The notes under the pieces were generated by a model. It searched no databases and was not told where the DNA came from. It saw only the letters and a list, made by a program, of their open reading frames with translations. DNA of 64,000 nt. Source: Thermoanaerobaculia bacterium. Lineage in GTDB: Bacteria; Acidobacteriota; Thermoanaerobaculia; Gp7-AA8. The stretch is taken from contig JADGNZ010000030.1 in NCBI GenBank assembly GCA_017883205.1, positions 1-64,000 of the forward strand, read 5' to 3'. Positions 1-64,000 of the stretch are shown one piece after another; within the stretch, counting starts at the first letter, position 1; every line of letters starts with the position of its first letter. The translations under genes were made by a program, and so were the position numbers.

Positions 1-3656
<3,656 letters not shown>

Positions 3657-3930
3657 TCAATTGCTCCTTTGGGTCGCGGCGTGCGCGGCTGCGGCACTTC
3701 GAGCGCGGTGGGTGTAGACAGCAAAAGGCCGCACGGCAGAAAGCTCTGCCTGCGACCGTCGGTTGCGGTCCACGCACACCGGGTTCGTCACTGCGTTAGT
3801 CGAGATTGACGCGCCCTCAATGAGAATTTCTTAGGCGAGTCCCGCCGCAGGCAACGCGGCAGGGTGGATTCGCGAGGATTGTGAGCTATCGGAAAGGGCC
3901 GCTCCCCCCCTTTCCAGCTCAGAGATGTCT

Positions 3931-3974
3931 AACAAAAAGCAGATTCCGGACGGGACATTCCTCCCCGTCCGGAA
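3931..3974 (-). terminator. Hairpin between rplL and rpoB, likely attenuator
   Basis: A perfect 11-bp stem (3944-3954 with 3964-3974, arm TTCCGGACGGG) is followed on the minus strand by ATCTGC and then a run of five T (3934-3938). It lies in the 382-bp gap between rplL and rpoB, where enterobacteria carry a partial terminator that sets the ribosomal protein to RNA polymerase ratio. The same role here is inference. The rest of the gap (3657-3930 and 3975-4038) shows no gene that I can support. Confidence 0.65.
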
Positions 3975-4038
3975 AACTTTCATACTCGGATAAGCCGCTG
4001 GTTGTTGAGATCGCCAGCGAAAACCACCACAAACGTCA

Positions 4039-4419
4039 CTACTTGATCGTGACTTTGGCGCCGGCCTCTTCGAACTTCTTCTTGATGTTCTCAGCCTCAT
4101 CCTTCGAGACCGCTTCCTTGATCGTCGACGGCGCGGCCTCAACGAGGTCCTTCGCTTCCTTCAGACCAAGGCTCGTCACTTCGCGTACAGCCTTGATGAC
4201 GTTGATCTTCTTCTCGCCAACCTCGGTGAGAAGGACGGCAAACTCGGTCTGTACCTCGACCGGAGCCGCTGCTGCTGCCGGGCCCGCTGCTGCTGCCGGA
4301 GCGGCTGCTGCCGCGGCCGACACGCCGAAGCGGTCTTCCAGTGCCTTGACCAGGTTCGAAAGGTCCAGCACCGACATGGTCTCAATCTGCTTCACGAAAT
4401 CTTCAGTCGAAATAGCCAT
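4039..4419 (-). CDS. rplL: Ribosomal protein bL12 (L7/L12)
   Basis: Stalk protein of the 50S subunit that recruits translational GTPases. The product is 126 residues. The N-terminal dimerisation helix ([19 protein letters not shown]) is followed by an Ala/Pro-rich hinge at about 38-58, then the conserved C-terminal domain ([32 protein letters not shown]). I chose ATG at 4419 because GGAGG lies five or six bases upstream. An in-frame ATG at 4431 lies before that site. It follows rplJ with a 73-bp gap. Confidence 0.97.
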
Positions 4420-4492
4420 TTCAGCCTCCAAATAGTGTTGAGTCGTTCAAAATCTCTTGCGTCGCGGGCGATGCCGCGGCGCGGAATCAGTC

Positions 4493-5086
4493 TTATGCGG
4501 TTGCCTCGGGTGCGGCGGGTGCTTCGGGTGCGGGTGCTTCGGATGCCTCGGGGGCAGCGGTTGCTGCGCCTTCGCCCTTCTGCTTGGCGATCTGATCGAT
4601 GACCACCGCCAGGTTGCGGATGTTCGCCGCCAGCACGGTCGCCAGCCCTCGCATCGGGCTCTGCAGAACGTACAGCAGCTTCGAGATCAGCTCGTTGCGT
4701 GACGGCAGATTGGCGATTGCCTGGATCTGGTCGGCCGCGACGATCTGGCCGTTGAGCATCGCCCCTTTGAACGTGATCGCCGGAACGTCTTTGGCGAACT
4801 TCGTCAACGCCTTCGCCAGCGCGACGGCGTCCGTGGTGTTGTAGGCCACGGCGGTCGGGCCGCTGAATGCACCCTTCAGCGCCGTCAGCGGCGAGTCCTT
4901 GACCGCGATGAGGGCCAGGGTGTTCTTGACGACGACGTACGTCGAGCTCGTGTCGCGCACCTGCCGGCGCAGTTCGGTGACCTGCGGGACGGTGATGCCT
5001 TTGAACGACATCACGAATGCGTTCGTGGCTTTGCCGATGCCTTCGCCGAGCTCGGAGATCGCTGCTGCTTTGTCTTCGCGATTCAT
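4493..5086 (-). CDS. rplJ: Ribosomal protein uL10
   Basis: Base of the ribosomal stalk that binds L7/L12 dimers through its C-terminal helix and 23S rRNA through its N-terminal domain. The product is 197 residues and starts MNREDKAAAISEL, with the family block VVVKNTLALIA and RGLATVLAANIRNLAVVIDQIA. The tail (about 170-197) is an Ala/Pro/Glu-rich extension beyond the usual end. GGAGG lies four bases upstream of the ATG. It follows rplA after nine bases, so the genes are cotranscribed. Confidence 0.97.
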   Translation of the reverse strand: MNREDKAAAISELGEGIGKATNAFVMSFKGITVPQVTELRRQVRDTSSTYVVVKNTLALIAVKDSPLTALKGAFSGPTAVAYNTTDAVALAKALTKFAKDVPAITFKGAMLNGQIVAADQIQAIANLPSRNELISKLLYVLQSPMRGLATVLAANIRNLAVVIDQIAKQKGEGAATAAPEASEAPAPEAPAAPEATA

Positions 5087-5095
5087 GCTCCCTCC

Positions 5096-5797
5096 TTACT
5101 CTGCCTTCGCCTCGGCCACGGCCGTGTCGATCGCAATCGAGGGGCTCATCGTGGACGAGATGTAGATGCTGCGGACGTACTTGCCCTTCGCTGCCGGCGG
5201 CTTGGCTTTGCGAATGGCGGTGATGATGCTGCTGGCGTTTTCCTGGAGCTGCGTCGCGGAAAACGCGATCTTTCCAACCGGAACGTGGATGATCGACGTC
5301 TTGTCGACGCGGAACTCCACCTTACCGGCCTTGATCTCCGAGATCGCCTTGGCGACGTCGAACGTGACGGTGCCGGTCTTCGGATTCGGCATCAGCCCGC
5401 GGGGACCGAGGACTTTGCCGAGCTTACCGACCGAACGCATCATGTCCGGCGTGGCAATGACGGCGTCGAAATCAGTCCAGCCACCCTGGATCTTCTCGAC
5501 GATCTCGTCTCCACCGACCATGTCAGCGCCGGCTTCGGTAGCCTCACGCTGTTTGTCGCCTTGTGCGATCACGAGCACGCGCTTCGACTGTCCGGTACCG
5601 TGCGGGAGCACGGTGGTGCCGCGGACCATCTGATCGGCGTGCTTGGGATCGACTCCGAGAAGGAGCGACAGTTCGACCGTCTCGTTGAACTTGGCATACG
5701 CGATCTGCTTGAGCAGACCGAACGCCTCATCCAACTGGTACGGCCGCTGTTCGACCTTCTCGAACGCTGCACGGTACTTCTTGCCGTGTCTGGCCAA
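5096..5797 (-). CDS. rplA: Ribosomal protein uL1
   Basis: L1 stalk protein that takes part in E-site tRNA release and, in many bacteria, represses its own operon. It is 233 residues from a TTG start at 5797, read as [15 protein letters not shown]. This start is preferred because GGAGGTGA is five bases upstream and the product then matches the family N-terminus; an upstream extension would not. Conserved blocks are [26 protein letters not shown] and the C-terminal ISSTMSPSI. The rplK-rplA gap is 122 bp and contains a short palindrome near 5885-5910. Confidence 0.96.
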
Positions 5798-5919
5798 ATT
5801 CACCTCCGTAGTGTTAGCGGCGGGCACGAGTCCCGCCTCCTACTTTGTTTGCACCGGCTACGCGCCGGCGCGACCTTTCAAACCGAATGTTCAGTGTTGA
5901 ACATTCAACATTCTGCGTT

Positions 5920-6345
5920 TCAGCCGGTGACCTCGAGGCCCATCGACCGCGCCGTTCCCATGACCGTCTTCATAGCCGCTTCGAGCGACGCCGCGTTCAG
6001 ATCCGGCATCTTGGTCTTGGCGATCTCCTCGACCTGCTTGCGCGTGACGCTGCCGACCTTCGTCTTGTTCGGAACGCCCGAGCCCTTCGGGATGCCGGCC
6101 GCCTTGAGCAGCAGGATCGCCGCGGGAGGCGTCTTGGTGATGAAGGTGAAGGTGCGGTCGGAGAAGACGGTGATGACCACCGGAATGATCAGCCCCTGCT
6201 GACCTTGCGTGCGGGCGTTGAAGGTCTTGCAGAACTCCATGATGTTCACGCCGTGCTGGCCGAGGGCCGGACCGACGGGTGGAGCGGGAGTTGCGGCGCC
6301 CGCTGGAATCTGAAGCTTGATGTATCCCGTAATTTTCTTAGCCAT
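5920..6345 (-). CDS. rplK: Ribosomal protein uL11
   Basis: Binds the GTPase-associated centre of 23S rRNA. The 141-residue product has full family length, with the N-terminal proline-rich [20 protein letters not shown] block and the C-terminal rRNA-binding domain ([29 protein letters not shown]). It lies 22 bp downstream of nusG in the usual nusG-rplK-rplA-rplJ-rplL order. Confidence 0.98.
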
Positions 6346-6367
6346 AATTTCTCGTCTCTGAAATCGG

Positions 6368-6961
6368 TTATCTCTTCTGGGCTCCGCCCGTTGCGCTGCC
6401 GCCCTGCTCTTCGCTCGGATCGAACCGGGCCACTTGCAGGAAGTCGAGCTCGACCGGCGTGGAGCGGCCGAAGATCGTGACCATGACCTTCAACGTGCTG
6501 CGGTCGAGGTTCACTTCCTCCACCACTCCGGTGAAGTTCGAGAACGGCCCGTCGATGATGCGGACGTGCTCGCCGTGCTCGTAAACATGCTTTGGTTTCG
6601 GCTTCTCTTTCGTGGTCACGACCTGCGTCAGGATCTGGTCGACTTCCTCAGGCGTCAGCGGCGTCGGCTTCTTGCCGGTGCCGACGAAGCCGGTAACCTT
6701 CGGCGTGTTCTTGACGAGATGCCAGGCGTCGTCCGCCATGTCCATCTCCACGAGGATGTAGCCGGGGAAGAACTTCCGCTGCACCTCGCGCTTCTTGCCG
6801 CCCTTCATCTCGATGAGCGTTTCGGTCGGGATCTTGATCTCGCCGAACTTGCCGCGCATGCCGAGGGCTTCGATTCGCTGGTTGAGGTTCTCGCGCACCC
6901 TCTCCTCGAATCCGGAGTAGGTGTGGACGATGTACCACTGCTTCTGTGCCGTTTCGGCCAT
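6368..6961 (-). CDS. nusG: Transcription termination/antitermination factor NusG
   Basis: Processivity factor that binds RNA polymerase through its NGN domain and couples to S10 or Rho through its KOW domain. The product is 197 residues from ATG at 6961, beginning [20 protein letters not shown]. The NGN core includes [18 protein letters not shown] and [14 protein letters not shown]. The KOW motif is [21 protein letters not shown]. The start lies two bases after the secE stop, so translation is probably coupled. An in-frame upstream extension would overlap secE and is not supported. Confidence 0.97.
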
Positions 6962-6963
6962 CA

Positions 6964-7212
6964 CTAGGTGCCTGCTCCGAACCGCGTGAAGAGGAAGTCG
7001 ATCAACTTGAAGAAGATGACGTCGCATGCCCAGAGATAAATCGCGAAGATGATCGTCGACACGATCACGACAACGGTCGTCCCGACGACTTCAGGACGGC
7101 CCGGCCAGGTGACCTTCTTCATTTCCGAGTTGGTGTCGCGAAAAAAGTCGCGTGTGGTGAGCCACCACTCGCGCGGCCTTGCGACGATGCTGTTGTCTTT
7201 GTCTGATTCCAT
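6964..7212 (-). CDS. secE: Preprotein translocase subunit SecE
   Basis: Small essential clamp of the SecYEG channel. The 82-residue product has the single-helix form of SecE: an amphipathic segment with the hallmark [14 protein letters not shown], then one membrane helix at about 44-68. It sits directly before nusG with a two-base gap, and after tRNA-Trp, the common bacterial order. Confidence 0.96.
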
Positions 7213-7309
7213 CGATACCCCGAAAAACGCTGACAGCTTTCAGCCCTCATCCCTCCGCGGCCGGTGCCGTCTGTGAAGATTGAGAGCTGAATGCTGGAAG
7301 CTTGAGATT

Positions 7310-7385
<76 letters not shown>

Positions 7386-7495
7386 GCAAGTGCCGCAAAA
7401 GCCTGCAAAAGCGGGCTCAAAGCGACTTATTCCCCCGCGATTTCCATGCCCGCATCCCCCGGCCGCTCCAACGGCGTCAGGATTCGTGCTTCGCC

Positions 7496-7657
7496 TTACT
7501 TCGTTTCCCTGTGTGGCGTGTGCTTCCGGTCATGACGGCAGAACTTCTTCAGCTCGAGCTTCTCCGTCATGGTTTTCTTGTTCTTGGTCGTCGTGTAGTT
7601 CCGGCGTTTGCACTCGGAACACTGGAGCGTGATGATTTCTCTGCCTGCGCGTGCCAT
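7496..7657 (-). CDS. rpmG: Ribosomal protein bL33
   Basis: Small 50S protein near the E site. The product is 53 residues from ATG at 7657, starting [20 protein letters not shown], with GGAG upstream. The first zinc pair (CSEC) is present, but the second knuckle reads FCRHDRKHT, so one of the four usual cysteines is replaced by Asp. It is therefore intermediate between zinc-binding and zinc-free forms. It lies where tuf normally intervenes between the tRNA cluster and tRNA-Trp. Confidence 0.95.
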
Positions 7658-7690
7658 GTTTTCTCTACTCCGGATCTCGAATCGTTTTGA

Positions 7691-7765
7691 TGGAGCCCTC
7701 TGCGAGAGTTGAACTCGCGACCCCGTCCTTACCAAGGACGTGCTCTACCCCTGAGCTAAGAGGGC
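7691..7765 (-). tRNA. tRNA-Thr (anticodon GGT)
   Basis: Acceptor GCCCTCT pairs with AGAGGGC. The anticodon stem CGTCC/GGACG encloses loop TTGGTAA, giving anticodon GGT. The encoded 3' end is TCCA. It is the last of the four clustered tRNAs and directly precedes rpmG. Confidence 0.96.
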
Positions 7766-7780
7766 TTACTCGTGAACCCC

Positions 7781-7852
7781 GTTGTCGGTTGTCGGTGATC
7801 GGTTCTCAGAACCGCGTCTACCACTGACAACTGACAACCGAGAACTGACAAC
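7781..7852. repeat. Inverted copies of a TTGTCGGTTGTCGG-type repeat between tRNAs
   Basis: The spacer between two tRNA genes contains GTTGTCGGTTGTCGGT (7781-7796) and, in the other orientation, a run of ACTGACAACTGACAACCG (7824-7840). Related copies occur at 35730-35747, 35832-35850 and 42264-42280, so this is a dispersed repeat family in the genome. As RNA the two arms can pair into a hairpin between the tRNAs. Confidence 0.6.
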
Positions 7853-7859
7853 TACTATT

Positions 7860-7935
7860 TGGAGCGGGAGACGGGGCTCGAACCCGCGACCAACAGCTTG
7901 GAAGGCTGTGACTCTACCAACTGAGTTACTCCCGC
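7860..7935 (-). tRNA. tRNA-Gly (anticodon TCC)
   Basis: Acceptor GCGGGAG pairs with CTCCCGC. The anticodon loop between ACAGC and GCTGT is CTTCCAA, giving anticodon TCC. The T arm is GCGGGTTCGAGCCCCG and the 3' CCA is encoded. Confidence 0.96.
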
Positions 7936-7955
7936 GTTCGTTTCCTGCGAAAAAA

Positions 7956-8042
7956 TGGTGGAGAGAGGAGGGTTCGAACCTCCGTAGGTCGTTGACCGGC
8001 AGATTTACAGTCTGCTGCTTTTAACCACTCAGCCATCTCTCC
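7956..8042 (-). tRNA. tRNA-Tyr (anticodon GTA)
   Basis: An 87-base class II tRNA with acceptor GGAGAGA, anticodon loop CTGTAAA (anticodon GTA), a long variable arm, T arm with GGAGGTTCGAACCTCC, and encoded CCA. Confidence 0.96.
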
Positions 8043-8058
8043 GTTAGACCGGCTGCGC

Positions 8059-8134
8059 TGGAGCTGGCGACGGGACTCGAACCCGCGACCTGCTGATTAC
8101 AAATCAGCTGCTCTGCCAACTGAGCTATGCCAGC
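8059..8134 (-). tRNA. tRNA-Thr (anticodon TGT)
   Basis: First tRNA of the cluster. Acceptor GCTGGCA is paired with CGCCAGC, the anticodon loop is TTTGTAA (anticodon TGT), and CCA is encoded. Its predicted transcription start is about 80 bases upstream. Confidence 0.96.
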
Positions 8135-8222
8135 GCCAAACTGCAAGATTTCAAAGACACAAACAGCCTGTCGACGCCAAGCAAAGGATGGAGCTCAGAC
8201 GGCGGAAGCCGAGGAACTGCGG

Positions 8223-8251
8223 GTTATAGCAAATGGCCAAACCGTGCGCAA
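8223..8251 (-). promoter_or_regulatory. Sigma70-type promoter for the tRNA-rpmG-secE operon
   Basis: On the minus strand TTGCGC (8246-8251) is followed after 17 bases by TATAAC (8223-8228). The -10 box matches five of six consensus bases. The predicted start is near 8216, ahead of tRNA-Thr at 8134. No other promoter of this quality is evident between here and rpmG. Confidence 0.6.
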
Positions 8252-8284
8252 GAGGGAACTTATTTCGATGGGGTCAGTTTGGAC

Positions 8285-8316
8285 GGGGGAGTGGGGTGTC
8301 GGGGGTGGGGGGTGGG
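8285..8316 (+). other. G-quadruplex-forming tract upstream of the tRNA promoter
   Basis: Five G-runs of three to six bases are separated by loops of one to four bases (GGGGG-AGT-GGGG-TGTC-GGGGG-T-GGGGGG-T-GGG). A closely similar tract lies at 22827-22858, so it is also a repeated sequence. Whether it folds in vivo is unknown. Confidence 0.55.
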
Positions 8317-8379
8317 AGAAACGGCCGGGCTCGAGCTCTCTTCAGTTTCGCACGGAGCCTTTTGCGAAAGAGCCCTGAG

Positions 8380-8632
8380 TCTCTCGTGAAAGGCCTGGAG
8401 CTCTTTGCGAAGTACCCCTGAGTACTTAGCGAAGTACTCCGAGTTCTTTGCGAAGTACCCTCGAGTACTTAACGAAGTACCCCCGAGTTCTTTGCGAAGT
8501 ACTCCGAGTACTTTGCGAAGTACTCCCGAGTACTTAACGAAGTACTCCGAGTACTTAACGAAGTACCCCCGAGTACTTTGCGAAGGACTCCGAGTACTTT
8601 GCGAAGTACTCCGAGTTCTTCGCGAAGTACTC
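8380..8632. repeat. Tandem array of 21-22 bp palindromic units
   Basis: About twelve or thirteen head-to-tail units of 21 or 22 bp, consensus TACTTTGCGAAGTACYCCGAG. Each junction is itself an inverted repeat (AAGTACT-CCG-AGTACTT), so the array is both direct and palindromic. Units vary at TTTGC/TTAAC/TTAGC and at TAC/TTC. It fills the gap between the end of rlmB and the tRNA promoter. Open frames cross it on both strands only because the unit lacks stops. There are no unique spacers, so it is not a CRISPR array. Confidence 0.85.
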
Positions 8633-8699
8633 TGGCCATTAACGCATCGGACGCCGATCGACGTGTCGAAGGAGTCCCATCCCATTCAGGCTCAGTCAC

Positions 8700-9434
8700 T
8701 TACCTGTTTTGGGCAGATCCGGGGTCGTCTTGCTGGCGGCGCACCTCGTAGCAAAGCACCGCCGCCGCTGTGGCCACGTTGAACGATTCGATGTGCCCCT
8801 GCATCGGGATCGTGACGACGCGGTCGCAGTGATCGAGGACGTTGCGCCGGATCCCCTTTCCTTCGTTGCCGACGACCAAGGCCACCTTTCCGCGCAGGTC
8901 GATGGCCTGCGGCGGGTCGCCACCATCAGCCGCGGCGTAAACCCAGTAGCCAGCTTTCTGGAGCGTCTCGATCGTTCGCGCCAGGTTGGTCACCTGCGCC
9001 AGCGGCACCCACTCCGACGCGCCGGCGGAGGCTTTCACCGCGACCGGCGTCAGCCCGACGCTGTCGTGCTCCGGGATGACGACGAGATCGGCGCCGAAGC
9101 CATCCGCAACGCGAAGGATCGCCCCGAAGTTCTGCGGATCGGTGATCGAGTCAAGTATCAGCACGAACGTCGTCTCCTCGGCGGCAATAACCTCGTCGAA
9201 GTCAGCGAACGCCGTTTCCGAGATCTCCGCGACGACACCGTTGTGGACGCCGTGCCCTGCCAGTTTCTCGACATGATCGGCAGCAAGAGGGCGCACGGTC
9301 ACTCTCGCGCGCTTGGCCTCGCTCATCAGCTTCTGATGCCGCGCGGTCTCCTCACGGACCACACCGATATAGCGGATCTTCTCGGGATGCGAGCGGATGG
9401 CTTCGAGAACGGGGTTGACTCCGTAGATGATCAC
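8700..9434 (-). CDS. rlmB: 23S rRNA 2'-O-methyltransferase, RlmB/TrmH family (SpoU)
   Basis: A SPOUT-class methyltransferase, 244 residues from a GTG at 9434 (read MIIYGVNPVLEAIRSHPEK). The N-terminal substrate-binding domain (HGVHNGVVAEI) precedes the trefoil-knot domain with motif 1 LDSITDPQNFGAILRVAD, motif 2 VALVVGNEGKGI and motif 3 IPMQGHIESFNVATAAAVL. The long in-frame extension upstream (to 9779) runs through an inverted repeat and the 3' end of pyrD and is rejected. No clear ribosome site precedes the GTG, so the exact start is uncertain. Specificity for G2251 is inferred from length and architecture. Confidence 0.88.
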   Translation of the reverse strand: MIIYGVNPVLEAIRSHPEKIRYIGVVREETARHQKLMSEAKRARVTVRPLAADHVEKLAGHGVHNGVVAEISETAFADFDEVIAAEETTFVLILDSITDPQNFGAILRVADGFGADLVVIPEHDSVGLTPVAVKASAGASEWVPLAQVTNLARTIETLQKAGYWVYAAADGGDPPQAIDLRGKVALVVGNEGKGIRRNVLDHCDRVVTIPMQGHIESFNVATAAAVLCYEVRRQQDDPGSAQNR

Positions 9435-9490
9435 GACGAGCAGTGTAGGCCAACGCGGGAGTCGGCGGTCGGAGCGAGCGAGCGCGAAAC

Positions 9491-9584
9491 GTAGGTCGGA
9501 CTCTCCAGTCCGACTCTGTCGATGCGGAGGAAAACCGTCGGACTGGAGAGTCCGACCTACGTTGGACTGGAGAGTCCGACCTAC
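9491..9584. repeat. 24-bp inverted repeat plus a direct copy between pyrD and rlmB
   Basis: GTAGGTCGGACTCTCCAGTC at 9491 onward (24 bp arm to 9514) pairs perfectly with 9537-9560. A third, near-identical copy of the right arm follows at 9561-9584 with one change. Transcribed in either direction it makes a very strong stem-loop, probably a REP-like mobile hairpin. Confidence 0.8.
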
Positions 9585-9591
9585 GCCGGCT

Positions 9592-10617
9592 TCACTCCGT
9601 TGGCGAGCGGCGATCAGATCGGGCGCCGTCCTTCTCCGACCGCCGACCCGCGACGCCGCGCGATAGCCTCGACGGCAGTAACGGCCCTTCGTAGATGAAA
9701 CCGGTGTAGAGCTGCACGAGATCGGCGCCGGCGTCCAGCCTTTCGCGAACATCATCATCAGTGAAAATGCCTCCGACACCGACGAGCGGAAACGACGGAC
9801 CGGCGTATTTGCGCACGGCGGCGAGGACCGATGTCGATGGCGCCAGCAGCGGCGCGCCCGATAGCCCTCCGCTCTCGGCGGCCACGAACGGCCGTGCGAT
9901 CGTCGTGTTCGTGCAGATCATCCCGTCAGCCAGCTTCACGCAAACGTCACAGATCTCGCCGAGGAGCACTTCATCGACGTCCGGAGCGATCTTGACCAGA
10001 CGCGGCTTGCTGCTGCCGACCGCGCGAAGGATCGGCTCGAGATGCTCGGGACGTTGCAACTCGCGCAGCGACGGCGTGTTCGGCGAGGAAAGGTTGACGA
10101 CGACCGCGTCTGCCAACGGCGCTAGCTTCATCGCGCACGCGCCGTAATCATCGGCGGCGCCATCGAGCGGTACGTCGCGGTTCTTGCCGATGTTGACGAA
10201 GAGCGGGATCGTTCGCTTCCACGACATCAGCCGCGCGGCGACGGTATCGGCACCATCGTTGTTGAATCCCAGTCGATTGATGAGCGCTTTCTGCTCGGGG
10301 TAGCGGAACAGGCGCGGACGCGGGTTGCCCGGTTGCGGACGCAGCGTGACTGTACCCACTTCGACGAAGCCGAAGCCGAGTGCGGCCAGGATCGGCATGA
10401 GCAGTCCGTTCTTGTCGAAGCCGGCGGCGATTCCGATCGGCGACGGAAAGGTCAGGCCGAGGAGCTCGCGGCGCGCGCTGGCGGGCGGCGCGCAGAAGCG
10501 CTCGATCGCGCGCAGCACGAGAGGGATGTTCTGCAGCGCGATCATCTGGCGCGTCGTGAAATCGTGCGCGTCCTCGGCGTCGAGCAGGAAGAGCAGCTTG
10601 CGGATCAGCGAATACAT
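9592..10617 (-). CDS. pyrD: Dihydroorotate dehydrogenase (quinone), class 2
   Basis: Oxidises dihydroorotate to orotate in pyrimidine synthesis, passing electrons to quinone at the membrane. The product is 341 residues. The N-terminal helical extension typical of class 2 (LIRKLLFLLDAEDAHDF) is present. FMN and substrate motifs include IGIAAGFDKNG, NRLGFNNDG, NLSSPNTPSLRELQ (the Ser base of class 2), KIAPD and TNTTI. The last 20 or so residues are Arg/Ser-rich beyond the usual end and abut the downstream inverted repeat, so the stop may have shifted. The start overlaps the gltX stop by 13 bases. Confidence 0.95.
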   Translation of the reverse strand: MYSLIRKLLFLLDAEDAHDFTTRQMIALQNIPLVLRAIERFCAPPASARRELLGLTFPSPIGIAAGFDKNGLLMPILAALGFGFVEVGTVTLRPQPGNPRPRLFRYPEQKALINRLGFNNDGADTVAARLMSWKRTIPLFVNIGKNRDVPLDGAADDYGACAMKLAPLADAVVVNLSSPNTPSLRELQRPEHLEPILRAVGSSKPRLVKIAPDVDEVLLGEICDVCVKLADGMICTNTTIARPFVAAESGGLSGAPLLAPSTSVLAAVRKYAGPSFPLVGVGGIFTDDDVRERLDAGADLVQLYTGFIYEGPLLPSRLSRGVAGRRSEKDGARSDRRSPTE

Positions 10618-12002
10618 TGCTCGACGCGCGCGAGCGGCGAGAGCACGCCCGGATCCGATTCGCTGGCCCGCGCCAGCAGCGGGATCGCACGCACCAGCTC
10701 CGGCCCGTGGTCCATCCCGGTCATCGCCAGGCGCAGCGGCATGAACAGCTCTTTCCCCTTGAGGCCGGTAGCCTTCTTCAGCCGCTCGTTCATCGCTTTG
10801 ACCGCGTCGGCGTCGTGGGGCGCGCCATGCTCGCGAAGATCAGCAGCGACCGCCGAGGCGAAGGCGCGATCGATCTCCGGCGTGCTGTACTCCGTCACGA
10901 AGCGCAACACCTCGAGGAACTGGGGAAGCAGATGGACGGACGTCTTCACGACGTCGATCGCTTCTTCCAGCCACGGAGTATCGATTCCGATCGAATGCAC
11001 CACCAGCGGGCGCAGGACAGCGGCGCTCATGGCATGGATGTACTGGCTGTTCAGCCACTCGAACTTCTGCGGATCGAAGACCGCCGGCGCCGAGTTCACG
11101 CGGTCGAGCGTGAAGTTCTCGATTGCGTACTGGCGGTCGAAGACATCGCGGCCGTCGGGCGCCGACCAGCCGAGCATCGTCAGATAGTTGAACATCGCGT
11201 CGGGAAGGAATCCCGCTTCCGCGTACGCCGTGACCGACGTGGCGCCGTGACGTTTCGAGAGCTTCGTCCGGTCCTGCCCCAGGATCAGCGAGACGTGCGC
11301 GAAAAGGGGAACGGCCCATTCCATGGCGCGATAAATCAGCACCTGCCGATGCGTATTCGTCAAATGCTCCTCGGCACGAATGACGTGCGAGATCTCCATG
11401 TCGTGATCGTCGACGACGACGGAGAAGTTGTACGTGGGATGACCATCGGAGCGGATGAGGATGAAATCGCCGAGCGACTCGCGCTTCCAGGTCACCTCGC
11501 CGCGGATCAGATCGTCGATGGTGACGTCGCCGTCGTCGGGAACGTGAAACCGCATCGCGTGCGGAGTCTGCTCAGCGTTGCCCTTATCAGTGCGGCGGTT
11601 GATCCAGCACTTGAGATCGTAGTGCGGCGGTCTCCCGGCGACCTCCGCCTCTTTCCGCTTCGCCTCGAGCTCTTCCTCGGTGCAGTAGCAGCGATAGACG
11701 ACGCCGCGATCGAGAAGCTCGCGCGCCACTGCGGCGTACCTATTCACACGCTCCGACTGCCGATACGGCGTGTGCGGGCCGCCGATGTCCGGACCTTCAT
11801 CCCAAAGCAGGCCAAGCCAGCGAAGGTCGTCGAGCACCATCGTTTCCGACTCAGCGGTGGAGCGCGCCTGATCGGTGTCCTCGACGCGGATGATGAACGT
11901 CCCGCCGTGATGCTTGGCGAAGAGCCAGTTGAAAATCGCGGTACGCGCGCCGCCGACGTGGAGGTGACCGGTGGGAGATGGAGCAAAACGAACGCGGGTC
12001 AT
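10605..12002 (-). CDS. gltX: Glutamyl-tRNA synthetase
   Basis: Charges tRNA-Glu (class I synthetase). It is 465 residues from ATG at 12002 (MTRVRFAPSPTGHLHVGGA). The HIGH-type motif is TGHLHVG and the KMSKS-type motif is KLSKRHG. A zinc-site pattern CYC...HYDLKC (about residues 105-135) matches the E. coli enzyme. A TTG at 12020 overlapping the upstream stop is an alternative start but would add residues not seen in the family. It overlaps pyrD. Confidence 0.95.
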   Translation of the reverse strand: MTRVRFAPSPTGHLHVGGARTAIFNWLFAKHHGGTFIIRVEDTDQARSTAESETMVLDDLRWLGLLWDEGPDIGGPHTPYRQSERVNRYAAVARELLDRGVVYRCYCTEEELEAKRKEAEVAGRPPHYDLKCWINRRTDKGNAEQTPHAMRFHVPDDGDVTIDDLIRGEVTWKRESLGDFILIRSDGHPTYNFSVVVDDHDMEISHVIRAEEHLTNTHRQVLIYRAMEWAVPLFAHVSLILGQDRTKLSKRHGATSVTAYAEAGFLPDAMFNYLTMLGWSAPDGRDVFDRQYAIENFTLDRVNSAPAVFDPQKFEWLNSQYIHAMSAAVLRPLVVHSIGIDTPWLEEAIDVVKTSVHLLPQFLEVLRFVTEYSTPEIDRAFASAVAADLREHGAPHDADAVKAMNERLKKATGLKGKELFMPLRLAMTGMDHGPELVRAIPLLARASESDPGVLSPLARVEQCIR

Positions 12003-12016
12003 GTGGCCCAACGATA

Positions 12017-12412
12017 TCAAGCCTTTTTCCGGTTCGCCTTCTTTGCAGCCGTCTTCGCCATGTTTTGTTTCACCCGAAGCGTCACGATTCTCTTGATCAA
12101 GGCGTACGGAATCGGCTGATCGAGCGGAAATCGTAGATTGCCTTTCTCTCCCGCGTATCTGGCAATCGCCTTCTCCAGCGCTGCATCGGCCTTGATGGGT
12201 GGGTAGAGGCCGATGTGATTCTTGAAGGCGGCGAAGTAGACCAGAATCCCGTTCCGGGTGAACGCTGGAATCCGATAGCTGATCGTCTCCTCAGCGTCGG
12301 GCGCAGCGCTACGGATCGTCGTTCGGATCTTCTGGAGAATCGCCTGAACGTCGGGCGAAAACGCGGCGATGTATTCGTCGATGATCTTTGGCGCCTTGGG
12401 TTCGCTGGCCAT
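12017..12412 (-). CDS. DUF1801/YdhG-like protein
   Basis: A 131-residue protein of the DUF1801 (YdhG) family, a small alpha/beta fold with no assigned biochemical role. Recognisable blocks are IDEYIAAFSPDVQAILQKIR, EETISYRIPAF, ILVYFAAFKNHIGLYP and the C-terminal YALIKRIVTLRVKQN. The tail is Lys/Ala-rich. ATG at 12412 is chosen because GGGAGGA lies seven bases upstream; the same frame is open much further but overlaps ispF. It ends just before gltX. Confidence 0.85.
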   Translation of the reverse strand: MASEPKAPKIIDEYIAAFSPDVQAILQKIRTTIRSAAPDAEETISYRIPAFTRNGILVYFAAFKNHIGLYPPIKADAALEKAIARYAGEKGNLRFPLDQPIPYALIKRIVTLRVKQNMAKTAAKKANRKKA

Positions 12413-12438
12413 GGTGTCTCCTCCCGCCGCAATGACGA

Positions 12439-12915
12439 TCAGGAAATTGATATCGAGACAATCGCCATCGCGCAGATGCCTTCGCTGCGTCCGATGAAGC
12501 CGAGGTGATCGGTGGTTGTCGCTTTGACGTTCACGTGGCCAGCGGGCAGATCGAGCAAGCGGGCGATCGATGCCTGAATCGCGTCGCGAAACGGAGCCAG
12601 CTTCGGCGTCTGCGCGATGATCGTGACGTCGACGTTGCCGATCTCGGCATCCATCTCGTCGAGGATTCGCTTCGCCTCGCGGAGAAAGATGGTCGAGTCG
12701 GCATCTTTCCAGCGCGAATCGTCGGACGGAAAGTATTGCCCGATGTCGCCCGCTCCCGCGGCGCCGAGGAGCGCATCGGTGACGGCGTGAAGGACGGCGT
12801 CGGCATCGGAGTGACCAGAGAGACCTCCGGTGTCGCTGATGCGCACGCCGCCGAGAATCAGCGGACGCGCATCGGCGAACTGGTGAACATCGATTCCCTG
12901 TCCGACGCGGATCAT
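12439..12915 (-). CDS. ispF: 2-C-methyl-D-erythritol 2,4-cyclodiphosphate synthase
   Basis: Fifth step of the MEP isoprenoid pathway. It is 158 residues from ATG at 12915 (MIRVGQGIDVHQF). Zinc ligands are in GIDVH and in the downstream LSGHSDADAVLHAV block, and SDDSRWKDADS and KATTTDHLGFIGR are family motifs. A TTG two codons upstream is an alternative start. GAGG lies seven bases before the ATG. It is separated from ispD, its pathway partner, by an inserted repeat element. Confidence 0.95.
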   Translation of the reverse strand: MIRVGQGIDVHQFADARPLILGGVRISDTGGLSGHSDADAVLHAVTDALLGAAGAGDIGQYFPSDDSRWKDADSTIFLREAKRILDEMDAEIGNVDVTIIAQTPKLAPFRDAIQASIARLLDLPAGHVNVKATTTDHLGFIGRSEGICAMAIVSISIS

Positions 12916-12933
12916 GCGCAAACCTCGAAAGCA

Positions 12934-13321
12934 TTTCGCGCGAAGCGCTTTGGAGTGCGGTGGCGCCAGCCACCGCTTTGAAGAACGTGCGGAAACAGCC
13001 GGTTCGTGATTCGTTCGAATCCCATTGGACCTGCGCCCAACCCGAATTTCTCACACTCTTGGAGTACTAGGCATCCCTTTGAATCGAGCGCCGAAGGCGG
13101 ATGAGGGGGGCGTTGCTGCCGTTGGTGCAGGAGTGTCGCGACAGGAAACGCCCCCTCATCCGCCTTCGGCACCTTCTCCCCCACAAAAAGCGTGGGGGAG
13201 AAGGCGCTCGATCGAAACGTGGCGCGGGCAATTCCAGTACGAGTGCGATAAGTGCGGCTTACCTGCACGCGATTGAAAGCGGTGGCTGGCGCCACCGCAC
13301 TCCAAAGCGCTTCGCGCGAAA
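12934..13321. mobile_element. MITE-like element with 46-bp perfect terminal inverted repeats
   Basis: The ends 12934-12979 and 13276-13321 are perfect 46-bp inverted repeats starting TTTCGCGCGAAGCGCTTTGG. The interior carries two further hairpins: CGCCGAAGGCGGATGAGGG with its complement at about 13089-13168, and CTTCTCCCCCAC/GTGGGGGAGAAG at about 13172-13203. No transposase-like reading frame is present. It splits ispD from ispF. The 388-bp size and long terminal repeats fit a non-autonomous element, or a compound of smaller REP-type hairpins. Confidence 0.7.
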
Positions 13322-13336
13322 AAAGGCGCGGGCTTT

Positions 13337-14029
13337 TCATTCCTCGCCGCCTCCCCACTCCGCATAAATGCGCTCGGCCATGACGAGATCCTCGGGGCGC
13401 GTGATCTTGAAATTCATCGAATCGCCGGGAACGAGTTGCACGCGGTGGCCGTACTTCGCCGCCAGGCCCGCCTCATCGGTCGCGTTTGCGTCTTCACGCG
13501 CCGCGCGCGTGAGGATGTCACGGAGGACGTCGATGCGAAAGCATTGCGGCGTTTGCGCGGCGACGAGAACACTCCGATCCGGAGTCGAGGCGATGGCCTC
13601 GTCCCTGATCTCATGAATCGTATCGGGCAGCGGAATCCCGGGGAACGCCGCTCCGTGTGTGCGCGCGGCGTCGAGCGTGGCGTGAAACGTATCCGGCGAG
13701 AAGAAGGGACGGACTGCATCGTGAACGGCCACGAGATCGAACTCATCGCCGGCCGCCGCCAGTCCCGCGGCAACCGACTGCAGCCGCGTCGCCCCGCCGG
13801 CGACGAATTTCACGCGCTCGCCCGGCGACTCCTTCACGGCGTTGAGCAGCATGTCCAGCACTGGAACGACAACGCGCGTGACGACGGCATCGAAGAGGAA
13901 CCGCTCGACCACGCGCTGCACGAGCGGTTTGCCGCCCAGCGGGAGGAACTGCTTCGGCACGTCGCCACCGAAGCGCGTGCCTGAGCCTGCGGCAGGGATG
14001 ATGACGAGTACGCGCTCGGTGTCTGCCAC
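13337..14029 (-). CDS. ispD: 2-C-methyl-D-erythritol 4-phosphate cytidylyltransferase
   Basis: Third step of the MEP pathway (CTP plus MEP to CDP-ME). It is 230 residues from a GTG at 14029 that overlaps the last base of the frr stop (TAGTG). The CTP-binding loop is IIPAAGSGTRFGGDVPKQFLPLGG. Other motifs are VHDAVRPF, AAQTPQCFR and ATDEAGLA. The C-terminal GDSMNFKITRPEDL matches the family. Confidence 0.95.
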   Translation of the reverse strand: MADTERVLVIIPAAGSGTRFGGDVPKQFLPLGGKPLVQRVVERFLFDAVVTRVVVPVLDMLLNAVKESPGERVKFVAGGATRLQSVAAGLAAAGDEFDLVAVHDAVRPFFSPDTFHATLDAARTHGAAFPGIPLPDTIHEIRDEAIASTPDRSVLVAAQTPQCFRIDVLRDILTRAAREDANATDEAGLAAKYGHRVQLVPGDSMNFKITRPEDLVMAERIYAEWGGGEE

Positions 14030-14586
14030 TACACCGCCATGATGTCGGTTTCTTTGCTCTTGAGGATGCTGCCGATCTCGTCGATGTGCTTGTCGGTCAT
14101 CTTCTGAATCTCATCGAGGGCGTGCCTCTCGTCGTCCTCCGAGATCTCATGAGCCTTGAGCATCTTCTTGAGCTTGTCGTTGCCGTCGCGGCGCACCTGG
14201 CGGATGGCGGTGCGCGATTCCTCGGCCATGTGGTGCCCGCGCTTGACCAGCTCCTTGCGCCGTTCCTCGGTGAGCGTTGGAATCGGGATCCGAACCACTT
14301 TGCCGTCGGTCGACGGATTCAAGCCGAGGTCCGAGGTGCGGATGGCTTTCTCGACGGCGGCGACCATCGACTTATCCCACGGCTCGGCAACGATGAGCGA
14401 TGCCTCGGGGACCTTGAGCGACGCCACCTGCGCGATCGGCGTCGGCGTGCCGTAGTAATCGACCATGATCCCGTCGAGCATGGAAGCGTTGGCCCGTCCG
14501 GTGCGGAGCGTTTTGAACTCGCGGTGAAGAGCCTCGATGGCGCCGTGCATACGGTGCTGAATGTCTTTGATGACGTCGTTGATCAT
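14029..14586 (-). CDS. frr: Ribosome recycling factor
   Basis: Splits post-termination ribosomes together with EF-G. The 185-residue length is typical. Signature blocks are LRTGRANASMLDGIMVDYYG, WDKSMVAAVEKAIRTSDLGLNP and IPTLTEERRKELVK. It lies between pyrH and ispD, the common pyrH-frr order. The 87-bp gap to pyrH holds short GAAGGATGAA/TTCATCCTTC repeats that can pair. Confidence 0.97.
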   Translation of the reverse strand: MINDVIKDIQHRMHGAIEALHREFKTLRTGRANASMLDGIMVDYYGTPTPIAQVASLKVPEASLIVAEPWDKSMVAAVEKAIRTSDLGLNPSTDGKVVRIPIPTLTEERRKELVKRGHHMAEESRTAIRQVRRDGNDKLKKMLKAHEISEDDERHALDEIQKMTDKHIDEIGSILKSKETDIMAV

Positions 14587-14673
14587 AGGAACCTCATGAA
14601 TCGTGAAGGATGAACCATGAAGGATGAAGGATGCATGGTCTGAGTTTCATGTTCATCCTTCAGCATTCAGCAT

Positions 14674-15402
14674 TCATCCTTTCCCCGGTACCTCATCAGA
14701 AACGATGGAGCCGATATCCTCGCCCAGCAGGGCTCTCTTGATGTTGCCCGGTTCGCGCAGCGAGAAAATATAGATCGGGATCGAGCTGCCGCGTGCGAGG
14801 TCGATTGCGGTTGCGTCCATGACCTCCAACCGCTCGGCGAGTACGCGCTGGTAGGTCACGTGAGGAATCCGCGTCGCATCGGGGTCTTTCTCCGGATCCG
14901 CCGTGTAAATGCCGTCGACCTTCGTCGCCTTGAAGATGATCTCGCACTTCAATTCGCTGGCGCGGAGCGCCGCCGCGGAATCGGTCGTGAAGTAGGGGTT
15001 GCCGGTGCCCGCGGCGCAGATGACGATGCGCGATTTCTCGAGATGGCGAATGGCACGGCGGCGGATGAACGGCTCGGCCACCTCCGCCATCGTGATCGCG
15101 GACGTCACGCGTGTCTGCGCGCCGCGGCGCTCGAGCGCGTCCTGCAGCGCGATGGCGTTGATCACGGTGGCCAGCATCCCCATGTGATCGCCGGCTACCC
15201 GGTCGATGCCTTCCGTGGCCGCGGTGACACCTCGGAAGATATTGCCGCCACCGATGACGATGGCGATCTCGACGCCGGCACGATGTACGTCCACGATCTC
15301 GTCCGCGATGCGCGCGATCGTTTCAGGATCGATGCCGGTGCGGCGCCCGCCCATGAGCGCTTCACCGGAGAGTTTGAGAAGGATGCGTTTGTAGCGAGGC
15401 AT
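14674..15402 (-). CDS. pyrH: Uridylate kinase (UMP kinase)
   Basis: Phosphorylates UMP to UDP. A hexameric amino-acid-kinase-fold enzyme of 242 residues from ATG at 15402 ([18 protein letters not shown]). Nucleotide motifs include [40 protein letters not shown] and [13 protein letters not shown]. An in-frame extension to 15441 lacks family similarity and is not used. Confidence 0.96.
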
Positions 15403-15507
15403 TGGCGACGCTTTATACAATAGACACAGGTAGGTGGTCACTCACTCCCTGTCACATGATCTCGCAATCCTTCGCCATGGGATGCTGAAGCAGCGGTTTG
15501 GCGCGGC

Positions 15508-15627
15508 TCACGGCTTCCAGCGCTTCACCAGCCGTGACCGAATGATCCGAGTGTCATGAGTGAGAAGAGCAAGGCCCATGACGCGGCAAGTCGATACGAT
15601 TACACGGGTATCGAGCAGTAGCGTCAT
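15508..15627 (-). pseudogene. Internally deleted PIN-domain (VapC-like) toxin remnant
   Basis: A 39-codon frame that starts exactly where a vapC should, its ATG overlapping the antitoxin stop as ATGA. It begins MTLLLDTRVIV, like a PIN domain N-terminus with the first catalytic Asp, and then jumps to RVMGLALLTHDTRIIRSR, which resembles the C-terminal PIN strand (LVTxDxxI). The middle 80-90 residues, with the other acidic residues, are missing. I infer an internal deletion and loss of toxin activity. Too short to be functional as read. Confidence 0.65.
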
Positions 15628-15854
15628 CGCAGCGCGTCGATCTCGTCCTCGTCCAGTGCCGGCGCGAGGGGATCATCTTGCCAGCGTGCCTTCCCTCGCA
15701 TGCGCAGCCAGGGGCGACTGTCGACATCCCCTGCCGGAACGAGGCATGCGACTACACGTCCACGCTTGGTGATCGTGATCGATTCTCCCCGCTCGTGTAC
15801 CTCGTCGATGAGTGAGAGGCATCGTGCCTTGAATTCAGAGGCCGCGACTTTCAT
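15624..15854 (-). CDS. Phd/YefM-type antitoxin
   Basis: A 76-residue protein of the Phd/YefM (VapB-like) class: MKVAASEFKARCLSLIDEV and GESITITKRGRVVACLVP form the N-terminal DNA-binding domain, and the acidic tail (DDPLAPALDEDEIDALR) would bind the toxin. The following toxin is only a remnant. Such proteins repress their own promoter. The upstream 190 bp to tsf contains an inverted ACCGCCGTTCG/CGGCGGTTCG-like sequence near 15990-16025 and no gene. Confidence 0.85.
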   Translation of the reverse strand: MKVAASEFKARCLSLIDEVHERGESITITKRGRVVACLVPAGDVDSRPWLRMRGKARWQDDPLAPALDEDEIDALR

Positions 15855-16044
15855 TTGACTAGAATAACTGACCAGTCAGTAAGGATGATCCCGCCGATAT
15901 GTGAGATGACTGCTCCGTACTGGAGGTTCGATGGTTCGACGACATCGCGAGCAGGGGGCGGGGCCACAAACCCCACCTCCCTCTCGCACCGCCGTTCGTG
16001 CGGGCCGCGCAAAACGGCGGTTCGTCAGGATGACGCCTTCGGCG

Positions 16045-17004
16045 TTACTTCAGGATTGACGCGACCTCGGCGGCGAAGTCGTCGCCACCTTTTTTCTCGA
16101 TGCCTTCGCCCAGCTTGTAGCGGGTGAAACGGGTGACCGTGTACTCGCAGCCGGACTCTTTGGCCGACGACGCCAGGTACTCGTTCACCGTCTGCTTGTC
16201 GTTGCGGATGTAGGGCTGTTCGAGCAGGCAGGCCTCGCCGTAGAACTTCTCCATCTTGCCGGTGACCATCTTCTCGACGATGTTCTCCGGCTTGCCGGAT
16301 TTGGCGGCGGCGTCGCGTGCGATCTCGCGCTCGGTGTCGAGATCCTTCTGCGTCACTTCGTCGCGGCGGATGAAGCGCGGCTCGGCGGCGGCGACGTGCA
16401 TGGCCACATCCTTGGCAACCTCATTCATCTTTGCGCTCTTCGCGCCGCTGGTGGCCACGAGCTCGACGAGCACGCCGATGCGTCCTCCTGCGTGGATGTA
16501 CGCGGAAAAGACGGCGTTCGGTGCGGCTTCGTAGCGGACGAAACGGCGGATGGCGATGTTCTCTTTGATCGACGCGATCTTGCTCTGCGTCACCTGACCG
16601 ACGGTCTGACCTTCGGCGTCGCCGGGCCACGGCTCGTTGTTCAGGGACTCGACCGAGCTCGCTTTGCTCTTGGCAATGACCGCGGCCACATCGTCGGCGA
16701 ATTTGCGGAAGTTCTCGTTGCGGCCGACGAAATCGGTCTCACAGTTGACCTCGACGAGGACGCCGATACTGTCGCTGACGAATGCGGTCACCGCGCCCTC
16801 GGCTGCGATGCGTCCGGCTTTCTTGCCCGCGGCGGCAAGACCCTTCTTGCGGAGCAGAATGGTGGCCTGCTCCATGTCTCCGCCAGCCTCTGTCAGCGCC
16901 GACTTGACGTCCATCATCCCGGCGCCGGTCTGCTCGCGCAGTTGCTTGACCATGGCGGCGGTGATCTGGGGACGGTCTTCAGATCCCGATGCAATCGTTG
17001 TCAT
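16045..17004 (-). CDS. tsf: Elongation factor Ts
   Basis: Nucleotide exchange factor for EF-Tu. It is 319 residues from ATG at 17004, chosen because GGAG is eight bases upstream; the ATG at 17010 is too close to that site. The N-terminal UBA-like domain (VKQLREQTGAGMMDVKSAL), the TDFVGRN motif in VEVNCETDFVGRNENF, and the C-terminal dimerisation region (ACLLEQPYIRNDKQTV) are present. It follows rpsB by 79 bp. Confidence 0.96.
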   Translation of the reverse strand: MTTIASGSEDRPQITAAMVKQLREQTGAGMMDVKSALTEAGGDMEQATILLRKKGLAAAGKKAGRIAAEGAVTAFVSDSIGVLVEVNCETDFVGRNENFRKFADDVAAVIAKSKASSVESLNNEPWPGDAEGQTVGQVTQSKIASIKENIAIRRFVRYEAAPNAVFSAYIHAGGRIGVLVELVATSGAKSAKMNEVAKDVAMHVAAAEPRFIRRDEVTQKDLDTEREIARDAAAKSGKPENIVEKMVTGKMEKFYGEACLLEQPYIRNDKQTVNEYLASSAKESGCEYTVTRFTRYKLGEGIEKKGGDDFAAEVASILK

Positions 17005-17083
17005 GTGCATTTCTCCTTGATACAAGAGCGCCGTCTGCCGCAATGCGGACAGCCGGCGCTCCAAGTGGAAGTAGTCTTGTGAA

Positions 17084-17869
17084 TCAGGAAGCAGCCGGAG
17101 CGCTCATCGCTTCGGCAGGTTCGGGATGGACAGGTGGGGCCGCTTCCGGCTCGACCTTGTCTTCGACACCGATGAACTTCTCGTCGGCGAGGTTGTATCC
17201 CTCGAGCACGCCGTCGGCGATCTTCTGCGTAAACAGACGGATCGCGCGAATGGCGTCATCGTTCCCTGGAATGACGTAGTCGATGTCTTCCGGATCGCAA
17301 TTCGTGTCGACGATGGCAACCACCGGAATCCCGAGCTTCTTCGCTTCCTGGATGGCGATGTACTCCTTCTTCGGATCGATCACGAAGAGCGCATCCGGAA
17401 GGCCGTCCATCTCACGGATTCCGATGAGATTCTTGAGGAGCTTCTCGCGCTCGCGGTCAAGGGCGGCGCGCTCCTTCTTCGACATCTCTTTATCGGTATC
17501 GCCGATGATCGACTCGATTTCCTTGAGGCGCTCGATCGACTTCCGGACGGTGGTGAAGTTCGTCAGTGTGCCGCCCAGCCAGCGGTTGTTCACGTAGAAC
17601 ATGCCGCAGCGGTTGGCCTCTTCGAGGATGGCATCCTGCGCCTGGCGCTTGGTGCCGACAAACAAAATGCGTTTCCCCTGGGACGCGAGGTCCGAGATGA
17701 ACGCGGAAGCTTCCTTAAAGAGCTTGAGCGTCTTCTGAAGGTCAATGATGTAGATCCCATTGCGCTTTCCGAAGATGTACTTCTTCATCTTCGGATTCCA
17801 GCGCTTGGTCTGATGACCGAAGTGGACGCCAGCTTCCAAAAGCTCTTTCATCGTAATAGAGACTGCCAA
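17084..17869 (-). CDS. rpsB: Ribosomal protein uS2
   Basis: 30S platform protein. It is 261 residues from a TTG at 17869 ([20 protein letters not shown]). The TTG has GGAGG six bases upstream, better than the internal ATG. Motifs are [39 protein letters not shown] and [13 protein letters not shown]. The C-terminal Glu/Pro/Ala tail is acidic and unstructured. First gene of the rpsB-tsf pair. Confidence 0.97.
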
Positions 17870-17913
17870 GCAAACCCTCCTTCTCAAGTGACGTTGGTTG
17901 AACGGCGTGAGAC

Positions 17914-17945
17914 AAAAAAAGACAGGAGCGAGCTGCGCTCCTGTC
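17914..17945 (-). terminator. Rho-independent terminator of rplM-rpsI
   Basis: A 10-bp stem (17921-17930 with 17936-17945, GACAGGAGCG) with a five-base loop is followed on the minus strand by seven T (17914-17920). It sits between rpsI and rpsB, ending the rplM-rpsI operon. Confidence 0.9.
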
Positions 17946-17982
17946 TTCGAGAATCAAGCTGGGGGAAACGGAAACATCGGAA

Positions 17983-18375
17983 CTAGCGCTTGGAGAACTG
18001 GAAGCGGGCGCGGGCGCCCTTCTGACCGTACTTCTTGCGCTCTTTCATTCTCGGGTCGCGCGTGAGCAGGCCGGCCTTCTTGAGGCGCTTGCGGAGCTCG
18101 ACATTGAAGATCTGGAGCGCGCGGGAGATGCCATGACGGATTGCGCCCGCCTGGCCGCTCGGCCCGCCGCCGTCGACGGTGACGACGATGTCGAACTTGT
18201 CGCCGGTCTCCGTGAGCGAAAGAGGCTGCTTGATGATCATCTTCAGCACGTCGTTGCCGAAGTACTCGTCGAGTGAGCGGTGATTGACCGTAATCGCACC
18301 GCTACCCTGACGGAGGTGGACGCGAGCGGTTGACGTCTTGCGGCGTCCCGTTCCGTAGTATTCAACCAGTGCCAA
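17983..18375 (-). CDS. rpsI: Ribosomal protein uS9
   Basis: 30S protein whose C-terminal tail contacts P-site tRNA. The 130-residue product has [50 protein letters not shown] and the terminal FSKR that reaches the anticodon loop. It follows rplM by 17 bp. Confidence 0.97.
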
Positions 18376-18392
18376 AGTGTGATCCTCCTAAA

Positions 18393-18869
18393 CTACTTCT
18401 TCGCTGGGGCCATGCCGCCCATCTCGGAGACTGCGCCATCGCGCACTTCCAAAGCGATCGGTTTCTGCGCTTCATGCGGGTGATTGGTCCCGCGATACAC
18501 TTTCAGTTTCTTGATCATCTTCCGGCCGAGCTTGTTGTGAGGCAGCATGCCCAGAACGGCGCGCTCGATCATCGACTCCGGCTTTTCCGCACGGATGAAG
18601 CGCGCGGCACGCTCGCTGAGTCCGCCCGGATAGAGCGAGTGATGACGGTAGATCTTGTCGGTTTCTTTCTTGCCCGTCAGCACGATCTTCTCGGCGTTGA
18701 TGATGATCACGTGATCACCAGTGTCGAGGAACGGCGTGTAGGTCGGCTTGCTCTTGCCGGAAATGATCCGGGCGATCTCGGTCGAAAGGCGCCCGAGGAT
18801 TTTGCCTTCGGCGTCGATGATGAACCACTTCGGCTCGATGTCGCCCTGCTTGGGGAAATACGTACGCAT
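18393..18869 (-). CDS. rplM: Ribosomal protein uL13
   Basis: Early-assembling 50S protein. It is 158 residues from ATG at 18869 ([20 protein letters not shown]). Family blocks include [42 protein letters not shown] and [22 protein letters not shown]. An upstream in-frame extension would cross a leader hairpin and is rejected. Confidence 0.97.
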
Positions 18870-18917
18870 GACTCTCCCTGAATACACTTCGCAACTCAGA
18901 TTCGATCTTCGGAGGAC

Positions 18918-18947
18918 CGCGGCGCAGGGGAACTGCTCAGCGCCGCG
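18918..18947 (-). promoter_or_regulatory. Hairpin in the rplM leader
   Basis: A perfect 8-bp GC-rich stem (CGCGGCGC with GCGCCGCG) with a 14-base loop lies 49-78 bases upstream of the rplM start, within the predicted transcript. Leaders of rplM-rpsI operons often carry autoregulatory structures bound by a ribosomal protein. That role here is inference. Confidence 0.4.
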
Positions 18948-18994
18948 TGTCATTCAAAGACAACCACACACCTTCCCCACGGGAAAGGGGCAAA

Positions 18995-19024
18995 ACGGTA
19001 CACCGCCCGAACAGCCACTGTCAA
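18995..19024 (-). promoter_or_regulatory. Candidate promoter for rplM-rpsI
   Basis: On the minus strand a perfect -35 TTGACA (19019-19024) is followed after 18 bases by TACCGT (18995-19000), a weak -10. The site is about 125 bp upstream of rplM in the divergent gap with folD. I see no clear promoter for folD on the plus strand in the same gap. Confidence 0.45.
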
Positions 19025-19158
19025 GAAATTCATTCCCGATCTGCTGGTGCAGGAAGGGGTTACCGGGCGCTCGCGTGGTAAGGCGCGACCGGCGCAGAGA
19101 ATTCCTGTCACGTCTCACGGCCAATCCCGATGCGGCAACGTGATACAAACCAGCGCGA

Positions 19159-20061
19159 ATGCCAGCACACCTCGTCGACGGAAAACGGGTCGCCAAACAG
19201 GTGGAGGAGGAGGTCGCGGCCGCGATCATCAGACTCGGCTTCCAACCTGTGCTCGTCGTCGTTCGCGTCGGCAACGACCCCGCGTCCGAGATCTACGTTC
19301 GGAACAAGGCGCGCAAGGCGGAGGAGCTCGGATTGCGCGGCGATGAGCGCATCTTTCCCGAGACGCTTTCCGAGCCGGATCTGCTCGCCGAGATCGACCG
19401 CCTCAATCGGGATCAGACCGTCGACGGCATCCTCGTGCAGCTTCCGCTGCCGAAACACATCGACCCTCACCGCGTCATCGATGCGATCGATCCCGCCAAA
19501 GACGTGGACGGATTTCATCCGCAGAACGTCGGACGTCTGCACCTTGGCCGGCCGGCGCTGACGCCCTGCACGCCTGCTGGCGTCATTCGCCTGCTTGACG
19601 CATGCGATCTGCAAATCGAAGGAAAGCACGCCGTGGTGATCGGACGCAGCGACATCGTCGGCAAACCGGTCGCCGCCCTCCTTCTTCAGCGCAACGCGAC
19701 CGTTACCATCTGTCACTCGCGCACGCGCGACCTCGCAGCCGTCGCGCGCAAAGCCGACATCGTCGTCGCCGCGATCGGCAAGCCGTTCTTTGTGACCGCG
19801 GAGATGGTGAAGGGGGGAGCAGCCGTGATCGACGTCGGCATCAACCGCATCGACGCCAGCCAGGCATCGCTCGTGGCGCATGACGAGATCAAATCCGCCT
19901 TGCTCGCGAAGAATGGTCACGCTCTCGTCGGCGATGTCGATTTTGTCCGCGTCCGCGAAGTGGCCGCTTGGATCACGCCGGTGCCGGGCGGCGTCGGTCC
20001 GATGACGATCGCCATGCTCATGAGCAACACGGTCAAGGCCGCGGAGTGGCGGCGGCGATGA
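19159..20061 (+). CDS. folD: Bifunctional methylenetetrahydrofolate dehydrogenase/cyclohydrolase
   Basis: Interconverts 5,10-methylene- and 10-formyl-tetrahydrofolate with NADP. The 300-residue product has the catalytic [13 protein letters not shown] block (Lys), [20 protein letters not shown], the Rossmann motif [13 protein letters not shown] and the C-terminal [12 protein letters not shown]. It overlaps coaE by four bases (ATGA). Confidence 0.96.
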
Positions 20062-20687
20062 TCCTTCGCGCCGGACTGACGGGCGGAATTGCCAGCGGAA
20101 AGTCGACCGTCGCCCGCATGTTCGCTGCGCTCGGATGCGTGACGATCGACGCGGATCAGATCGTGTCGCAGCTCTATCAGCCGGGCCGCCCGGGATATCA
20201 GGCGCTCGTCCGCACGTACGGCAAATCGATCCTCACACCGGACGGCGCGATCGATCGCCGCAAGCTGGCGGATGTCGCGCTCGCCACCGATACAGATGCA
20301 AAGAAGCTCAACGCCCTCATTCATCCGCTCGTGATCGAGGAACAGGCCCGGCTCATCGCCGCGGAAGAACAAACCGCCGACGGCGACCGGATCGTGATCG
20401 TTGAGGCGACGCTGCTCATCGAGTCCGGCGGCAAGGGCCGTTACGACCGCATCATCGTCGTCGATACCGATCCTGAAACCCAGGTCGCGCGCGCCGTAGC
20501 TCGCGGGATGACGCGCGGGGAAGCAGAGCGTCGCATCGCCAGGCAGATGCCCCGTGAAGAGCGGCTTCGCTACGCCGATTACGTCATCGACAGCAGCGGC
20601 GCGATGAGCAACACCGAGGCCGCGACGGTCCGCGTGTACGAGTCACTGCGGCAGGATCTCGCCGCGAAGAAGACTCCGGCCACATAA
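20058..20687 (+). CDS. coaE: Dephospho-CoA kinase
   Basis: Last step of CoA synthesis. It is 209 residues from ATG at 20058, whose ATGA overlaps the folD stop. The Walker A loop is [14 protein letters not shown], followed by [12 protein letters not shown], and [10 protein letters not shown] and the lid region [17 protein letters not shown] match the family. An upstream extension in this frame lies inside folD and is rejected. Confidence 0.95.
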
Positions 20688-20716
20688 AAGAACGCCCCGC
20701 CGGGTGGCGGGGCGTT
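20686..20716 (-). terminator. Terminator of the first Thr-rich lipoprotein gene
   Basis: An 11-bp GC-rich stem (20691-20701 with 20706-20716, AACGCCCCGCC) is followed on the minus strand by TCTTTTA. It lies just beyond the stop at 20737 and also touches the end of coaE, so it may serve both directions. Confidence 0.75.
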
Positions 20717-20736
20717 GAACAGCAGTTGAGCGAAGG

Positions 20737-21081
20737 TTAGTGCTTCTTCGTGGTGGTGGTCTTCGTCTCGGTCTTCTTGGTGGTGCCCGTCGTTGCGGTC
20801 GTGGCGGTCGTGGCGGTCGGGGCTGCGCCCGTGCCCGTCGTGTCGGTCGACATCGTGCTCGTCGCGGACGTGCCGGTCGTGTCGGTGGACATCGTGCCGG
20901 TGGTGCCGGTCACCGAGGTATCGGTGGTCGACATGGTCGAGCTCGTGCTGCTCGCCGTGGTCGAGGTATCCGTCGCGGCTGCGGCGGTGTCGGTGACATT
21001 GTTGTTGGTCGTCTCGCTCTTGCAGGCGTAGCCGAAGAACGCCAGAGCGACGATGGTCAGGAGAATCATTGTCTTCTTCAT
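20737..21081 (-). CDS. Thr/Ser-rich lipoprotein, paralogue 1
   Basis: A 114-residue predicted lipoprotein: MKKTMILLTIVALAFFGYAC is a signal peptide with lipobox GYAC. The mature part is almost entirely Thr, Ser, Ala, Asp and Gly with repeats of the type TTGTMSTDTTGT, ending in a Lys-rich KKTETKTTTTKKH. No fold is recognisable; it looks like a disordered, perhaps glycosylated, surface linker. Paralogue 2 at 21341-21685 has the same length, the same CKSETT start and the same KKH end. GAGAGGAAAAAA precedes the start in both. Confidence 0.8.
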   Translation of the reverse strand: MKKTMILLTIVALAFFGYACKSETTNNNVTDTAAAATDTSTTASSTSSTMSTTDTSVTGTTGTMSTDTTGTSATSTMSTDTTGTGAAPTATTATTATTGTTKKTETKTTTTKKH

Positions 21082-21291
21082 TTGTGTTTTTTCCTCTCAG
21101 ACGAAGTTGATGTTCTGTTGCTGCGACATGGAAAGGCTGATGTCGTTTTCTGGGAGTGCCTGCCTCACCTCCTTCGCATTGCTTCGATGTCAAATCATGA
21201 ATGGCAGCGAGATTGTGTCTCGCGGATCGTAATCGAGGTCGGGACGGGAGGAAAAAGGAATCCGGTTGCGGCACGAGAGCCGGTAGCTACG

Positions 21292-21322
21292 AGGACGCCC
21301 CGCGGATTGCGCGGGGCGTCCT
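21292..21322 (-). terminator. GC-rich hairpin after the second Thr-rich lipoprotein gene
   Basis: A 13-bp perfect stem (21292-21304 with 21310-21322, AGGACGCCCCGCG). It lacks a clear T run on the minus strand, so termination would be weak or depend on the hairpin alone. It occupies the same position as the terminator after paralogue 1 and shares the ACGCCCCGC arm, so it was probably duplicated with the gene. Confidence 0.5.
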
Positions 21323-21340
21323 GAACAGCGAAAAACGAAG

Positions 21341-21685
21341 TTAGTGCTTCTTGGTGCTCGAGGTCGTCGTCTTGGCGGTGCCCGAGGTGGTCGTGGCGGT
21401 CGTGCCCGTCGTTGACGTAGCCGTCGTCATCGTCGTGGCCGTGCCAGAGGTGTCGGTCATCGTGCCGCCCGGCATTGCCGAGGTGGACGTCGAGCCGGTC
21501 GTGCCGGTCGTGTCGGTGGCCATCGTGCCCGTCGTCACCGTGGTGTCGGTGGTCGCGGTGGTGGCAGACGTGTCAGCCGCGGCTGCCGCGGTGTCAGTGT
21601 TGTTGGCGGTCGTCTCGCTCTTGCAGGCGAAACCGAAAACGCTCAGGGCGAGAACCGTCAGGAGAACTACAATTTTCTTGCTCAT
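21341..21685 (-). CDS. Thr/Ser-rich lipoprotein, paralogue 2
   Basis: Predicted 114-residue lipoprotein: signal peptide MSKKIVVLLTVLALSVFGFAC with lipobox GFAC, then CKSETTANNTDTAAAAADTS and a Thr-rich low-complexity body with one Pro-Gly-Gly interruption, ending TSSTKKH. It is the tandem duplicate of the gene at 20737-21081, with divergence in the body. Both upstream regions carry GTGAG(G)CAGGCACT on the minus strand, 90-110 bases before the start, suggesting shared regulation. Confidence 0.8.
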   Translation of the reverse strand: MSKKIVVLLTVLALSVFGFACKSETTANNTDTAAAAADTSATTATTDTTVTTGTMATDTTGTTGSTSTSAMPGGTMTDTSGTATTMTTATSTTGTTATTTSGTAKTTTSSTKKH

Positions 21686-22044
21686 TTTTCTTTTTTCCTC
21701 TCGTTATTTTTGTTGCGTTGTTGATGTCTTTTGACTTGGGGTTTGATCCGATGAAAAGTGCCTGCTCACCCCCCTTGGCAATCGAATTGATGGGTCTGGC
21801 GAAGCGGGCCGCTTCGCAACGTGTATAAAAAAGTGGTTCTACCTGATTCGCAACGACGATGCCAGCTCTTTCGAGAGCCCTTCGAAAATGGCAACACCAG
21901 CTTTGGCCGGACTACGCCGCAGGCATCGTGGCAACAAACAACTTCTACTTCCGTACGATCTCCGAGGGCTTACTGCATTGGCACAGGGGGACGCGAGCGT
22001 GGAACTGCCCGGCGAGCGGCTATAGTCTAGGAAGGCACACCACC

Positions 22045-22827
22045 ATGTCAAGCGCTCACGCCACGCTGCACCAACTCCCCACCCCGGTAACCGCGACCGT
22101 TCCATCGTTCGATACCACCCCGATTGCCTACGATCTTTACGATCACGCCTCGCGCTCGCTGGTCCTCGTCGTCCCTGGCTTCTGGCGCGACCGGCGCCAT
22201 CCGTCGATGGTTCGCCTGGCCTCTCACCTGAGCGAGCTCGGCTACAGCACCGCCATCCTCGATCCTCGGGGACACGGCGACAGCGGCGGCACCTATGGCT
22301 TCAACCTCTTCGAGCATTACGACACCGCCGCGGTGGCGGAGGATCTCCTTCACCGCCTGCCGATCGAGTCGATCACGATCGTGGCACTCTCGTACGGAGC
22401 GTCGGTCGCGATCTCCACGGCGGCGCGGCACAAGCTGCCGATCGCGTCGCTGCTGCTGATCTCGGCCGTCGCCGATTTCGCGAAGATCGTGCCGCGGTTC
22501 AATCCCTTCACTCTGCACCGGCACATCGCCCTTTCGCAGGCGCTCAAGCGGCCGCGGTTCGATTGGCACTTTCGCACCAGCCCTAAACTTCGGGCGATCG
22601 ATGACGTTCGCGATGTCCACGCGCCGATCTGCCTGATCCACGTCAAGAACGACTGGCTGATCGGCCACGACCACTCGCTAGCGCTCTACGAAGCAGCAAA
22701 CGAGCCGAAGGAGTTGCACGTCATCGACATCCCCGGCAACTACCACGCCGACCGCATCTTCTCCGTCGCTCCCAGCGAGATCGATCCGGTGTTCGGGGAG
22801 TTTCTGCGGAGGTATACGCCGGTGTAG
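22045..22827 (+). CDS. Alpha/beta hydrolase
   Basis: A 260-residue alpha/beta-hydrolase-fold protein. Nucleophile elbow is VALSYGAS (Ser about 124), preceded by the oxyanion region VVPGFWRDRRHPS and the ILDPRGHGDSGGTYG block. Candidate acid and base are in HVKNDWLIG and GNYHADRIF. Substrate unknown; the family includes esterases, lysophospholipases and thioesterases. ATG at 22045 is chosen over an upstream ATG at 21859 because the intervening residues resemble no hydrolase N-terminus. A strong candidate promoter is not evident. Confidence 0.8.
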   Translation: MSSAHATLHQLPTPVTATVPSFDTTPIAYDLYDHASRSLVLVVPGFWRDRRHPSMVRLASHLSELGYSTAILDPRGHGDSGGTYGFNLFEHYDTAAVAEDLLHRLPIESITIVALSYGASVAISTAARHKLPIASLLLISAVADFAKIVPRFNPFTLHRHIALSQALKRPRFDWHFRTSPKLRAIDDVRDVHAPICLIHVKNDWLIGHDHSLALYEAANEPKELHVIDIPGNYHADRIFSVAPSEIDPVFGEFLRRYTPV

Positions 22828-22858
22828 GGAGTGGGGAGTGGGGAGTCGGGGGTGGGGA
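22827..22858 (+). other. G-quadruplex-forming tract after the hydrolase gene
   Basis: G-runs GGG-AGT-GGGG-AGT-GGGG-AGTC-GGGGG-T-GGGG start at the hydrolase stop codon. It is closely similar to the tract at 8285-8316, so it is a dispersed repeat. The rest of the gap to 23026 shows no gene. Confidence 0.5.
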
Positions 22859-23025
22859 GTCGGAGATGGCTCTGCGTTTCGTTACGACTCCCGACGCGCG
22901 ACACCGATTCCCAAACCGATCAAGCCGGCGGCTTATGCGTAACCGGCCTCTCGATCCACATCGGAACCGAGAGGCCGGCGTACGCAGCAGACTTTGGGCC
23001 TTTGCTACCGCTTGCTACCGGCAGC

Positions 23026-23382
23026 TTATTTTCCCAACGATGGATCTTGGGCGCCTTTTTCTGCTTTCGCGGCGACTTCCGCCTTCGCTGAAGGAATGCC
23101 GGCCCTTCGCGCGCCAAAGCATCCCTTCTGACCACCGGCGGTTTCATATCCCTGGGCGCCGGCCATCCAGCTTCCGGAGAGGTTCGCAGCGTACACAAGG
23201 TTGGCTACGTCGCTGAACGTCCACGCGACGATCCCCTCCACCTGAAACCACCGTCCGTTGTGAACGAAGGGACTCGATGTCCACGTTCCGTCCGCATTAA
23301 ACGTCTGGGTGAAACTACCGGTAATGGAACCATCGCAGCCCCAGTCTGTGGTGACCGTCCACGCACCGACAACATTCGCCAT
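23026..23382 (-). CDS. Hypothetical protein with lipocalin-like N-terminal strands
   Basis: A 118-residue protein, not recognised. The first 75 residues alternate strands with repeated Trp and Gly (VVGAWTVTTDWGCDGS, FNADGTWTSSPFVHNGRWF, GIVAWTFSD, NLSGSWMAG), suggesting a small beta-sheet domain that occurs alone. The last 35 residues are Ala/Lys-rich and could be read-through of lost stop signals. GGGTTTCT precedes the ATG, a weak site. Function unknown. Confidence 0.6.
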   Translation of the reverse strand: MANVVGAWTVTTDWGCDGSITGSFTQTFNADGTWTSSPFVHNGRWFQVEGIVAWTFSDVANLVYAANLSGSWMAGAQGYETAGGQKGCFGARRAGIPSAKAEVAAKAEKGAQDPSLGK

Positions 23383-23567
23383 AGAAACCCCCTTCTACAT
23401 GATTGTTTTGCGGCTAAATCCGCAGAGATGGAAGATAAGTTCGCGGCCCGCGTTTGACAAGCCATCGGGAATGGCAACAGCCTCGCGAACAGAGGAAAAC
23501 CGCCGGTGGTAAACGCCTTTAGGTGATGTGGCTCACCCGCGGCGGTGCCCGGAGCGCTACGCTCCGC

Positions 23568-25223
23568 TCACAACTCCCGGTCTCGACTCACCACGAGCAA
23601 CGTGACGTCATCGGCCAGCGGCGCTTCGCCCATGTGATCGAACACCACGGACTCGATGGCGCTGGTCAGAGCGTCGGCGTCGTCGCCGTGCATTGCTGCC
23701 AGACGCTTCCTCACGTGATCGAGACTCCCCAGGTCCTGCCCCTCTTCGTTCTCCGCCTCGGTCACTCCATCCGTGAAGAGAATCAGGGAGTCGCCGGGTG
23801 CGAGTTGCAGCGAGTGGCTGCGGAACTCGGCGCGCGTCACGATCCCCAGCACGAGATCCGTTTCGCCAAGTTCCTCGACGCCGTCGCTGCGCAACCACAG
23901 CGGCGGCGTGTGGCCGGCGTTCGCGTACTCGATCACGCCGGTGGCCAGATGCAGCCGTCCGAGAAAAAGCGTAACGAACTTCGATTGCGGCAGCGTGTCT
24001 TTCAACGCATCGTTCAGTTGTGAGACCAGCGCGGCCGGCGTCGGGTCGTTCTTGCAGAAGATCCGAAACGACGCCTGCAGGCCGGCCATCATCAGACCCG
24101 CGGTGATCCCTTTGCCGCTGACGTCGGCGATAACGAAATAGATCCGGCCGTCGGGACGGCGAACGAAGTCGTAGTAATCGCCGCTGACAGTTCGGCATGG
24201 CCGGTTGGCGCCGGAGAACGTGTAGCCTTCGATGCCGGCCGGCGCCGGCGGAAGAAGGCCGCGTTGAATCACGGAAGCGGTCTTCAGCTCCTCGTCCATG
24301 ATGCGTTTCTGGATCGCTTCCTCGCGAAGGCGGGTCGTCTCCAGCTTGATCGCCGCGAAACGGGCGATCTGCGCGACAAGGCGCACGTCATCCTCGGAGA
24401 TCTTCCTTTGCGTGAAGAGGTAGTCGACGTAGAGAACGCCGACGACGGCATCGCCGATCATCAGCGGCGCGCAGAGGATGGAGCGGATGCCCTGCATGAT
24501 GATCGACTGGGCGCGGCTCAGTTTCTCGTCGACGCTGACGTCCATGAATGCCAGCGCCTTCTTCTCCTCGACCACTTCGCTCAGCACTGTATGGCTGATG
24601 CGAAGCTCCGATGAATCGCTGCGATCCTGCCGCCGAACTTCGACGTTGACGAAGGACTTGCCGTCCGGCCCGAGCAGACCAAGCGCCGCGCGTGATGCCT
24701 CGGTGTGCTCCAGAACTCTGTCGACGATGAAACCGAAAAGCTCTTCCGTGGGACGGTCTTCGATGAGCTCCCGCGCCAGCAGGTTGAGCGTCTTGAGCTT
24801 GGCGAGATCGCCCGTGTCGGACTTTCCACCCGGCTGCTCGATCTCGTTCACCGGGATCGAGATGGTCATGCTCGGCGAGGTATCAGCCACCGCGAGCATC
24901 CGGTCGGTGTTGTGCTCGGCTGTCTCGAAGACGATCTCCGTATCGCCGAGCCGTATGCGGTCACCGGTTCGCAGCGGATGATCGCGCTCCATGCGCGCAC
25001 CGTTCAGGTAGGTGCCGTTCGCGCTGCCGCAATCCTTGAGAATCCAAGCACCCCGCTCGGCGATGATCTCGGCGTGCTTCCGCGAGAGATAACGATCCTT
25101 GATCGGAATCGTGCAGTCGGACGCGCGGCCGATCGAAATGGCCGTACCTTGCAACTGTTGCCGGAAGGGCGAGAACAGAGGCGAATAGACCGTGACCTCA
25201 GCGCGAGGGGCGATGGGTTCCAT
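23568..25223 (-). CDS. FHA-GAF-PP2C protein phosphatase
   Basis: A 551-residue signalling protein with three domains. An FHA phosphothreonine-binding domain at about 10-100 (IGRASDC, SRKHAEI, GSANGTYLNG), a GAF-type sensor at about 145-305 (LLARELIEDR to AIKLETTRL), and an RsbU/SpoIIE-type Ser/Thr phosphatase at about 330-548 (GLLPPAP, VSGDYYDF, IADVSGKGITAGLMMA, LFTDGVTEAEN, DDVTLLVV). The metal-binding Asp residues of the phosphatase are intact. This layout suggests control of a sigma-factor partner switch or a phospho-relay; no anti-sigma gene adjoins it. Confidence 0.9.
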   Translation of the reverse strand: MEPIAPRAEVTVYSPLFSPFRQQLQGTAISIGRASDCTIPIKDRYLSRKHAEIIAERGAWILKDCGSANGTYLNGARMERDHPLRTGDRIRLGDTEIVFETAEHNTDRMLAVADTSPSMTISIPVNEIEQPGGKSDTGDLAKLKTLNLLARELIEDRPTEELFGFIVDRVLEHTEASRAALGLLGPDGKSFVNVEVRRQDRSDSSELRISHTVLSEVVEEKKALAFMDVSVDEKLSRAQSIIMQGIRSILCAPLMIGDAVVGVLYVDYLFTQRKISEDDVRLVAQIARFAAIKLETTRLREEAIQKRIMDEELKTASVIQRGLLPPAPAGIEGYTFSGANRPCRTVSGDYYDFVRRPDGRIYFVIADVSGKGITAGLMMAGLQASFRIFCKNDPTPAALVSQLNDALKDTLPQSKFVTLFLGRLHLATGVIEYANAGHTPPLWLRSDGVEELGETDLVLGIVTRAEFRSHSLQLAPGDSLILFTDGVTEAENEEGQDLGSLDHVRKRLAAMHGDDADALTSAIESVVFDHMGEAPLADDVTLLVVSRDREL

Positions 25224-25267
25224 AGTGGGTCGCAGGTTTGAGACGAATCGGGAACGCGCATTGTAAC

Positions 25268-25373
25268 TTCATCCTGCGCGAAGACGCAGGATCTTGCTCC
25301 ACCGCACCATCGCTGCCCATAGGCAAGAGCCCCTCGGGACGGCCGGAGATCCTGCGTCTTCGCGCAGGATGAA
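25268..25373. repeat. 27-bp perfect inverted repeat
   Basis: TTCATCCTGCGCGAAGACGC and on (25268-25294) is exactly complementary to 25347-25373, with a 52-base spacer. It fills the divergent gap between the phosphatase gene and the gene at 25390. The right arm contains an ATG that is in frame with the downstream gene, which explains an apparently longer reading frame there. Confidence 0.85.
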
Positions 25374-25389
25374 CTGCTACAGTCCCACC

Positions 25390-26013
25390 GTGACTGCAGA
25401 CGCTTCGCCCGAAACGTACTTCCAGGAAATCGAGGCGCACTTCGCGCTTCGGCGCGGCACGCCGTTCATCCTCAACGCGAAGGACTGGGCGTTGATGAAG
25501 AAGTGGCGCGAGGATGGAGTCCCCCTGCCGGTGGTGATCGAAGCGATCGACGCTGTCTTCGAACGGAATGAGACCAGCGGCCGGAAGAAGGTCATCTCCA
25601 GCCTCAGCTACTGCCGCCACTCGATCAAGGAATTGTGGAACGAGCGGCGCACCCTCTACGTCGGCGGCGGCGAGGTAACGCCGGAATCCGGCCCCGAAGC
25701 GTTGCTCGAAGCACTGGCAGTGGGGTTGGAAGGATCGACGATCGCGGCGCCGTTCGCTGCCCGCGTCCGCGCGCTGGCGTCGGAAAAGAGCGTCCCGAAA
25801 ATCGAGGAGCGCCTCATCGACCTCGAGCGCGAGCTGATCGACGCCTTCATCGCCGCCGCACCATCCGAGATCGAGTCCATCCGCGCCGACATCGCCACCG
25901 CCCTCGGCGACGCACCGAAACTCGACGCGAAGACGCGAGCGCGAACGGAAGAAGCGAATTTGCGGCGGCTGGTTCGCGAGAAGTTCGGGCTGCCGCGGCT
26001 GACGTTGTTTTAG
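25390..26013 (+). CDS. Hypothetical protein, alpha-helical
   Basis: A 207-residue protein from a GTG at 25390 (MTADASPETYFQEIEAHFAL). I do not recognise it. The first 90 residues (AKDWALMKKWREDGVPLPVV, VFERNETSGRKKVISSLSYC) look helical, like a small winged-helix or DnaD-type domain; the last 100 are helical and charged (IEERLIDLERELIDAF). The start is placed after the upstream inverted repeat because the ATG codons further 5' lie inside that repeat. Confidence 0.6.
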   Translation: MTADASPETYFQEIEAHFALRRGTPFILNAKDWALMKKWREDGVPLPVVIEAIDAVFERNETSGRKKVISSLSYCRHSIKELWNERRTLYVGGGEVTPESGPEALLEALAVGLEGSTIAAPFAARVRALASEKSVPKIEERLIDLERELIDAFIAAAPSEIESIRADIATALGDAPKLDAKTRARTEEANLRRLVREKFGLPRLTLF

Positions 26014-26078
26014 TACATCACGGTCGTCTTCGTTTCAACACCGCGGGTTACGGTTCTTGAGCAGTCGGCGCTACCGCC

Positions 26079-27365
26079 CTACCGCGAAAGCGCCCGATCC
26101 ACCTGCTCCATCACCCCTGCCGCCGCCCTCCCGCTCACGGGCGATTCGGCGCCGGCGCCGAGCGTTGGATCGACGATCGCGCAGGCGGCAAGTACTTTCT
26201 GCGGATCGCTTCCGGCGCCGCGCGCGCAGGCTGCACCGCGGAGTGCGAGCAGGCGCGCGGAGGTTCGAGCGAGCGCTGCGGCGTTGACCGCCGAGAACGG
26301 ATTGACGCGCCGCGTGACCGGGTCGACCTGGTAGATGCCGAGGGCGATGGCGCGGACGATCTCGTCGCGTCCGGGGGTTTCGCTCACGTCGACGGCGATT
26401 GGCGGTGTGGCCAGATTCGATGCGAAGCGCACCGACGCCACCTTCCAATACATCAGCACGGCCAGATCGCCGCGCGTGACTGCTTCGCTCTCGATGGCGC
26501 GACGGAACTGCGACGGCATGTTCGACTCCGCGTAGCTCTGCTTGATCTCGTCGACACGCGCGGCGAATCGCCGGTCGCGTTTCGCGAGGCGTTCGTAGCG
26601 CGCGATTGCCGACTCGTAGCGCCCGCGATTGAGGTCGATCTCTGCCAGCGCTTCCTGCACTTCCGAACGATCGGCGTCAGCACCTTTCAGCAGCGGATCG
26701 AGCGTGACCAGCCCTTCGTCGTACTTGTGCTGCCCGACGAGCTTCTGCGCCAGAAGAATGCGCGCTGCGTTCCCCTCGGGATTGATCGAGAGCGCATCAC
26801 GAAGAAGACGAACCGCATCCTCGTCCGGCGCGGCCAGCGCGGCGCCATACAGTTGATCGAACAGCTCTGTCCGCAGCTCGGCGATGCGCTCGGCAACGAA
26901 GGCTGGCGCGCCAGGACGCGACGCGATATCGCGATAGACGTTGTACGCCTCGCGCGACCGTTTCTCGACGATGGCGATCTCCGCGGCATAGACCTGCGCG
27001 GCGGTGTAGTACGGATGATGAGCACGGGAGCGCTCCACGATCGGGCGCGCGGCGTCGGTTTTTCCCTCCCGCAAATCGATGGCAGCCTCGGCAAGCTGCG
27101 CCGGCACGTATCCCGGCTCCTTGGCGTTGATCGTGTCGAGGCGTTTGCGCGCCGTCGTGTAGTCGCCCGCCAGAATCGCGCGCCATGCTTCATCGAACCG
27201 CTTGGCGTTGGCCGGCGCAGGCTGTGCGTCGTAACCAGTGCGTGGATCGATGATGAAACGGTCGCCGGCTTGCGGCGCAGACGGTGCGACGACCGGCGGC
27301 GCCGGCGCGCAGCGTCCCAGCACAACCGCTGCTGTAATCAGAAAGAGAATCGTCCTCGTCTTCAA
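26079..27365 (-). CDS. TPR-containing lipoprotein
   Basis: A 428-residue exported protein: signal peptide ending in VVLGRC, a lipobox-like site, then a Pro-rich linker and helical tetratricopeptide-like repeats from about 55 to 290 (RFDEAWRAILAGDYTTARKRLD, AQLAEAAIDLREGKTDAARP, GRYESAIARYERLAKRD). The C-terminal part resembles a cofactor-free domain (YQVDPVTRRVNPFSAV). Probably an envelope scaffold protein. Its ATG overlaps the miaA stop by four bases. Confidence 0.75.
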   Translation of the reverse strand: MKTRTILFLITAAVVLGRCAPAPPVVAPSAPQAGDRFIIDPRTGYDAQPAPANAKRFDEAWRAILAGDYTTARKRLDTINAKEPGYVPAQLAEAAIDLREGKTDAARPIVERSRAHHPYYTAAQVYAAEIAIVEKRSREAYNVYRDIASRPGAPAFVAERIAELRTELFDQLYGAALAAPDEDAVRLLRDALSINPEGNAARILLAQKLVGQHKYDEGLVTLDPLLKGADADRSEVQEALAEIDLNRGRYESAIARYERLAKRDRRFAARVDEIKQSYAESNMPSQFRRAIESEAVTRGDLAVLMYWKVASVRFASNLATPPIAVDVSETPGRDEIVRAIALGIYQVDPVTRRVNPFSAVNAAALARTSARLLALRGAACARGAGSDPQKVLAACAIVDPTLGAGAESPVSGRAAAGVMEQVDRALSR

Positions 27366-28294
27366 TTGCTGCCCTCACTCATTTCCGCCAACCGCATCGC
27401 GGCTGGAAAGGGATCGTCACCCGACGTTACGTCAATCCATTGCACACTGCGCTCCGACCGCAGCCACGTCATCTGCCGTTTGGCATACGCGCGCGTCCGC
27501 CGCTTCGTTTCAGCGATCGCGGCATCGACATCCATCTCGGCGTTTACCACGGCTGCCGCCTCAGCGTATCCGATCGCGCCGAACGGGCGGGCAGTTCGAG
27601 GAAATTGCGTCAGCAGGATCCGCGTCTCGTCGATGAGTCCGGCCGCATACATCGCCGTGACCCGCTCATCGAGCCGCTCGACCAAGCGGCTTCGCTCCAT
27701 CTGTAAACCGATCTTCGTGGCCGCCATCGCTTCCGTCCCGCCGCTTCCGGGACGCTCCCACTCCGAGATCGGCCGTCCGCTGGTCAGCCAGACTTCGAGA
27801 GCGCGCTCGACCCTATGCCGGTCCGCCGGCGCGATTCTTTTACCACTTTGCGGGTCTACCTTCGAGAGCCAGCGATGCAGTCGTTCTGCTCCGCGCGGGC
27901 GTACTGCGACGCGGCGAAGACGATCGCGAATCGCGGCATCGCGCGCAGGCATCTCGGGCAACCCATGCAGCAGCGCGCGCAGATAGAAGAACGTCCCGCC
28001 GGCGAGGATGGCGCGGCGGCCGCGGGCGGCGATTTCCTCGCACGTCGCGCGCGCGAGGGTCGCGTACGCCGAGGCGTTGAACTCGGCGCTGGCATCAACG
28101 ATGTCAAACAGGTGATGCGGCACCCGGCTCCTCGCCTCGGCTGACGGCTTCGCGCTCCCGATGTCGAACCCGCGGTAGATCTGCACCGAGTCGTAATTGA
28201 CGATCTCTCCGCCGAGGCTTTCGGCTAACCGCAGAGCGAGGTCGGACTTGCCGGCTCCGGTGGGGCCGGCGATCACGATCGGGCGGCGCGTCAC
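27362..28294 (-). CDS. miaA: tRNA dimethylallyltransferase
   Basis: Adds a dimethylallyl group to A37 of tRNAs reading UNN codons. The 310-residue product has the P-loop GPTGAGKSDLALRLAE, NYDSVQIYRGFDIGSAKPS, the ILAGGTFFYLRALL block and the C-terminal RTRAYAKRQMTWLR. The start overlaps the upstream gene (28291) by four bases and the stop overlaps the TPR gene, so the three genes form one translational unit. Confidence 0.95.
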   Translation of the reverse strand: MTRRPIVIAGPTGAGKSDLALRLAESLGGEIVNYDSVQIYRGFDIGSAKPSAEARSRVPHHLFDIVDASAEFNASAYATLARATCEEIAARGRRAILAGGTFFYLRALLHGLPEMPARDAAIRDRLRRVAVRPRGAERLHRWLSKVDPQSGKRIAPADRHRVERALEVWLTSGRPISEWERPGSGGTEAMAATKIGLQMERSRLVERLDERVTAMYAAGLIDETRILLTQFPRTARPFGAIGYAEAAAVVNAEMDVDAAIAETKRRTRAYAKRQMTWLRSERSVQWIDVTSGDDPFPAAMRLAEMSEGSN

Positions 28295-28617
28295 TTTCGT
28301 ACGCGCGTCATGTGCGTCCGATCATCTTCGCGGCTCAGGACACTGCGGAGGTGCTGGCGGCAATAGATGGCGCCCTTATCGATCGGAGCCTTGCAGGTCA
28401 CACAACGGTTTTTCGTGACCACCTTCGCTCCGCGCTCCATGAGCCGGAAAACGATGCCGGCGATGACGAGAAGACCGCCGAGGACGAGCGCCTTCTCGAG
28501 CATGGCGGGCGCGAAGTAGTCGACGAACGGCGCCTCTTCGTAGGTCTGCTGAAGTACGTACAGGATCACGACGAGAAGAATGATCCAGAGCCCGAGGCGC
28601 AAGAGGGTCGATGACAT
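28291..28617 (-). CDS. Membrane protein with a C-terminal zinc-ribbon-like motif
   Basis: A 108-residue protein with two predicted helices (about 6-26 and 43-60), then a cytoplasmic cysteine-rich segment: RCVTCKAPIDKGAIYCRQH, which has CxxC followed by a single C and His. No function is known; it is the first gene of the unit with miaA. Confidence 0.65.
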   Translation of the reverse strand: MSSTLLRLGLWIILLVVILYVLQQTYEEAPFVDYFAPAMLEKALVLGGLLVIAGIVFRLMERGAKVVTKNRCVTCKAPIDKGAIYCRQHLRSVLSREDDRTHMTRVRK

Positions 28618-28640
28618 GCGAAAAAATCACTGTAGGACGC

Positions 28641-30830
28641 TCATCGCGGAGTGTCAAATTGGCGATGCACCGCCAGGCGGCCTGGCAGAAAATCGAGATC
28701 GATCGAACCATCGCGAGCGGTGATCCACGTTCGCACCCCGTGCGCGCGCAAAGACTCGACGACCGCGGGATGCGGATGCCCGAACGTGTTGTGCAATCCA
28801 CACGAAATGAGAGCCATGCGCGGCTGCACGGCGTCGAGAAGAGCGGGGGTGGTCGAGGTCCTGCTGCCGTGATGTCCGACTTTGAGCACGTCCGCCCGGA
28901 TATCGTGCGACGCGAGCGACTCCTCCGCGTCGCGCTCGACGTCACCGGTCAACAGCGCTTTCCATCGGCCGATTGTCGCGAGCAGAACCACCGAGCTGTT
29001 GTTCTCCGGCGAGTGCTTGAACGTCCGGTCAGCCACGAAGGCGCGAAGCGTCATCGGTCCAACCACGCTTGTCTCTCCATCTCGCACAAGATGAATCGGG
29101 ATTGATCGGAAGGAGCACACTTCCAGGACGCGTTGCGCGCAGTCGCCACGAAAACGCCGCGGGGAGATCCACATGCTGCCGACGTCGATGTTGGCGAGCA
29201 CCGCCGGCAGACCGCCGCAATGATCGGGATGCACGTGCGTCAGAACAGCGATGTCGATCCGGCGCACGCCGCGGTCGAGAAGCATCGGCAGCAGCTCGCT
29301 CTCGCCGAAATGCGCATCGCCAAGCCGGCCGCCTGCGTCGATCAGAACGACGTGCTTCGGCGAACGGAGCAGCAGCGCGTCTCCCTGACCCACGTCGAGC
29401 ATCGTCAATCGCGGCGCTGCGACATCCTGTCGTGAGACAACGAATGCCCCGCCGATCGGAATCAGCATCGCAGCCAGAATCGCGAGTGCGCGCATCCGGC
29501 CTCGCAGGAACGCGACCGCGAGGATCGAAGCCGCATAGCCGGTCACGACCGCGATCAGCGGCGGCGCGGCGAAAAAGCCCCAGAGCGGCGCCGCCACTCC
29601 GTTGACGAATGTGCAGAGCTGGTGCAGAAACCCCAGCGCCGCGAAGAGCGCGTTGCACGGAATGACGCAGATCGCCGCCGATAACACGAGCATCCCAAAA
29701 ACGATCGGCGTCAGCAGCATCGTCATCACCGATCCACCGAGCGCGTACTGGTGAAAATGAAAAAGCGTCAGCGGCGTAATCGACATCTCCGCAGCGCCTG
29801 CGTAGGCGATCCAGCGCGCACGCCCCACTGCCAGCGCTTTGCCGGCGAAGAGCAGCGCACCCGCGCCCGCATATGTCAGGTGGAAGGCCGGCTCGACCAG
29901 ATCGTGCGGCGCGATGACGAGACGCAACAGCGCCGCGACGCACCAGAGATTCTCCAGCGTCGTCGGACGATGCAGAATCCGTGAGATCGCGTAGAGCCCG
30001 ATGCCGATCGTGGCACGCGACACCGAGGCTGTCGGCCCGATGAACAGCGGCGCGATGATCGAGAAGATCAGTAGCGACCAGTCCGCCGTCCGCGGCGCGC
30101 GCAACCACCGCAACGCCAGCGCGATCAACGCCGCCGCGAACGCGATCTGCAATCCGGAGAAGACCAGCAGGTGATACGTCCCGCCGCGTTTGTAGTTGTC
30201 GCGCACCTCGTCGCTGAGCCGCTCGCTTCTTCCCAGCGCAATCGCCTCAACGAGGGCAACCTCGGTCGGATGCGCACCGGCAAACGGCCGGATCCGATTC
30301 GCCAGCGCTCGGTTCCAAGCCGCCGGCGCCAGCGGATTCAACTTCCCTTCGTATGCCATCAACCGCGGCGACTTGATCGTCAGCGCGAGGTCGCCCCGCT
30401 CGTTGCGCCGCAGAAAGCCCTCCGCCCGGATCGAGCGCTCCATACCGATCTCCGGCGGCTCGAACCGCGTGTAAATCGTGAGCGGCCGTTCGATCGCGAT
30501 GCCGTTCGCCACGAAGCGCGCGCAGCGCAAGGCATGCGCCTCGCCGCGAAGCGACCAGTCGCGATCGATCGGAGCGACGACGTTGATGAACCGATCCGTA
30601 ATGAGCGGCGCGATCGCTGCGTCATTGACACGAGTCGCTTGTCGCGCGTGCGCGGCAGCGCAGACGCCTCCGGCAAGCGCAAGACAGGCGAACGCCATGC
30701 GCGTCCGGCGAAGCGCGACGAGCAACATCGCCACCGCCGCGAAGCCTGCAGCCTCGGCATACGAATGCCCGAGGGCCAGACCGGCGGCGTAAGCGATCAG
30801 CGGAAGTGCGGCGGGAACGTCACTGCGCAC
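28641..30830 (-). CDS. comEC: ComEC/Rec2-family DNA uptake channel with C-terminal beta-lactamase domain
   Basis: Inner-membrane channel and nuclease-like protein for DNA uptake. It is 729 residues: N-terminal helices, an OB-like domain, the central competence domain (RGGTYHLLVFSGLQIAFAAA, a hallmark GLQ region), many membrane helices to about 500, then a metallo-beta-lactamase domain (DVGQGDALLL, LTHVHPDHCGG, LTGDVERDAEES, VLKVGHHGS, NTFGHP). All metal motifs are intact. It overlaps the methyltransferase gene upstream by 11 bases. No other competence gene is in the window. Confidence 0.92.
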   Translation of the reverse strand: MRSDVPAALPLIAYAAGLALGHSYAEAAGFAAVAMLLVALRRTRMAFACLALAGGVCAAAHARQATRVNDAAIAPLITDRFINVVAPIDRDWSLRGEAHALRCARFVANGIAIERPLTIYTRFEPPEIGMERSIRAEGFLRRNERGDLALTIKSPRLMAYEGKLNPLAPAAWNRALANRIRPFAGAHPTEVALVEAIALGRSERLSDEVRDNYKRGGTYHLLVFSGLQIAFAAALIALALRWLRAPRTADWSLLIFSIIAPLFIGPTASVSRATIGIGLYAISRILHRPTTLENLWCVAALLRLVIAPHDLVEPAFHLTYAGAGALLFAGKALAVGRARWIAYAGAAEMSITPLTLFHFHQYALGGSVMTMLLTPIVFGMLVLSAAICVIPCNALFAALGFLHQLCTFVNGVAAPLWGFFAAPPLIAVVTGYAASILAVAFLRGRMRALAILAAMLIPIGGAFVVSRQDVAAPRLTMLDVGQGDALLLRSPKHVVLIDAGGRLGDAHFGESELLPMLLDRGVRRIDIAVLTHVHPDHCGGLPAVLANIDVGSMWISPRRFRGDCAQRVLEVCSFRSIPIHLVRDGETSVVGPMTLRAFVADRTFKHSPENNSSVVLLATIGRWKALLTGDVERDAEESLASHDIRADVLKVGHHGSRTSTTPALLDAVQPRMALISCGLHNTFGHPHPAVVESLRAHGVRTWITARDGSIDLDFLPGRLAVHRQFDTPR

Positions 30831-31935
30831 GCTCGAACGAAGCGAGCGTTTCCACGTGATGCGTATTCGGGAAGAGGTCCAGGAGGTCCAGCGACGCGAG
30901 CCGCCAGCCAGACGCGATCAGCCGGCTCGCGTCCCGCGCAAACGTTACCGGATCGCAGGCCAGGAAGCAAACCATCGAGCCCGCGCGCGTGGCGATGGCA
31001 TCGATGACGTTCCGCTTGGCACCGCTGCGAGGCGGATCGAGAAAGACAAAATCGACGCGCGGCATCCGCTCCACCCACCACTCCACCGGCGCATTCACGA
31101 GCGTCACGTTCTCCGGCACATTGCGCGCCGCGCACGCGTGTGCCGCAGCCGATCCCTCGATCGCGCTCACGTTCGCAAAGACACCGGCGAGCGGCACGCT
31201 GAAAAAGCCAACGCCCGAGTAGAGATCGACTGCCGTCTCCTTCTTCGCCGACCGCGATGCGATGTCCGCGACCAGCCGTCGCAGCGTGCTCAGGAGGTGC
31301 CGGTTGACCTGGAAGAAGACATCAGTCGTAACGTGGAACCCATCGATCGTCAACTCCCCCTCGGTGACGAGCTTCCCATCCACTTCCCAGATCTGAATCT
31401 CCGCTGTCTCACTACCGGTGAAGCCCGCCCCCGACGAAAGCGCGCGCGCCGTCTCCGGCCCCACCACTTCGCACTCCGCCGGAAGCTGCACGACCTGATT
31501 CGTCCGCGACGCGAAGAACCCAACCTTGCCGCCGTCCTGATGCAGCCGGCTGCGAATCCGGTAGTTGAGCGGCGACGGATGCACCGTGATCGGCGGAAGC
31601 GTGGCCGGATCGATCTTGCCGACCCGCCGCAGGGACTCAGTCAGAATCCGCTGCTTTGCTTCGAGCTGTTTGTCGAGCCGCAGCGCCGTCCAATCGCACC
31701 CGCCACATTCGTTCGCTACCGGACACGGAACCGCCCGCCGGAACGGGCTCGCCTCGACCAACCTCACCAGATCGGCCTGCGCAAACCCTTTCTTCACTTC
31801 GACCAGCCTCACGACCGCGACGTCGCCGGGATAGGTACCAGCAACGAAGATCGGAAAGCCATCGACCTTCGCCAGCGCCGCACCACCGGCGACGAGTTCG
31901 GTCGGGGCAATCGTGAGCTCATCACCAATTCGCAT
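30820..31935 (-). CDS. TrmA/RlmD-type RNA (uracil-C5)-methyltransferase
   Basis: A 371-residue SAM-dependent methyltransferase from ATG at 31935 (MRIGDELTIAP). The N-terminal TRAM domain (about 1-60, ending VAVVRLVEVKKG) precedes an iron-sulfur motif CPVANECGGCDW, which suits RlmD-like enzymes. Catalytic block: ETAVDLYSGVGFFSVPLA, FLDPPRSG and LACDPVTFARD (Cys nucleophile). Which uracil it modifies cannot be told. The longer frame to 32055 overlaps the acyl-CoA synthetase gene and is rejected. Confidence 0.88.
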   Translation of the reverse strand: MRIGDELTIAPTELVAGGAALAKVDGFPIFVAGTYPGDVAVVRLVEVKKGFAQADLVRLVEASPFRRAVPCPVANECGGCDWTALRLDKQLEAKQRILTESLRRVGKIDPATLPPITVHPSPLNYRIRSRLHQDGGKVGFFASRTNQVVQLPAECEVVGPETARALSSGAGFTGSETAEIQIWEVDGKLVTEGELTIDGFHVTTDVFFQVNRHLLSTLRRLVADIASRSAKKETAVDLYSGVGFFSVPLAGVFANVSAIEGSAAAHACAARNVPENVTLVNAPVEWWVERMPRVDFVFLDPPRSGAKRNVIDAIATRAGSMVCFLACDPVTFARDASRLIASGWRLASLDLLDLFPNTHHVETLASFERAQ

Positions 31936-31945
31936 CGGCGTGCCC

Positions 31946-33607
31946 TTACAACTCCTCTTCCCAGAACTCCGTCGCTCCACGCTCGCGGCCGGGACGTTCA
32001 CCGGCGCGCAATTGCACGCGACGGATCTTTCCCGAGATCGTTTTCGGCAACTCACCGAACTCGATCCGCCGGACGCGCTTGTACGGAGCGAGCCGTTCGC
32101 GCAGGAAGAGGAAGATCGACTTTGCCGTCTCCGCCGTCGGCGGGACTCCCTGCTTCAGGACGATGAACGCTTTCGGCACAGCCAGCCGCATCGGATCCGG
32201 GCTCGGCACAACCGCTGCCTCAGCCACGGCCTCATGCTCGATCAGCGCGCTCTCGAGCTCGAAGGGGCTGATCCGATAGTCGGAGCTCTTGAACACATCG
32301 TCCGCGCGGCCGACGTACCAGTAGTAGCCGTCCGGATCGCGCGAAGCCACGTCACTCGTCCGGTACCACGTCCCGGACAGCGCCTCGGCGGTGCGCTCGC
32401 TGCTATCCGCGTAGCCATTCATCAGACCCATCGGCGGAGGATTGAGCATCAAAGCGATCTCGCCGTCCTCGCCCGGATTGCCATCCGCATCGATCAGCCC
32501 GATGCGATAACCAGGCAGCGGCTTTCCCATCGATCCCATTTTTACTTCCTGCCCCGGCGAGTTGCCGAACAGTGCGGTCGTTTCGGTCTGGCCATAGCCG
32601 TCGCGAACCGTGATGCCCCACGCCTTGCGAACCTGCTCGATGATCTCGGGGTTGAGCGGCTCGCCGGCGCCGACGGCCTCGCGCAGCGACGTCGCGTACG
32701 AGCTCAGGTCTTCGCAGATCAGCATCCGCCAGACCGTCGGCGGCGCGCAGAGTGTGGTCACGCCGTAGCGGGTCAGCGCGCCAAGAACCTGCTTCGCATC
32801 GAAGCGGGAGTAGTTGTAGATGAAGATCGTGGCACCGGCGTTCCACGGCGCGAAGAAGCTGCTCCAGGCGTGCTTCGCCCAACCGGGTGAGCTGATGTTC
32901 CAGTGGACGTCCCCTTCGCGCAGTCCGATCCAATACATCGTCGAGAGGTGTCCGACCGGATAGCTCGCATGCGTGTGCAAAACCATTTTCGGCTTCGCCG
33001 TCGTGCCGGAAGTGAAATAGAGAATGAGCGGATCGTTCGCGTGCGTGTCTGCGCGTGCCGCGAGTTGGCGCGGAGCGCTGCGCGACCTCCCGTAGTCGGT
33101 CCAGCCAGCAGCAACTCCATCGACGACGATTCGCGTCCAGTCGCCGGTGACGCCTGCGAACTTCGGGATCGATGGCGCGTCGGCGATCACATGCCCGATC
33201 CCGCCGCGATCGATGCGGTCCTGCAAATCCTCGGTCGTCAGCATGGCGGTGGCCGGGCTGACGATGGCGCCGATCTTGATCGCCGCGAGAGTGATCTCCC
33301 ACAACGGCACGACGTTGCCGAGCATGATCAGGATGCGGTCACCGCGAGCGACGCCGTTGTTGCTCAAGAAGTTCGCGACACGATTCGACCGCTCGGACAT
33401 CTCCGCGAAGGACACCGATTCATCGCCGCCGTTCTCATCGACGACACGCAGAGCCGTCCGGTCGTTTCCGAGCGCATAGGGATCGAAGTAATCGAGCGCC
33501 CAGTTGAATCGGTCGAGCTCCGGCCAGCGGAAATCGCGGTATGCGGTTTCGTAGTCGGTGCGGTGATCGAGCAGGAAGGTCCGCGCTGCGAGAAAAGCGG
33601 CGTTCAT
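31946..33607 (-). CDS. Acyl-CoA/acetyl-CoA synthetase (AMP-forming)
   Basis: Adenylates a carboxylate and transfers it to CoA. A 553-residue ANL-superfamily enzyme from ATG at 33607 (MNAAFLAARTFLLDHRTDYE). Nucleotide loop is LYFTSGTTAKPKMVLHTH, then DGYGQTETTALFG and RTSDVASRDPDGYYWYVGR, and the catalytic Lys in KTISGKIRRVQL. The overall layout with N-terminal FNWALDYFD and SSPGWAKHAW resembles medium-chain or acetyl-CoA-type synthetases of the ACSM group. The divergent gap to the sigma factor gene is 89 bp. Confidence 0.9.
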   Translation of the reverse strand: MNAAFLAARTFLLDHRTDYETAYRDFRWPELDRFNWALDYFDPYALGNDRTALRVVDENGGDESVSFAEMSERSNRVANFLSNNGVARGDRILIMLGNVVPLWEITLAAIKIGAIVSPATAMLTTEDLQDRIDRGGIGHVIADAPSIPKFAGVTGDWTRIVVDGVAAGWTDYGRSRSAPRQLAARADTHANDPLILYFTSGTTAKPKMVLHTHASYPVGHLSTMYWIGLREGDVHWNISSPGWAKHAWSSFFAPWNAGATIFIYNYSRFDAKQVLGALTRYGVTTLCAPPTVWRMLICEDLSSYATSLREAVGAGEPLNPEIIEQVRKAWGITVRDGYGQTETTALFGNSPGQEVKMGSMGKPLPGYRIGLIDADGNPGEDGEIALMLNPPPMGLMNGYADSSERTAEALSGTWYRTSDVASRDPDGYYWYVGRADDVFKSSDYRISPFELESALIEHEAVAEAAVVPSPDPMRLAVPKAFIVLKQGVPPTAETAKSIFLFLRERLAPYKRVRRIEFGELPKTISGKIRRVQLRAGERPGRERGATEFWEEEL

Positions 33608-33696
33608 ACACGCATCGTCTGCCCAAATGGGCTCTTTGTCATCCCGAATGGGGTCTTTTGCATTCGTTCGCCCGATTCCGCCGTATATAGCCTCAG

Positions 33697-34242
33697 ATGA
33701 CAGCCACGGCGCCATTGATGTTCGGATCCGGTGACCAGACCCTGCAACGGGCGGCGGGCGGGGATCACGAGTCGTTCGCCACGCTCATCCACGAGCATCA
33801 GGACATGGTCTTCAGCATCGCCTGGCACTTTCTGCACGACCGCGGGCGTGCCGAGGAGATCGCGCAGGAGGTCTTCCTGCAGCTCTATCGCACGCTCGGC
33901 GAGATCGAATCGCCGGCGCATCTCACGTTCTGGCTGCGCCGCGTGACCTCCAACCGCTGCATCGATGAATCGCGGCGCGGCCGCTGGCGCATCGTCACAC
34001 TCGACGAAGCAACGGATGTTGCCCACGACGCCGATGCGACGGATCCGCTACTCAAGAGAAAAGTCGGCCAGATGCTGCAGCGTCTGCCCGCACAACAGCG
34101 CCTCGCGCTGACCATGCGTTACCAGGAAGGACTCGAGCCTTCCGAGATCGGAGCGGTCCTGGGCATGCCGCTCAACACCGTCAAGAGCCACCTTCGCCGC
34201 GGGCTGGCCGCGCTGCGCGAATGGCTGGGAGCCACGTCATGA
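33697..34242 (+). CDS. ECF-type RNA polymerase sigma factor
   Basis: A 181-residue extracytoplasmic-function sigma factor. Region 2 (DHESFATLIHEHQDMVFSIA, AEEIAQEVFLQLYR) and region 4 helix-turn-helix (EGLEPSEIGAVLGMPLNTVKSHLRRG) are clear. The stop overlaps the next gene by four bases (ATGA), so it is translationally coupled to a probable anti-sigma protein. Likely controlled post-translationally by it. Confidence 0.93.
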   Translation: MTATAPLMFGSGDQTLQRAAGGDHESFATLIHEHQDMVFSIAWHFLHDRGRAEEIAQEVFLQLYRTLGEIESPAHLTFWLRRVTSNRCIDESRRGRWRIVTLDEATDVAHDADATDPLLKRKVGQMLQRLPAQQRLALTMRYQEGLEPSEIGAVLGMPLNTVKSHLRRGLAALREWLGATS

Positions 34243-34562
34243 ACATCACGGACAAGAACATCGAGGAAGCGCTGCAACGGACACTGGCGCGGACGTCCGC
34301 ACCCGAGGGCTTCGCTGATCGCGTGCTCGCTCGTATCGGCGATCCGCAATCGCAGCCACAACGGAGCTGGCTGTCCGCATCCGCGCTCCGCCGCATCGCA
34401 GCCGCCATCCTCTTCACCGCAGCCCTCGGCGGACTGACCGCGCATCAGATCGCCGAACATCGCCGCGCCGAGGGAGAGCTGGCAAGACGTGAGGTCATGA
34501 CCGCACTGCATATCGCCAGCGCCAAGATGCGCGTCGCCCAACGCGCGGTGGCGAGAGATTGA
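34239..34562 (+). CDS. Probable anti-sigma factor, single membrane helix
   Basis: A 107-residue protein: N-terminal soluble region with NIEEALQRTLARTSAPEGFAD, one membrane helix at about 57-74 (LRRIAAAILFTAALGGLTA) and a charged C-terminal helical segment (AEGELARREVMTALHI). It lacks the classic ZAS zinc motif (HxxxCxxC). Position directly after the sigma gene supports the role; the sequence alone does not prove it. Confidence 0.65.
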   Translation: MNITDKNIEEALQRTLARTSAPEGFADRVLARIGDPQSQPQRSWLSASALRRIAAAILFTAALGGLTAHQIAEHRRAEGELARREVMTALHIASAKMRVAQRAVARD

Positions 34563-34654
34563 AGGCAGAGATCAGGGATCAGACCGATCCGTCGGATCCG
34601 TCCGATCCGTCAGATCACAGACGAACCATCACGCAACCAACGAAAGGGAACCCC

Positions 34655-35227
34655 ATGAACGCAACCAAACTTCTTCTCAGTTTTCTTTTCACCATCATCG
34701 TCAGTGCGGCGTTTCCTCTTGCCGCCGAGGCGCAGACGCCGCGCATCAACATGGACTTTCCGGAGCTGGCCTCCAAGGCACGCGAGACGGTGGACGTCAC
34801 TCTCGACGGAGCCATGCTTCGCCTTGCCGGCAAGTTTCTCTCCAGCACCGACGCCGATGAGCGCTCGGCGAAGGAGATGATCAACGGCCTCTCCGGCATC
34901 TACGTCCGCAGCTACGAGTTCGAGCACGATGGGGAGTACGACAAAGCAATTGCTGAGCGGATCCGCGCGCAGCTCGGCCCCTCGTGGAAGAAGATCGTCA
35001 AGGTCACCAGCAAGACGAAAGAGGATGTCGACATCTACGCCGAGATGCACGGCGACGCCATCACCGGACTGCTCATCATCTCGGCAGAACCTAGAGAGTT
35101 CACGGTCGTAAACATCATCGGTCCCGTCGACCTCGACAAACTGAGCGGGCTCGAAGGACAGTTTGGCATCCCGCACATTTCGCGCGGCCGGAGTGGAAAG
35201 CATGAGAAGGAAGAGCACCATGACTAA
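34655..35227 (+). CDS. DUF4252-family secreted protein
   Basis: A 190-residue exported protein: signal peptide MNATKLLLSFLFTIIVSAAF to AEA, then a DUF4252-like domain (PELASKARETVDVTLDGAML, YVRSYEFEHDGEYDKA, WKKIVKVTSKTKEDVDIYAE, GLLIISAEPREFTVVNIIG). The last residues are His/Glu-rich. AAAGGG lies before the ATG. DUF4252 genes often follow an ECF sigma pair, so it is probably a target or sensor of this system. Start chosen at 34655 because the upstream frame is a short repeated DPSDPSDPSD stretch. Confidence 0.8.
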   Translation: MNATKLLLSFLFTIIVSAAFPLAAEAQTPRINMDFPELASKARETVDVTLDGAMLRLAGKFLSSTDADERSAKEMINGLSGIYVRSYEFEHDGEYDKAIAERIRAQLGPSWKKIVKVTSKTKEDVDIYAEMHGDAITGLLIISAEPREFTVVNIIGPVDLDKLSGLEGQFGIPHISRGRSGKHEKEEHHD

Positions 35228-35705
35228 TCGCCGCCGCATCCTTCTATTCGTCGCGCTGATGAGCATCCTCACCCTCGGCGCGACACCAGCGCGCGCCGGC
35301 TTCGATGACGTCGTCCGCGCGGTCGAGTCCCGCTACCACGTTCATCACACGGGGATTCCGTTCTTTGGCCTCGTCCGTTTCGCGCTTTGGGTGGCGCAGC
35401 CCGACGGCGTCTCCGATCTGCAACTGGCGACGTTCGAACATGCACACATCGACGACGAGCGCGGCCTGGCCGAGATCGTCACGCGCAACGCGGGCGAGGA
35501 GTTCCGGCCGCTCGTCCGCACGCGCTCGAGCCGCAACGGCGAGGTGACGCAGATTCTCGCGCATCCAATGGGCCGCGACCGCGTCGCTCTCCTGATCTTC
35601 GCCCACGAGCGCTCCGAGACAACGATCGTGCGCGTGGTCGTGTCGATGGACAAATTCGAGGAAGCGATGAACAAGCCGGACAGCGTGATGGCGAGTATCC
35701 GATGA
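35220..35705 (+). CDS. Secreted protein of unknown function in the sigma operon
   Basis: A 161-residue protein with a signal peptide (MTNRRRILLFVALMSILTLG, cleavage near ARAG) and a mature alpha/beta domain: DDVVRAVESRYHVHHTGIPF, LVRFALWVAQPDGVSDLQLA, RTRSSRNGEVTQILAH. Its ATG at 35220 overlaps the stop of the DUF4252 gene by eight bases. It resembles DUF4252 in size and layout, so a divergent relative is possible. GGAAG lies before the start. Confidence 0.65.
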   Translation: MTNRRRILLFVALMSILTLGATPARAGFDDVVRAVESRYHVHHTGIPFFGLVRFALWVAQPDGVSDLQLATFEHAHIDDERGLAEIVTRNAGEEFRPLVRTRSSRNGEVTQILAHPMGRDRVALLIFAHERSETTIVRVVVSMDKFEEAMNKPDSVMASIR

Positions 35706-35729
35706 ATGCGGGCGCCTGGCGGCGCCCGC

Positions 35730-35850
35730 GTTGTCGGTTGTCGGTTGGTTGCGCTTCGCGCGTTGTCGTCTTCGCGTCTTCGCGTGAGAAGCGTCCCGGA
35801 GCATAATCCGCACTAACGCGCGAAGCGCATCTAACCGACAACCGACAACG
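35730..35850. repeat. Inverted TTGTCGGTTGTCGGTT repeat pair
   Basis: GTTGTCGGTTGTCGGTTG (35730-35747) and AACCGACAACCGACAAC (35833-35849) form arms about 85 bases apart, with inner CGCTTCGCGCG/CGCGCGAAGCG arms pairing too. Another copy lies at 42264-42280 and related arms at 7781-7840. The gap between the two operons holds nothing else. Confidence 0.65.
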
Positions 35851-35863
35851 CGCGCAGCGCAAT

Positions 35864-36886
35864 ATGACCTTCCTCATCTACGGCGCAAATGGCTACACCG
35901 GCGAGTTGATTGCTCGGGAGGCGGTGCGCCGCGGACTGCGGCCTGTCGTCGGGGGAAGAAGTGCGGAGAAGATCGAGCCGCTCGCGCGCGAGCTCGGTCT
36001 CGAAGCGCGCGCGTTTCCGCTGACAGCGCCGAAGCTCGACGGCGTTGATGCTGTTCTTCACTGCGCGGGGCCGTTCGTCCACACCAGCGCGCCGATGGTG
36101 CAGGCGTGTCTCGATGCCGGCGTTCACTACCTCGACATCACCGGCGAGATCTCTGTCTTCGAAGCGATCATGGCCGTGAACGATGCCGCCGTTCAGCGGG
36201 GCGTCACGCTCATTCCCGGCGTCGGCTTCGATGTCGTCCCCACCGATTGCCTGGCCGCCATGCTCGCGGCAAGCCTTCCCGGAGCGACCGAGTTGGAGCT
36301 GGCGTTCTTCACGCCCAAAGCAGAGCTGAGCCGCGGCACGTTGAAGACGATGATCGAATCGATCGGCGAAGGGGGCGCAATCCGCCGCGACGGCAGGATC
36401 GTGCGCGTTCCGCCCGCGTTCGACGCCCGCACGATCCCGTTCTCCTGCGGGCCGCGCATGGCCATGACCATTCCGTGGGGCGATGTCTCCACCGCCTTTC
36501 ACACCACCGGCATTCCGAACATCCGCGTCTACACGGGCGCGTCGCCGAAGTCGGTCGCGCGCATGCGGCGCATCCGTTCGTTTCTGCCGCTCCTCGGAAT
36601 CAAGCCGGTCAAACGGCTCCTGCAGTCGTTCGCCAATCGCCGCAGCGGACCGGATGAAGCAGCGCGCGCGATGGGACGAACGTATCTCTGGGGCCGCGCG
36701 GCCAACGGCGTCGACGAAGTCACGATGACGATGACGACTCCCGAGGGCTACGCGTTCACGGTGCTGAGCGCGCTGGCGGCAGTGGAGCGGTTGCTCGCAT
36801 CGCCGCGAAGGCCGGGCAGCTTCACCCCCGCGAAATACTTCGGCGCGGAATTCGTGACCACGATCGAAGGTGTTGAACTGACGTGA
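35864..36886 (+). CDS. Saccharopine dehydrogenase-like NAD(P)-binding protein
   Basis: A 340-residue Rossmann-fold oxidoreductase. The dinucleotide loop is LIYGANGYTGELIARE, followed by VVGGRSAEK, CAGPFVHTSAPMVQACL and YLDITGEISVFEA, the pattern of saccharopine dehydrogenase-like and trans-acting enoyl reductase proteins. Substrate unknown. The product ends with a domain including SFTPAKYFGAEFV. Start at the first ATG; a ribosome site is not clear because the repeat precedes it. Confidence 0.82.
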   Translation: MTFLIYGANGYTGELIAREAVRRGLRPVVGGRSAEKIEPLARELGLEARAFPLTAPKLDGVDAVLHCAGPFVHTSAPMVQACLDAGVHYLDITGEISVFEAIMAVNDAAVQRGVTLIPGVGFDVVPTDCLAAMLAASLPGATELELAFFTPKAELSRGTLKTMIESIGEGGAIRRDGRIVRVPPAFDARTIPFSCGPRMAMTIPWGDVSTAFHTTGIPNIRVYTGASPKSVARMRRIRSFLPLLGIKPVKRLLQSFANRRSGPDEAARAMGRTYLWGRAANGVDEVTMTMTTPEGYAFTVLSALAAVERLLASPRRPGSFTPAKYFGAEFVTTIEGVELT

Positions 36887-36981
36887 GACGCAAACTCCTC
36901 CCCCTTTACGCCGCCTTCATCGCCTTGATCGCGATCTCATTCGCGTGGCAGATGCTCCACGGGATTTGCCCGGTTCCCTGA
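36883..36981 (+). CDS. Possible 32-residue membrane peptide
   Basis: A GTG at 36883 overlaps the preceding stop as GTGA and opens a 32-codon frame: MRRKLLPLYAAFIALIAISF, then AWQMLHGICPVP. Two Arg and one Lys precede a single hydrophobic helix, like a small membrane protein. The coupling geometry is the same as in confirmed operons of the window. No homologue known to me. Confidence 0.4.
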   Translation: MRRKLLPLYAAFIALIAISFAWQMLHGICPVP

Positions 36982-37068
36982 CTCCTGCATCTGTGAACAT
37001 CTGCGTCATCTGCGGACCCGGTTTTTATCCGCAGATTACGCAGATGTTCGCAGATAGGAACGAAGCAA

Positions 37069-38700
37069 CTACCCAGTCGTCGCCAGAAACTTCGGCCGCT
37101 GACGCGCTTTCGATCCTTGCTCGAACGCGTACGCGTACTTGATCAACGCCGGCTCGCTCCACGCGCCGCCAAAGAACGACAAGCCGACCGGTAGGCCGAA
37201 AGCCAATCCCGCGGGAACCGTGATGTGCGGGTAACCAGCGACCGCGGACGCTGTCGAATAGCCGCCGGTGAAGTGGTCGCCGTTCACGAGGTCGGTCGTC
37301 CACACCGGGCCGCCGGTCGGGGCGATGATCGCGTCGAGCTTGTGTTTCGTCATCGTCGCGTCGATGCCCTCGGTGCGCGACATTCGGTGATTCTTCGCCA
37401 GCGCCTCGAGGTATTTTTTCTCGGTCAGCGGTCCGCGCTTTTCCGACTGCTCGAAGATCTCCTGTCCAAAGTACGGCATCTCCTCGGCGCGATGTTCTTC
37501 GTTGAACTTGATGAGATCCGCAAGCGTGCGGGACTTCACAGATGACGGCGCATTCGCCAAGTACTTGTTGATGCCGGCTTTGAACTCGAACTGAAGCACG
37601 TCGTTCTCGGTCGCGTCGAACTTGCCGTTCGTGGCGATGTTGGCGGGATCGACGATCGTCGCGCCGAGGCTCTTGATGAGGGCGATGGCATCCTTCATCA
37701 GTTTGTCGGTGGCGTCGTTGAATCCGAAATACTGCCGCGCCACGCCGATGCGCGCTCCTTTGAGCCCCTCGGCATCGAGAAAGCGCGTGTAGTCCGAATG
37801 TCCTTTCGTCCGGCTGGACACCGTGATCGGATCGCGCTCGTCGGCGCCGGTCAGGATGCCGAGGAGGATGGCGGCGTCGCGGACGGTGCGGGCCATCGGG
37901 CCGGACGTGTCCTGACTGTGCGCGATCGGGATGATGCCAGCGCGGCTGATGAGTCCAAGGGTCGGTTTGATGCCGACGAGTCCAGACGCGGATGACGGAC
38001 AGACTACGGAGCCATCCGTCTCCGTGCCAACGCCGATCGCCGCAAGATTCGCCGCGATCGCCGATCCCGTCCCCGAGCTCGAGCCGCAGGCATTGCGATT
38101 GAGCACGTACGGATTCAGCGTTAGCCCGCCGCGGCCGCTCCATCCGCTCGTCGAATGCGTCGAGCGGAAGTTCGCCCACTCGCTGAGATTGGTCTTGCCG
38201 AGAATGACCGCGCCGGCTTCGCGAAGGCGTGAGGCGACGAAGGCATCGCGCGCGGCGGCGTTCTCCGCGAGCGCCAGCGAACCCGCCGACGTCTTCATCT
38301 TGTCCGCCGTGTCGATGTTGTCTTTGATCACGACAGGAATGCCGTGCAGTGGCCCGCGCACGTGTCCCGCTTTCCGCTCGTTGTCCATCGCGTCCGCGAT
38401 CGCAAGCGCATCGGGATTGATCTCGATGATGGCATTGATCGCCGGCCCGCGTTTGTCGAGTGCGTCGATTCGCGAAAGATATCCCTCGGCGATCGAGCGC
38501 GCGGTCCAACGTCCGCTCTTCATCCCATCCTGCAGCTCGCCGATGGTGATCTCTTCGAGCTCAGGTTTTATCGAAACGGACGTTGAGGCCGCTTGCGCAA
38601 CCGCGCTCAGCGGCTTCGCAAGCACTACTGCTGAGCCGAGCGCGGCCAGCTCCAGGAAGTGTCTGCGGTTCACTCCGCCAGCATCATTCTCGTTCGCCAT
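37069..38700 (-). CDS. Amidase with Tat signal
   Basis: A 543-residue amidase-signature hydrolase exported by the Tat path: VNRRHFLELAALGSAVVLAK is a twin-Arg signal. Catalytic triad: Lys in VIKDNIDTADKM, Ser in GGLTLNPYVLNRNACGSSSG and the following GTGSAIAAN. ASGLVGIKPTLGLIS is also typical. Possible substrates are amides or peptides; not determinable. ATG at 38700 is chosen because the preceding in-frame sequence lacks a signal. Divergent from the duplicated-domain gene. Confidence 0.92.
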   Translation of the reverse strand: MANENDAGGVNRRHFLELAALGSAVVLAKPLSAVAQAASTSVSIKPELEEITIGELQDGMKSGRWTARSIAEGYLSRIDALDKRGPAINAIIEINPDALAIADAMDNERKAGHVRGPLHGIPVVIKDNIDTADKMKTSAGSLALAENAAARDAFVASRLREAGAVILGKTNLSEWANFRSTHSTSGWSGRGGLTLNPYVLNRNACGSSSGTGSAIAANLAAIGVGTETDGSVVCPSSASGLVGIKPTLGLISRAGIIPIAHSQDTSGPMARTVRDAAILLGILTGADERDPITVSSRTKGHSDYTRFLDAEGLKGARIGVARQYFGFNDATDKLMKDAIALIKSLGATIVDPANIATNGKFDATENDVLQFEFKAGINKYLANAPSSVKSRTLADLIKFNEEHRAEEMPYFGQEIFEQSEKRGPLTEKKYLEALAKNHRMSRTEGIDATMTKHKLDAIIAPTGGPVWTTDLVNGDHFTGGYSTASAVAGYPHITVPAGLAFGLPVGLSFFGGAWSEPALIKYAYAFEQGSKARQRPKFLATTG

Positions 38701-38755
38701 GTCATCAATGATAAGGCCTGACACTTGCAGAAATGGCACAGCGGATGGTGACCTC

Positions 38756-40102
38756 ATGAAGAAACTTCCGCTGCTGTTGATGCTTCTGGCGCTGTTGCCC
38801 GCGCGCATGTTTGCGTTCGACAACACCTACTACCGGTCGCTCGCCGCGATGCCTCTTGCCGTCGATGCCTGTTCGCGCTCGGGAGTGCCCGACGATCAGC
38901 TCGGACGGTTTGCTTTGCAGCTGAATGATGCCAACGTACCGCCGCCGCTGTTCGTGGAGACGGTTCGCTACGCACCGATCGCGTTGCAGCAACCCGACTT
39001 CTTCCCGTTCGTCGATGACCAGATCTCGCAAGGCGTCACCGGTGCGGCGCTCGTGACGGCGATCAACGGCCGGCTACCACGCTACGGCGTGACGGTTCGA
39101 CGCATCGAGACGACGCCGGCCTGGGTGCTGAGCGATAACTACATCCCTCGAAACGACTCCTACTCCAGCCGCCGCGAGGTGTACAACACGCGCTATACGC
39201 ACCCGCGCTACGACCAGCGCTCGATCCAGTTCCTGATCGAGATGCCGCTTGCAGTGGCCACGGTCAGCGGCCTCGATGGCATCCGCGAGGACGACCTCGG
39301 GCGATTCTGCGGCTCACTCAATCGCGGCTATCTCCCGCCCGAGCAGTTCATCGACACGGTCCGCTACGCGCCCGCGGTCTTCGTCGAACGGCCGGACTTC
39401 GTTCCGTTCATCGAGGCTCAGATCGGAAACGGGGTTCTCGGCATCCAACTCTACGACACGATCTATCCGCGCCTTCCCTCGTACTCGCAACGGTCGATTG
39501 CGTTCACGCCGGACTACGTTCTCAACGATCAGTACTACATCCCCCAGCCGGTGAGAACGCGTTTCGAGCAGGCGCAACTCAACGGCGGCTACCCGCAGCA
39601 GGCATACGGGCAGACCTACGTTCCTCAACCAGCCATCGCACAACCGGTCTATCAACCCGTCTATACGGGGCAGCCTGTCTACACGCAGCAGCCGGTCGTG
39701 CAGCCGTCGTATGCGCAGCAAGGCGGAAACCGCGGACGGCAGCCGCGCGCGATCGCGCAACCGTCGTTCGTTCCGCAGCCAGCGCTCGCGCAGAATCCGT
39801 ACGTTGCACCCCAAGTCGCGCACATCCCGCCGGGACAGGCGAAGAAGGCCGAGCGACAGGCGGTGGCAATTCAGCAGGGACACGGCAACGGTCAGGCTCA
39901 CGGACGCGGCCAGGTCCAGCAGCCAATCGTCGCACCTCCGCCGATGGCGTCAGCGGTTCCAACGCCGGCACCTGCACCGGTTTTCGTTCCCCCGCCGGCG
40001 CAGAACAACGGCCAGGAACATGGACGTGGTCCCGGTGGCCAGGGCCCTCCCGGACAGCAGAAAGAGAAAGACAAAGGCGGCAAAGGTCATGGAAAGGATT
40101 AG
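38756..40102 (+). CDS. Secreted protein with two copies of an unknown ~85-residue domain and a Gln/Pro tail
   Basis: A 448-residue exported protein: signal MKKLPLLLMLLALLPARMFA. Residues about 25-115 and 155-250 are tandem copies of one domain: MPLAVDACSRSGVPDDQLGR matched by MPLAVATVSGLDGIREDDLG, and VETVRYAPIALQQPDFFPFV by IDTVRYAPAVFVERPDFVPF. The C-terminal 190 residues are Gln/Pro/Tyr/Gly-rich and end in KEKDKGGKGHGKD. I do not recognise the domain. The ATG at 38756 is used because the frame further upstream lies opposite the amidase gene. Confidence 0.75.
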   Translation: MKKLPLLLMLLALLPARMFAFDNTYYRSLAAMPLAVDACSRSGVPDDQLGRFALQLNDANVPPPLFVETVRYAPIALQQPDFFPFVDDQISQGVTGAALVTAINGRLPRYGVTVRRIETTPAWVLSDNYIPRNDSYSSRREVYNTRYTHPRYDQRSIQFLIEMPLAVATVSGLDGIREDDLGRFCGSLNRGYLPPEQFIDTVRYAPAVFVERPDFVPFIEAQIGNGVLGIQLYDTIYPRLPSYSQRSIAFTPDYVLNDQYYIPQPVRTRFEQAQLNGGYPQQAYGQTYVPQPAIAQPVYQPVYTGQPVYTQQPVVQPSYAQQGGNRGRQPRAIAQPSFVPQPALAQNPYVAPQVAHIPPGQAKKAERQAVAIQQGHGNGQAHGRGQVQQPIVAPPPMASAVPTPAPAPVFVPPPAQNNGQEHGRGPGGQGPPGQQKEKDKGGKGHGKD

Positions 40103-40106
40103 CGCA

Positions 40107-40427
40107 ATGAGAACGACATTCATCACACTCGCACTCTCCGCGGCACTCATCGCCGGCGGCTGCAGCAAAGCGAATCAGACGGCTACTACGACGTCATCGA
40201 CGCAAGCGACAGCAGGCAGCAGCGTCGCGGCATCGACGACGCCATCGATGACACCGGAGCAGCTCGGCCAGCTCGGCGCACTGCTCAACAAGCAACCCGC
40301 CAACGCCGACAAGCTCCTCGCCGATCAGGGCCTGACGCAGGAATCGTTCGAGGCCGCGATCCGCAAAGTCAGCTCCGACCCGGCAGCGTCGAAGCGCTAC
40401 GCGGCGGCGTACAAGAGCGCGAGCTGA
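40107..40427 (+). CDS. Small lipoprotein
   Basis: A 106-residue predicted lipoprotein: MRTTFITLALSAALIAGGCS with lipobox IAGGC, a Thr/Ser-rich linker to about 50, then a helical domain (MTPEQLGQLGALLNKQPANA, LLADQGLTQESFEAAIRKVS). It starts four bases after the preceding stop, so the two secreted proteins are cotranscribed. Function unknown. Confidence 0.75.
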   Translation: MRTTFITLALSAALIAGGCSKANQTATTTSSTQATAGSSVAASTTPSMTPEQLGQLGALLNKQPANADKLLADQGLTQESFEAAIRKVSSDPAASKRYAAAYKSAS

Positions 40428-40428
40428 G

Positions 40429-41490
40429 TCATTGCGGCGGTGGCTCGGGTGGTGGGTCCGGGAGGTGGAAGTTGATCGTGAGAAGGAAGATCACGTCCAC
40501 CGGCTTTCCAGCGAGCGTGCCCGGCCGGAACTTCCACTGTTTCACCGCCTCGACCGCCGCCTCGGATAGTCCGAACGGCAGCGGATTGAGCACGCGCGCC
40601 TCCTTCACCACGCCCTCGCGGTCGATCACCGCCTCGACGATGACCATGCCGGAGATCCGCGCCTCCCTCGCAGCGGTCGGATAAACCGGCTCGACTTGAC
40701 TGAGAACGATCGGAAAGGTGACGTCGCCACCAACTCGGAAGGGGCCATCGCCTGCCGTATTGTTCGAGGGCACCGGCTGCGTCGCCCCAGTACTCTGAAT
40801 CGGATCGACAGCCGTGGTTGCCGGCTCCGAAGATCGGAAGTTGATCGTGAGATTGAAGATCACGTCGACCGGCTGTCCATTCAGCGTGCCTGGACGGAAC
40901 GTCCACTGTTTCACCGCGTCAATCGCAGCCTGATCCAGTCCGAACGGCAACGGTTTGAGGATCTGAACATCCTTGACGACCCCGGTGTGGTCGATGATGG
41001 CCTCGAGGATCACGATGCCGCTGATCCGCGATTTTCTCGCCTCGGTGGTGTAGATCGGCTCCACGCGGTTGATGACCACCGGCGCCTTGACGTCGCCCCC
41101 AACGCGAAGCGGCGGATCACCGGGCGCGTACATCGCTCGAGCAGACGGTGTTGCCCCCGCACTCTGAATCGAGTCGGTCACATCGCCCTTTCTGATCTCG
41201 ATTTTGTACGCCATCACGTTGCCTGCCGGCGCCAGATGGATTGACACTTGTTGGCCGTCAACATCCACCTGCTTCTCCACCGCGGCGCCGGTTTTCGCCC
41301 GCATCTCCACGGACGCGAGCGTATTTTCGCCGGGCAACTCGCTGACCGTCACGCGGTAGACGACGTCGTCACCGGCGGCCGGGAAAGCGTGGATGACAAC
41401 GGCGTGATGCTGCGTGCGGGCTTCGTAGAGCGTGGCATGCGCAGACATTGCGCACGCAATCAGAAGAGCAAGAATCGCGAACCGCTTCAT
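40429..41490 (-). CDS. Protein with two tandem TonB C-terminal domains
   Basis: A 353-residue exported protein: signal MKRFAILALLIACAMSAHAT, a domain at about 25-110, then two TonB_C modules: VEPIYTTEARKSRISGIVIL and KPLPFGLDQAAIDAVKQWTF, and again VEPVYPTAAREARISGMVIV and NPLPFGLSEAAVEAVKQWKF. It has no obvious membrane anchor other than the signal and no Pro-rich TonB spacer, so it is unlikely to be a true energy transducer. It ends in PEPPPQ. Convergent with the lipoprotein gene. Confidence 0.85.
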   Translation of the reverse strand: MKRFAILALLIACAMSAHATLYEARTQHHAVVIHAFPAAGDDVVYRVTVSELPGENTLASVEMRAKTGAAVEKQVDVDGQQVSIHLAPAGNVMAYKIEIRKGDVTDSIQSAGATPSARAMYAPGDPPLRVGGDVKAPVVINRVEPIYTTEARKSRISGIVILEAIIDHTGVVKDVQILKPLPFGLDQAAIDAVKQWTFRPGTLNGQPVDVIFNLTINFRSSEPATTAVDPIQSTGATQPVPSNNTAGDGPFRVGGDVTFPIVLSQVEPVYPTAAREARISGMVIVEAVIDREGVVKEARVLNPLPFGLSEAAVEAVKQWKFRPGTLAGKPVDVIFLLTINFHLPDPPPEPPPQ

Positions 41491-41585
41491 GGCAGCATCT
41501 CCTCGAAATCGTCAGGGAGTGATGCGGTCCATCTTACGGCGGGTTAACTCAGGAAGAAAGGCAGGGGCCTGTTCTTCCCGCTCGG

Positions 41586-41737
41586 GTGGCGGCGAGACGC
41601 CGCCAAGCCAGCCGGCGGGACGCCAGCGTTCCGTCCGCGACTTGCGCAGCCAGGCGCACAAATTCACGAACGTCGCGCAACTTGCGGGAGGAACGCTGGC
41701 GTCCTCGCCGGCTGGCGTGGCGGCGTCTCGCCGCCAC
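41586..41737. repeat. Imperfect 47/48-bp inverted repeat element
   Basis: The arms 41586-41632 and 41690-41737 (starting GTGGCGGCGAGACGCCGCCA) differ by one base and one indel; the outer 19 bases of each arm are themselves palindromic. The spacer is 57 bp. It lies between two secreted-protein genes and carries no reading frame. Likely a MITE or REP-type hairpin. Confidence 0.75.
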
Positions 41738-41749
41738 ATCGCGAAAAAC

Positions 41750-42232
41750 CTACGGCGCCCGCAATACGCTCTTGCAGTCGATCGTCCCCTTCAGCTTCAC
41801 GCCGTCAGCGGTCGTCGCATCAAACGTGACCACCGCAATCGACCCGTGATCGGCAACCGTCACCGTCCCGCTGCCGCTCTTGTGCTCCGTATCCACCTTG
41901 TACTCAGCCACGCGCGCGGTGATCCGTCCGAACGCAACATTCAGAAAGAAGTTATCCGTCCCCGAGGCCGCCCCCTTCGCATCCGGCACGATCAGCTGCA
42001 CGCTGTTCAGCACCTTCGGATTGTTCTCCTTCGGCAACGAGAACTGATTCCCCCACGAGCCCTTGCCCGTCATCCCCGCCGTGCAACCGCCACGATCGGT
42101 CGTCCCGTCATACGTCCCAGCATTCGCCCCGCCGGTGATGACGACATGGACAGTCTCTTTGACGTCGGCCGCGAAAAGAGCGGGAGCAGCGACGATGCTC
42201 ACAACCACCAGACTGCGAAACAAACGATTCAA
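41750..42232 (-). CDS. Secreted hypothetical protein
   Basis: A 160-residue exported protein from a TTG at 42232 (MNRLFRSLVVVSIVAAPALF, cleavage near AAD) with GGAGG six bases upstream. The mature part is beta-rich with two Cys (TTDRGGCTAGMTGKGSWGNQ and GTIDCKSVLRAP) that could form a disulfide. Not recognised. The longer open frame to 42361 is not used because it lacks a signal and crosses a repeat. Confidence 0.65.
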   Translation of the reverse strand: MNRLFRSLVVVSIVAAPALFAADVKETVHVVITGGANAGTYDGTTDRGGCTAGMTGKGSWGNQFSLPKENNPKVLNSVQLIVPDAKGAASGTDNFFLNVAFGRITARVAEYKVDTEHKSGSGTVTVADHGSIAVVTFDATTADGVKLKGTIDCKSVLRAP

Positions 42233-42339
42233 TGGAGCCTCCTGTTTTCTGCGGCTTCGCCGCGTTGTCGGTTGTCGGTTGACGGCCGACCACGTTTCAA
42301 ATTTTGGTTGGTATTGTAAACAGAGCTGAAGGCGTTCGT

Positions 42340-42652
42340 TCAGAGTCTGAGCCCAAGCCACTGCCCCACTGCTGCGTCAACCGCGGCGAGTTGCTCCGGC
42401 CGAAGGCCGCCAAGCCGGCGCAGGAGTTTCGCGTGGGGAACCGTCACGATGCCTTGCACATCGAACGCTCCCGCCTTCAAGAAGCCAACGGGGACAACGC
42501 GGGTTCCGCGAAGTGCTGTCGTATGCGGAACCAGTGCGACCAGTGCCCGAATCTGTGTCCTCCGCCGGAACGCTTACGACCAGGCATGGCCGGACCTTTG
42601 CCGCCAGCCCAAGATCCACGAGCCAGACCTCCCCGCGGCGCGGATCGTTCAC
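42340..42652 (-). pseudogene. MazF/PemK-family toxin, frameshifted
   Basis: From a GTG at 42652 (overlapping the antitoxin stop as GTGA) the frame reads MNDPRRGEVWLVDLGLAAKV, RPCLVVSVPAEDTD, then leaves the family pattern. One base later the next frame continues ALVALVPHTTALRGTR, VPVGFLKAGAFDVQGIVTVP and HAKLLRRLGGL, ending with a stop at 42340. Removing one T in GATTCGG would restore DTDRALVALVP. It is therefore a one-base insertion (or a sequencing error) in an otherwise complete toxin. Confidence 0.75.
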
Positions 42653-42837
42653 TCGCTCTGTTCCATCCGATCGTAGCTGAGGAATACGGCATCCGCCGCG
42701 CCCACCAACTCCTCGTCAGTTGCCTCGGGGTAGTCGATATCCCGCGAGATTCTGAGAAGGCTCGCAAGGACCTCGCGCTTTTCGGCGTCGGATAGCGACG
42801 CGAAATTCTCCACGATGTGCTGCGCAGCGGCGGTCAT
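42649..42837 (-). CDS. Antitoxin partner of the MazF-like toxin
   Basis: A 62-residue acidic protein (MTAAAQHIVENFASLSDAEK, EVLASLLRISRDIDYPEATD) immediately before the toxin, with a four-base overlap. It has no recognisable DNA-binding motif. The start ATG at 42837 is chosen; the frame is open to 42951 without family support. The type is inferred from position and size, as antitoxins of this shape precede PemK toxins. Confidence 0.65.
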   Translation of the reverse strand: MTAAAQHIVENFASLSDAEKREVLASLLRISRDIDYPEATDEELVGAADAVFLSYDRMEQSE

Positions 42838-42909
42838 GGCGAGAGTATGCAAGCGCTCGCACCCGAGTGCAAATTTCAGAAGACAACGAAACATCCAAGC
42901 AGAACCCGC

Positions 42910-42945
42910 AAAAAAACGGCCCGCGCGACGTCTCACGCGGGCCGT
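42910..42945 (-). terminator. Terminator of the gene at 42968
   Basis: A 10-bp stem (42916-42925 with 42936-42945, ACGGCCCGCG) followed on the minus strand by seven T. It is placed just after the stop of the 177-residue gene and separates it from the toxin-antitoxin pair. Confidence 0.88.
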
Positions 42946-42967
42946 CCTCACATCTACTGCTACTGCG

Positions 42968-43501
42968 TTACTGCTGCTGCTGCGGAACGAGCTTGAGTGC
43001 CGGTTTCTTCACCTTGCGGCGAGTACCGGTGCGCCCAAGTGCCGACTGCATCGTCCTGACATGAGCGACGAGTGCGCCTGCACGATCGTTACGGGTGTAG
43101 CTTTTAGCGAGGCTGAACACCTGCAACGCCTTCTGCACGACGCTCCAGCGCTCACGGAACATGTTGTAGCGAATGTCCCGAGCAAGCGCCTCGGCTGCGG
43201 CAGCAAGAGGCTCGAACCGCAGATTACGGGTGATGACCAGCCGCGTTTCGGCCGGATCGAGTCCCGTCGTCGCCTGCATCGTCGTGTCATTTTCGGCAGC
43301 GACGGCGCTGGCTTCGAGAAACGCGTCCGTGAACGAGCGGGCCGAACGCATCCTCTTGACACCATCAGCCGGTGCCGGAACGAAATCCGGCAGGATCTGA
43401 TAGATGCCCCGAAGCTGCGCAACCGCCTGCTGGATGGCGGCATCGGTTGCCGCCAGGTCCGGAGACGGAACCTGCGTTTGAACGTTATCTTTCGTAGTCA
43501 T
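42968..43501 (-). CDS. Hypothetical protein, helical
   Basis: A 177-residue soluble protein, mostly helical (DAAIQQAVAQLRGIYQILPD, AETRLVITRNLRFEPLAAAA, ALARDIRYNMFRERWSVVQK) with a basic C-terminal tail (RRKVKKPALKLVPQQQQ). AAAGGAGG precedes the ATG, a strong site. It has its own terminator and is probably a single-gene unit. I do not recognise a family. Confidence 0.7.
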   Translation of the reverse strand: MTTKDNVQTQVPSPDLAATDAAIQQAVAQLRGIYQILPDFVPAPADGVKRMRSARSFTDAFLEASAVAAENDTTMQATTGLDPAETRLVITRNLRFEPLAAAAEALARDIRYNMFRERWSVVQKALQVFSLAKSYTRNDRAGALVAHVRTMQSALGRTGTRRKVKKPALKLVPQQQQ

Positions 43502-43650
43502 AGCCTTCTCCTCCTTTCCGCCAGGGTTGTCCTGCGCGCACTGCTCGGATCGCCTGACATCTATTGAGACGCGGCAGATTTTTGAAGGTTACTGAATTTG
43601 GAAAAAAATTTTGCACCTGCAAATAACTCGTGAACGGGAAGAGAGAACGG

Positions 43651-43712
43651 GTTCACGCGGAGACGCGGAGAGCGCGGAGCTTCTTTCTCCGCCCCTCCGC
43701 GCCTCCGCGTGA
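43651..43712. repeat. Dispersed CACGCGGAGACGCGGAG hairpin, copy A
   Basis: GTTCACGCGGAGACGCGGAG at the left and CTCCGCGCCTCCGCGTGA at the right form a hairpin. Left of it lies GTGAACGGGAAGAGAGAACG, which is one unit of the minisatellite at 44013. Further copies: 44266-44327, 51589-51649, 55757-55810 and a divergent one at 47171-47230. Confidence 0.7.
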
Positions 43713-43800
43713 CCACCTCTCTCGACCTTTTCGCACCGACCACCCGAATGCTCCACCAACCCGACCGCCGTTCCCCAGCCGGCGAAGCCGGCGCAAGACC

Positions 43801-43920
43801 GTAGCCCCCGTCTTCAGACGGGGGACACGCGATCCCCCCGGTTTGGCGAGCCCGCTTCAGCGGGCGAAAGAGGGGCCGTCCGCGCGATTCCCTGTCGCCC
43901 GCTGAAGCGGGCTACCAATT
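43801..43920. repeat. Cluster of short palindromes (REP-like)
   Basis: Three short perfect hairpins: CCCCCGTCTTCAGACGGGGG (43805-43824), GCCCGCTTCAGCGGGC (43850-43865) and its inverse GCCCGCTGAAGCGGGC (43897-43912). The last two are inverted copies of one unit. No gene lies in the 858 bases from 43502 to 44359; they are repeats throughout. Confidence 0.65.
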
Positions 43921-44012
43921 TGGGGGACGTCCCCTTTTCTGGCGAGAGGAGTCAGGCGCACTAAAGTTGGTAACTGCACCACTAAAAATGGAACTTAGAC
44001 AAAATGAGAATC

Positions 44013-44264
44013 CATGAACGGTAAATCGGAATCCGTTAACGGTAAACCGGAATCCGTTAACGGTAAATCGGAATCCGTTAACGGTAAACGGGAATCCATG
44101 AACGGTAAATCGGAATCCATGAACGGTAAATCGGAATCCATGAACGGTAAACGGGAATCCGTGAATGAGAAACCGGAGTCCGTGAAGGTGAAACCAGATC
44201 ACGTGAACGTGAAATCAGATCACCTGAGCGGGAAGTCGGAACCTGCGAGCGGGAAGAGAGAACG
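44013..44264. repeat. 21-bp minisatellite, twelve units
   Basis: Twelve contiguous units of exactly 21 bp with consensus ATGAACGGTAAATCGGAATC plus C. Early units are nearly identical (ATG/GTT and TCG/CCG/CGG changes), and later ones decay toward GTGAACGTGAAATCAGATCA and GCGAGCGGGAAGAGAGAACG. The array runs into a dispersed hairpin (copy B). Both strands are open across it: the plus frame would be a seven-residue repeat (NGKSESM type), the minus frame HGFRFTV type. I treat it as DNA repeat rather than gene. Confidence 0.85.
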
Positions 44265-44265
44265 G

Positions 44266-44327
44266 GTTCACGCGGAGCCGCGGAGACCGCGGGGCTTTCT
44301 TCTCCGCCCCTCCGCGCCTCCGCGTGA
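44266..44327. repeat. Dispersed CACGCGGAG hairpin, copy B
   Basis: GTTCACGCGGAGCCGCGGAG to TCCGCGCCTCCGCGTGA, same layout as copy A, preceded by the end of the minisatellite. It lies just before the stop of the YcxB-like gene. Confidence 0.65.
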
Positions 44328-44359
44328 CCGTCGCCCCCGGACCCATGAACCCCGCCCCG

Positions 44360-44920
44360 TTACGTCCGGTTGAAGAGAAACCACAGGAGGACCACCGCGA
44401 TGACGATCGCGAGCCACAGCAGCGGCATGAGAAACGGCCGCGACGGTCTGGCCGCTGGCAGGGCCGCGTTCGCGAGCTGGCGAAAGCCTTGCCACGACTC
44501 TTCGTCAGCGAAGAACTCCCGAGGAAGAATGCGGATGAAACTGGCCGACTGGTAGATCGTGACCAGATTCGCAGTCACCACGACTTTGTGCACCAGCGAC
44601 CAGGGCAGATCGGACCGTCCATGCGCTGATTCGAGGCGAACGCCCTGCTCATCGGCGTCGCCCGTCAGCGGTTCCGAGAGCAACCGGTCGGTAGCGAACG
44701 CCTGTCTCACGGTAACCCTCGGCATGATCAACAGCATCACGCCGAACAACCCGAGAAGCAACGGCGCCCCCCATGTGACAGGCCGCGCGAGGTGGGCAAA
44801 GAAAAGGTTGACGACCGCAGCCAGAATCAGGATCCAGGCGACCCTCCGGCCCGATCGACCGGTAACACCGAGCGCGCGACGATAGAGGTCCGGCGTTAGC
44901 GTCCCCTCAAAATGGATCAT
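44360..44920 (-). CDS. YcxB-like membrane protein
   Basis: A 186-residue protein from ATG at 44920 (MIHFEGTLTPDLYRRALGVT). Two adjacent helices (about 26-47 and 51-70) precede a YcxB-type C-terminal domain (SAHGRSDLPWSLVHKVVVTA, YQSASFIRILPREFFADEES), then a final helix (about 163-182). Function unknown; the layout matches proteins annotated YcxB-like. Confidence 0.75.
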   Translation of the reverse strand: MIHFEGTLTPDLYRRALGVTGRSGRRVAWILILAAVVNLFFAHLARPVTWGAPLLLGLFGVMLLIMPRVTVRQAFATDRLLSEPLTGDADEQGVRLESAHGRSDLPWSLVHKVVVTANLVTIYQSASFIRILPREFFADEESWQGFRQLANAALPAARPSRPFLMPLLWLAIVIAVVLLWFLFNRT

Positions 44921-45125
44921 CCTCCCATTCTGCACGAGTTCTCAGAGTACTGCCGGGCGAGTCGTCGAAGGGTTAGGTTGAAACGTGAAGTAACGAGCCG
45001 AAGAGAGCGAGAAGGCTTGAGCTAGTTTTCAGTATTCTAGACTCTAGACTGGAGCCTCATCACATTTTACCGTGATGCGTTTACTGAAAGAACTTCGCCG
45101 ATAAGGTAGAATTACATCCAGAACC

Positions 45126-46175
45126 ATGTTCACAAGTCAGCAATTAGCAACTCTGCGTATTCGTCATCTGATCATTCATGATGTGCCGAACGCGCGGCTC
45201 TCGCCTGGTCAGGGACCGACACTGAGCGAAACCGAAACCGAGCTAGACACGCAGCGTATCCAGCACCTGAAGAACCGACTCGTGAGTGCAATGGGCTCGA
45301 AAGCCGCCTATGACATTGTGTTTCTCCAGGAAACACGTTCACCCGTGCCGCAAGCGGTGAACACGTTCACACACCGATTCAGCGCCGACGTGTTCGTGCA
45401 GCGTTCTCAGGATATGGCAAGGCATCTCTACGACATGCAAGGCGGCGTGATTTCTTCTGGACTGCTCGCGGTGATGGACGCCGCCATAGGCGGGCACGGC
45501 GCGGTCGTCGTCATAAAGATCGAGAGGCAAGAAGGGTTCCAGCTTGAGCTCACGCATCGAGAGGGAAAGTCGACTTTCGCGCTCGCGGTCCTCGATAACC
45601 TCGTTCTCACTGAGGGTACGAGGCTGTTCAAGGCGGCGCTGTTCGAGCGCACCGGCACCGGTGCCGACGACTTCGCTGCCGCAGCATGTGACAGTCAGAA
45701 ACTCGTGAGCACGGCCGATGACGTGGCCAAGTTCTGGCTAAAGTTCCTCGGGTGTACGGTGTCAGAGCAACCTCGGGTTCGCACGGCTCGGTTCTTCGCC
45801 ACGGTTGTCGATTTTGCGAACGAGGTGGTGACAGACGGCGTGGAGCGGAACACGCTGTATGAACATCTCGTTTCCGAATTGAAATCACAACCTCATGCCT
45901 TGTCGCCGCGCAGATTCATGGAAGATTACCTTCCGGGAAACCTGCGACCCGCGTTTCAACAATTCTTCGAAGACAAACACGTCCCGATGACGCAGTTTTC
46001 GAAGGACCTTCAGGACGTCCAAAATCACTTAAAACGCCGCACCTTGATCACAACAAGGGGCGTGAATATCACCGCGCCTGTTGCTGAGGATGGCACGATC
46101 GAGCAGGGCCTAATTGACGTCGGCGACGAGCGGATCGTCGTGAACGACTCGCTCGAGCGAGTCGGACGCAAGTGA
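45126..46175 (+). CDS. 37-kDa nucleoid-associated-like protein (NA37/NdpA family)
   Basis: A 349-residue protein whose N-terminus (LATLRIRHLIIHDVPNARLS, TLSETETELDTQRIQHLKNR) and following ISSGLLAVMDA, VVVIKIERQEGFQLEL and KAALFERTGTG blocks resemble the NdpA/YejK nucleoid-associated family. The gene is AT-rich compared with its neighbours (25 of 60 bases G or C in the line starting 45121). Its stop overlaps the start of the next gene as GTGA, so the two are coupled. Similarity rests on pattern, not on a search. Possible DNA-binding sensor or antitoxin for the alarmone synthetase. Confidence 0.6.
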   Translation: MFTSQQLATLRIRHLIIHDVPNARLSPGQGPTLSETETELDTQRIQHLKNRLVSAMGSKAAYDIVFLQETRSPVPQAVNTFTHRFSADVFVQRSQDMARHLYDMQGGVISSGLLAVMDAAIGGHGAVVVIKIERQEGFQLELTHREGKSTFALAVLDNLVLTEGTRLFKAALFERTGTGADDFAAAACDSQKLVSTADDVAKFWLKFLGCTVSEQPRVRTARFFATVVDFANEVVTDGVERNTLYEHLVSELKSQPHALSPRRFMEDYLPGNLRPAFQQFFEDKHVPMTQFSKDLQDVQNHLKRRTLITTRGVNITAPVAEDGTIEQGLIDVGDERIVVNDSLERVGRK

Positions 46176-47143
46176 CGGACAGCGATGACGTCCGGAGACG
46201 TTGGCTGCGCGAGAAGGACCGCTTAGACGAATTCGGCGCGTTTGTAAAAGCCCGTATCGCTGAACGGCTCCGCTCGTTCGGCGTCTGGGCGGACGTCGAG
46301 GCCCGCACCAAAGGTATCGACAGCATCCTAAAGAAACTCTTTACGAAGAAGAATCACACGTACGATACATTGTCCGACCTTGTCGGCGTGCGCGTAGTCG
46401 TCCGCTACCGGTCGGAAGTGCAGCAGGTAATCAGGGCCGTCCGCGAGTTGTTCGATTGCGGGGATCTTGACAACAAGTCTGACCGGCTAGCGGAGGATGG
46501 TGTTGGATACCTTAGTGTTCACACTGACGCTCGAGTGAAGGCTGACGACGAGAGCGCCGCAGCATATCCGCCAGCCGTCTTCCAGGTTGAGATTCAGATG
46601 CGGACTCTGGCCCAGCACCTTTGGTCAGAAATGTCGCATGATACCTTCTACAAAACCAGCGAGCAGAACATCAGTGCGGAACTGAAACGCCGAATCAATC
46701 TGATGGCAGGACTGCTCGAAGTGGCTGACATGGAGTTCGCGCGGTTGGGCGACGAGGTCTCTGAGCTTCCACACATGGTAGAGATCGGGGTACTGAAGAA
46801 GCTGGAAGGCTACTACTTCCAGTTCACCACCGAGCGTGGCAACCCCGATCTGTCCATCGAGGTGATCAAGCTCTTGCTGCCTCTTTACAACATTGACGCA
46901 GCAGCCGTTGGTCCGCGTGTGGAGGACTTCATTCAAGCGCGCCGCGAGACCATCGGAACAGTGTTCCAGGAGCAAAATGCACTTCCTGAGCGACGCAGCA
47001 TCTTCTTTACCCAACCCGAGATACTCATGTTGTACGAGCGTCTTGACCACGATTCGCTTGCCGTGCGTGAACGCTGGATAAGATCTTTTCCTCTGGAAGA
47101 GCTCGAACGCGTAGCGCTTGCATTTGGCATTTCCTTCGATTGA
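46172..47143 (+). CDS. RelA/SpoT-domain alarmone synthetase-like protein
   Basis: A 323-residue protein from a GTG at 46172 overlapping the previous stop. The N-terminal 200 residues are a RelA/SpoT synthetase domain without an HD hydrolase domain. Motifs: ARTKGIDSILKKL (44-56), TLSDLVGVRVVVRY (66-79, with the conserved Asp), GVGYLSVHTD (110-119) and QVEIQMRTLAQHLWSEMSHD (138-157, with the catalytic Glu in EIQ). All key residues seem intact. The C-terminal 120 residues are not recognised. It could make (p)ppGpp or, as in toxic SAS enzymes, another pyrophosphorylated product. Coupling to a NA37-like partner suggests a toxin-antitoxin or defence role. Confidence 0.75.
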   Translation: MTDSDDVRRRWLREKDRLDEFGAFVKARIAERLRSFGVWADVEARTKGIDSILKKLFTKKNHTYDTLSDLVGVRVVVRYRSEVQQVIRAVRELFDCGDLDNKSDRLAEDGVGYLSVHTDARVKADDESAAAYPPAVFQVEIQMRTLAQHLWSEMSHDTFYKTSEQNISAELKRRINLMAGLLEVADMEFARLGDEVSELPHMVEIGVLKKLEGYYFQFTTERGNPDLSIEVIKLLLPLYNIDAAAVGPRVEDFIQARRETIGTVFQEQNALPERRSIFFTQPEILMLYERLDHDSLAVRERWIRSFPLEELERVALAFGISFD

Positions 47144-47170
47144 ATCACAGATGACTGTCAAACGAATATC

Positions 47171-47230
47171 ACCACAGAGCCACTGAGAACGCAGAGACGT
47201 CCGTGCCCTCTGCGTCTCTGTAGTGGTAAT
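47171..47230. repeat. Variant of the dispersed hairpin family
   Basis: CACCACAGAGCCACTGAGAA to CGTCTCTGTAGTGGTA forms a hairpin with mismatches, resembling copies A-D but AT-richer. It lies just after the alarmone synthetase stop and before a gap with no gene. Bases 47231-47368 could encode a 45-codon fragment (SGPAQADPIIQSTDTAVNPG type) without a start codon or other support. Confidence 0.5.
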
Positions 47231-47406
47231 CACTCCGGCCCGGCGCAGGCCGATCCGATCATCCAAAGCACTGACACGGCCGTGAACCCGGGTGACGGCG
47301 ACCTCGAGGTGCGGATGTCCTTCACCGAAAGCAGCGAGAAGAGACACCACCCGATGAACGCTCGATGAGCGACACCATTCGCCCGCACATAACTGGCAAG
47401 ACTGCT

Positions 47407-47979
47407 CTACCCCTTGAGTATGCCGTAACGCTGAGCAAAATCGGCATATGCAGCTTTAAGCTCATCATTGGGAAGTTCAAGAACACCACTCGTGCGCAAT
47501 TTCTCGAACGTATCTGCAGCCATCTCCAAACGACCTCGCGCAATGTTCAGTGCTGCCTTCGCCATAACTTCATCAACCATCTCGGATGGCTTCACGAAGG
47601 CCTCTCCGTGAATGTCGCTATAAAGACCCATGAGTTTGGCCTTTTCGAGAAGACTCACACGTCCCTTCAGTGATTTAAGATCTTTCTCAATATCTTCTCC
47701 CGAGAATACAAGAGCTTCCATGAACTCAATCGTGCTGCTTTTTAGTCGATGATTGAAGAAGTGCTTCCAAAAGCGCGACCAATCGGCACGGCCAACAGCA
47801 ACCTCGACGGTGGCACTGACGGAGAACAGATGTTTGCCTATCTCCTCGCCAGCAATTTGACAGAGAAATAGCGTCCGAGCCCATCGGCCATTAGCGCATA
47901 AGAGTTCTGCGTCTGCAACGATCTCGCGTGCGTTCTCAATACTCTTGGTCGCAGCGTCGAGCAACTGCTGGCGCGACAA
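47407..47979 (-). CDS. AbiV-like abortive infection protein (HEPN fold)
   Basis: A 190-residue helical protein from a TTG at 47979 (MSRQQLLDAATKSIENAREI). It has the AbiV pattern: NA..I..DAELL, then TLFLCQIAGEEIGKHLFSV, then WSRFWKHFFNHRLKSS with His residues of the HEPN core, and FMEALVFSGEDIEKDLKSLK. AbiV of Lactococcus blocks phage protein synthesis. The gene lies 27 bp after the nrdJ stop on the same strand, but its bases are AT-richer (29 of 60 G or C in the line starting 47461), so it was probably acquired. Start codon uncertain. Confidence 0.75.
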   Translation of the reverse strand: MSRQQLLDAATKSIENAREIVADAELLCANGRWARTLFLCQIAGEEIGKHLFSVSATVEVAVGRADWSRFWKHFFNHRLKSSTIEFMEALVFSGEDIEKDLKSLKGRVSLLEKAKLMGLYSDIHGEAFVKPSEMVDEVMAKAALNIARGRLEMAADTFEKLRTSGVLELPNDELKAAYADFAQRYGILKG

Positions 47980-48006
47980 TTTCTGAGGGTGCAGAATCCA
48001 CCTGCC

Positions 48007-50829
48007 TCACGAGCACCCACTCGTACTCCCACAATTCAAACACTTGTAGCAGGCCCCGTTTCTCACCATGATCGAGCCGCAGTCCGAGCACGACGGTGCG
48101 TCCTGCTGGTAGCGGAACGTGGCGGTGTTGCGGGCGTTCGGGCCGTCGGCATCCTTGGGCGCGGCGATGATCGGGGAGGTGCCGAGGGAGGAGACGAAGG
48201 TGGCGTCGGCTTTGGTGAGAGGGGCGACGTTGGGAACGACGGGAGCTGGCTCTTCACGAACGATCACACCCGCCTGGGTCTGGCTTTCGCGGTCGAGGAA
48301 CTTCGTGGCCAGCCATTTGAAGATGTAGTCCATGATCGATTTGGTCATGGGGATTTCGGGGTTCTTCGTGAAGCCGCTGGGCTCGAATCTGGTGTGCGTG
48401 AATTTGTCGACCAGGAAGTTCAGGGGGACGCCGTGCTGCAGGGCCAGGGACGTCATCGTGGCGAAGCTGTCCATCAGGCCGGAGATCGTGCTCCCTTCTT
48501 TGGCCATGGTGATGAAGATCTCGCCCGGCGTGCCGTCTTCGTACTTGCCGACGGTGATGTAGCCTTCGTGGCCGCTGATCGAGAATTTGTGCGTGATCGA
48601 CTCGCGCTCGTCCGGGAGTTTTCTGCGTACGGCGGTGGGGGCGACGCCGAGGTCGGTGAGTTTGTCTTTGTCCTTGCCGGTTGACAGGGGCTGCGAGCGC
48701 TTGCAGCCATCGCGGTAGACCGCCACCGCTTTCAGGCCGAGCTTCCACGCTTCCACGTAGGCCAGTTCGATCTCGTCGATCGTGGCGTTGGCGGGCATGT
48801 TGATGGTCTTGGAGATGGCGCCGCTGATGAACGGCTGTACGGCGCCCATCATCTTGAGGTGGCCGATGTAATGGATCGAGCGCGAGCCGTTCTTCGGCTT
48901 GAAGGCGCAATCGAAGACGGTGAGGTGCTGATCGAGCAGGTGCGGCGCCCCTTCGATCGTGTCGTTCTCGTCGATGTACTGGATGATCTCGTTGATCTGC
49001 TTGGGGTCGTATCCGAGGCGCTTCAAGGCCGTGGGGACGGTCTGATTGACGATCTTGAGCATGCCGCCGCCGACGAGCTTCTTGTACTTGACCAGAGCGA
49101 TGTCAGGCTCGATGCCGGTGGTGTCGCAGTCCATCATGAACGCGATGGTCCCGGTCGGCGCGAGGACGGAGATCTGGGCGTTGCGGTATCCATGCTCCTG
49201 ACCCAGCGCATACGCTTCATCCCACACCTGCGTCGCGGCCTCGGCAAGATCGGCCGGCAGCGGACGATTGTTGATGCGGTACGCGGCACGGCGGTGCTTG
49301 TCGATCACGCGCAGGAAGGGCTCCTGGTTGATGGCGTAGCCTTCGAACGGACCAACCTTCGCGGCGATGCGTGCCGACTGCGCGTACGACTCGCCGGAAA
49401 GGATGGAAGTGATGGCGGCTGCGTAATCGCGTCCGTCCTCGGAGTCATAAGCAATCCCGCGGGCCATGAGCAGAGCGCCGAGGTTGGCGTAGCCGATGCC
49501 GAGGGGACGGAAGGCGTGGGAGTTCTTCTCGATGGCCTTCGTCGGGTACGACGCGAAGTCGACGGTGATCTCCTGCGCGGTGATGACGATGCGCAGCGCG
49601 GCACGGTAGGCCTCGACGTCGAAACCGGTGTTCTCGTTGTAAAAGCGCATCAGGTTGAGCGAAGCCAGGTTGCAGGCCGAGTCATCGAGGAACATGTACT
49701 CGGAGCAGGGGTTCGAGGCGTTGATGCGCGCGGTGTTCGGGCACGGATGCCAATCGTTGACGGTGGTGTCGAACTGCATGCCGGGATCGCCGCAGAGATG
49801 GGCTGACTCGGCCATCTTGCGCATCAGATCGCGCGCTTTGTACGTGCCCATGACCGTCTTCGGCTCCGTGACGGTGTAGGTGTTCCAATCGCCGTCTTTC
49901 TCGTACGCCTTCATGAACTCGTCGGTGACACGGACGGAATGGTTGGCGTTCTGGAACTGCACGGAGTCGTAAGCGCCGCCCGGAGCGTTGAAGGCGCCGT
50001 CGTAGCCGGCATCGATCAGGGCCCAGGCCTTCTTCTCTTCCTTTTCCTTCGATTCGATGAAGTCGACGATGTCGGGATGGTCGGCGTTGAGGATGACCAT
50101 CTTGGCGGCGCGGCGCGTCTTGCCGCCGCTCTTGATGACGCCGGCGAAGCTGTCGTATCCCTTCATGAAGGAGACGGGGCCGGATGCGGTGCCCCCGCCT
50201 GCGAGGAGCTCGCGCGAGGAGCGGATGCTCGAGAGATTCGAGCCCGTTCCGGATCCGTACTTGAAGAGCATGCCCTCGGTCTTGGCCAGCCCGAGAATGG
50301 AGTCCATGGTGTCGTTGACGGAGTTGATGAAGCACGCCGAGCACTGCGGATGCGGCTCGATGCCGACGTTGAACCAGACCGGCGAGTTGAATGCGGCCAT
50401 CTGGTAGAGAAGGATGTGGGTAAGCTCGTCGCGGAACGTGTCCCCATCAGCCTCGGTGTTGAAATAGCCGCCCTGGCGACCCCACGCAGTGATGGTACGG
50501 ACGACGCGGCCGATGAGCTGGCGCACTGAAGTCTCGCGGTCAGGCGAGCCGAGGTGGCCGCGGAAGTACTTCGACACGACGACGTTGGTGGCCATCTGCG
50601 ACCAGAACTTCGGCATCTCGACGTCTTTCTGCTCGAAGACGATCCCGCCGCTCTCGTTGCTGATGGCAGCCGCGCGCGTTTCCCATTCGCAGGTGTCATA
50701 GACGTCGATGCCCGCCTTCGTAAAGAAACGCTCGACTTCGATACCGCCGCCTTTCGTTTCTTTCTTCCGGGCAGGCTTGCTGTTCGAGCGTGGACGGAGG
50801 GGAGAGCTGGGAACCTCGATGGACGTCAT
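48007..50829 (-). CDS. nrdJ: B12-dependent ribonucleoside-diphosphate reductase, class II
   Basis: Reduces ribonucleotides with adenosylcobalamin. The 940-residue product has the radical-enzyme barrel: FNSPVWFNVGIEPHPQCSAC, GSGTGSNLSSIRSSRELLAG, NPCSEYMFLDDSACNLASLN and LAPTGTIAFMMDCDTTGIEP. A C-terminal Zn-finger (CSDCGSIMVRNGACYKCLNC) is typical of long NrdJ. GGAG lies seven bases before the ATG. Works in any oxygen level and needs cobalamin. Regulation by NrdR is suggested by a palindrome upstream at 51134-51151. Confidence 0.96.
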   Translation of the reverse strand: MTSIEVPSSPLRPRSNSKPARKKETKGGGIEVERFFTKAGIDVYDTCEWETRAAAISNESGGIVFEQKDVEMPKFWSQMATNVVVSKYFRGHLGSPDRETSVRQLIGRVVRTITAWGRQGGYFNTEADGDTFRDELTHILLYQMAAFNSPVWFNVGIEPHPQCSACFINSVNDTMDSILGLAKTEGMLFKYGSGTGSNLSSIRSSRELLAGGGTASGPVSFMKGYDSFAGVIKSGGKTRRAAKMVILNADHPDIVDFIESKEKEEKKAWALIDAGYDGAFNAPGGAYDSVQFQNANHSVRVTDEFMKAYEKDGDWNTYTVTEPKTVMGTYKARDLMRKMAESAHLCGDPGMQFDTTVNDWHPCPNTARINASNPCSEYMFLDDSACNLASLNLMRFYNENTGFDVEAYRAALRIVITAQEITVDFASYPTKAIEKNSHAFRPLGIGYANLGALLMARGIAYDSEDGRDYAAAITSILSGESYAQSARIAAKVGPFEGYAINQEPFLRVIDKHRRAAYRINNRPLPADLAEAATQVWDEAYALGQEHGYRNAQISVLAPTGTIAFMMDCDTTGIEPDIALVKYKKLVGGGMLKIVNQTVPTALKRLGYDPKQINEIIQYIDENDTIEGAPHLLDQHLTVFDCAFKPKNGSRSIHYIGHLKMMGAVQPFISGAISKTINMPANATIDEIELAYVEAWKLGLKAVAVYRDGCKRSQPLSTGKDKDKLTDLGVAPTAVRRKLPDERESITHKFSISGHEGYITVGKYEDGTPGEIFITMAKEGSTISGLMDSFATMTSLALQHGVPLNFLVDKFTHTRFEPSGFTKNPEIPMTKSIMDYIFKWLATKFLDRESQTQAGVIVREEPAPVVPNVAPLTKADATFVSSLGTSPIIAAPKDADGPNARNTATFRYQQDAPSCSDCGSIMVRNGACYKCLNCGSTSGCS

Positions 50830-50861
50830 GACTGATCTCCTTGCTTCTTGTCTTTCGAAGC

Positions 50862-50888
50862 AAAAGCGCCCCTACCCGGGGCGCTTTT
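50862..50888 (-). terminator. Hairpin between the 55-codon gene and nrdJ
   Basis: An 11-bp perfect stem (50862-50872 with 50878-50888, AAAAGCGCCCC) ends in four T on either strand. On the minus strand it follows the small gene's stop by 20 bases and precedes nrdJ by 33 bases. If nrdJ is transcribed from the promoter at 51098 it must be read through, so it may be an attenuator. Confidence 0.65.
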
Positions 50889-50907
50889 GAGTGTGAATGA
50901 GAATTAG

Positions 50908-51075
50908 TTAACGGGACAGCAAACGAACGTTGGCGGGCCTGGCCTGTGGTACTGGGGTCTTGACCTTGACGGTGACCTGATACTCGCGAATCTGCAGCGA
51001 TACCGACCGCAACGGACTCCGGACAGCCAAACGGGAAACGTGCTTCAAACCCTTCATCAATCCTCCCCGCGCCAT
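50908..51075 (-). CDS. Small protein upstream of nrdJ
   Basis: A 55-residue basic protein from ATG at 51075 (MARGGLMKGLKHVSRLAVRS) with AAGGA upstream. It is rich in Arg, Val and Ser and has no recognisable fold. It is the first gene after the strong promoter at 51098-51126 and lies before nrdJ, so its expression would follow the same control. Alternative ATG at 51057. Confidence 0.55.
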   Translation of the reverse strand: MARGGLMKGLKHVSRLAVRSPLRSVSLQIREYQVTVKVKTPVPQARPANVRLLSR

Positions 51076-51097
51076 GCAGTTGTCCTTGGTGGGAGAC

Positions 51098-51151
51098 AAG
51101 CTACGCCCGGCAGAATCGGATGTCAAGCAAATGACCACAAGATGTTGTGGT
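51098..51151 (-). promoter_or_regulatory. Promoter with NrdR-like palindrome for the nrdJ region
   Basis: On the minus strand TTGACA (51121-51126), 17 bases, then TAGCTT (51098-51103). Directly upstream lies CCACAAGATGTTGTGG (51135-51150, extended by one pair to 51134-51151), which fits the NrdR box pattern (acaCwAtATaTwGtgt). A second perfect palindrome, CTGTTGTGCTTTAACACAACAG without a break (51153-51174), adjoins it. NrdR boxes regulate ribonucleotide reductase genes. The match and position support this, though the canonical pair spacing is not exact. Confidence 0.7.
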
Positions 51152-51270
51152 CCTGTTGTGCTTTAACACAACAGAGAGCGTAAGTATTCGCTAAATCATA
51201 TGTTTAGTCGATGACTGGAAAATGGAATGGGGAGGCGTTCTCCGCTACTGTTCCACCGCTTCCTCGCAGG

Positions 51271-51336
51271 TTATCCACAGTTTTTTGCACAAGGGTTTCG
51301 AGGACAAATCCGCAGAGAATCAACGTGTTTTCCACA
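51271..51336 (+). promoter_or_regulatory. DnaA-box-like sites upstream of the nrdJ promoter
   Basis: A perfect DnaA box TTATCCACA (51271-51279) and a one-mismatch TTTTCCACA (51328-51336) lie within 66 bp, with several TTTTTGCACA-like words. The gap 51152-51661 holds no gene I can support. A chromosomal origin is unlikely since dnaA, dnaN and other origin genes are missing; a DnaA-controlled promoter for nrd genes is possible. Confidence 0.45.
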
Positions 51337-51588
51337 TGTTTTGCACACGATTTCCATACACGATTGCATCACTCTTTTTCCGCAGCTTTTTCGATGCGAA
51401 TCCGAAGGAAATAGCAGACTCGGCCAGGAAGAAAAATGGCGTAAATGGGGCGGTGCGGTCGATGCTGCGGAAAAAGGGGCCTTCCCTGGTTTGGGGCTGT
51501 TTTCCGGCGGGCTGTTTTGATCAGAGACCGAATCCTGCACAACGGTTGTGACACGTGGAACATTAGGGCGGAGGTGCTTCCGAAAGGC

Positions 51589-51649
51589 GTTTCACGCGGA
51601 GACGCGGAGAAACGCGGAGCCTCCGCCTCTCCGCGTCTCCGCGTGAAAC
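51589..51649. repeat. Dispersed CACGCGGAG hairpin, copy C
   Basis: GTTTCACGCGGAGACGCGGA to CTCCGCGTCTCCGCGTGAAA, a near-perfect hairpin just after the end of the glycosyltransferase gene. It may act as its terminator. Confidence 0.65.
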
Positions 51650-51661
51650 CGTAACCCTTAC

Positions 51662-52729
51662 CTACCGCCCCAACACTTCCCGATAAAACGCGTCGTACGC
51701 AGCGGCGACAGCTCGCGGCGACCAGTTCTCTGCACGCCGCAGCGCGGCGCGTGCTCGCACCTGTGCCGCATCGGTGTCGCGGAGAGAGGAGACGATGGCG
51801 GCGGCAATCGCGGTCGCATCGTCTCCGTCGACGAAGAGTGCGCTCGACTCATCGAGCAGCTCGCGATGCGCCGGGATGTCCGACAGCAACACCGGAGCTC
51901 CCGCGACGACCGCCTCCTGCACAGCGTTAGGCGCCCCCTCGAATATGCCAAGCGAAACGAAGAGATCGGCCCGTCGCATGATTGAGGGAGTGTTCTCCAC
52001 ATGGCCCGTGACCTCGACGGCATCGCCGATCCCCAGCTCGTCCGCCAGGAGACGAAGTTCGCCCCCGAGGGCACCCTCTCCGCAGATGAGCGCCGTCACC
52101 GGCAGCTCGCGGCGAGCGATAGCCAGTGCCTCGATGAGCCGCGGGAGGCGCTTCTCCCGATCGAGACGGCCGGCGTAAAGCACCATGGGAGCGGTGTTCG
52201 GCGCGCGTTGCGGGTGATCGTTCTGGATGTCCGCAGGAACCGAGATCGCGTTCGGGATGACGCGGTGCATCGCCGTGCGGCGGTTTCGCCCGCGCCAGAA
52301 CTCGAGGCCACCTCGGGAGTTCGCCACGATGCCGGAGGCGAGACCGCCCAGGCGTTCCCGCAACTTCAACGGCCAGATTCTCGAATAGGACAGCGCGGAA
52401 CTGCGCTCCGAGAGGATCCAGGGCTTCCGGCAAAGCAGCGCAGCCGCTCCCCCGAAGATGTCCATCTGCGGCAGCCACGTCTGCACGATGTCCGGCCGGA
52501 TCCTGCGGATCAATCGGACGAGCCGCACCAGGATGAACGGGTCAGAGTTTCGGCTGGAGGCGATCCGATGCAGTGTGGTTCGCGGATCGAGCAGACTCTC
52601 GAACCTGCCGTCCTGCAAGACCGCGACGTGCACTTCCCATCCGCGAGCCACGAGAAGGGAGGTGAGCGTGGCGAGCTGCTTCTGCGATCCGCCCACATCC
52701 AGCGAACGTATGCAGTACAGAATCCTCAC
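51662..52729 (-). CDS. Glycosyltransferase, GT4 family
   Basis: A 355-residue GT-B glycosyltransferase from a GTG at 52729 (MRILYCIRSLDVGGSQKQLA). The GGSQKQLATL loop, QTWLPQMDIFGG, VLYAGRLDREKRLPRLIEAL and FEGAPNAVQEAVVAGAPVLL with the EX7E-type block are GT4 features. The donor and acceptor sugars are unknown. The gene follows a membrane protein gene by four bases. The longer frame upstream is Arg-rich antisense material. Confidence 0.88.
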   Translation of the reverse strand: MRILYCIRSLDVGGSQKQLATLTSLLVARGWEVHVAVLQDGRFESLLDPRTTLHRIASSRNSDPFILVRLVRLIRRIRPDIVQTWLPQMDIFGGAAALLCRKPWILSERSSALSYSRIWPLKLRERLGGLASGIVANSRGGLEFWRGRNRRTAMHRVIPNAISVPADIQNDHPQRAPNTAPMVLYAGRLDREKRLPRLIEALAIARRELPVTALICGEGALGGELRLLADELGIGDAVEVTGHVENTPSIMRRADLFVSLGIFEGAPNAVQEAVVAGAPVLLSDIPAHRELLDESSALFVDGDDATAIAAAIVSSLRDTDAAQVRARAALRRAENWSPRAVAAAYDAFYREVLGR

Positions 52730-52733
52730 CCGA

Positions 52734-53777
52734 TCAGAATCCGCCGCCCGCCCCGGCGCCACCAAACGATTTGTCGGTCGGGCCTGCGGAGTCGGAGAGA
52801 TGAGGTCCGCCGGCGTCGTGCGAAGCGGCGGCCTGGCCGTGCGGCGCGATGGCGATGATGCCGCCGATCTGCATGGCCTCGTCGTACGCAGCGACGCGAA
52901 CGGGCGTGGTGACGAAGCCACTCGTGGCGCGTCGTAACGTGCGCGCGAGAACGGCACCTGCCGCGATGAACGCAAGGCCGAACGTGACCAGCTTTGCCTC
53001 CATCGGCAGGTTGATGCGATCCTGCAACTCGACGGCGACCAGGGCGAGCGAGATCGTTCCTGAGATGAGCAGCACGCGGTCGCGGAACCGGACTCCCATC
53101 GCCAGCAGCACGGCGGCGGTCGCGGCGAGGATCAGCGCAACAGGAACGCTGGCAGCGAAGTTGTGGAAGACCCGCATCAAGATCGTAGCCGTCCAGCCGG
53201 TCACCGGCATTGCCAGAGCGATCCCCGCGAAAAGCCATTCGGTCGTCGGCCGCTGCCACAGGCGGCGCATGGCCACCGCTGCCGCCAACGCCAGGACCGC
53301 GGCGACGATCATCGTCAGCGTCACAGCGTTCCATTTGGCTGCGACATAGGCGACCACGAGCATGACGGCGCAAACGCCGAAGAACGCATCGCGCATCCGC
53401 CAGCCGGCAAGCCCGGCTGCGAAGGCGAACACGAGAACCGCCTCGACTTTGCCAGAGCTCGGCAACGTGAAAATCAGGGCGAACGCGCCGGCGATCCAGA
53501 GCGTGGACTCGAGTCCGGTAGCGAAGAAGTGATACCGGCGGATGAGCCACTCCGCGGTTCCGATCGCAACGATGCCGGTGAGCCATGCCTTCGGCAGCGA
53601 GAGGATGGCGAAGAATCCGTAGAACGCCAGCACAGCGACGATCGCCAGAATCGAGAAGACGATGCGGAGCATCACGCCGTTGTGCCGCCACGGCGTTGCC
53701 GCTACGCCCTCGACGTGCAGACGGCGAAGCGCCTCCGTCCTCTCTTCTTCCACCGATGGCCCCGGGAACCAGTTCAT
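52734..53777 (-). CDS. Polytopic membrane protein with C-terminal Gly-rich tail
   Basis: A 347-residue membrane protein with about eight helices from about residue 37 to 285 (RIVFSILAIVAVLAFYGFFA first) and a C-terminal soluble tail ending GPTDKSFGGAGAGGGF. The Gly-rich end resembles that of DUF4401 or DUF2157 partner proteins. Its ATG overlaps the DUF2157-like gene's stop by four bases. Function unknown. Confidence 0.7.
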   Translation of the reverse strand: MNWFPGPSVEEERTEALRRLHVEGVAATPWRHNGVMLRIVFSILAIVAVLAFYGFFAILSLPKAWLTGIVAIGTAEWLIRRYHFFATGLESTLWIAGAFALIFTLPSSGKVEAVLVFAFAAGLAGWRMRDAFFGVCAVMLVVAYVAAKWNAVTLTMIVAAVLALAAAVAMRRLWQRPTTEWLFAGIALAMPVTGWTATILMRVFHNFAASVPVALILAATAAVLLAMGVRFRDRVLLISGTISLALVAVELQDRINLPMEAKLVTFGLAFIAAGAVLARTLRRATSGFVTTPVRVAAYDEAMQIGGIIAIAPHGQAAASHDAGGPHLSDSAGPTDKSFGGAGAGGGF

Positions 53778-54721
53778 GCCGCCGCCTTCTTCAGCCGTGC
53801 GTTCGAGATGAACAGCCCGGCGATCGCGGCGATGGTTGAGATGAGGAGATAGAACATGATGAACACCTCTTCATGGATCGCGCTGCAGACGGCGATATCG
53901 AGCGCGATCGTGCCGTAAACCCAGGCGTAGATGACGAACGCCACCGAGTTGGTGCGCCGCGCATAAATCGAAGAGGCGATGGCCAGCACGATCGCGATCG
54001 CGCACCCGAGGTAGCGCGTGGCGTCGTGCGCGGCAAGAGTCAGCGCGCCCCAGAACGCCAGATTCGCGACAGCGTTGTCGAACAGCGAACGGAAGGTCGT
54101 CGCCGGGCGGAGGCGCAGATCGATGACACGCCAGCCGGCGATGATCGCCGCGCAAACGAAGGCCCGTCCCGCAGTCGACACCGGCGCATCGAAGACCGTA
54201 TCGACGCTTCGGCGCTCGATACCCAGCCACGCCGCCAGCGACGCAATCGACAGCGAGAGAACGAGACGCGACTGAAAAAAGTATGCGGTGGCGCCGTGCA
54301 GCAACGCCAACAGCAGGAAGTGCCGTTGCCAGTTGTCACCGAGAAGGTGGAACTGACTCTCGATGTATCCGAGGTCCGCGCTGAGCAACAGCGCGGCCAG
54401 CAGGAGCACGTACTCATCGATCAAACCCGCCTGCTGCTTGCGTTTCCAGAACGCCCAGGCGTAGCAGGCGGCCGCCGCGATCCCGATTCCGCCGGCGATG
54501 GCGAACGGGCCAAGGTCGTCGAGATGCTTTGAGATGAGAACGCCAACGCCGATGGAGACGATCATCACGCCTAGCCATGTCAGCAGGCGCAGCTCGGCGT
54601 AAACGCTGACGATGTCGCGGCGCTCGGTGGCAATGAGTTGCGTGAATGGTCCGGGGCTGGGCGCGCCTTCAATTACCGGGCGGTCGCGCAGTCGGATCAG
54701 TTCCGGTTCGAGGGAAATCAC
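53774..54721 (-). CDS. DUF2157-like membrane protein
   Basis: A 315-residue polytopic protein with about nine helices. The N-terminal soluble stretch and the first helices (LTWLGVMIVSIGVGVLISKH) resemble DUF2157 proteins, which often pair with a DUF4401 gene downstream, as here. It ends SNARLKKAAA, overlapping the next start. Role unknown; an envelope function is likely. Confidence 0.7.
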   Translation of the reverse strand: MISLEPELIRLRDRPVIEGAPSPGPFTQLIATERRDIVSVYAELRLLTWLGVMIVSIGVGVLISKHLDDLGPFAIAGGIGIAAAACYAWAFWKRKQQAGLIDEYVLLLAALLLSADLGYIESQFHLLGDNWQRHFLLLALLHGATAYFFQSRLVLSLSIASLAAWLGIERRSVDTVFDAPVSTAGRAFVCAAIIAGWRVIDLRLRPATTFRSLFDNAVANLAFWGALTLAAHDATRYLGCAIAIVLAIASSIYARRTNSVAFVIYAWVYGTIALDIAVCSAIHEEVFIMFYLLISTIAAIAGLFISNARLKKAAA

Positions 54722-54771
54722 GCGAAGATTCTACGCTGCGATGCGCGAAAGACGCCGATCATCGCTCTTCC

Positions 54772-55725
54772 TCACACCACGTACGCCACTGCAAACCCGA
54801 CCTGCGCGGCCATCATCATCAAGTACATGTGGCGCCATGACGGATGGTTCTCGGTTGCGGTGAGCTCGTCGGGATTGCGGACGATCAGCCAGACGGTGTA
54901 GGCGCCCCAGATCGCGAGGGCGATGCCGAGAATGGTGAGGAACGTGCCGTTGCCGGTGAGGATGTGGGTGGCGGCGCCGAGCGGCATGAGCAGCCAGGGG
55001 AAGATGAAGAATGGCGCGATCATCCAGGCCGCGCGCTTCACTCCGAACGCTATCGGAAGGGTGCGGCAGCCGCCGGCGCGGTCGCCTTCGATGTCGCTGA
55101 AATCCTTGGTCGATGCGGCGCCGAGGAGGAAGAACATGAAGACGGAGCCAATGAACCACGGCTCGAGCGTCGTTGCGTGCGCGACCATCGTCCAGCCGGC
55201 CACTTTCAGCAGGCAGCCGCGCGGAATGGCGATCGTCAGATTCGCGCCGATCGGATGCGCCTTCGTCCTGCCAAGCGCGGGGACGGAGTAGACGAACGTC
55301 GAGATGAAGGCGATGAGATAGATGCCGATGCACTCGTGCCACGGCAGCGGCGCAAAGAACTTCGCGTGCCATGTGGTGTAGGGATAGACGACCACGAGCC
55401 ACGTCGGGATGAGGCCGAGCGCGTATATGATCCAGGTGAAGATCCACGCGCCGCGGATGGAGACCTCGCCGGTGACGAGTGGCCGCTTCGGCTTGTTGAT
55501 GCGATCGATCTCGAGGTCGTAGATCTGGTTGAGTGAGTTGTTCGCCGCGTTCAGCAGCGACGCGCAGAGCGACCCGAGGACGATGGTCCAGATCACGGAT
55601 GAGGTCAGCGCGCGCGTGGGATCGGGATTGTGCGCGGATCCCCACGCGCAGACCGCTCCGGAGACGATGCCGAGGAGCGGAGGAAGAAGCGTGAAGGGAC
55701 GGGCGAGAGCGATGTAGTGCTTCAC
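54772..55725 (-). CDS. UbiA-family prenyltransferase
   Basis: A 317-residue integral-membrane enzyme joining a prenyl diphosphate to an aromatic or polar acceptor. The two Asp motifs are NQIYDLEIDRINKPKRPL and DFSDIEGDRAGG, with about eight helices. Chlorophyll synthase-, UbiA- and DGGGP synthase-like enzymes share the pattern; specificity cannot be set here. It may belong with menaquinone or isoprenoid metabolism. Confidence 0.88.
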   Translation of the reverse strand: MKHYIALARPFTLLPPLLGIVSGAVCAWGSAHNPDPTRALTSSVIWTIVLGSLCASLLNAANNSLNQIYDLEIDRINKPKRPLVTGEVSIRGAWIFTWIIYALGLIPTWLVVVYPYTTWHAKFFAPLPWHECIGIYLIAFISTFVYSVPALGRTKAHPIGANLTIAIPRGCLLKVAGWTMVAHATTLEPWFIGSVFMFFLLGAASTKDFSDIEGDRAGGCRTLPIAFGVKRAAWMIAPFFIFPWLLMPLGAATHILTGNGTFLTILGIALAIWGAYTVWLIVRNPDELTATENHPSWRHMYLMMMAAQVGFAVAYVV

Positions 55726-55756
55726 GGGGTGGGAGTGTACGCGACTGCCTTAAACC

Positions 55757-55810
55757 GTTTCACGCGGAGATGCGGAGAAAACCTCCGCGCCCTCCGCGTC
55801 TCCGCGTGAA
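55757..55810. repeat. Dispersed CACGCGGAG hairpin, copy D
   Basis: TTTCACGCGGAGATGCGGAG to CTCCGCGTCTCCGCGTGAA in the gap between the UbiA and NYN genes, same family as copies A-C. Being at a divergent junction it cannot be a terminator for both. Confidence 0.6.
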
Positions 55811-55889
55811 CGATCATTCTCTCAATCGGAGCGTACCCCTGTTGGGAATTGAAATCCCCATTCGGTGTTAGTCTGCCGGAGCAACACCG

Positions 55890-56723
55890 ATGAGCCGCAA
55901 GCCAAACTTCGAAAACGATGCGGCCGAGGACGACGGGAACGTCGGATCGCCGCCATCGAGAAGCAGCATGAACGAAAGCAAAATCGCCCTTTTCATCGAC
56001 TTCGAGAACATCGCCATCGGCGTGGCCGACGCCAAGTTCAAGAAATTCGAAGTAGCCCTTCTTCTGGAGCGCCTGCTGGAGAAGGGAAAGATCGTCGTCA
56101 AACGCGCCTACTCCGACTGGGACAAGTTCCCCGATTACAAGCGCGAGCTGCACGAAGCGGCCATCGAGCTGATCGAGATTCCGGGCCGCGTCTATTCGGG
56201 CAAGAACTCCGCCGACATCCGCATGGTCGTCGACGCCATGGACATGGCCTGGTCGAAGGATCACATCAACATCTTCGTCGTGGCGTCCGGCGATTCCGAT
56301 TTCTCCCCGCTCGTTTCGAAGCTGAAAGAGAACGACAAGCACGTCATCGGCGTCGGCGTGAAGAACTCATCGAGCGATCTGCTGATCGACAACTGCGACG
56401 AGTTCATCTTCTACGAGGACCTCGTGCGCGGCACGAAGGCGCCGTCGAACGTGACGTTCAAGGATAAAAAGCAAGGGGAAGTTTTCAAGCTCCTCATCGA
56501 TTCGATCAAGGCCCTCATGCGCGAGAACAAAGAGATCCTATGGGGCTCGATGGTCAAGCAGACGATGCAGCGCAAGAAGCCGACGTTCAACGAGGAGTAC
56601 TACGGCTACAACACGTTCAGCGATCTCCTCGAGGACGCGCAGAAGAACGACATCATCAAGATCAAGAAGGACGTGAAGAGCGGCTCGTACGTGATCACGG
56701 GATTCGCGCAGCCGACGCCGTAG
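55890..56723 (+). CDS. NYN-domain protein with C-terminal LOTUS/OST-HTH domain
   Basis: A 277-residue protein: N-terminal low-complexity stretch, then a PIN-like NYN nuclease domain (ALFIDFENIAIG with D37, NSADIRMVVDAMDMA near 107-120, VASGDSDFSPL with D135 and D137) and a C-terminal LOTUS domain (about 200-272, LLIDSIKALMRENKEILWGS, YGYNTFSDLLEDAQKND). The catalytic Asp residues are intact, so RNA cleavage is likely. GGAG precedes the ATG by eight bases. NYN-LOTUS proteins occur widely in bacteria; their targets are unknown. Confidence 0.88.
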   Translation: MSRKPNFENDAAEDDGNVGSPPSRSSMNESKIALFIDFENIAIGVADAKFKKFEVALLLERLLEKGKIVVKRAYSDWDKFPDYKRELHEAAIELIEIPGRVYSGKNSADIRMVVDAMDMAWSKDHINIFVVASGDSDFSPLVSKLKENDKHVIGVGVKNSSSDLLIDNCDEFIFYEDLVRGTKAPSNVTFKDKKQGEVFKLLIDSIKALMRENKEILWGSMVKQTMQRKKPTFNEEYYGYNTFSDLLEDAQKNDIIKIKKDVKSGSYVITGFAQPTP

Positions 56724-56726
56724 CGG

Positions 56727-56912
56727 CTATCCACCGTCCTCCTTCTTCCTCGTCGCGAAGAACCACACCGCGATGACCAGCAGCACGACGCCGAAGAACA
56801 ATGAGTGCGTCGCCGTGCTCACGAGGCGCATAGCCGCCCGCAGCGCCAGGCCGCCGAAAAGAATGGCGACAACGGCGGCGATGGCCAGTTTGACGGTGTT
56901 CGAGGATTTCAA
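56727..56912 (-). CDS. Small two-helix membrane protein
   Basis: A 61-residue protein from a TTG at 56912 (MKSSNTVKLAIAAVVAILFG) with two predicted helices (about 8-28 and 35-53) and a charged end ATRKKEDGG. No family recognised. The start is uncertain; a further upstream reading would cross the start of the divergent gene at 56940. Confidence 0.55.
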   Translation of the reverse strand: MKSSNTVKLAIAAVVAILFGGLALRAAMRLVSTATHSLFFGVVLLVIAVWFFATRKKEDGG

Positions 56913-56939
56913 TCGGCCGTGAGAATAGACTAGATCGCC

Positions 56940-57260
56940 ATGCGAACGATTGCTCTCGCCCTCCTGCTCACGCTCGCCTGCGGCAAGGCGAAGATCGACA
57001 ACGCCTCCAAGCCGCTCTCGGTTCCAGGCGAGAAGGTCTATGCGATGCACGGCAAGATCGTGGGACGCGACACGAAAGAAAACGCCCTGACGCTCGATCA
57101 CCAGGCCATCCCCGGCTACATGGAAGCGATGACGATGGACTACATCGTACGAGGGGCGAAGGTGGAGTCGCTGCCGCCGAACGGCTCAACGATCGACGCG
57201 AAGCTGCATGTCACGGACGAGAAGGGGATCTGGATTACGGACGTGGTGAAGAGTCCGTGA
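56940..57260 (+). CDS. CusF-like copper-binding lipoprotein
   Basis: A 106-residue predicted lipoprotein: MRTIALALLLTLACGKAKID with lipobox LTLAC, then a CusF_Ec-type OB-fold domain: YAMHGKIVGRDTKENALTLD, HQAIPGYMEAMTMDYIV with the His and two Met of the copper site. It probably carries copper in the periplasm or links to a Cu/Zn system elsewhere. Its 3' end overlaps the convergent gene at 57186 by 75 bases. Confidence 0.8.
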   Translation: MRTIALALLLTLACGKAKIDNASKPLSVPGEKVYAMHGKIVGRDTKENALTLDHQAIPGYMEAMTMDYIVRGAKVESLPPNGSTIDAKLHVTDEKGIWITDVVKSP

Positions 57261-57839
57261 GCTCGTCCTCCGGCGATGCAGCGGCCGGTCATCGGAGAGC
57301 AGCGGCGGCAACGCGGCATCAGGCGGTTTCCCGCTGACGCCTTTTGTGAAGATCGCCACCGCGCGCAGGTACTTGCGCAGGCGAGGCATCATGGCGATGC
57401 CGGTCTCGATGAGGTGCGAGACCGGCTCGAACAGCCGATCGGCAACGGCGACGGCGTGATCAACCGGCCTCACGATTGTGCGCCCGCCAAGGATCAGCCT
57501 TGCCAGCGCCGCAACCTTCCGCTCGTGCACCCGATCGCAGAAGACGACGAACCGCGCCACGGCTCCGGCGTGATGTTCGGCCAGCCCACGCGCAAAGATC
57601 AGATTCTCCAGCGTCGTCATGGCGTGCTCTTCGAGGACAACCTGCGGTGTCTGCAGAATCCCGCGAAGCTGCCGGGCCATTACCCACGCCTCGGAATGCG
57701 GCGATCGGGGCGATGTGCGTCCGCCGGACAGAATCACGAAATCGAGATTCTCACGTGCGATGAGCGGCGCAACCGACGTTACGTAGCCGGGTAACTCGTC
57801 GTTGAGATCATAGCCGCAGACAATCCCGACCGAACGCAT
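57186..57839 (-). CDS. DUF218/YdcF-like protein
   Basis: A 217-residue protein with the DUF218 pattern: VILSGGRTSPRSPHSEAWVM, VLEEHAMTTLENLIFARGLA, ARFVVFCDRVHERKVAALAR. The family includes SanA and ElyC-type envelope proteins. No signal peptide is visible, and the C-terminal 40 residues (Arg-rich) overlap the convergent gene, so the true stop may be earlier in related genomes. A gap of 113 bp to moeA follows on the same strand. Confidence 0.72.
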   Translation of the reverse strand: MRSVGIVCGYDLNDELPGYVTSVAPLIARENLDFVILSGGRTSPRSPHSEAWVMARQLRGILQTPQVVLEEHAMTTLENLIFARGLAEHHAGAVARFVVFCDRVHERKVAALARLILGGRTIVRPVDHAVAVADRLFEPVSHLIETGIAMMPRLRKYLRAVAIFTKGVSGKPPDAALPPLLSDDRPLHRRRTSSRTLHHVRNPDPLLVRDMQLRVDR

Positions 57840-57952
57840 ATCGCTAGCCCCCTGCCGCGCGATTCACGCTAAATGCGTGGGGTACGAATGAGGTTGTGCG
57901 TTCGTTGAAGTGTTGACAGAAACAGATTCGCCAGTCACCCTGGAGCGAGTAT

Positions 57953-59209
57953 TTACGACTGCACCGGGCCCACCAGCACCGTAGGGATCAGCGTCCCTGC
58001 TTCCACCACCGTGACTCCTGTCTCCACGATCACGAGTCCGTTCGCCTGTACCATCGACGTGGACACGCCCGATCCCTGCGACGTCATCGGCTCGGAGACC
58101 AGCTCGCCGTCGCGGGCCAGTACTCGAACGCGCATGTAGTTTCGCCGGTCGCCGCGCGATTTCAGCGATGCCATCACGCGCGTCTGCACGATTGGCGGAA
58201 GCAGATTCTCCTTCTGCCCCATCGCCTTCCGGATCGCCGGTGCGATGAAAAGAAGAAACGAGACCATGCACGAGACTGGGTTACCGGGAAGTCCGAAATA
58301 GAGCCGGCCGCGCAGCCGCGAAAGGACGACCGGCTTGCCGGGCTTCATCGCCACCTGCCAGAACTTCGTTTCGGCACCGAGCGCGTCGAGAGCGTCCTTC
58401 ACGAAGTCGTAGGCGCCGACAGACACGCCACCGGACGAGATGACGAAATCGGACGCGAGCGCCGACTCGATCGCCGCGATCGTTGCCTCGCGCGTGTCGC
58501 GCACGATGCCGATCATCCGCGGAATCGCACCCGCTTCGCGCGTCAAAGCAGCGAGCGAGTAGGAATTCGAATTGACGACCTTGCCCGGCGTCACCGTATC
58601 GCCGACGTCGATGATCTCGTCGCCAGTCGAGAGGATGGCCACCGTTGGCCGGCGCCCGACGCGTACCGACGTCTTCTGCACGCCCGCCAGCACGCCGACT
58701 TCTGCGGCATGAAGCGGTGTGCCGTCGCGCAGGACGACGTCGCCGAGGTGCATGTCCTCACCACGCTTGCGAATGTTCGTCCCGCGCCGCAACGGCCGGA
58801 ACACGCGAACGACGTCGCTGCCGGCGTCGGTGATCTCGACATGCGCGACGGTGTCCGCGCCATCCGGCATGAGCGCGCCGGTCATGATACGGATGGCCGT
58901 CCCCGCCTCGACGTGCCGCGCAGCGACAGTCCCCGCCGGCAGGTCTTCAACCACCTTCAACAGAACTGGCGTGCCATCCGACGCCTCCGCGATGTCCTCG
59001 GCACGCACCGCGTAGCCATCCATCGCCGTGTTGTCCTTCTGCGGCACGTCGTACGTCGCCTGCACGTCCTCGCGCAGAACACGCCCATGCGCCTCGGTGA
59101 ACGCCACCACCTCATCGTCGAGCGCCTGCACTTCCGCGAGCACGCGCTCCTGCGCCTCTTCGACCGCAATCATCCGCTCGCCTGCGCGTGGTGTCTGGAA
59201 GGTGGTCAT
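57953..59209 (-). CDS. moeA: Molybdopterin molybdotransferase
   Basis: Inserts molybdate into molybdopterin. The 418-residue product has the N-terminal domain (DVPQKDNTAMDGYAVRAED, RIMTGALMPDGADTVAHVE), the MPT-binding domain (VAILSTGDEIIDVGD, SSGGVSVGAYDFVKDAL, MKPGKPVVLSRL, YFGLPGNPVSCMVSFLLFI) and a C-terminal domain. The ATG at 59209 follows GGGAGGATC and overlaps the upstream gene's stop by four bases. Confidence 0.95.
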   Translation of the reverse strand: MTTFQTPRAGERMIAVEEAQERVLAEVQALDDEVVAFTEAHGRVLREDVQATYDVPQKDNTAMDGYAVRAEDIAEASDGTPVLLKVVEDLPAGTVAARHVEAGTAIRIMTGALMPDGADTVAHVEITDAGSDVVRVFRPLRRGTNIRKRGEDMHLGDVVLRDGTPLHAAEVGVLAGVQKTSVRVGRRPTVAILSTGDEIIDVGDTVTPGKVVNSNSYSLAALTREAGAIPRMIGIVRDTREATIAAIESALASDFVISSGGVSVGAYDFVKDALDALGAETKFWQVAMKPGKPVVLSRLRGRLYFGLPGNPVSCMVSFLLFIAPAIRKAMGQKENLLPPIVQTRVMASLKSRGDRRNYMRVRVLARDGELVSEPMTSQGSGVSTSMVQANGLVIVETGVTVVEAGTLIPTVLVGPVQS

Positions 59210-60873
59210 GATCCTCCCTCAGTGGCCTTCCGCATCTGCCACAGCAAATGGCTGAGATGCGATCTTCGCGATTCGCCCGTCGTCACGATCAGGAGCTTCG
59301 TGATCTTCAGTTCCAGCGGGTCGGTCAGGAGGAGGATCAGCATCTCGCGGAGGAAGTTGGTGTTCAGGGTGACGTCGTTGTCGGTGCCGACGCCGAGGCG
59401 CAGGCCTTTCTTTTCCCACCAGGAGAAGGGGTGGTCTTTGTAATCGGAGATGGCGCCGGTCAGTTTCTTGTTCGATGACGGCAGCGAGACCAGCGTCAGG
59501 CGTTTGTCGATCATCCGGTTGAGGACGTCGTGCTGGTAGTGCTCGACTTCGCGGGCGTGATGGAACTTCGTCTTCGTCGCCAGCGTGGCTTCGTAGTCGG
59601 TGAGCGGCTGGCCGCGCAGGAGTTTTTCGCGGATGGCGTCGCGGCCGCTCCAGTCCATGTCGAGGAGCTCGTCGTGCTCGCGGGTACCGTGGGCGACCGG
59701 CTCGCCGCGGCCGTTCGCGGTGAGGACGCGCTGGAGCATGCGGTGGAAGTAGAAGTTGGGATTGATGCCGAGGGAGAGACCGTGCTCGATGGCATCGACG
59801 TACCAGATGTTCATGGCGTTATCGACGGCCTGGATGCCCTGCCGCAGCGTGTTCCACGTCTCGCCATGATGGCTGCGCGTACGGAAGCCGTACGCCTGCA
59901 GTTTGCGGAAGCCGACGCGCATCTCCTGGAAGTGCGCCTTCCGATAGAACCCGCGCTCGTTGCCGACCGTGTCGACCTCGGTGACGATGTCGCGCAGCTC
60001 GGGATGTTTCTTCAGGAGCTCGATGATCTGCTGCACCTGATCGTCAAAACTGGCTCGCTTCGTCGGATAGCGCGTGGCGTCGTAGAAGCCGGGCTCCTTG
60101 CGAAAGCTCGGCGAAAGGATGAAGCGGAACGCTGGCACTTCGCTCTGGAAACTGCGGAATCCTTCGTACAACCCCAGCATCACATCCTCGGCGGTCAAAT
60201 CGCTGATGCCGGGAATCTGTTCCGAAGAGTCGGTAGTCTCGCGGAAGAGCGTGAACTTCAGCCGGATCGAGCCGACGTTGGCGTCCCGAAAGAGACGTTT
60301 GGCCATGTGGTACGCGGCATCGCGATGCGCTTCGCGTGACGTGAGAACGAGCTTGGCGAGGTAGAGGATCTTGAGATAGCGGTCGAAGCGATCGTCATCG
60401 CCGAGGCGGATCAGCCGATCGACATCGGCAGCGCTGGTGATTGGAAGCGCGTCCGGTCCGTAGACCTCTGCGATCTTCGCCTCGTACATCGCGCGCTGCG
60501 GGCCATCGAGAAGCGGCGCGAGGCGCGGCCAGATGAAGTCGGCGTCGAGCGAACCGGTGAGGTGAATGTGCTCGTCGCGAAACGGAATCGGGAAGGCACG
60601 GAAGAAATCGGCGAGTGACCGCGCCACGGCGTGGGTAAGGAGCGATTCAATCGGCGCGGCGTCGACGCGGAAGCTGCCGAGGAGCTCGCGGAATTCGCGG
60701 ATCTCGTGCGCGAGTAAGACGTCTGCGTCGAGTTGCGGCGCATGCTCGGCAAGCGCCAGCGTGTCAGCGAGCGACAAGCCGCTCGTTTCGCTGATGAGCT
60801 GCGTAAAGAATTTCGTCAGCCGCGGAACGACTTCCATGCCACGCATGCTATCGCGGGCGGCAAGCGCGGGCAC
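59206..60873 (-). CDS. Metal-dependent deaminase-family protein (adenosine/AMP deaminase fold)
   Basis: A 555-residue protein of the adenosine/AMP deaminase superfamily. Metal motif DEHIHLTGSLDADFIW, catalytic Glu in SHHGETWNTLR, His in IEHGLSLGINPN, and the final Asp region in LRLGVGTDNDVTLNTNF, where TDND replaces the usual TDDP. Longer than typical adenosine deaminases (330-370 residues) by about 190, with inserts after the first motif. Start at a GTG directly after the upstream stop, with ATGs at 60846 and 60837 as alternatives. Substrate unknown. Confidence 0.75.
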   Translation of the reverse strand: MPALAARDSMRGMEVVPRLTKFFTQLISETSGLSLADTLALAEHAPQLDADVLLAHEIREFRELLGSFRVDAAPIESLLTHAVARSLADFFRAFPIPFRDEHIHLTGSLDADFIWPRLAPLLDGPQRAMYEAKIAEVYGPDALPITSAADVDRLIRLGDDDRFDRYLKILYLAKLVLTSREAHRDAAYHMAKRLFRDANVGSIRLKFTLFRETTDSSEQIPGISDLTAEDVMLGLYEGFRSFQSEVPAFRFILSPSFRKEPGFYDATRYPTKRASFDDQVQQIIELLKKHPELRDIVTEVDTVGNERGFYRKAHFQEMRVGFRKLQAYGFRTRSHHGETWNTLRQGIQAVDNAMNIWYVDAIEHGLSLGINPNFYFHRMLQRVLTANGRGEPVAHGTREHDELLDMDWSGRDAIREKLLRGQPLTDYEATLATKTKFHHAREVEHYQHDVLNRMIDKRLTLVSLPSSNKKLTGAISDYKDHPFSWWEKKGLRLGVGTDNDVTLNTNFLREMLILLLTDPLELKITKLLIVTTGESRRSHLSHLLWQMRKATEGGS

Positions 60874-61215
60874 TCACTCGGGATCGGGCTCCTTGGGATT
60901 GCGCAACGCGAGCTCGCGCACGATGCGCGTCATCTCGCTCTCCATCCGTCGGAAGCGCACGTACACCGCGAAGAAGCCGACGAACATGCCGAGGATCGCC
61001 AGGTAGAAAACGAGATCCGCGCCGCGCGCGATGCCGAGGACATGCGCGACACGCACCGTGATCTGCGGCCATGCGATCGCGACCGCGGCGCCGATCCACA
61101 GGAGCGACCAGGCGAAGGCGACGCGGAAGGAGGCTTGGCGCCGCAGCCGGAACGAGATCGTCGCGGCCAGCGCGAGGCCGAGGAAGACGAAGGCGGAAAT
61201 CTGAAATGTGGTCAT
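60874..61215 (-). CDS. DUF2304-family membrane protein
   Basis: A 113-residue protein from ATG at 61215 (MTTFQISAFVFLGLALAATI) with three helices: DUF2304 proteins accompany polyprenol-phosphate sugar transferases, as here, and may act with the GT2 in flipping or elongating a sugar carrier. Overlaps the GT2 stop by four bases. Confidence 0.85.
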   Translation of the reverse strand: MTTFQISAFVFLGLALAATISFRLRRQASFRVAFAWSLLWIGAAVAIAWPQITVRVAHVLGIARGADLVFYLAILGMFVGFFAVYVRFRRMESEMTRIVRELALRNPKEPDPE

Positions 61216-61901
61216 CGCAGCCAGCGCCCCCAAAGATAATCCAACAACACGCGGAAGGCTCCGAGGCCAGTCTGTCCTTTGCGCTTCGAGTAGTCGGTGT
61301 AACGCACGTGGACGGGCACCTCGACGCAGCGCGCGCCGTGCACGGCCACCTGATCGACGATCTCGCTAGCGTGGGCCATCCGGTCGAGGCGGATCTCAAG
61401 GCGCGACGCCGCGGCGCGAGTGAACGCACGCAGCCCGTTGTGCGCGTCCGTCACGCGCGCGCCTGAGGTCATGCGCGTGAACGCGGTCGCGGCACGAAGC
61501 AGGAGGCCGCGCAACGCGGACATGTTCTCCGTCGAGCCGAGGAAGCGGGAGCCGAGCACGACGTCAGCGCGCCCTTCCTCGATTGGCGCGACGAGTGTCG
61601 CGACATCCTCGGCGCGATGCTGGCCGTCGCTGTCGAAGGTCACGACGATCTGCGCACCGCGTCGCAGCGCATGCGTGATCCCGGTCTGCAATGCCGCACC
61701 CTGGCCGCGATTGACGGCGTGCCGCAGCACCGTCGCTCCGCTCTGCCGCGCCACAGAGGCGGTTTCGTCGCGCGACCCGTCGTCGACGACGATCACGTGC
61801 GGCCAGAGCGCCTTCAGCTCCGCCACGACCGCGCCGATGGCGCGCTCCTCGTTGAACGCCGGAATGACGATGAACGTCGTGTCCTTCACGACGCCCGTCA
61901 T
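61212..61901 (-). CDS. Glycosyltransferase family 2, DPM1-like
   Basis: A 229-residue GT-A transferase: FIVIPAFNEERAIGAVVAEL, IVVDDGSRDETASVAR, NRGQGAALQTGITHAL, VTFDSDGQHRAEDV (the DxD-type metal site), VVLGSRFLG and MTSGARVTDAHNGLRAFTR. It resembles dolichol-phosphate mannose or undecaprenyl-phosphate sugar synthases lacking their membrane domain. It overlaps both neighbours by four bases. Confidence 0.9.
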   Translation of the reverse strand: MTGVVKDTTFIVIPAFNEERAIGAVVAELKALWPHVIVVDDGSRDETASVARQSGATVLRHAVNRGQGAALQTGITHALRRGAQIVVTFDSDGQHRAEDVATLVAPIEEGRADVVLGSRFLGSTENMSALRGLLLRAATAFTRMTSGARVTDAHNGLRAFTRAAASRLEIRLDRMAHASEIVDQVAVHGARCVEVPVHVRYTDYSKRKGQTGLGAFRVLLDYLWGRWLR

Positions 61902-63808
61902 TGTATCCGTCGGAACACGAGCTGGTTTCTCATGACCTGCGCGTACTCGAGCTTGAAATGCGGATCGGCAGCGACGGCGCGCGCCACGCGCAGATCATCG
62001 TCGCTTGGCGTTCCGTGGCTCATCATCTCCTCGGCCTGACTGAGATCGCGAAGTCCGGACGCTTCCCAGATGATCGACCAGCTTCGATCGATCACGACCC
62101 ACTGCGCCTCCTTCGGGATAACGGGAGGCCCGTCGCCCGGCGGGATGAAGATGACCGGCCGCGTCAGTCCGGCTCCAAACACGGGATGGATCCACGATGC
62201 GTACGAGGCGTCGATGGCGATCGTATCGTTCGGACCGGCGAGCCGGTCGGCAACGCTGGCGGCGCGGTCCTGGTCGAACGGAATCGTGCGCGTGCCCGGA
62301 TGCTCGCGTGCCCAGAGCACGAAGTCGAGCGGCGCGAAGCGGTCATTGACCGCGTTGCTGACGGCATACGCGACGAACGAGAGCGCGGCAACGACGAGCA
62401 GCGCCTCGGCGGCTCGCTCTGGTATCCGTGCGGCGATCGGGACGACTGTCCATCCGAAGACGATCGGAACGATGAAGAGCGCATAGCGCGGCAGCGAGAT
62501 CAGGTAAAAGCCGTGCGGCCGAAAGAGAACGGGCAACATCAAAATGAACGCCGCAATCGCCGCGAACGTGATCACGAGACACTCCGAATGCCCGGCGCTC
62601 CGACGGAAGCGCAACGCCGCGAGCGGCGCGGCGATCGCACAAAGCGCAAACGGTATCCCGAGGTGTGAAAAGTAAATCTCGTAGCGGCGCCAGAACCACG
62701 AATGCGATTCCCAGGGCACCGCCAGCGCACGCCCGTCGCGCGAGAACGGCGCCGCCAGCAGCACGTATGGCGCCTGCCAGAGGTTCTTCCAGTCGCCGTA
62801 CGTGATGATGTCGTTCTTCGTCGTATCTTTGCCAAACAGCGCGTGCTGCTCGACGATGTTGACCACGTAAACCGCGCCGCCCAGCAGCAGAAACGCGGCG
62901 AGCGAGAACGCGATCACGCCGGCGATGGCGCGCGGCCTCAGGAACTTCACCATTCGATAGAGAACGAATGGCGCGATGAAGATCGCGAATCCAGCTGCTT
63001 GCGGTTTCGTTCCGACCGCCATCGCCATCGATGCGATGAGGAGCAGCAACGCCCCGCGATCGGCATCGCGCCACGACCGGCCCGCGAAGACCATCGCCGC
63101 GACCGTGAAGTACGCCACCATCAGGTCGTTCTTGTGTGCGCCGCTGTGCAACAGAAGGACGGGGATGCCGGCGACGAACGTCATCATCACGAGCAGCGGC
63201 AAAAGACGCCGGCCCCACCATCGCTCCGCAAGCGCGCCGCAGGCAATCACGAACAGCATGTAGAACACCGTGCTGGGCCACTCAGTGTAGGTATCGCTGT
63301 GCTGCGTGACGACGAATTCCGCGAGCAGGATCTCGTAGTTCGCGGGGATGTTTCGCTCCCGCGCTTCGAGCTCGGTGAGATAGCGAAAGCCCTGCGACCG
63401 CGCGAAGAGGACGGCGCGCGGAAGGTGATACGAGAGTGCATCGTGACTGACCGGCGGCACGATCGCGCCCCGCCAGAACATGAAGTCGGTCCACGCAAGA
63501 AACGGCAGCGCGGCGATCGCGACGATGCCGAGGACGCGGCGGTCGATCGTTACGTGCTGGTTGATGCCGCGAAAGCGGCGACGGATCACGACGACGGCAA
63601 CGATTGCGGCGATGACCGCGCGTGCGACGAGCGTCGTCATCGTGAGCTGGTGCAACAGCGCGAGAGCCCAGGTCGAACCGAGCCACAAGGCCGCGGCGAT
63701 CACCGATGCGGTCGTAGCCCGCTCGAGCGGCCCGGCATCGCTCCAGGCGCGGAGCGTGATCTCCGTTCCGATCACCAGCAGCGCAAGCGCCGTGAGGAGG
63801 ATCACCAT
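61898..63808 (-). CDS. Integral-membrane glycosyltransferase (GT39/PMT-like superfamily)
   Basis: A 636-residue protein with about twelve membrane helices and a first extracytoplasmic loop with acidic residues: WRGAIVPPVSHDALSYHLPR and LEARERNIPANYE fit the GT-C fold, in which an Asp in loop one is catalytic. A C-terminal soluble domain (about 515-636) follows. With the DPM1-like transferase and DUF2304 gene it probably moves a polyprenyl-linked sugar onto proteins or envelope glycans. Overlaps the GT2 gene by four bases. Confidence 0.78.
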   Translation of the reverse strand: MVILLTALALLVIGTEITLRAWSDAGPLERATTASVIAAALWLGSTWALALLHQLTMTTLVARAVIAAIVAVVVIRRRFRGINQHVTIDRRVLGIVAIAALPFLAWTDFMFWRGAIVPPVSHDALSYHLPRAVLFARSQGFRYLTELEARERNIPANYEILLAEFVVTQHSDTYTEWPSTVFYMLFVIACGALAERWWGRRLLPLLVMMTFVAGIPVLLLHSGAHKNDLMVAYFTVAAMVFAGRSWRDADRGALLLLIASMAMAVGTKPQAAGFAIFIAPFVLYRMVKFLRPRAIAGVIAFSLAAFLLLGGAVYVVNIVEQHALFGKDTTKNDIITYGDWKNLWQAPYVLLAAPFSRDGRALAVPWESHSWFWRRYEIYFSHLGIPFALCAIAAPLAALRFRRSAGHSECLVITFAAIAAFILMLPVLFRPHGFYLISLPRYALFIVPIVFGWTVVPIAARIPERAAEALLVVAALSFVAYAVSNAVNDRFAPLDFVLWAREHPGTRTIPFDQDRAASVADRLAGPNDTIAIDASYASWIHPVFGAGLTRPVIFIPPGDGPPVIPKEAQWVVIDRSWSIIWEASGLRDLSQAEEMMSHGTPSDDDLRVARAVAADPHFKLEYAQVMRNQLVFRRIQ

Positions 63809-63844
63809 GAGAGCGCGCGCAGAATAGCAGCACGGTTGCGGGAT

Positions 63845-64000
63845 TCAGAACGCGACCGGCACTTCGGGTCCAACACAAAGCGTGCGGACATCGGCTGGCA
63901 CGATCAAGATCCCGGCGCGGTTGCGCAGCGAGGAGATGAGCACGAGCGACGATCCCTTAGCGAGATCGAGCGTTCGAGCTCCAGTGGGCACCGGCCGGCC
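63845..64000 (-). CDS. C-terminal end of an unknown protein, cut by window edge
   Basis: A minus frame open from the right edge for 51 codons to a stop at 63845: GRPVPTGARTLDLAKGSSLV, LISSLRNRAGILIVPADVRT, LCVGPEVPVAF. It ends 36 bases upstream of the membrane glycosyltransferase gene. The product is beta-rich in appearance; I cannot assign a family from this fragment. Confidence 0.5.
   Translation of the reverse strand, partial: GRPVPTGARTLDLAKGSSLVLISSLRNRAGILIVPADVRTLCVGPEVPVAF

Follow-up and report, generated by a model that had tools for sequence, protein, structure and literature searches.

Probable toxin-first decay of a chromosomal MazF/PemK module in Acidobacteriota

A MazF/PemK toxin gene in the window, that is, in the whole 64,000-nucleotide stretch of DNA analysed here, is damaged beside an antitoxin gene of full length. 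From the sequences compared, the explanation is in our view very probably that a chromosomal MazF module of Acidobacteriota is truly decaying step by step, with the toxin going first. Two lesions in the toxin gene, intact relatives in other genomes, a decayed locus in a congener and a toxin-first asymmetry across the phylum sample were observed directly. The module would be a type II pair made of an mRNA endonuclease toxin of MazF/PemK fold and a small uncharacterised antitoxin. At least two events would have inactivated the toxin: around codon 35 it gained a net one base, and around codon 52 it lost nine bases in frame. The antitoxin is still of full length. We infer that the toxin product is inactive and that the decay proceeded through relaxed selection; the order of the insertion and the deletion is likewise a matter of inference. 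A toxin-first order is to be expected because loss of the antitoxin first leaves an active toxin.

Results

The toxin gene lies on the reverse strand (42652-42340), starts with GTG at 42652 and has a broken frame. Directly upstream, on the same strand, is the small antitoxin gene (42649..42837), whose 62 codons run from an ATG at 42837 to a stop at 42651-42649 that overlaps the toxin start as GTGA; this is the layout of a type II operon, and adjacent pairs were found in 16 genomes. The first part of the toxin (42550..42652, reverse strand) encodes about 34 N-terminal residues in the frame of the GTG and matches positions 1-29 of the PF02452 profile (E 0.0076); past residue 34 this frame stays open out of register until a stop at 42377. 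The second part (42340..42549, reverse strand) encodes about 69 C-terminal residues and the stop at 42342-42340 in a second frame, and matches profile positions 70-108 (E 0.014). Either match alone is sub-threshold, the scores being 16.9 and 16.0 bits where 23.1 is required, whereas intact relatives reach 47-56, and the window toxin shows no full-length PF02452 domain above the curated cut-off in a single open frame. A protein search of the genome recovered part 1 (query 1-36) at E 1.6e-16 and part 2 (query 33-104) at E 2.3e-40, values that are not independent since the query was the window's own toxin sequence. Both halves align with independent relatives (G027, G116, G118, G133 and a Spirulina MAG) at 60-68% identity. 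Judged from these comparisons, the homology of both halves to MazF/PemK far exceeds chance, and the window copy is, on its sequence, a pseudogene of family PF02452. In an initial annotation, a single extra base was said to disrupt a MazF-like toxin next to an intact antitoxin, and the two PF02452 halves in two frames bear this out.

Alignment of the DNA with six relatives (the five above and G010, which is itself already broken) places the net one-base insertion in the motif GATTCGG on the reverse strand (42547..42553). The motif had been named correctly in the initial annotation; the position is 42553-42547 instead of the 42554-42560 given there, about seven bases off. The same alignment revealed a second lesion that does not fit the earlier view of the rest of the gene as well preserved: at the junction 42494..42495 (reverse strand), nine bases are missing from the window copy, corresponding to three codons of a conserved segment that reads R-F-E-V, or nearly so, in the six relatives. 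Among these aligned sequences the window is alone in having both the insertion and the gap. In a structural model of an intact relative, of low confidence (mean pLDDT 51.5), the segment lies within a predicted strand (51-57), which is no more than suggestive. Both toxin halves score weakly in codon usage, at about +2, which leaves the event undated.

Could an error of sequencing or assembly have split a toxin that the organism itself encodes in one frame, as the initial annotation had allowed on equal terms? The event is a single base in a draft assembly, known from that assembly alone, and a second PF02452 toxin of the same genome, on contig C65, is likewise split by a change of frame. The gene carries, however, the separate nine-base deletion, which is not a typical base-call error, such that one base-call error is insufficient to explain the broken toxin; the insertion site is not a homopolymer; and the locus of the congener G002 is also decayed. 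A codon-usage screen for frameshifts across 440 kb of the genome returned 1 candidate among 325 coding segments and, as the screen found 35 of 94 simulated one-base insertions (37%), no more than a few background frameshifts would be expected in 333 kb of coding sequence. In addition, each of the 29 PIN toxin domains detected in the genome has an open frame. We regard an error as very improbable, and the second lesion together with the decay in the congener led us to reject it as the main explanation.

The initial annotation had also named programmed frameshifting at this spot as something that would refute a broken toxin. A programmed +1 shift at GATTCGG would agree with the residues downstream of the switch being conserved and in a usable frame. 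Nevertheless, intact relatives are read through in one frame and need no shift, the shift position is common to none of them, and toxins broken in place in other genomes (G010, G307 and G484) have their breaks elsewhere. By eye, GAT-TCG-G presents no recognised slippery or hungry-codon signal. With the site not conserved and the homologues continuous, programmed frameshifting was discarded, and we give it next to no credence.

Continuous toxins were found in G027, G116, G118, G133, G113, the Spirulina MAG and a Verrucomicrobia MAG, and in eleven further cases from the phylum sample. In G027, G116, G118, G133 and the Spirulina MAG a one-frame, full-length toxin adjoins an antitoxin of the same family as that of the window, the Spirulina toxin being 68% identical and paired with the same antitoxin type. 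Intact pairs occur in five genomes of the class, and in G117 the antitoxin stands as an orphan. The strongest intact toxins of the class-wide toxin search, from five genomes, all adjoin an antitoxin, and this search returned no strongly matching intact toxin without one. Among viral contigs, there was no relative of toxin part 2.

The orthologous locus in the congener is anchored by the neighbouring gene (41750..42293, reverse strand; product KETVHVVITGGANAGTYDGTT...), which G002 has in the same place with 81% DNA identity over about 590 bp (L009 1982-2567). There, the toxin is lost after about eight codons and the antitoxin is frameshifted by a one-base deletion. A 21-bp tandem array (L009 1776-1949) now occupies the site where the toxin was lost. 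Other members of the same family show further states: G012 retains an antitoxin of full length beside a toxin truncated after about 11 codons, G009 has the antitoxin and no toxin, G003 has a truncated antitoxin, and G010 has toxin pieces, broken at other positions, without an antitoxin. Over the class and phylum samples of Acidobacteriota, the antitoxin is accompanied by a full toxin at 16 loci, seven more have a full-length antitoxin with the toxin broken or absent (G000, the genome of the window, and G009, G012, G117, G307, G394 and G484), and two have both genes damaged (G002 and G003), in counts that leave out L134 (a weak match) and L135 (at a contig end) and are not corrected for shared ancestry. 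G351, with a frame change near the toxin C-terminus, is borderline. Part of the decay in the family could stem from a single early event whose traces have since vanished, and some of the relatives classed as broken could be assembly errors, the sample consisting of one representative genome per species in mostly fragmented assemblies.

A second damaged toxin-antitoxin pair had been proposed for the window, of which a plausible vapC remnant stands. A Phd/YefM-type antitoxin (15624..15854, reverse strand) matches PF02604 above the cut-off (E 7.1e-10), and the 39-codon ORF that follows it (15508..15627, reverse strand) resembles, by eye only, a VapC reduced to its two ends. This ORF has no Pfam match, being too short for any profile, and gave chance-level matches only against the PIN toxins of the same genome. 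Damage to toxins throughout the genome was rejected: besides the PIN domains, all of them open, five PF02452 toxins are in one frame against two that are split, the window copy and the C65 copy. The latter (G000:C65:112171-112478; L004 1349-1891) is a distantly related PF02452 toxin in two frames with a full-length antitoxin-like ORF upstream.

Tandem arrays with units of 21-22 bp, of differing sequences, recur in the genome; two are in the window (8403-8632 and 44008-44209) and others at L101, L102, L103, L107, L108, L109, L111, L112, L114 and L116. A period of 21-22 was found in 16 of the 27 tandem-repeat rows (at least 5 copies, period at least 12) in 440 kb, where rows can overlap. A literature search on such recurring arrays returned nothing.

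Discussion

The antitoxin is 61% identical to that of G012 and 38-53% identical to further members, some of which are paired with intact MazF toxins, and the residues M1, F12, L15, A48 and F52 are common to ten members of the family in alignment. Searches of Pfam, NCBIfam, PADLOC and PDB gave no credible match to it or to its family, and the family is called undescribed here in the sense of absence from these four libraries. By sequence, it would fall outside the known antitoxin families that were searched (MazE/AbrB, RHH, Phd/YefM and others). The locus points to a family, unnamed in the libraries used, that partners MazF in Acidobacteriota and in at least one cyanobacterial MAG.

It may be asked whether selection maintains the orphan antitoxin, for anti-addiction or as a stand-alone regulator, which would make the present state an adaptive end point and not a transient step in decay. 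Such a reading is compatible with a broken toxin and competes only over the present role of the antitoxin. Full-length antitoxins without a working toxin occur in four genomes of the class (G000, G009, G012 and G117) and in three more of the phylum, dN/dS between the window and G002 antitoxins is about 0.25 over 47 codons, and anti-addiction is a documented role of chromosomal antitoxins (PMC2654758). However, the antitoxin is frameshifted in G002 and truncated in G003, and the dN/dS spans time in which the toxin was still present, so it reports past constraint that is not assignable to the period after the loss. Upstream of the antitoxin, a scan for the sigma-70-type consensus found no promoter-like site. 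We find retention by selection unlikely; the more specific proposal, that an undescribed antitoxin family has repeatedly been kept after the loss of MazF as anti-addiction against incoming MazF modules in Acidobacteriota, we hold to be decidedly unlikely.

Toxin-first decay, the reading we prefer, is an instance of a known phenomenon, since decayed toxins with surviving antitoxins are documented elsewhere. What the locus offers is a well-sampled, clean case of toxin-antitoxin modules dying toxin-first, with lesions that differ among related genomes; the understanding of toxin-antitoxin biology is unchanged by it.

Among toxins of known structure, the nearest PDB matches are M. tuberculosis MazF7 and MazF9 (5wyg, 1.3e-12; 5hjz, 8.9e-10), which the window toxin resembles in fold family by profile, its intact relatives exceeding the Pfam cut-off. 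Unlike those toxins, the window copy is spread over two frames and is without three conserved residues, and, in contrast to MazF/PemK pairs, its partner belongs to no recognised MazE family. In this last respect the pair sll1130/ssl2245 of Synechocystis is similar, in which a PemK toxin lies downstream of a small unclassified antitoxin annotated as hypothetical (PMC4963859), a likeness drawn by description only; the Synechocystis hypothetical antitoxins may or may not be of the same family as the window antitoxin. Frameshifted or pseudogene toxins with a surviving antitoxin have been reported for YacB of Shigella and parE of Caulobacter, together with the decaying ccdO157 of E. coli and many orphan antitoxins, including those of Klebsiella (PMC7354431, PMC2654758). 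There, as in the window, the toxin has been inactivated with the antitoxin kept, or decay is ongoing, but the toxin family and the host phylum are others, and the window case, in contrast to these precedents, has been followed across a family in which the lesions differ from one relative to the next.
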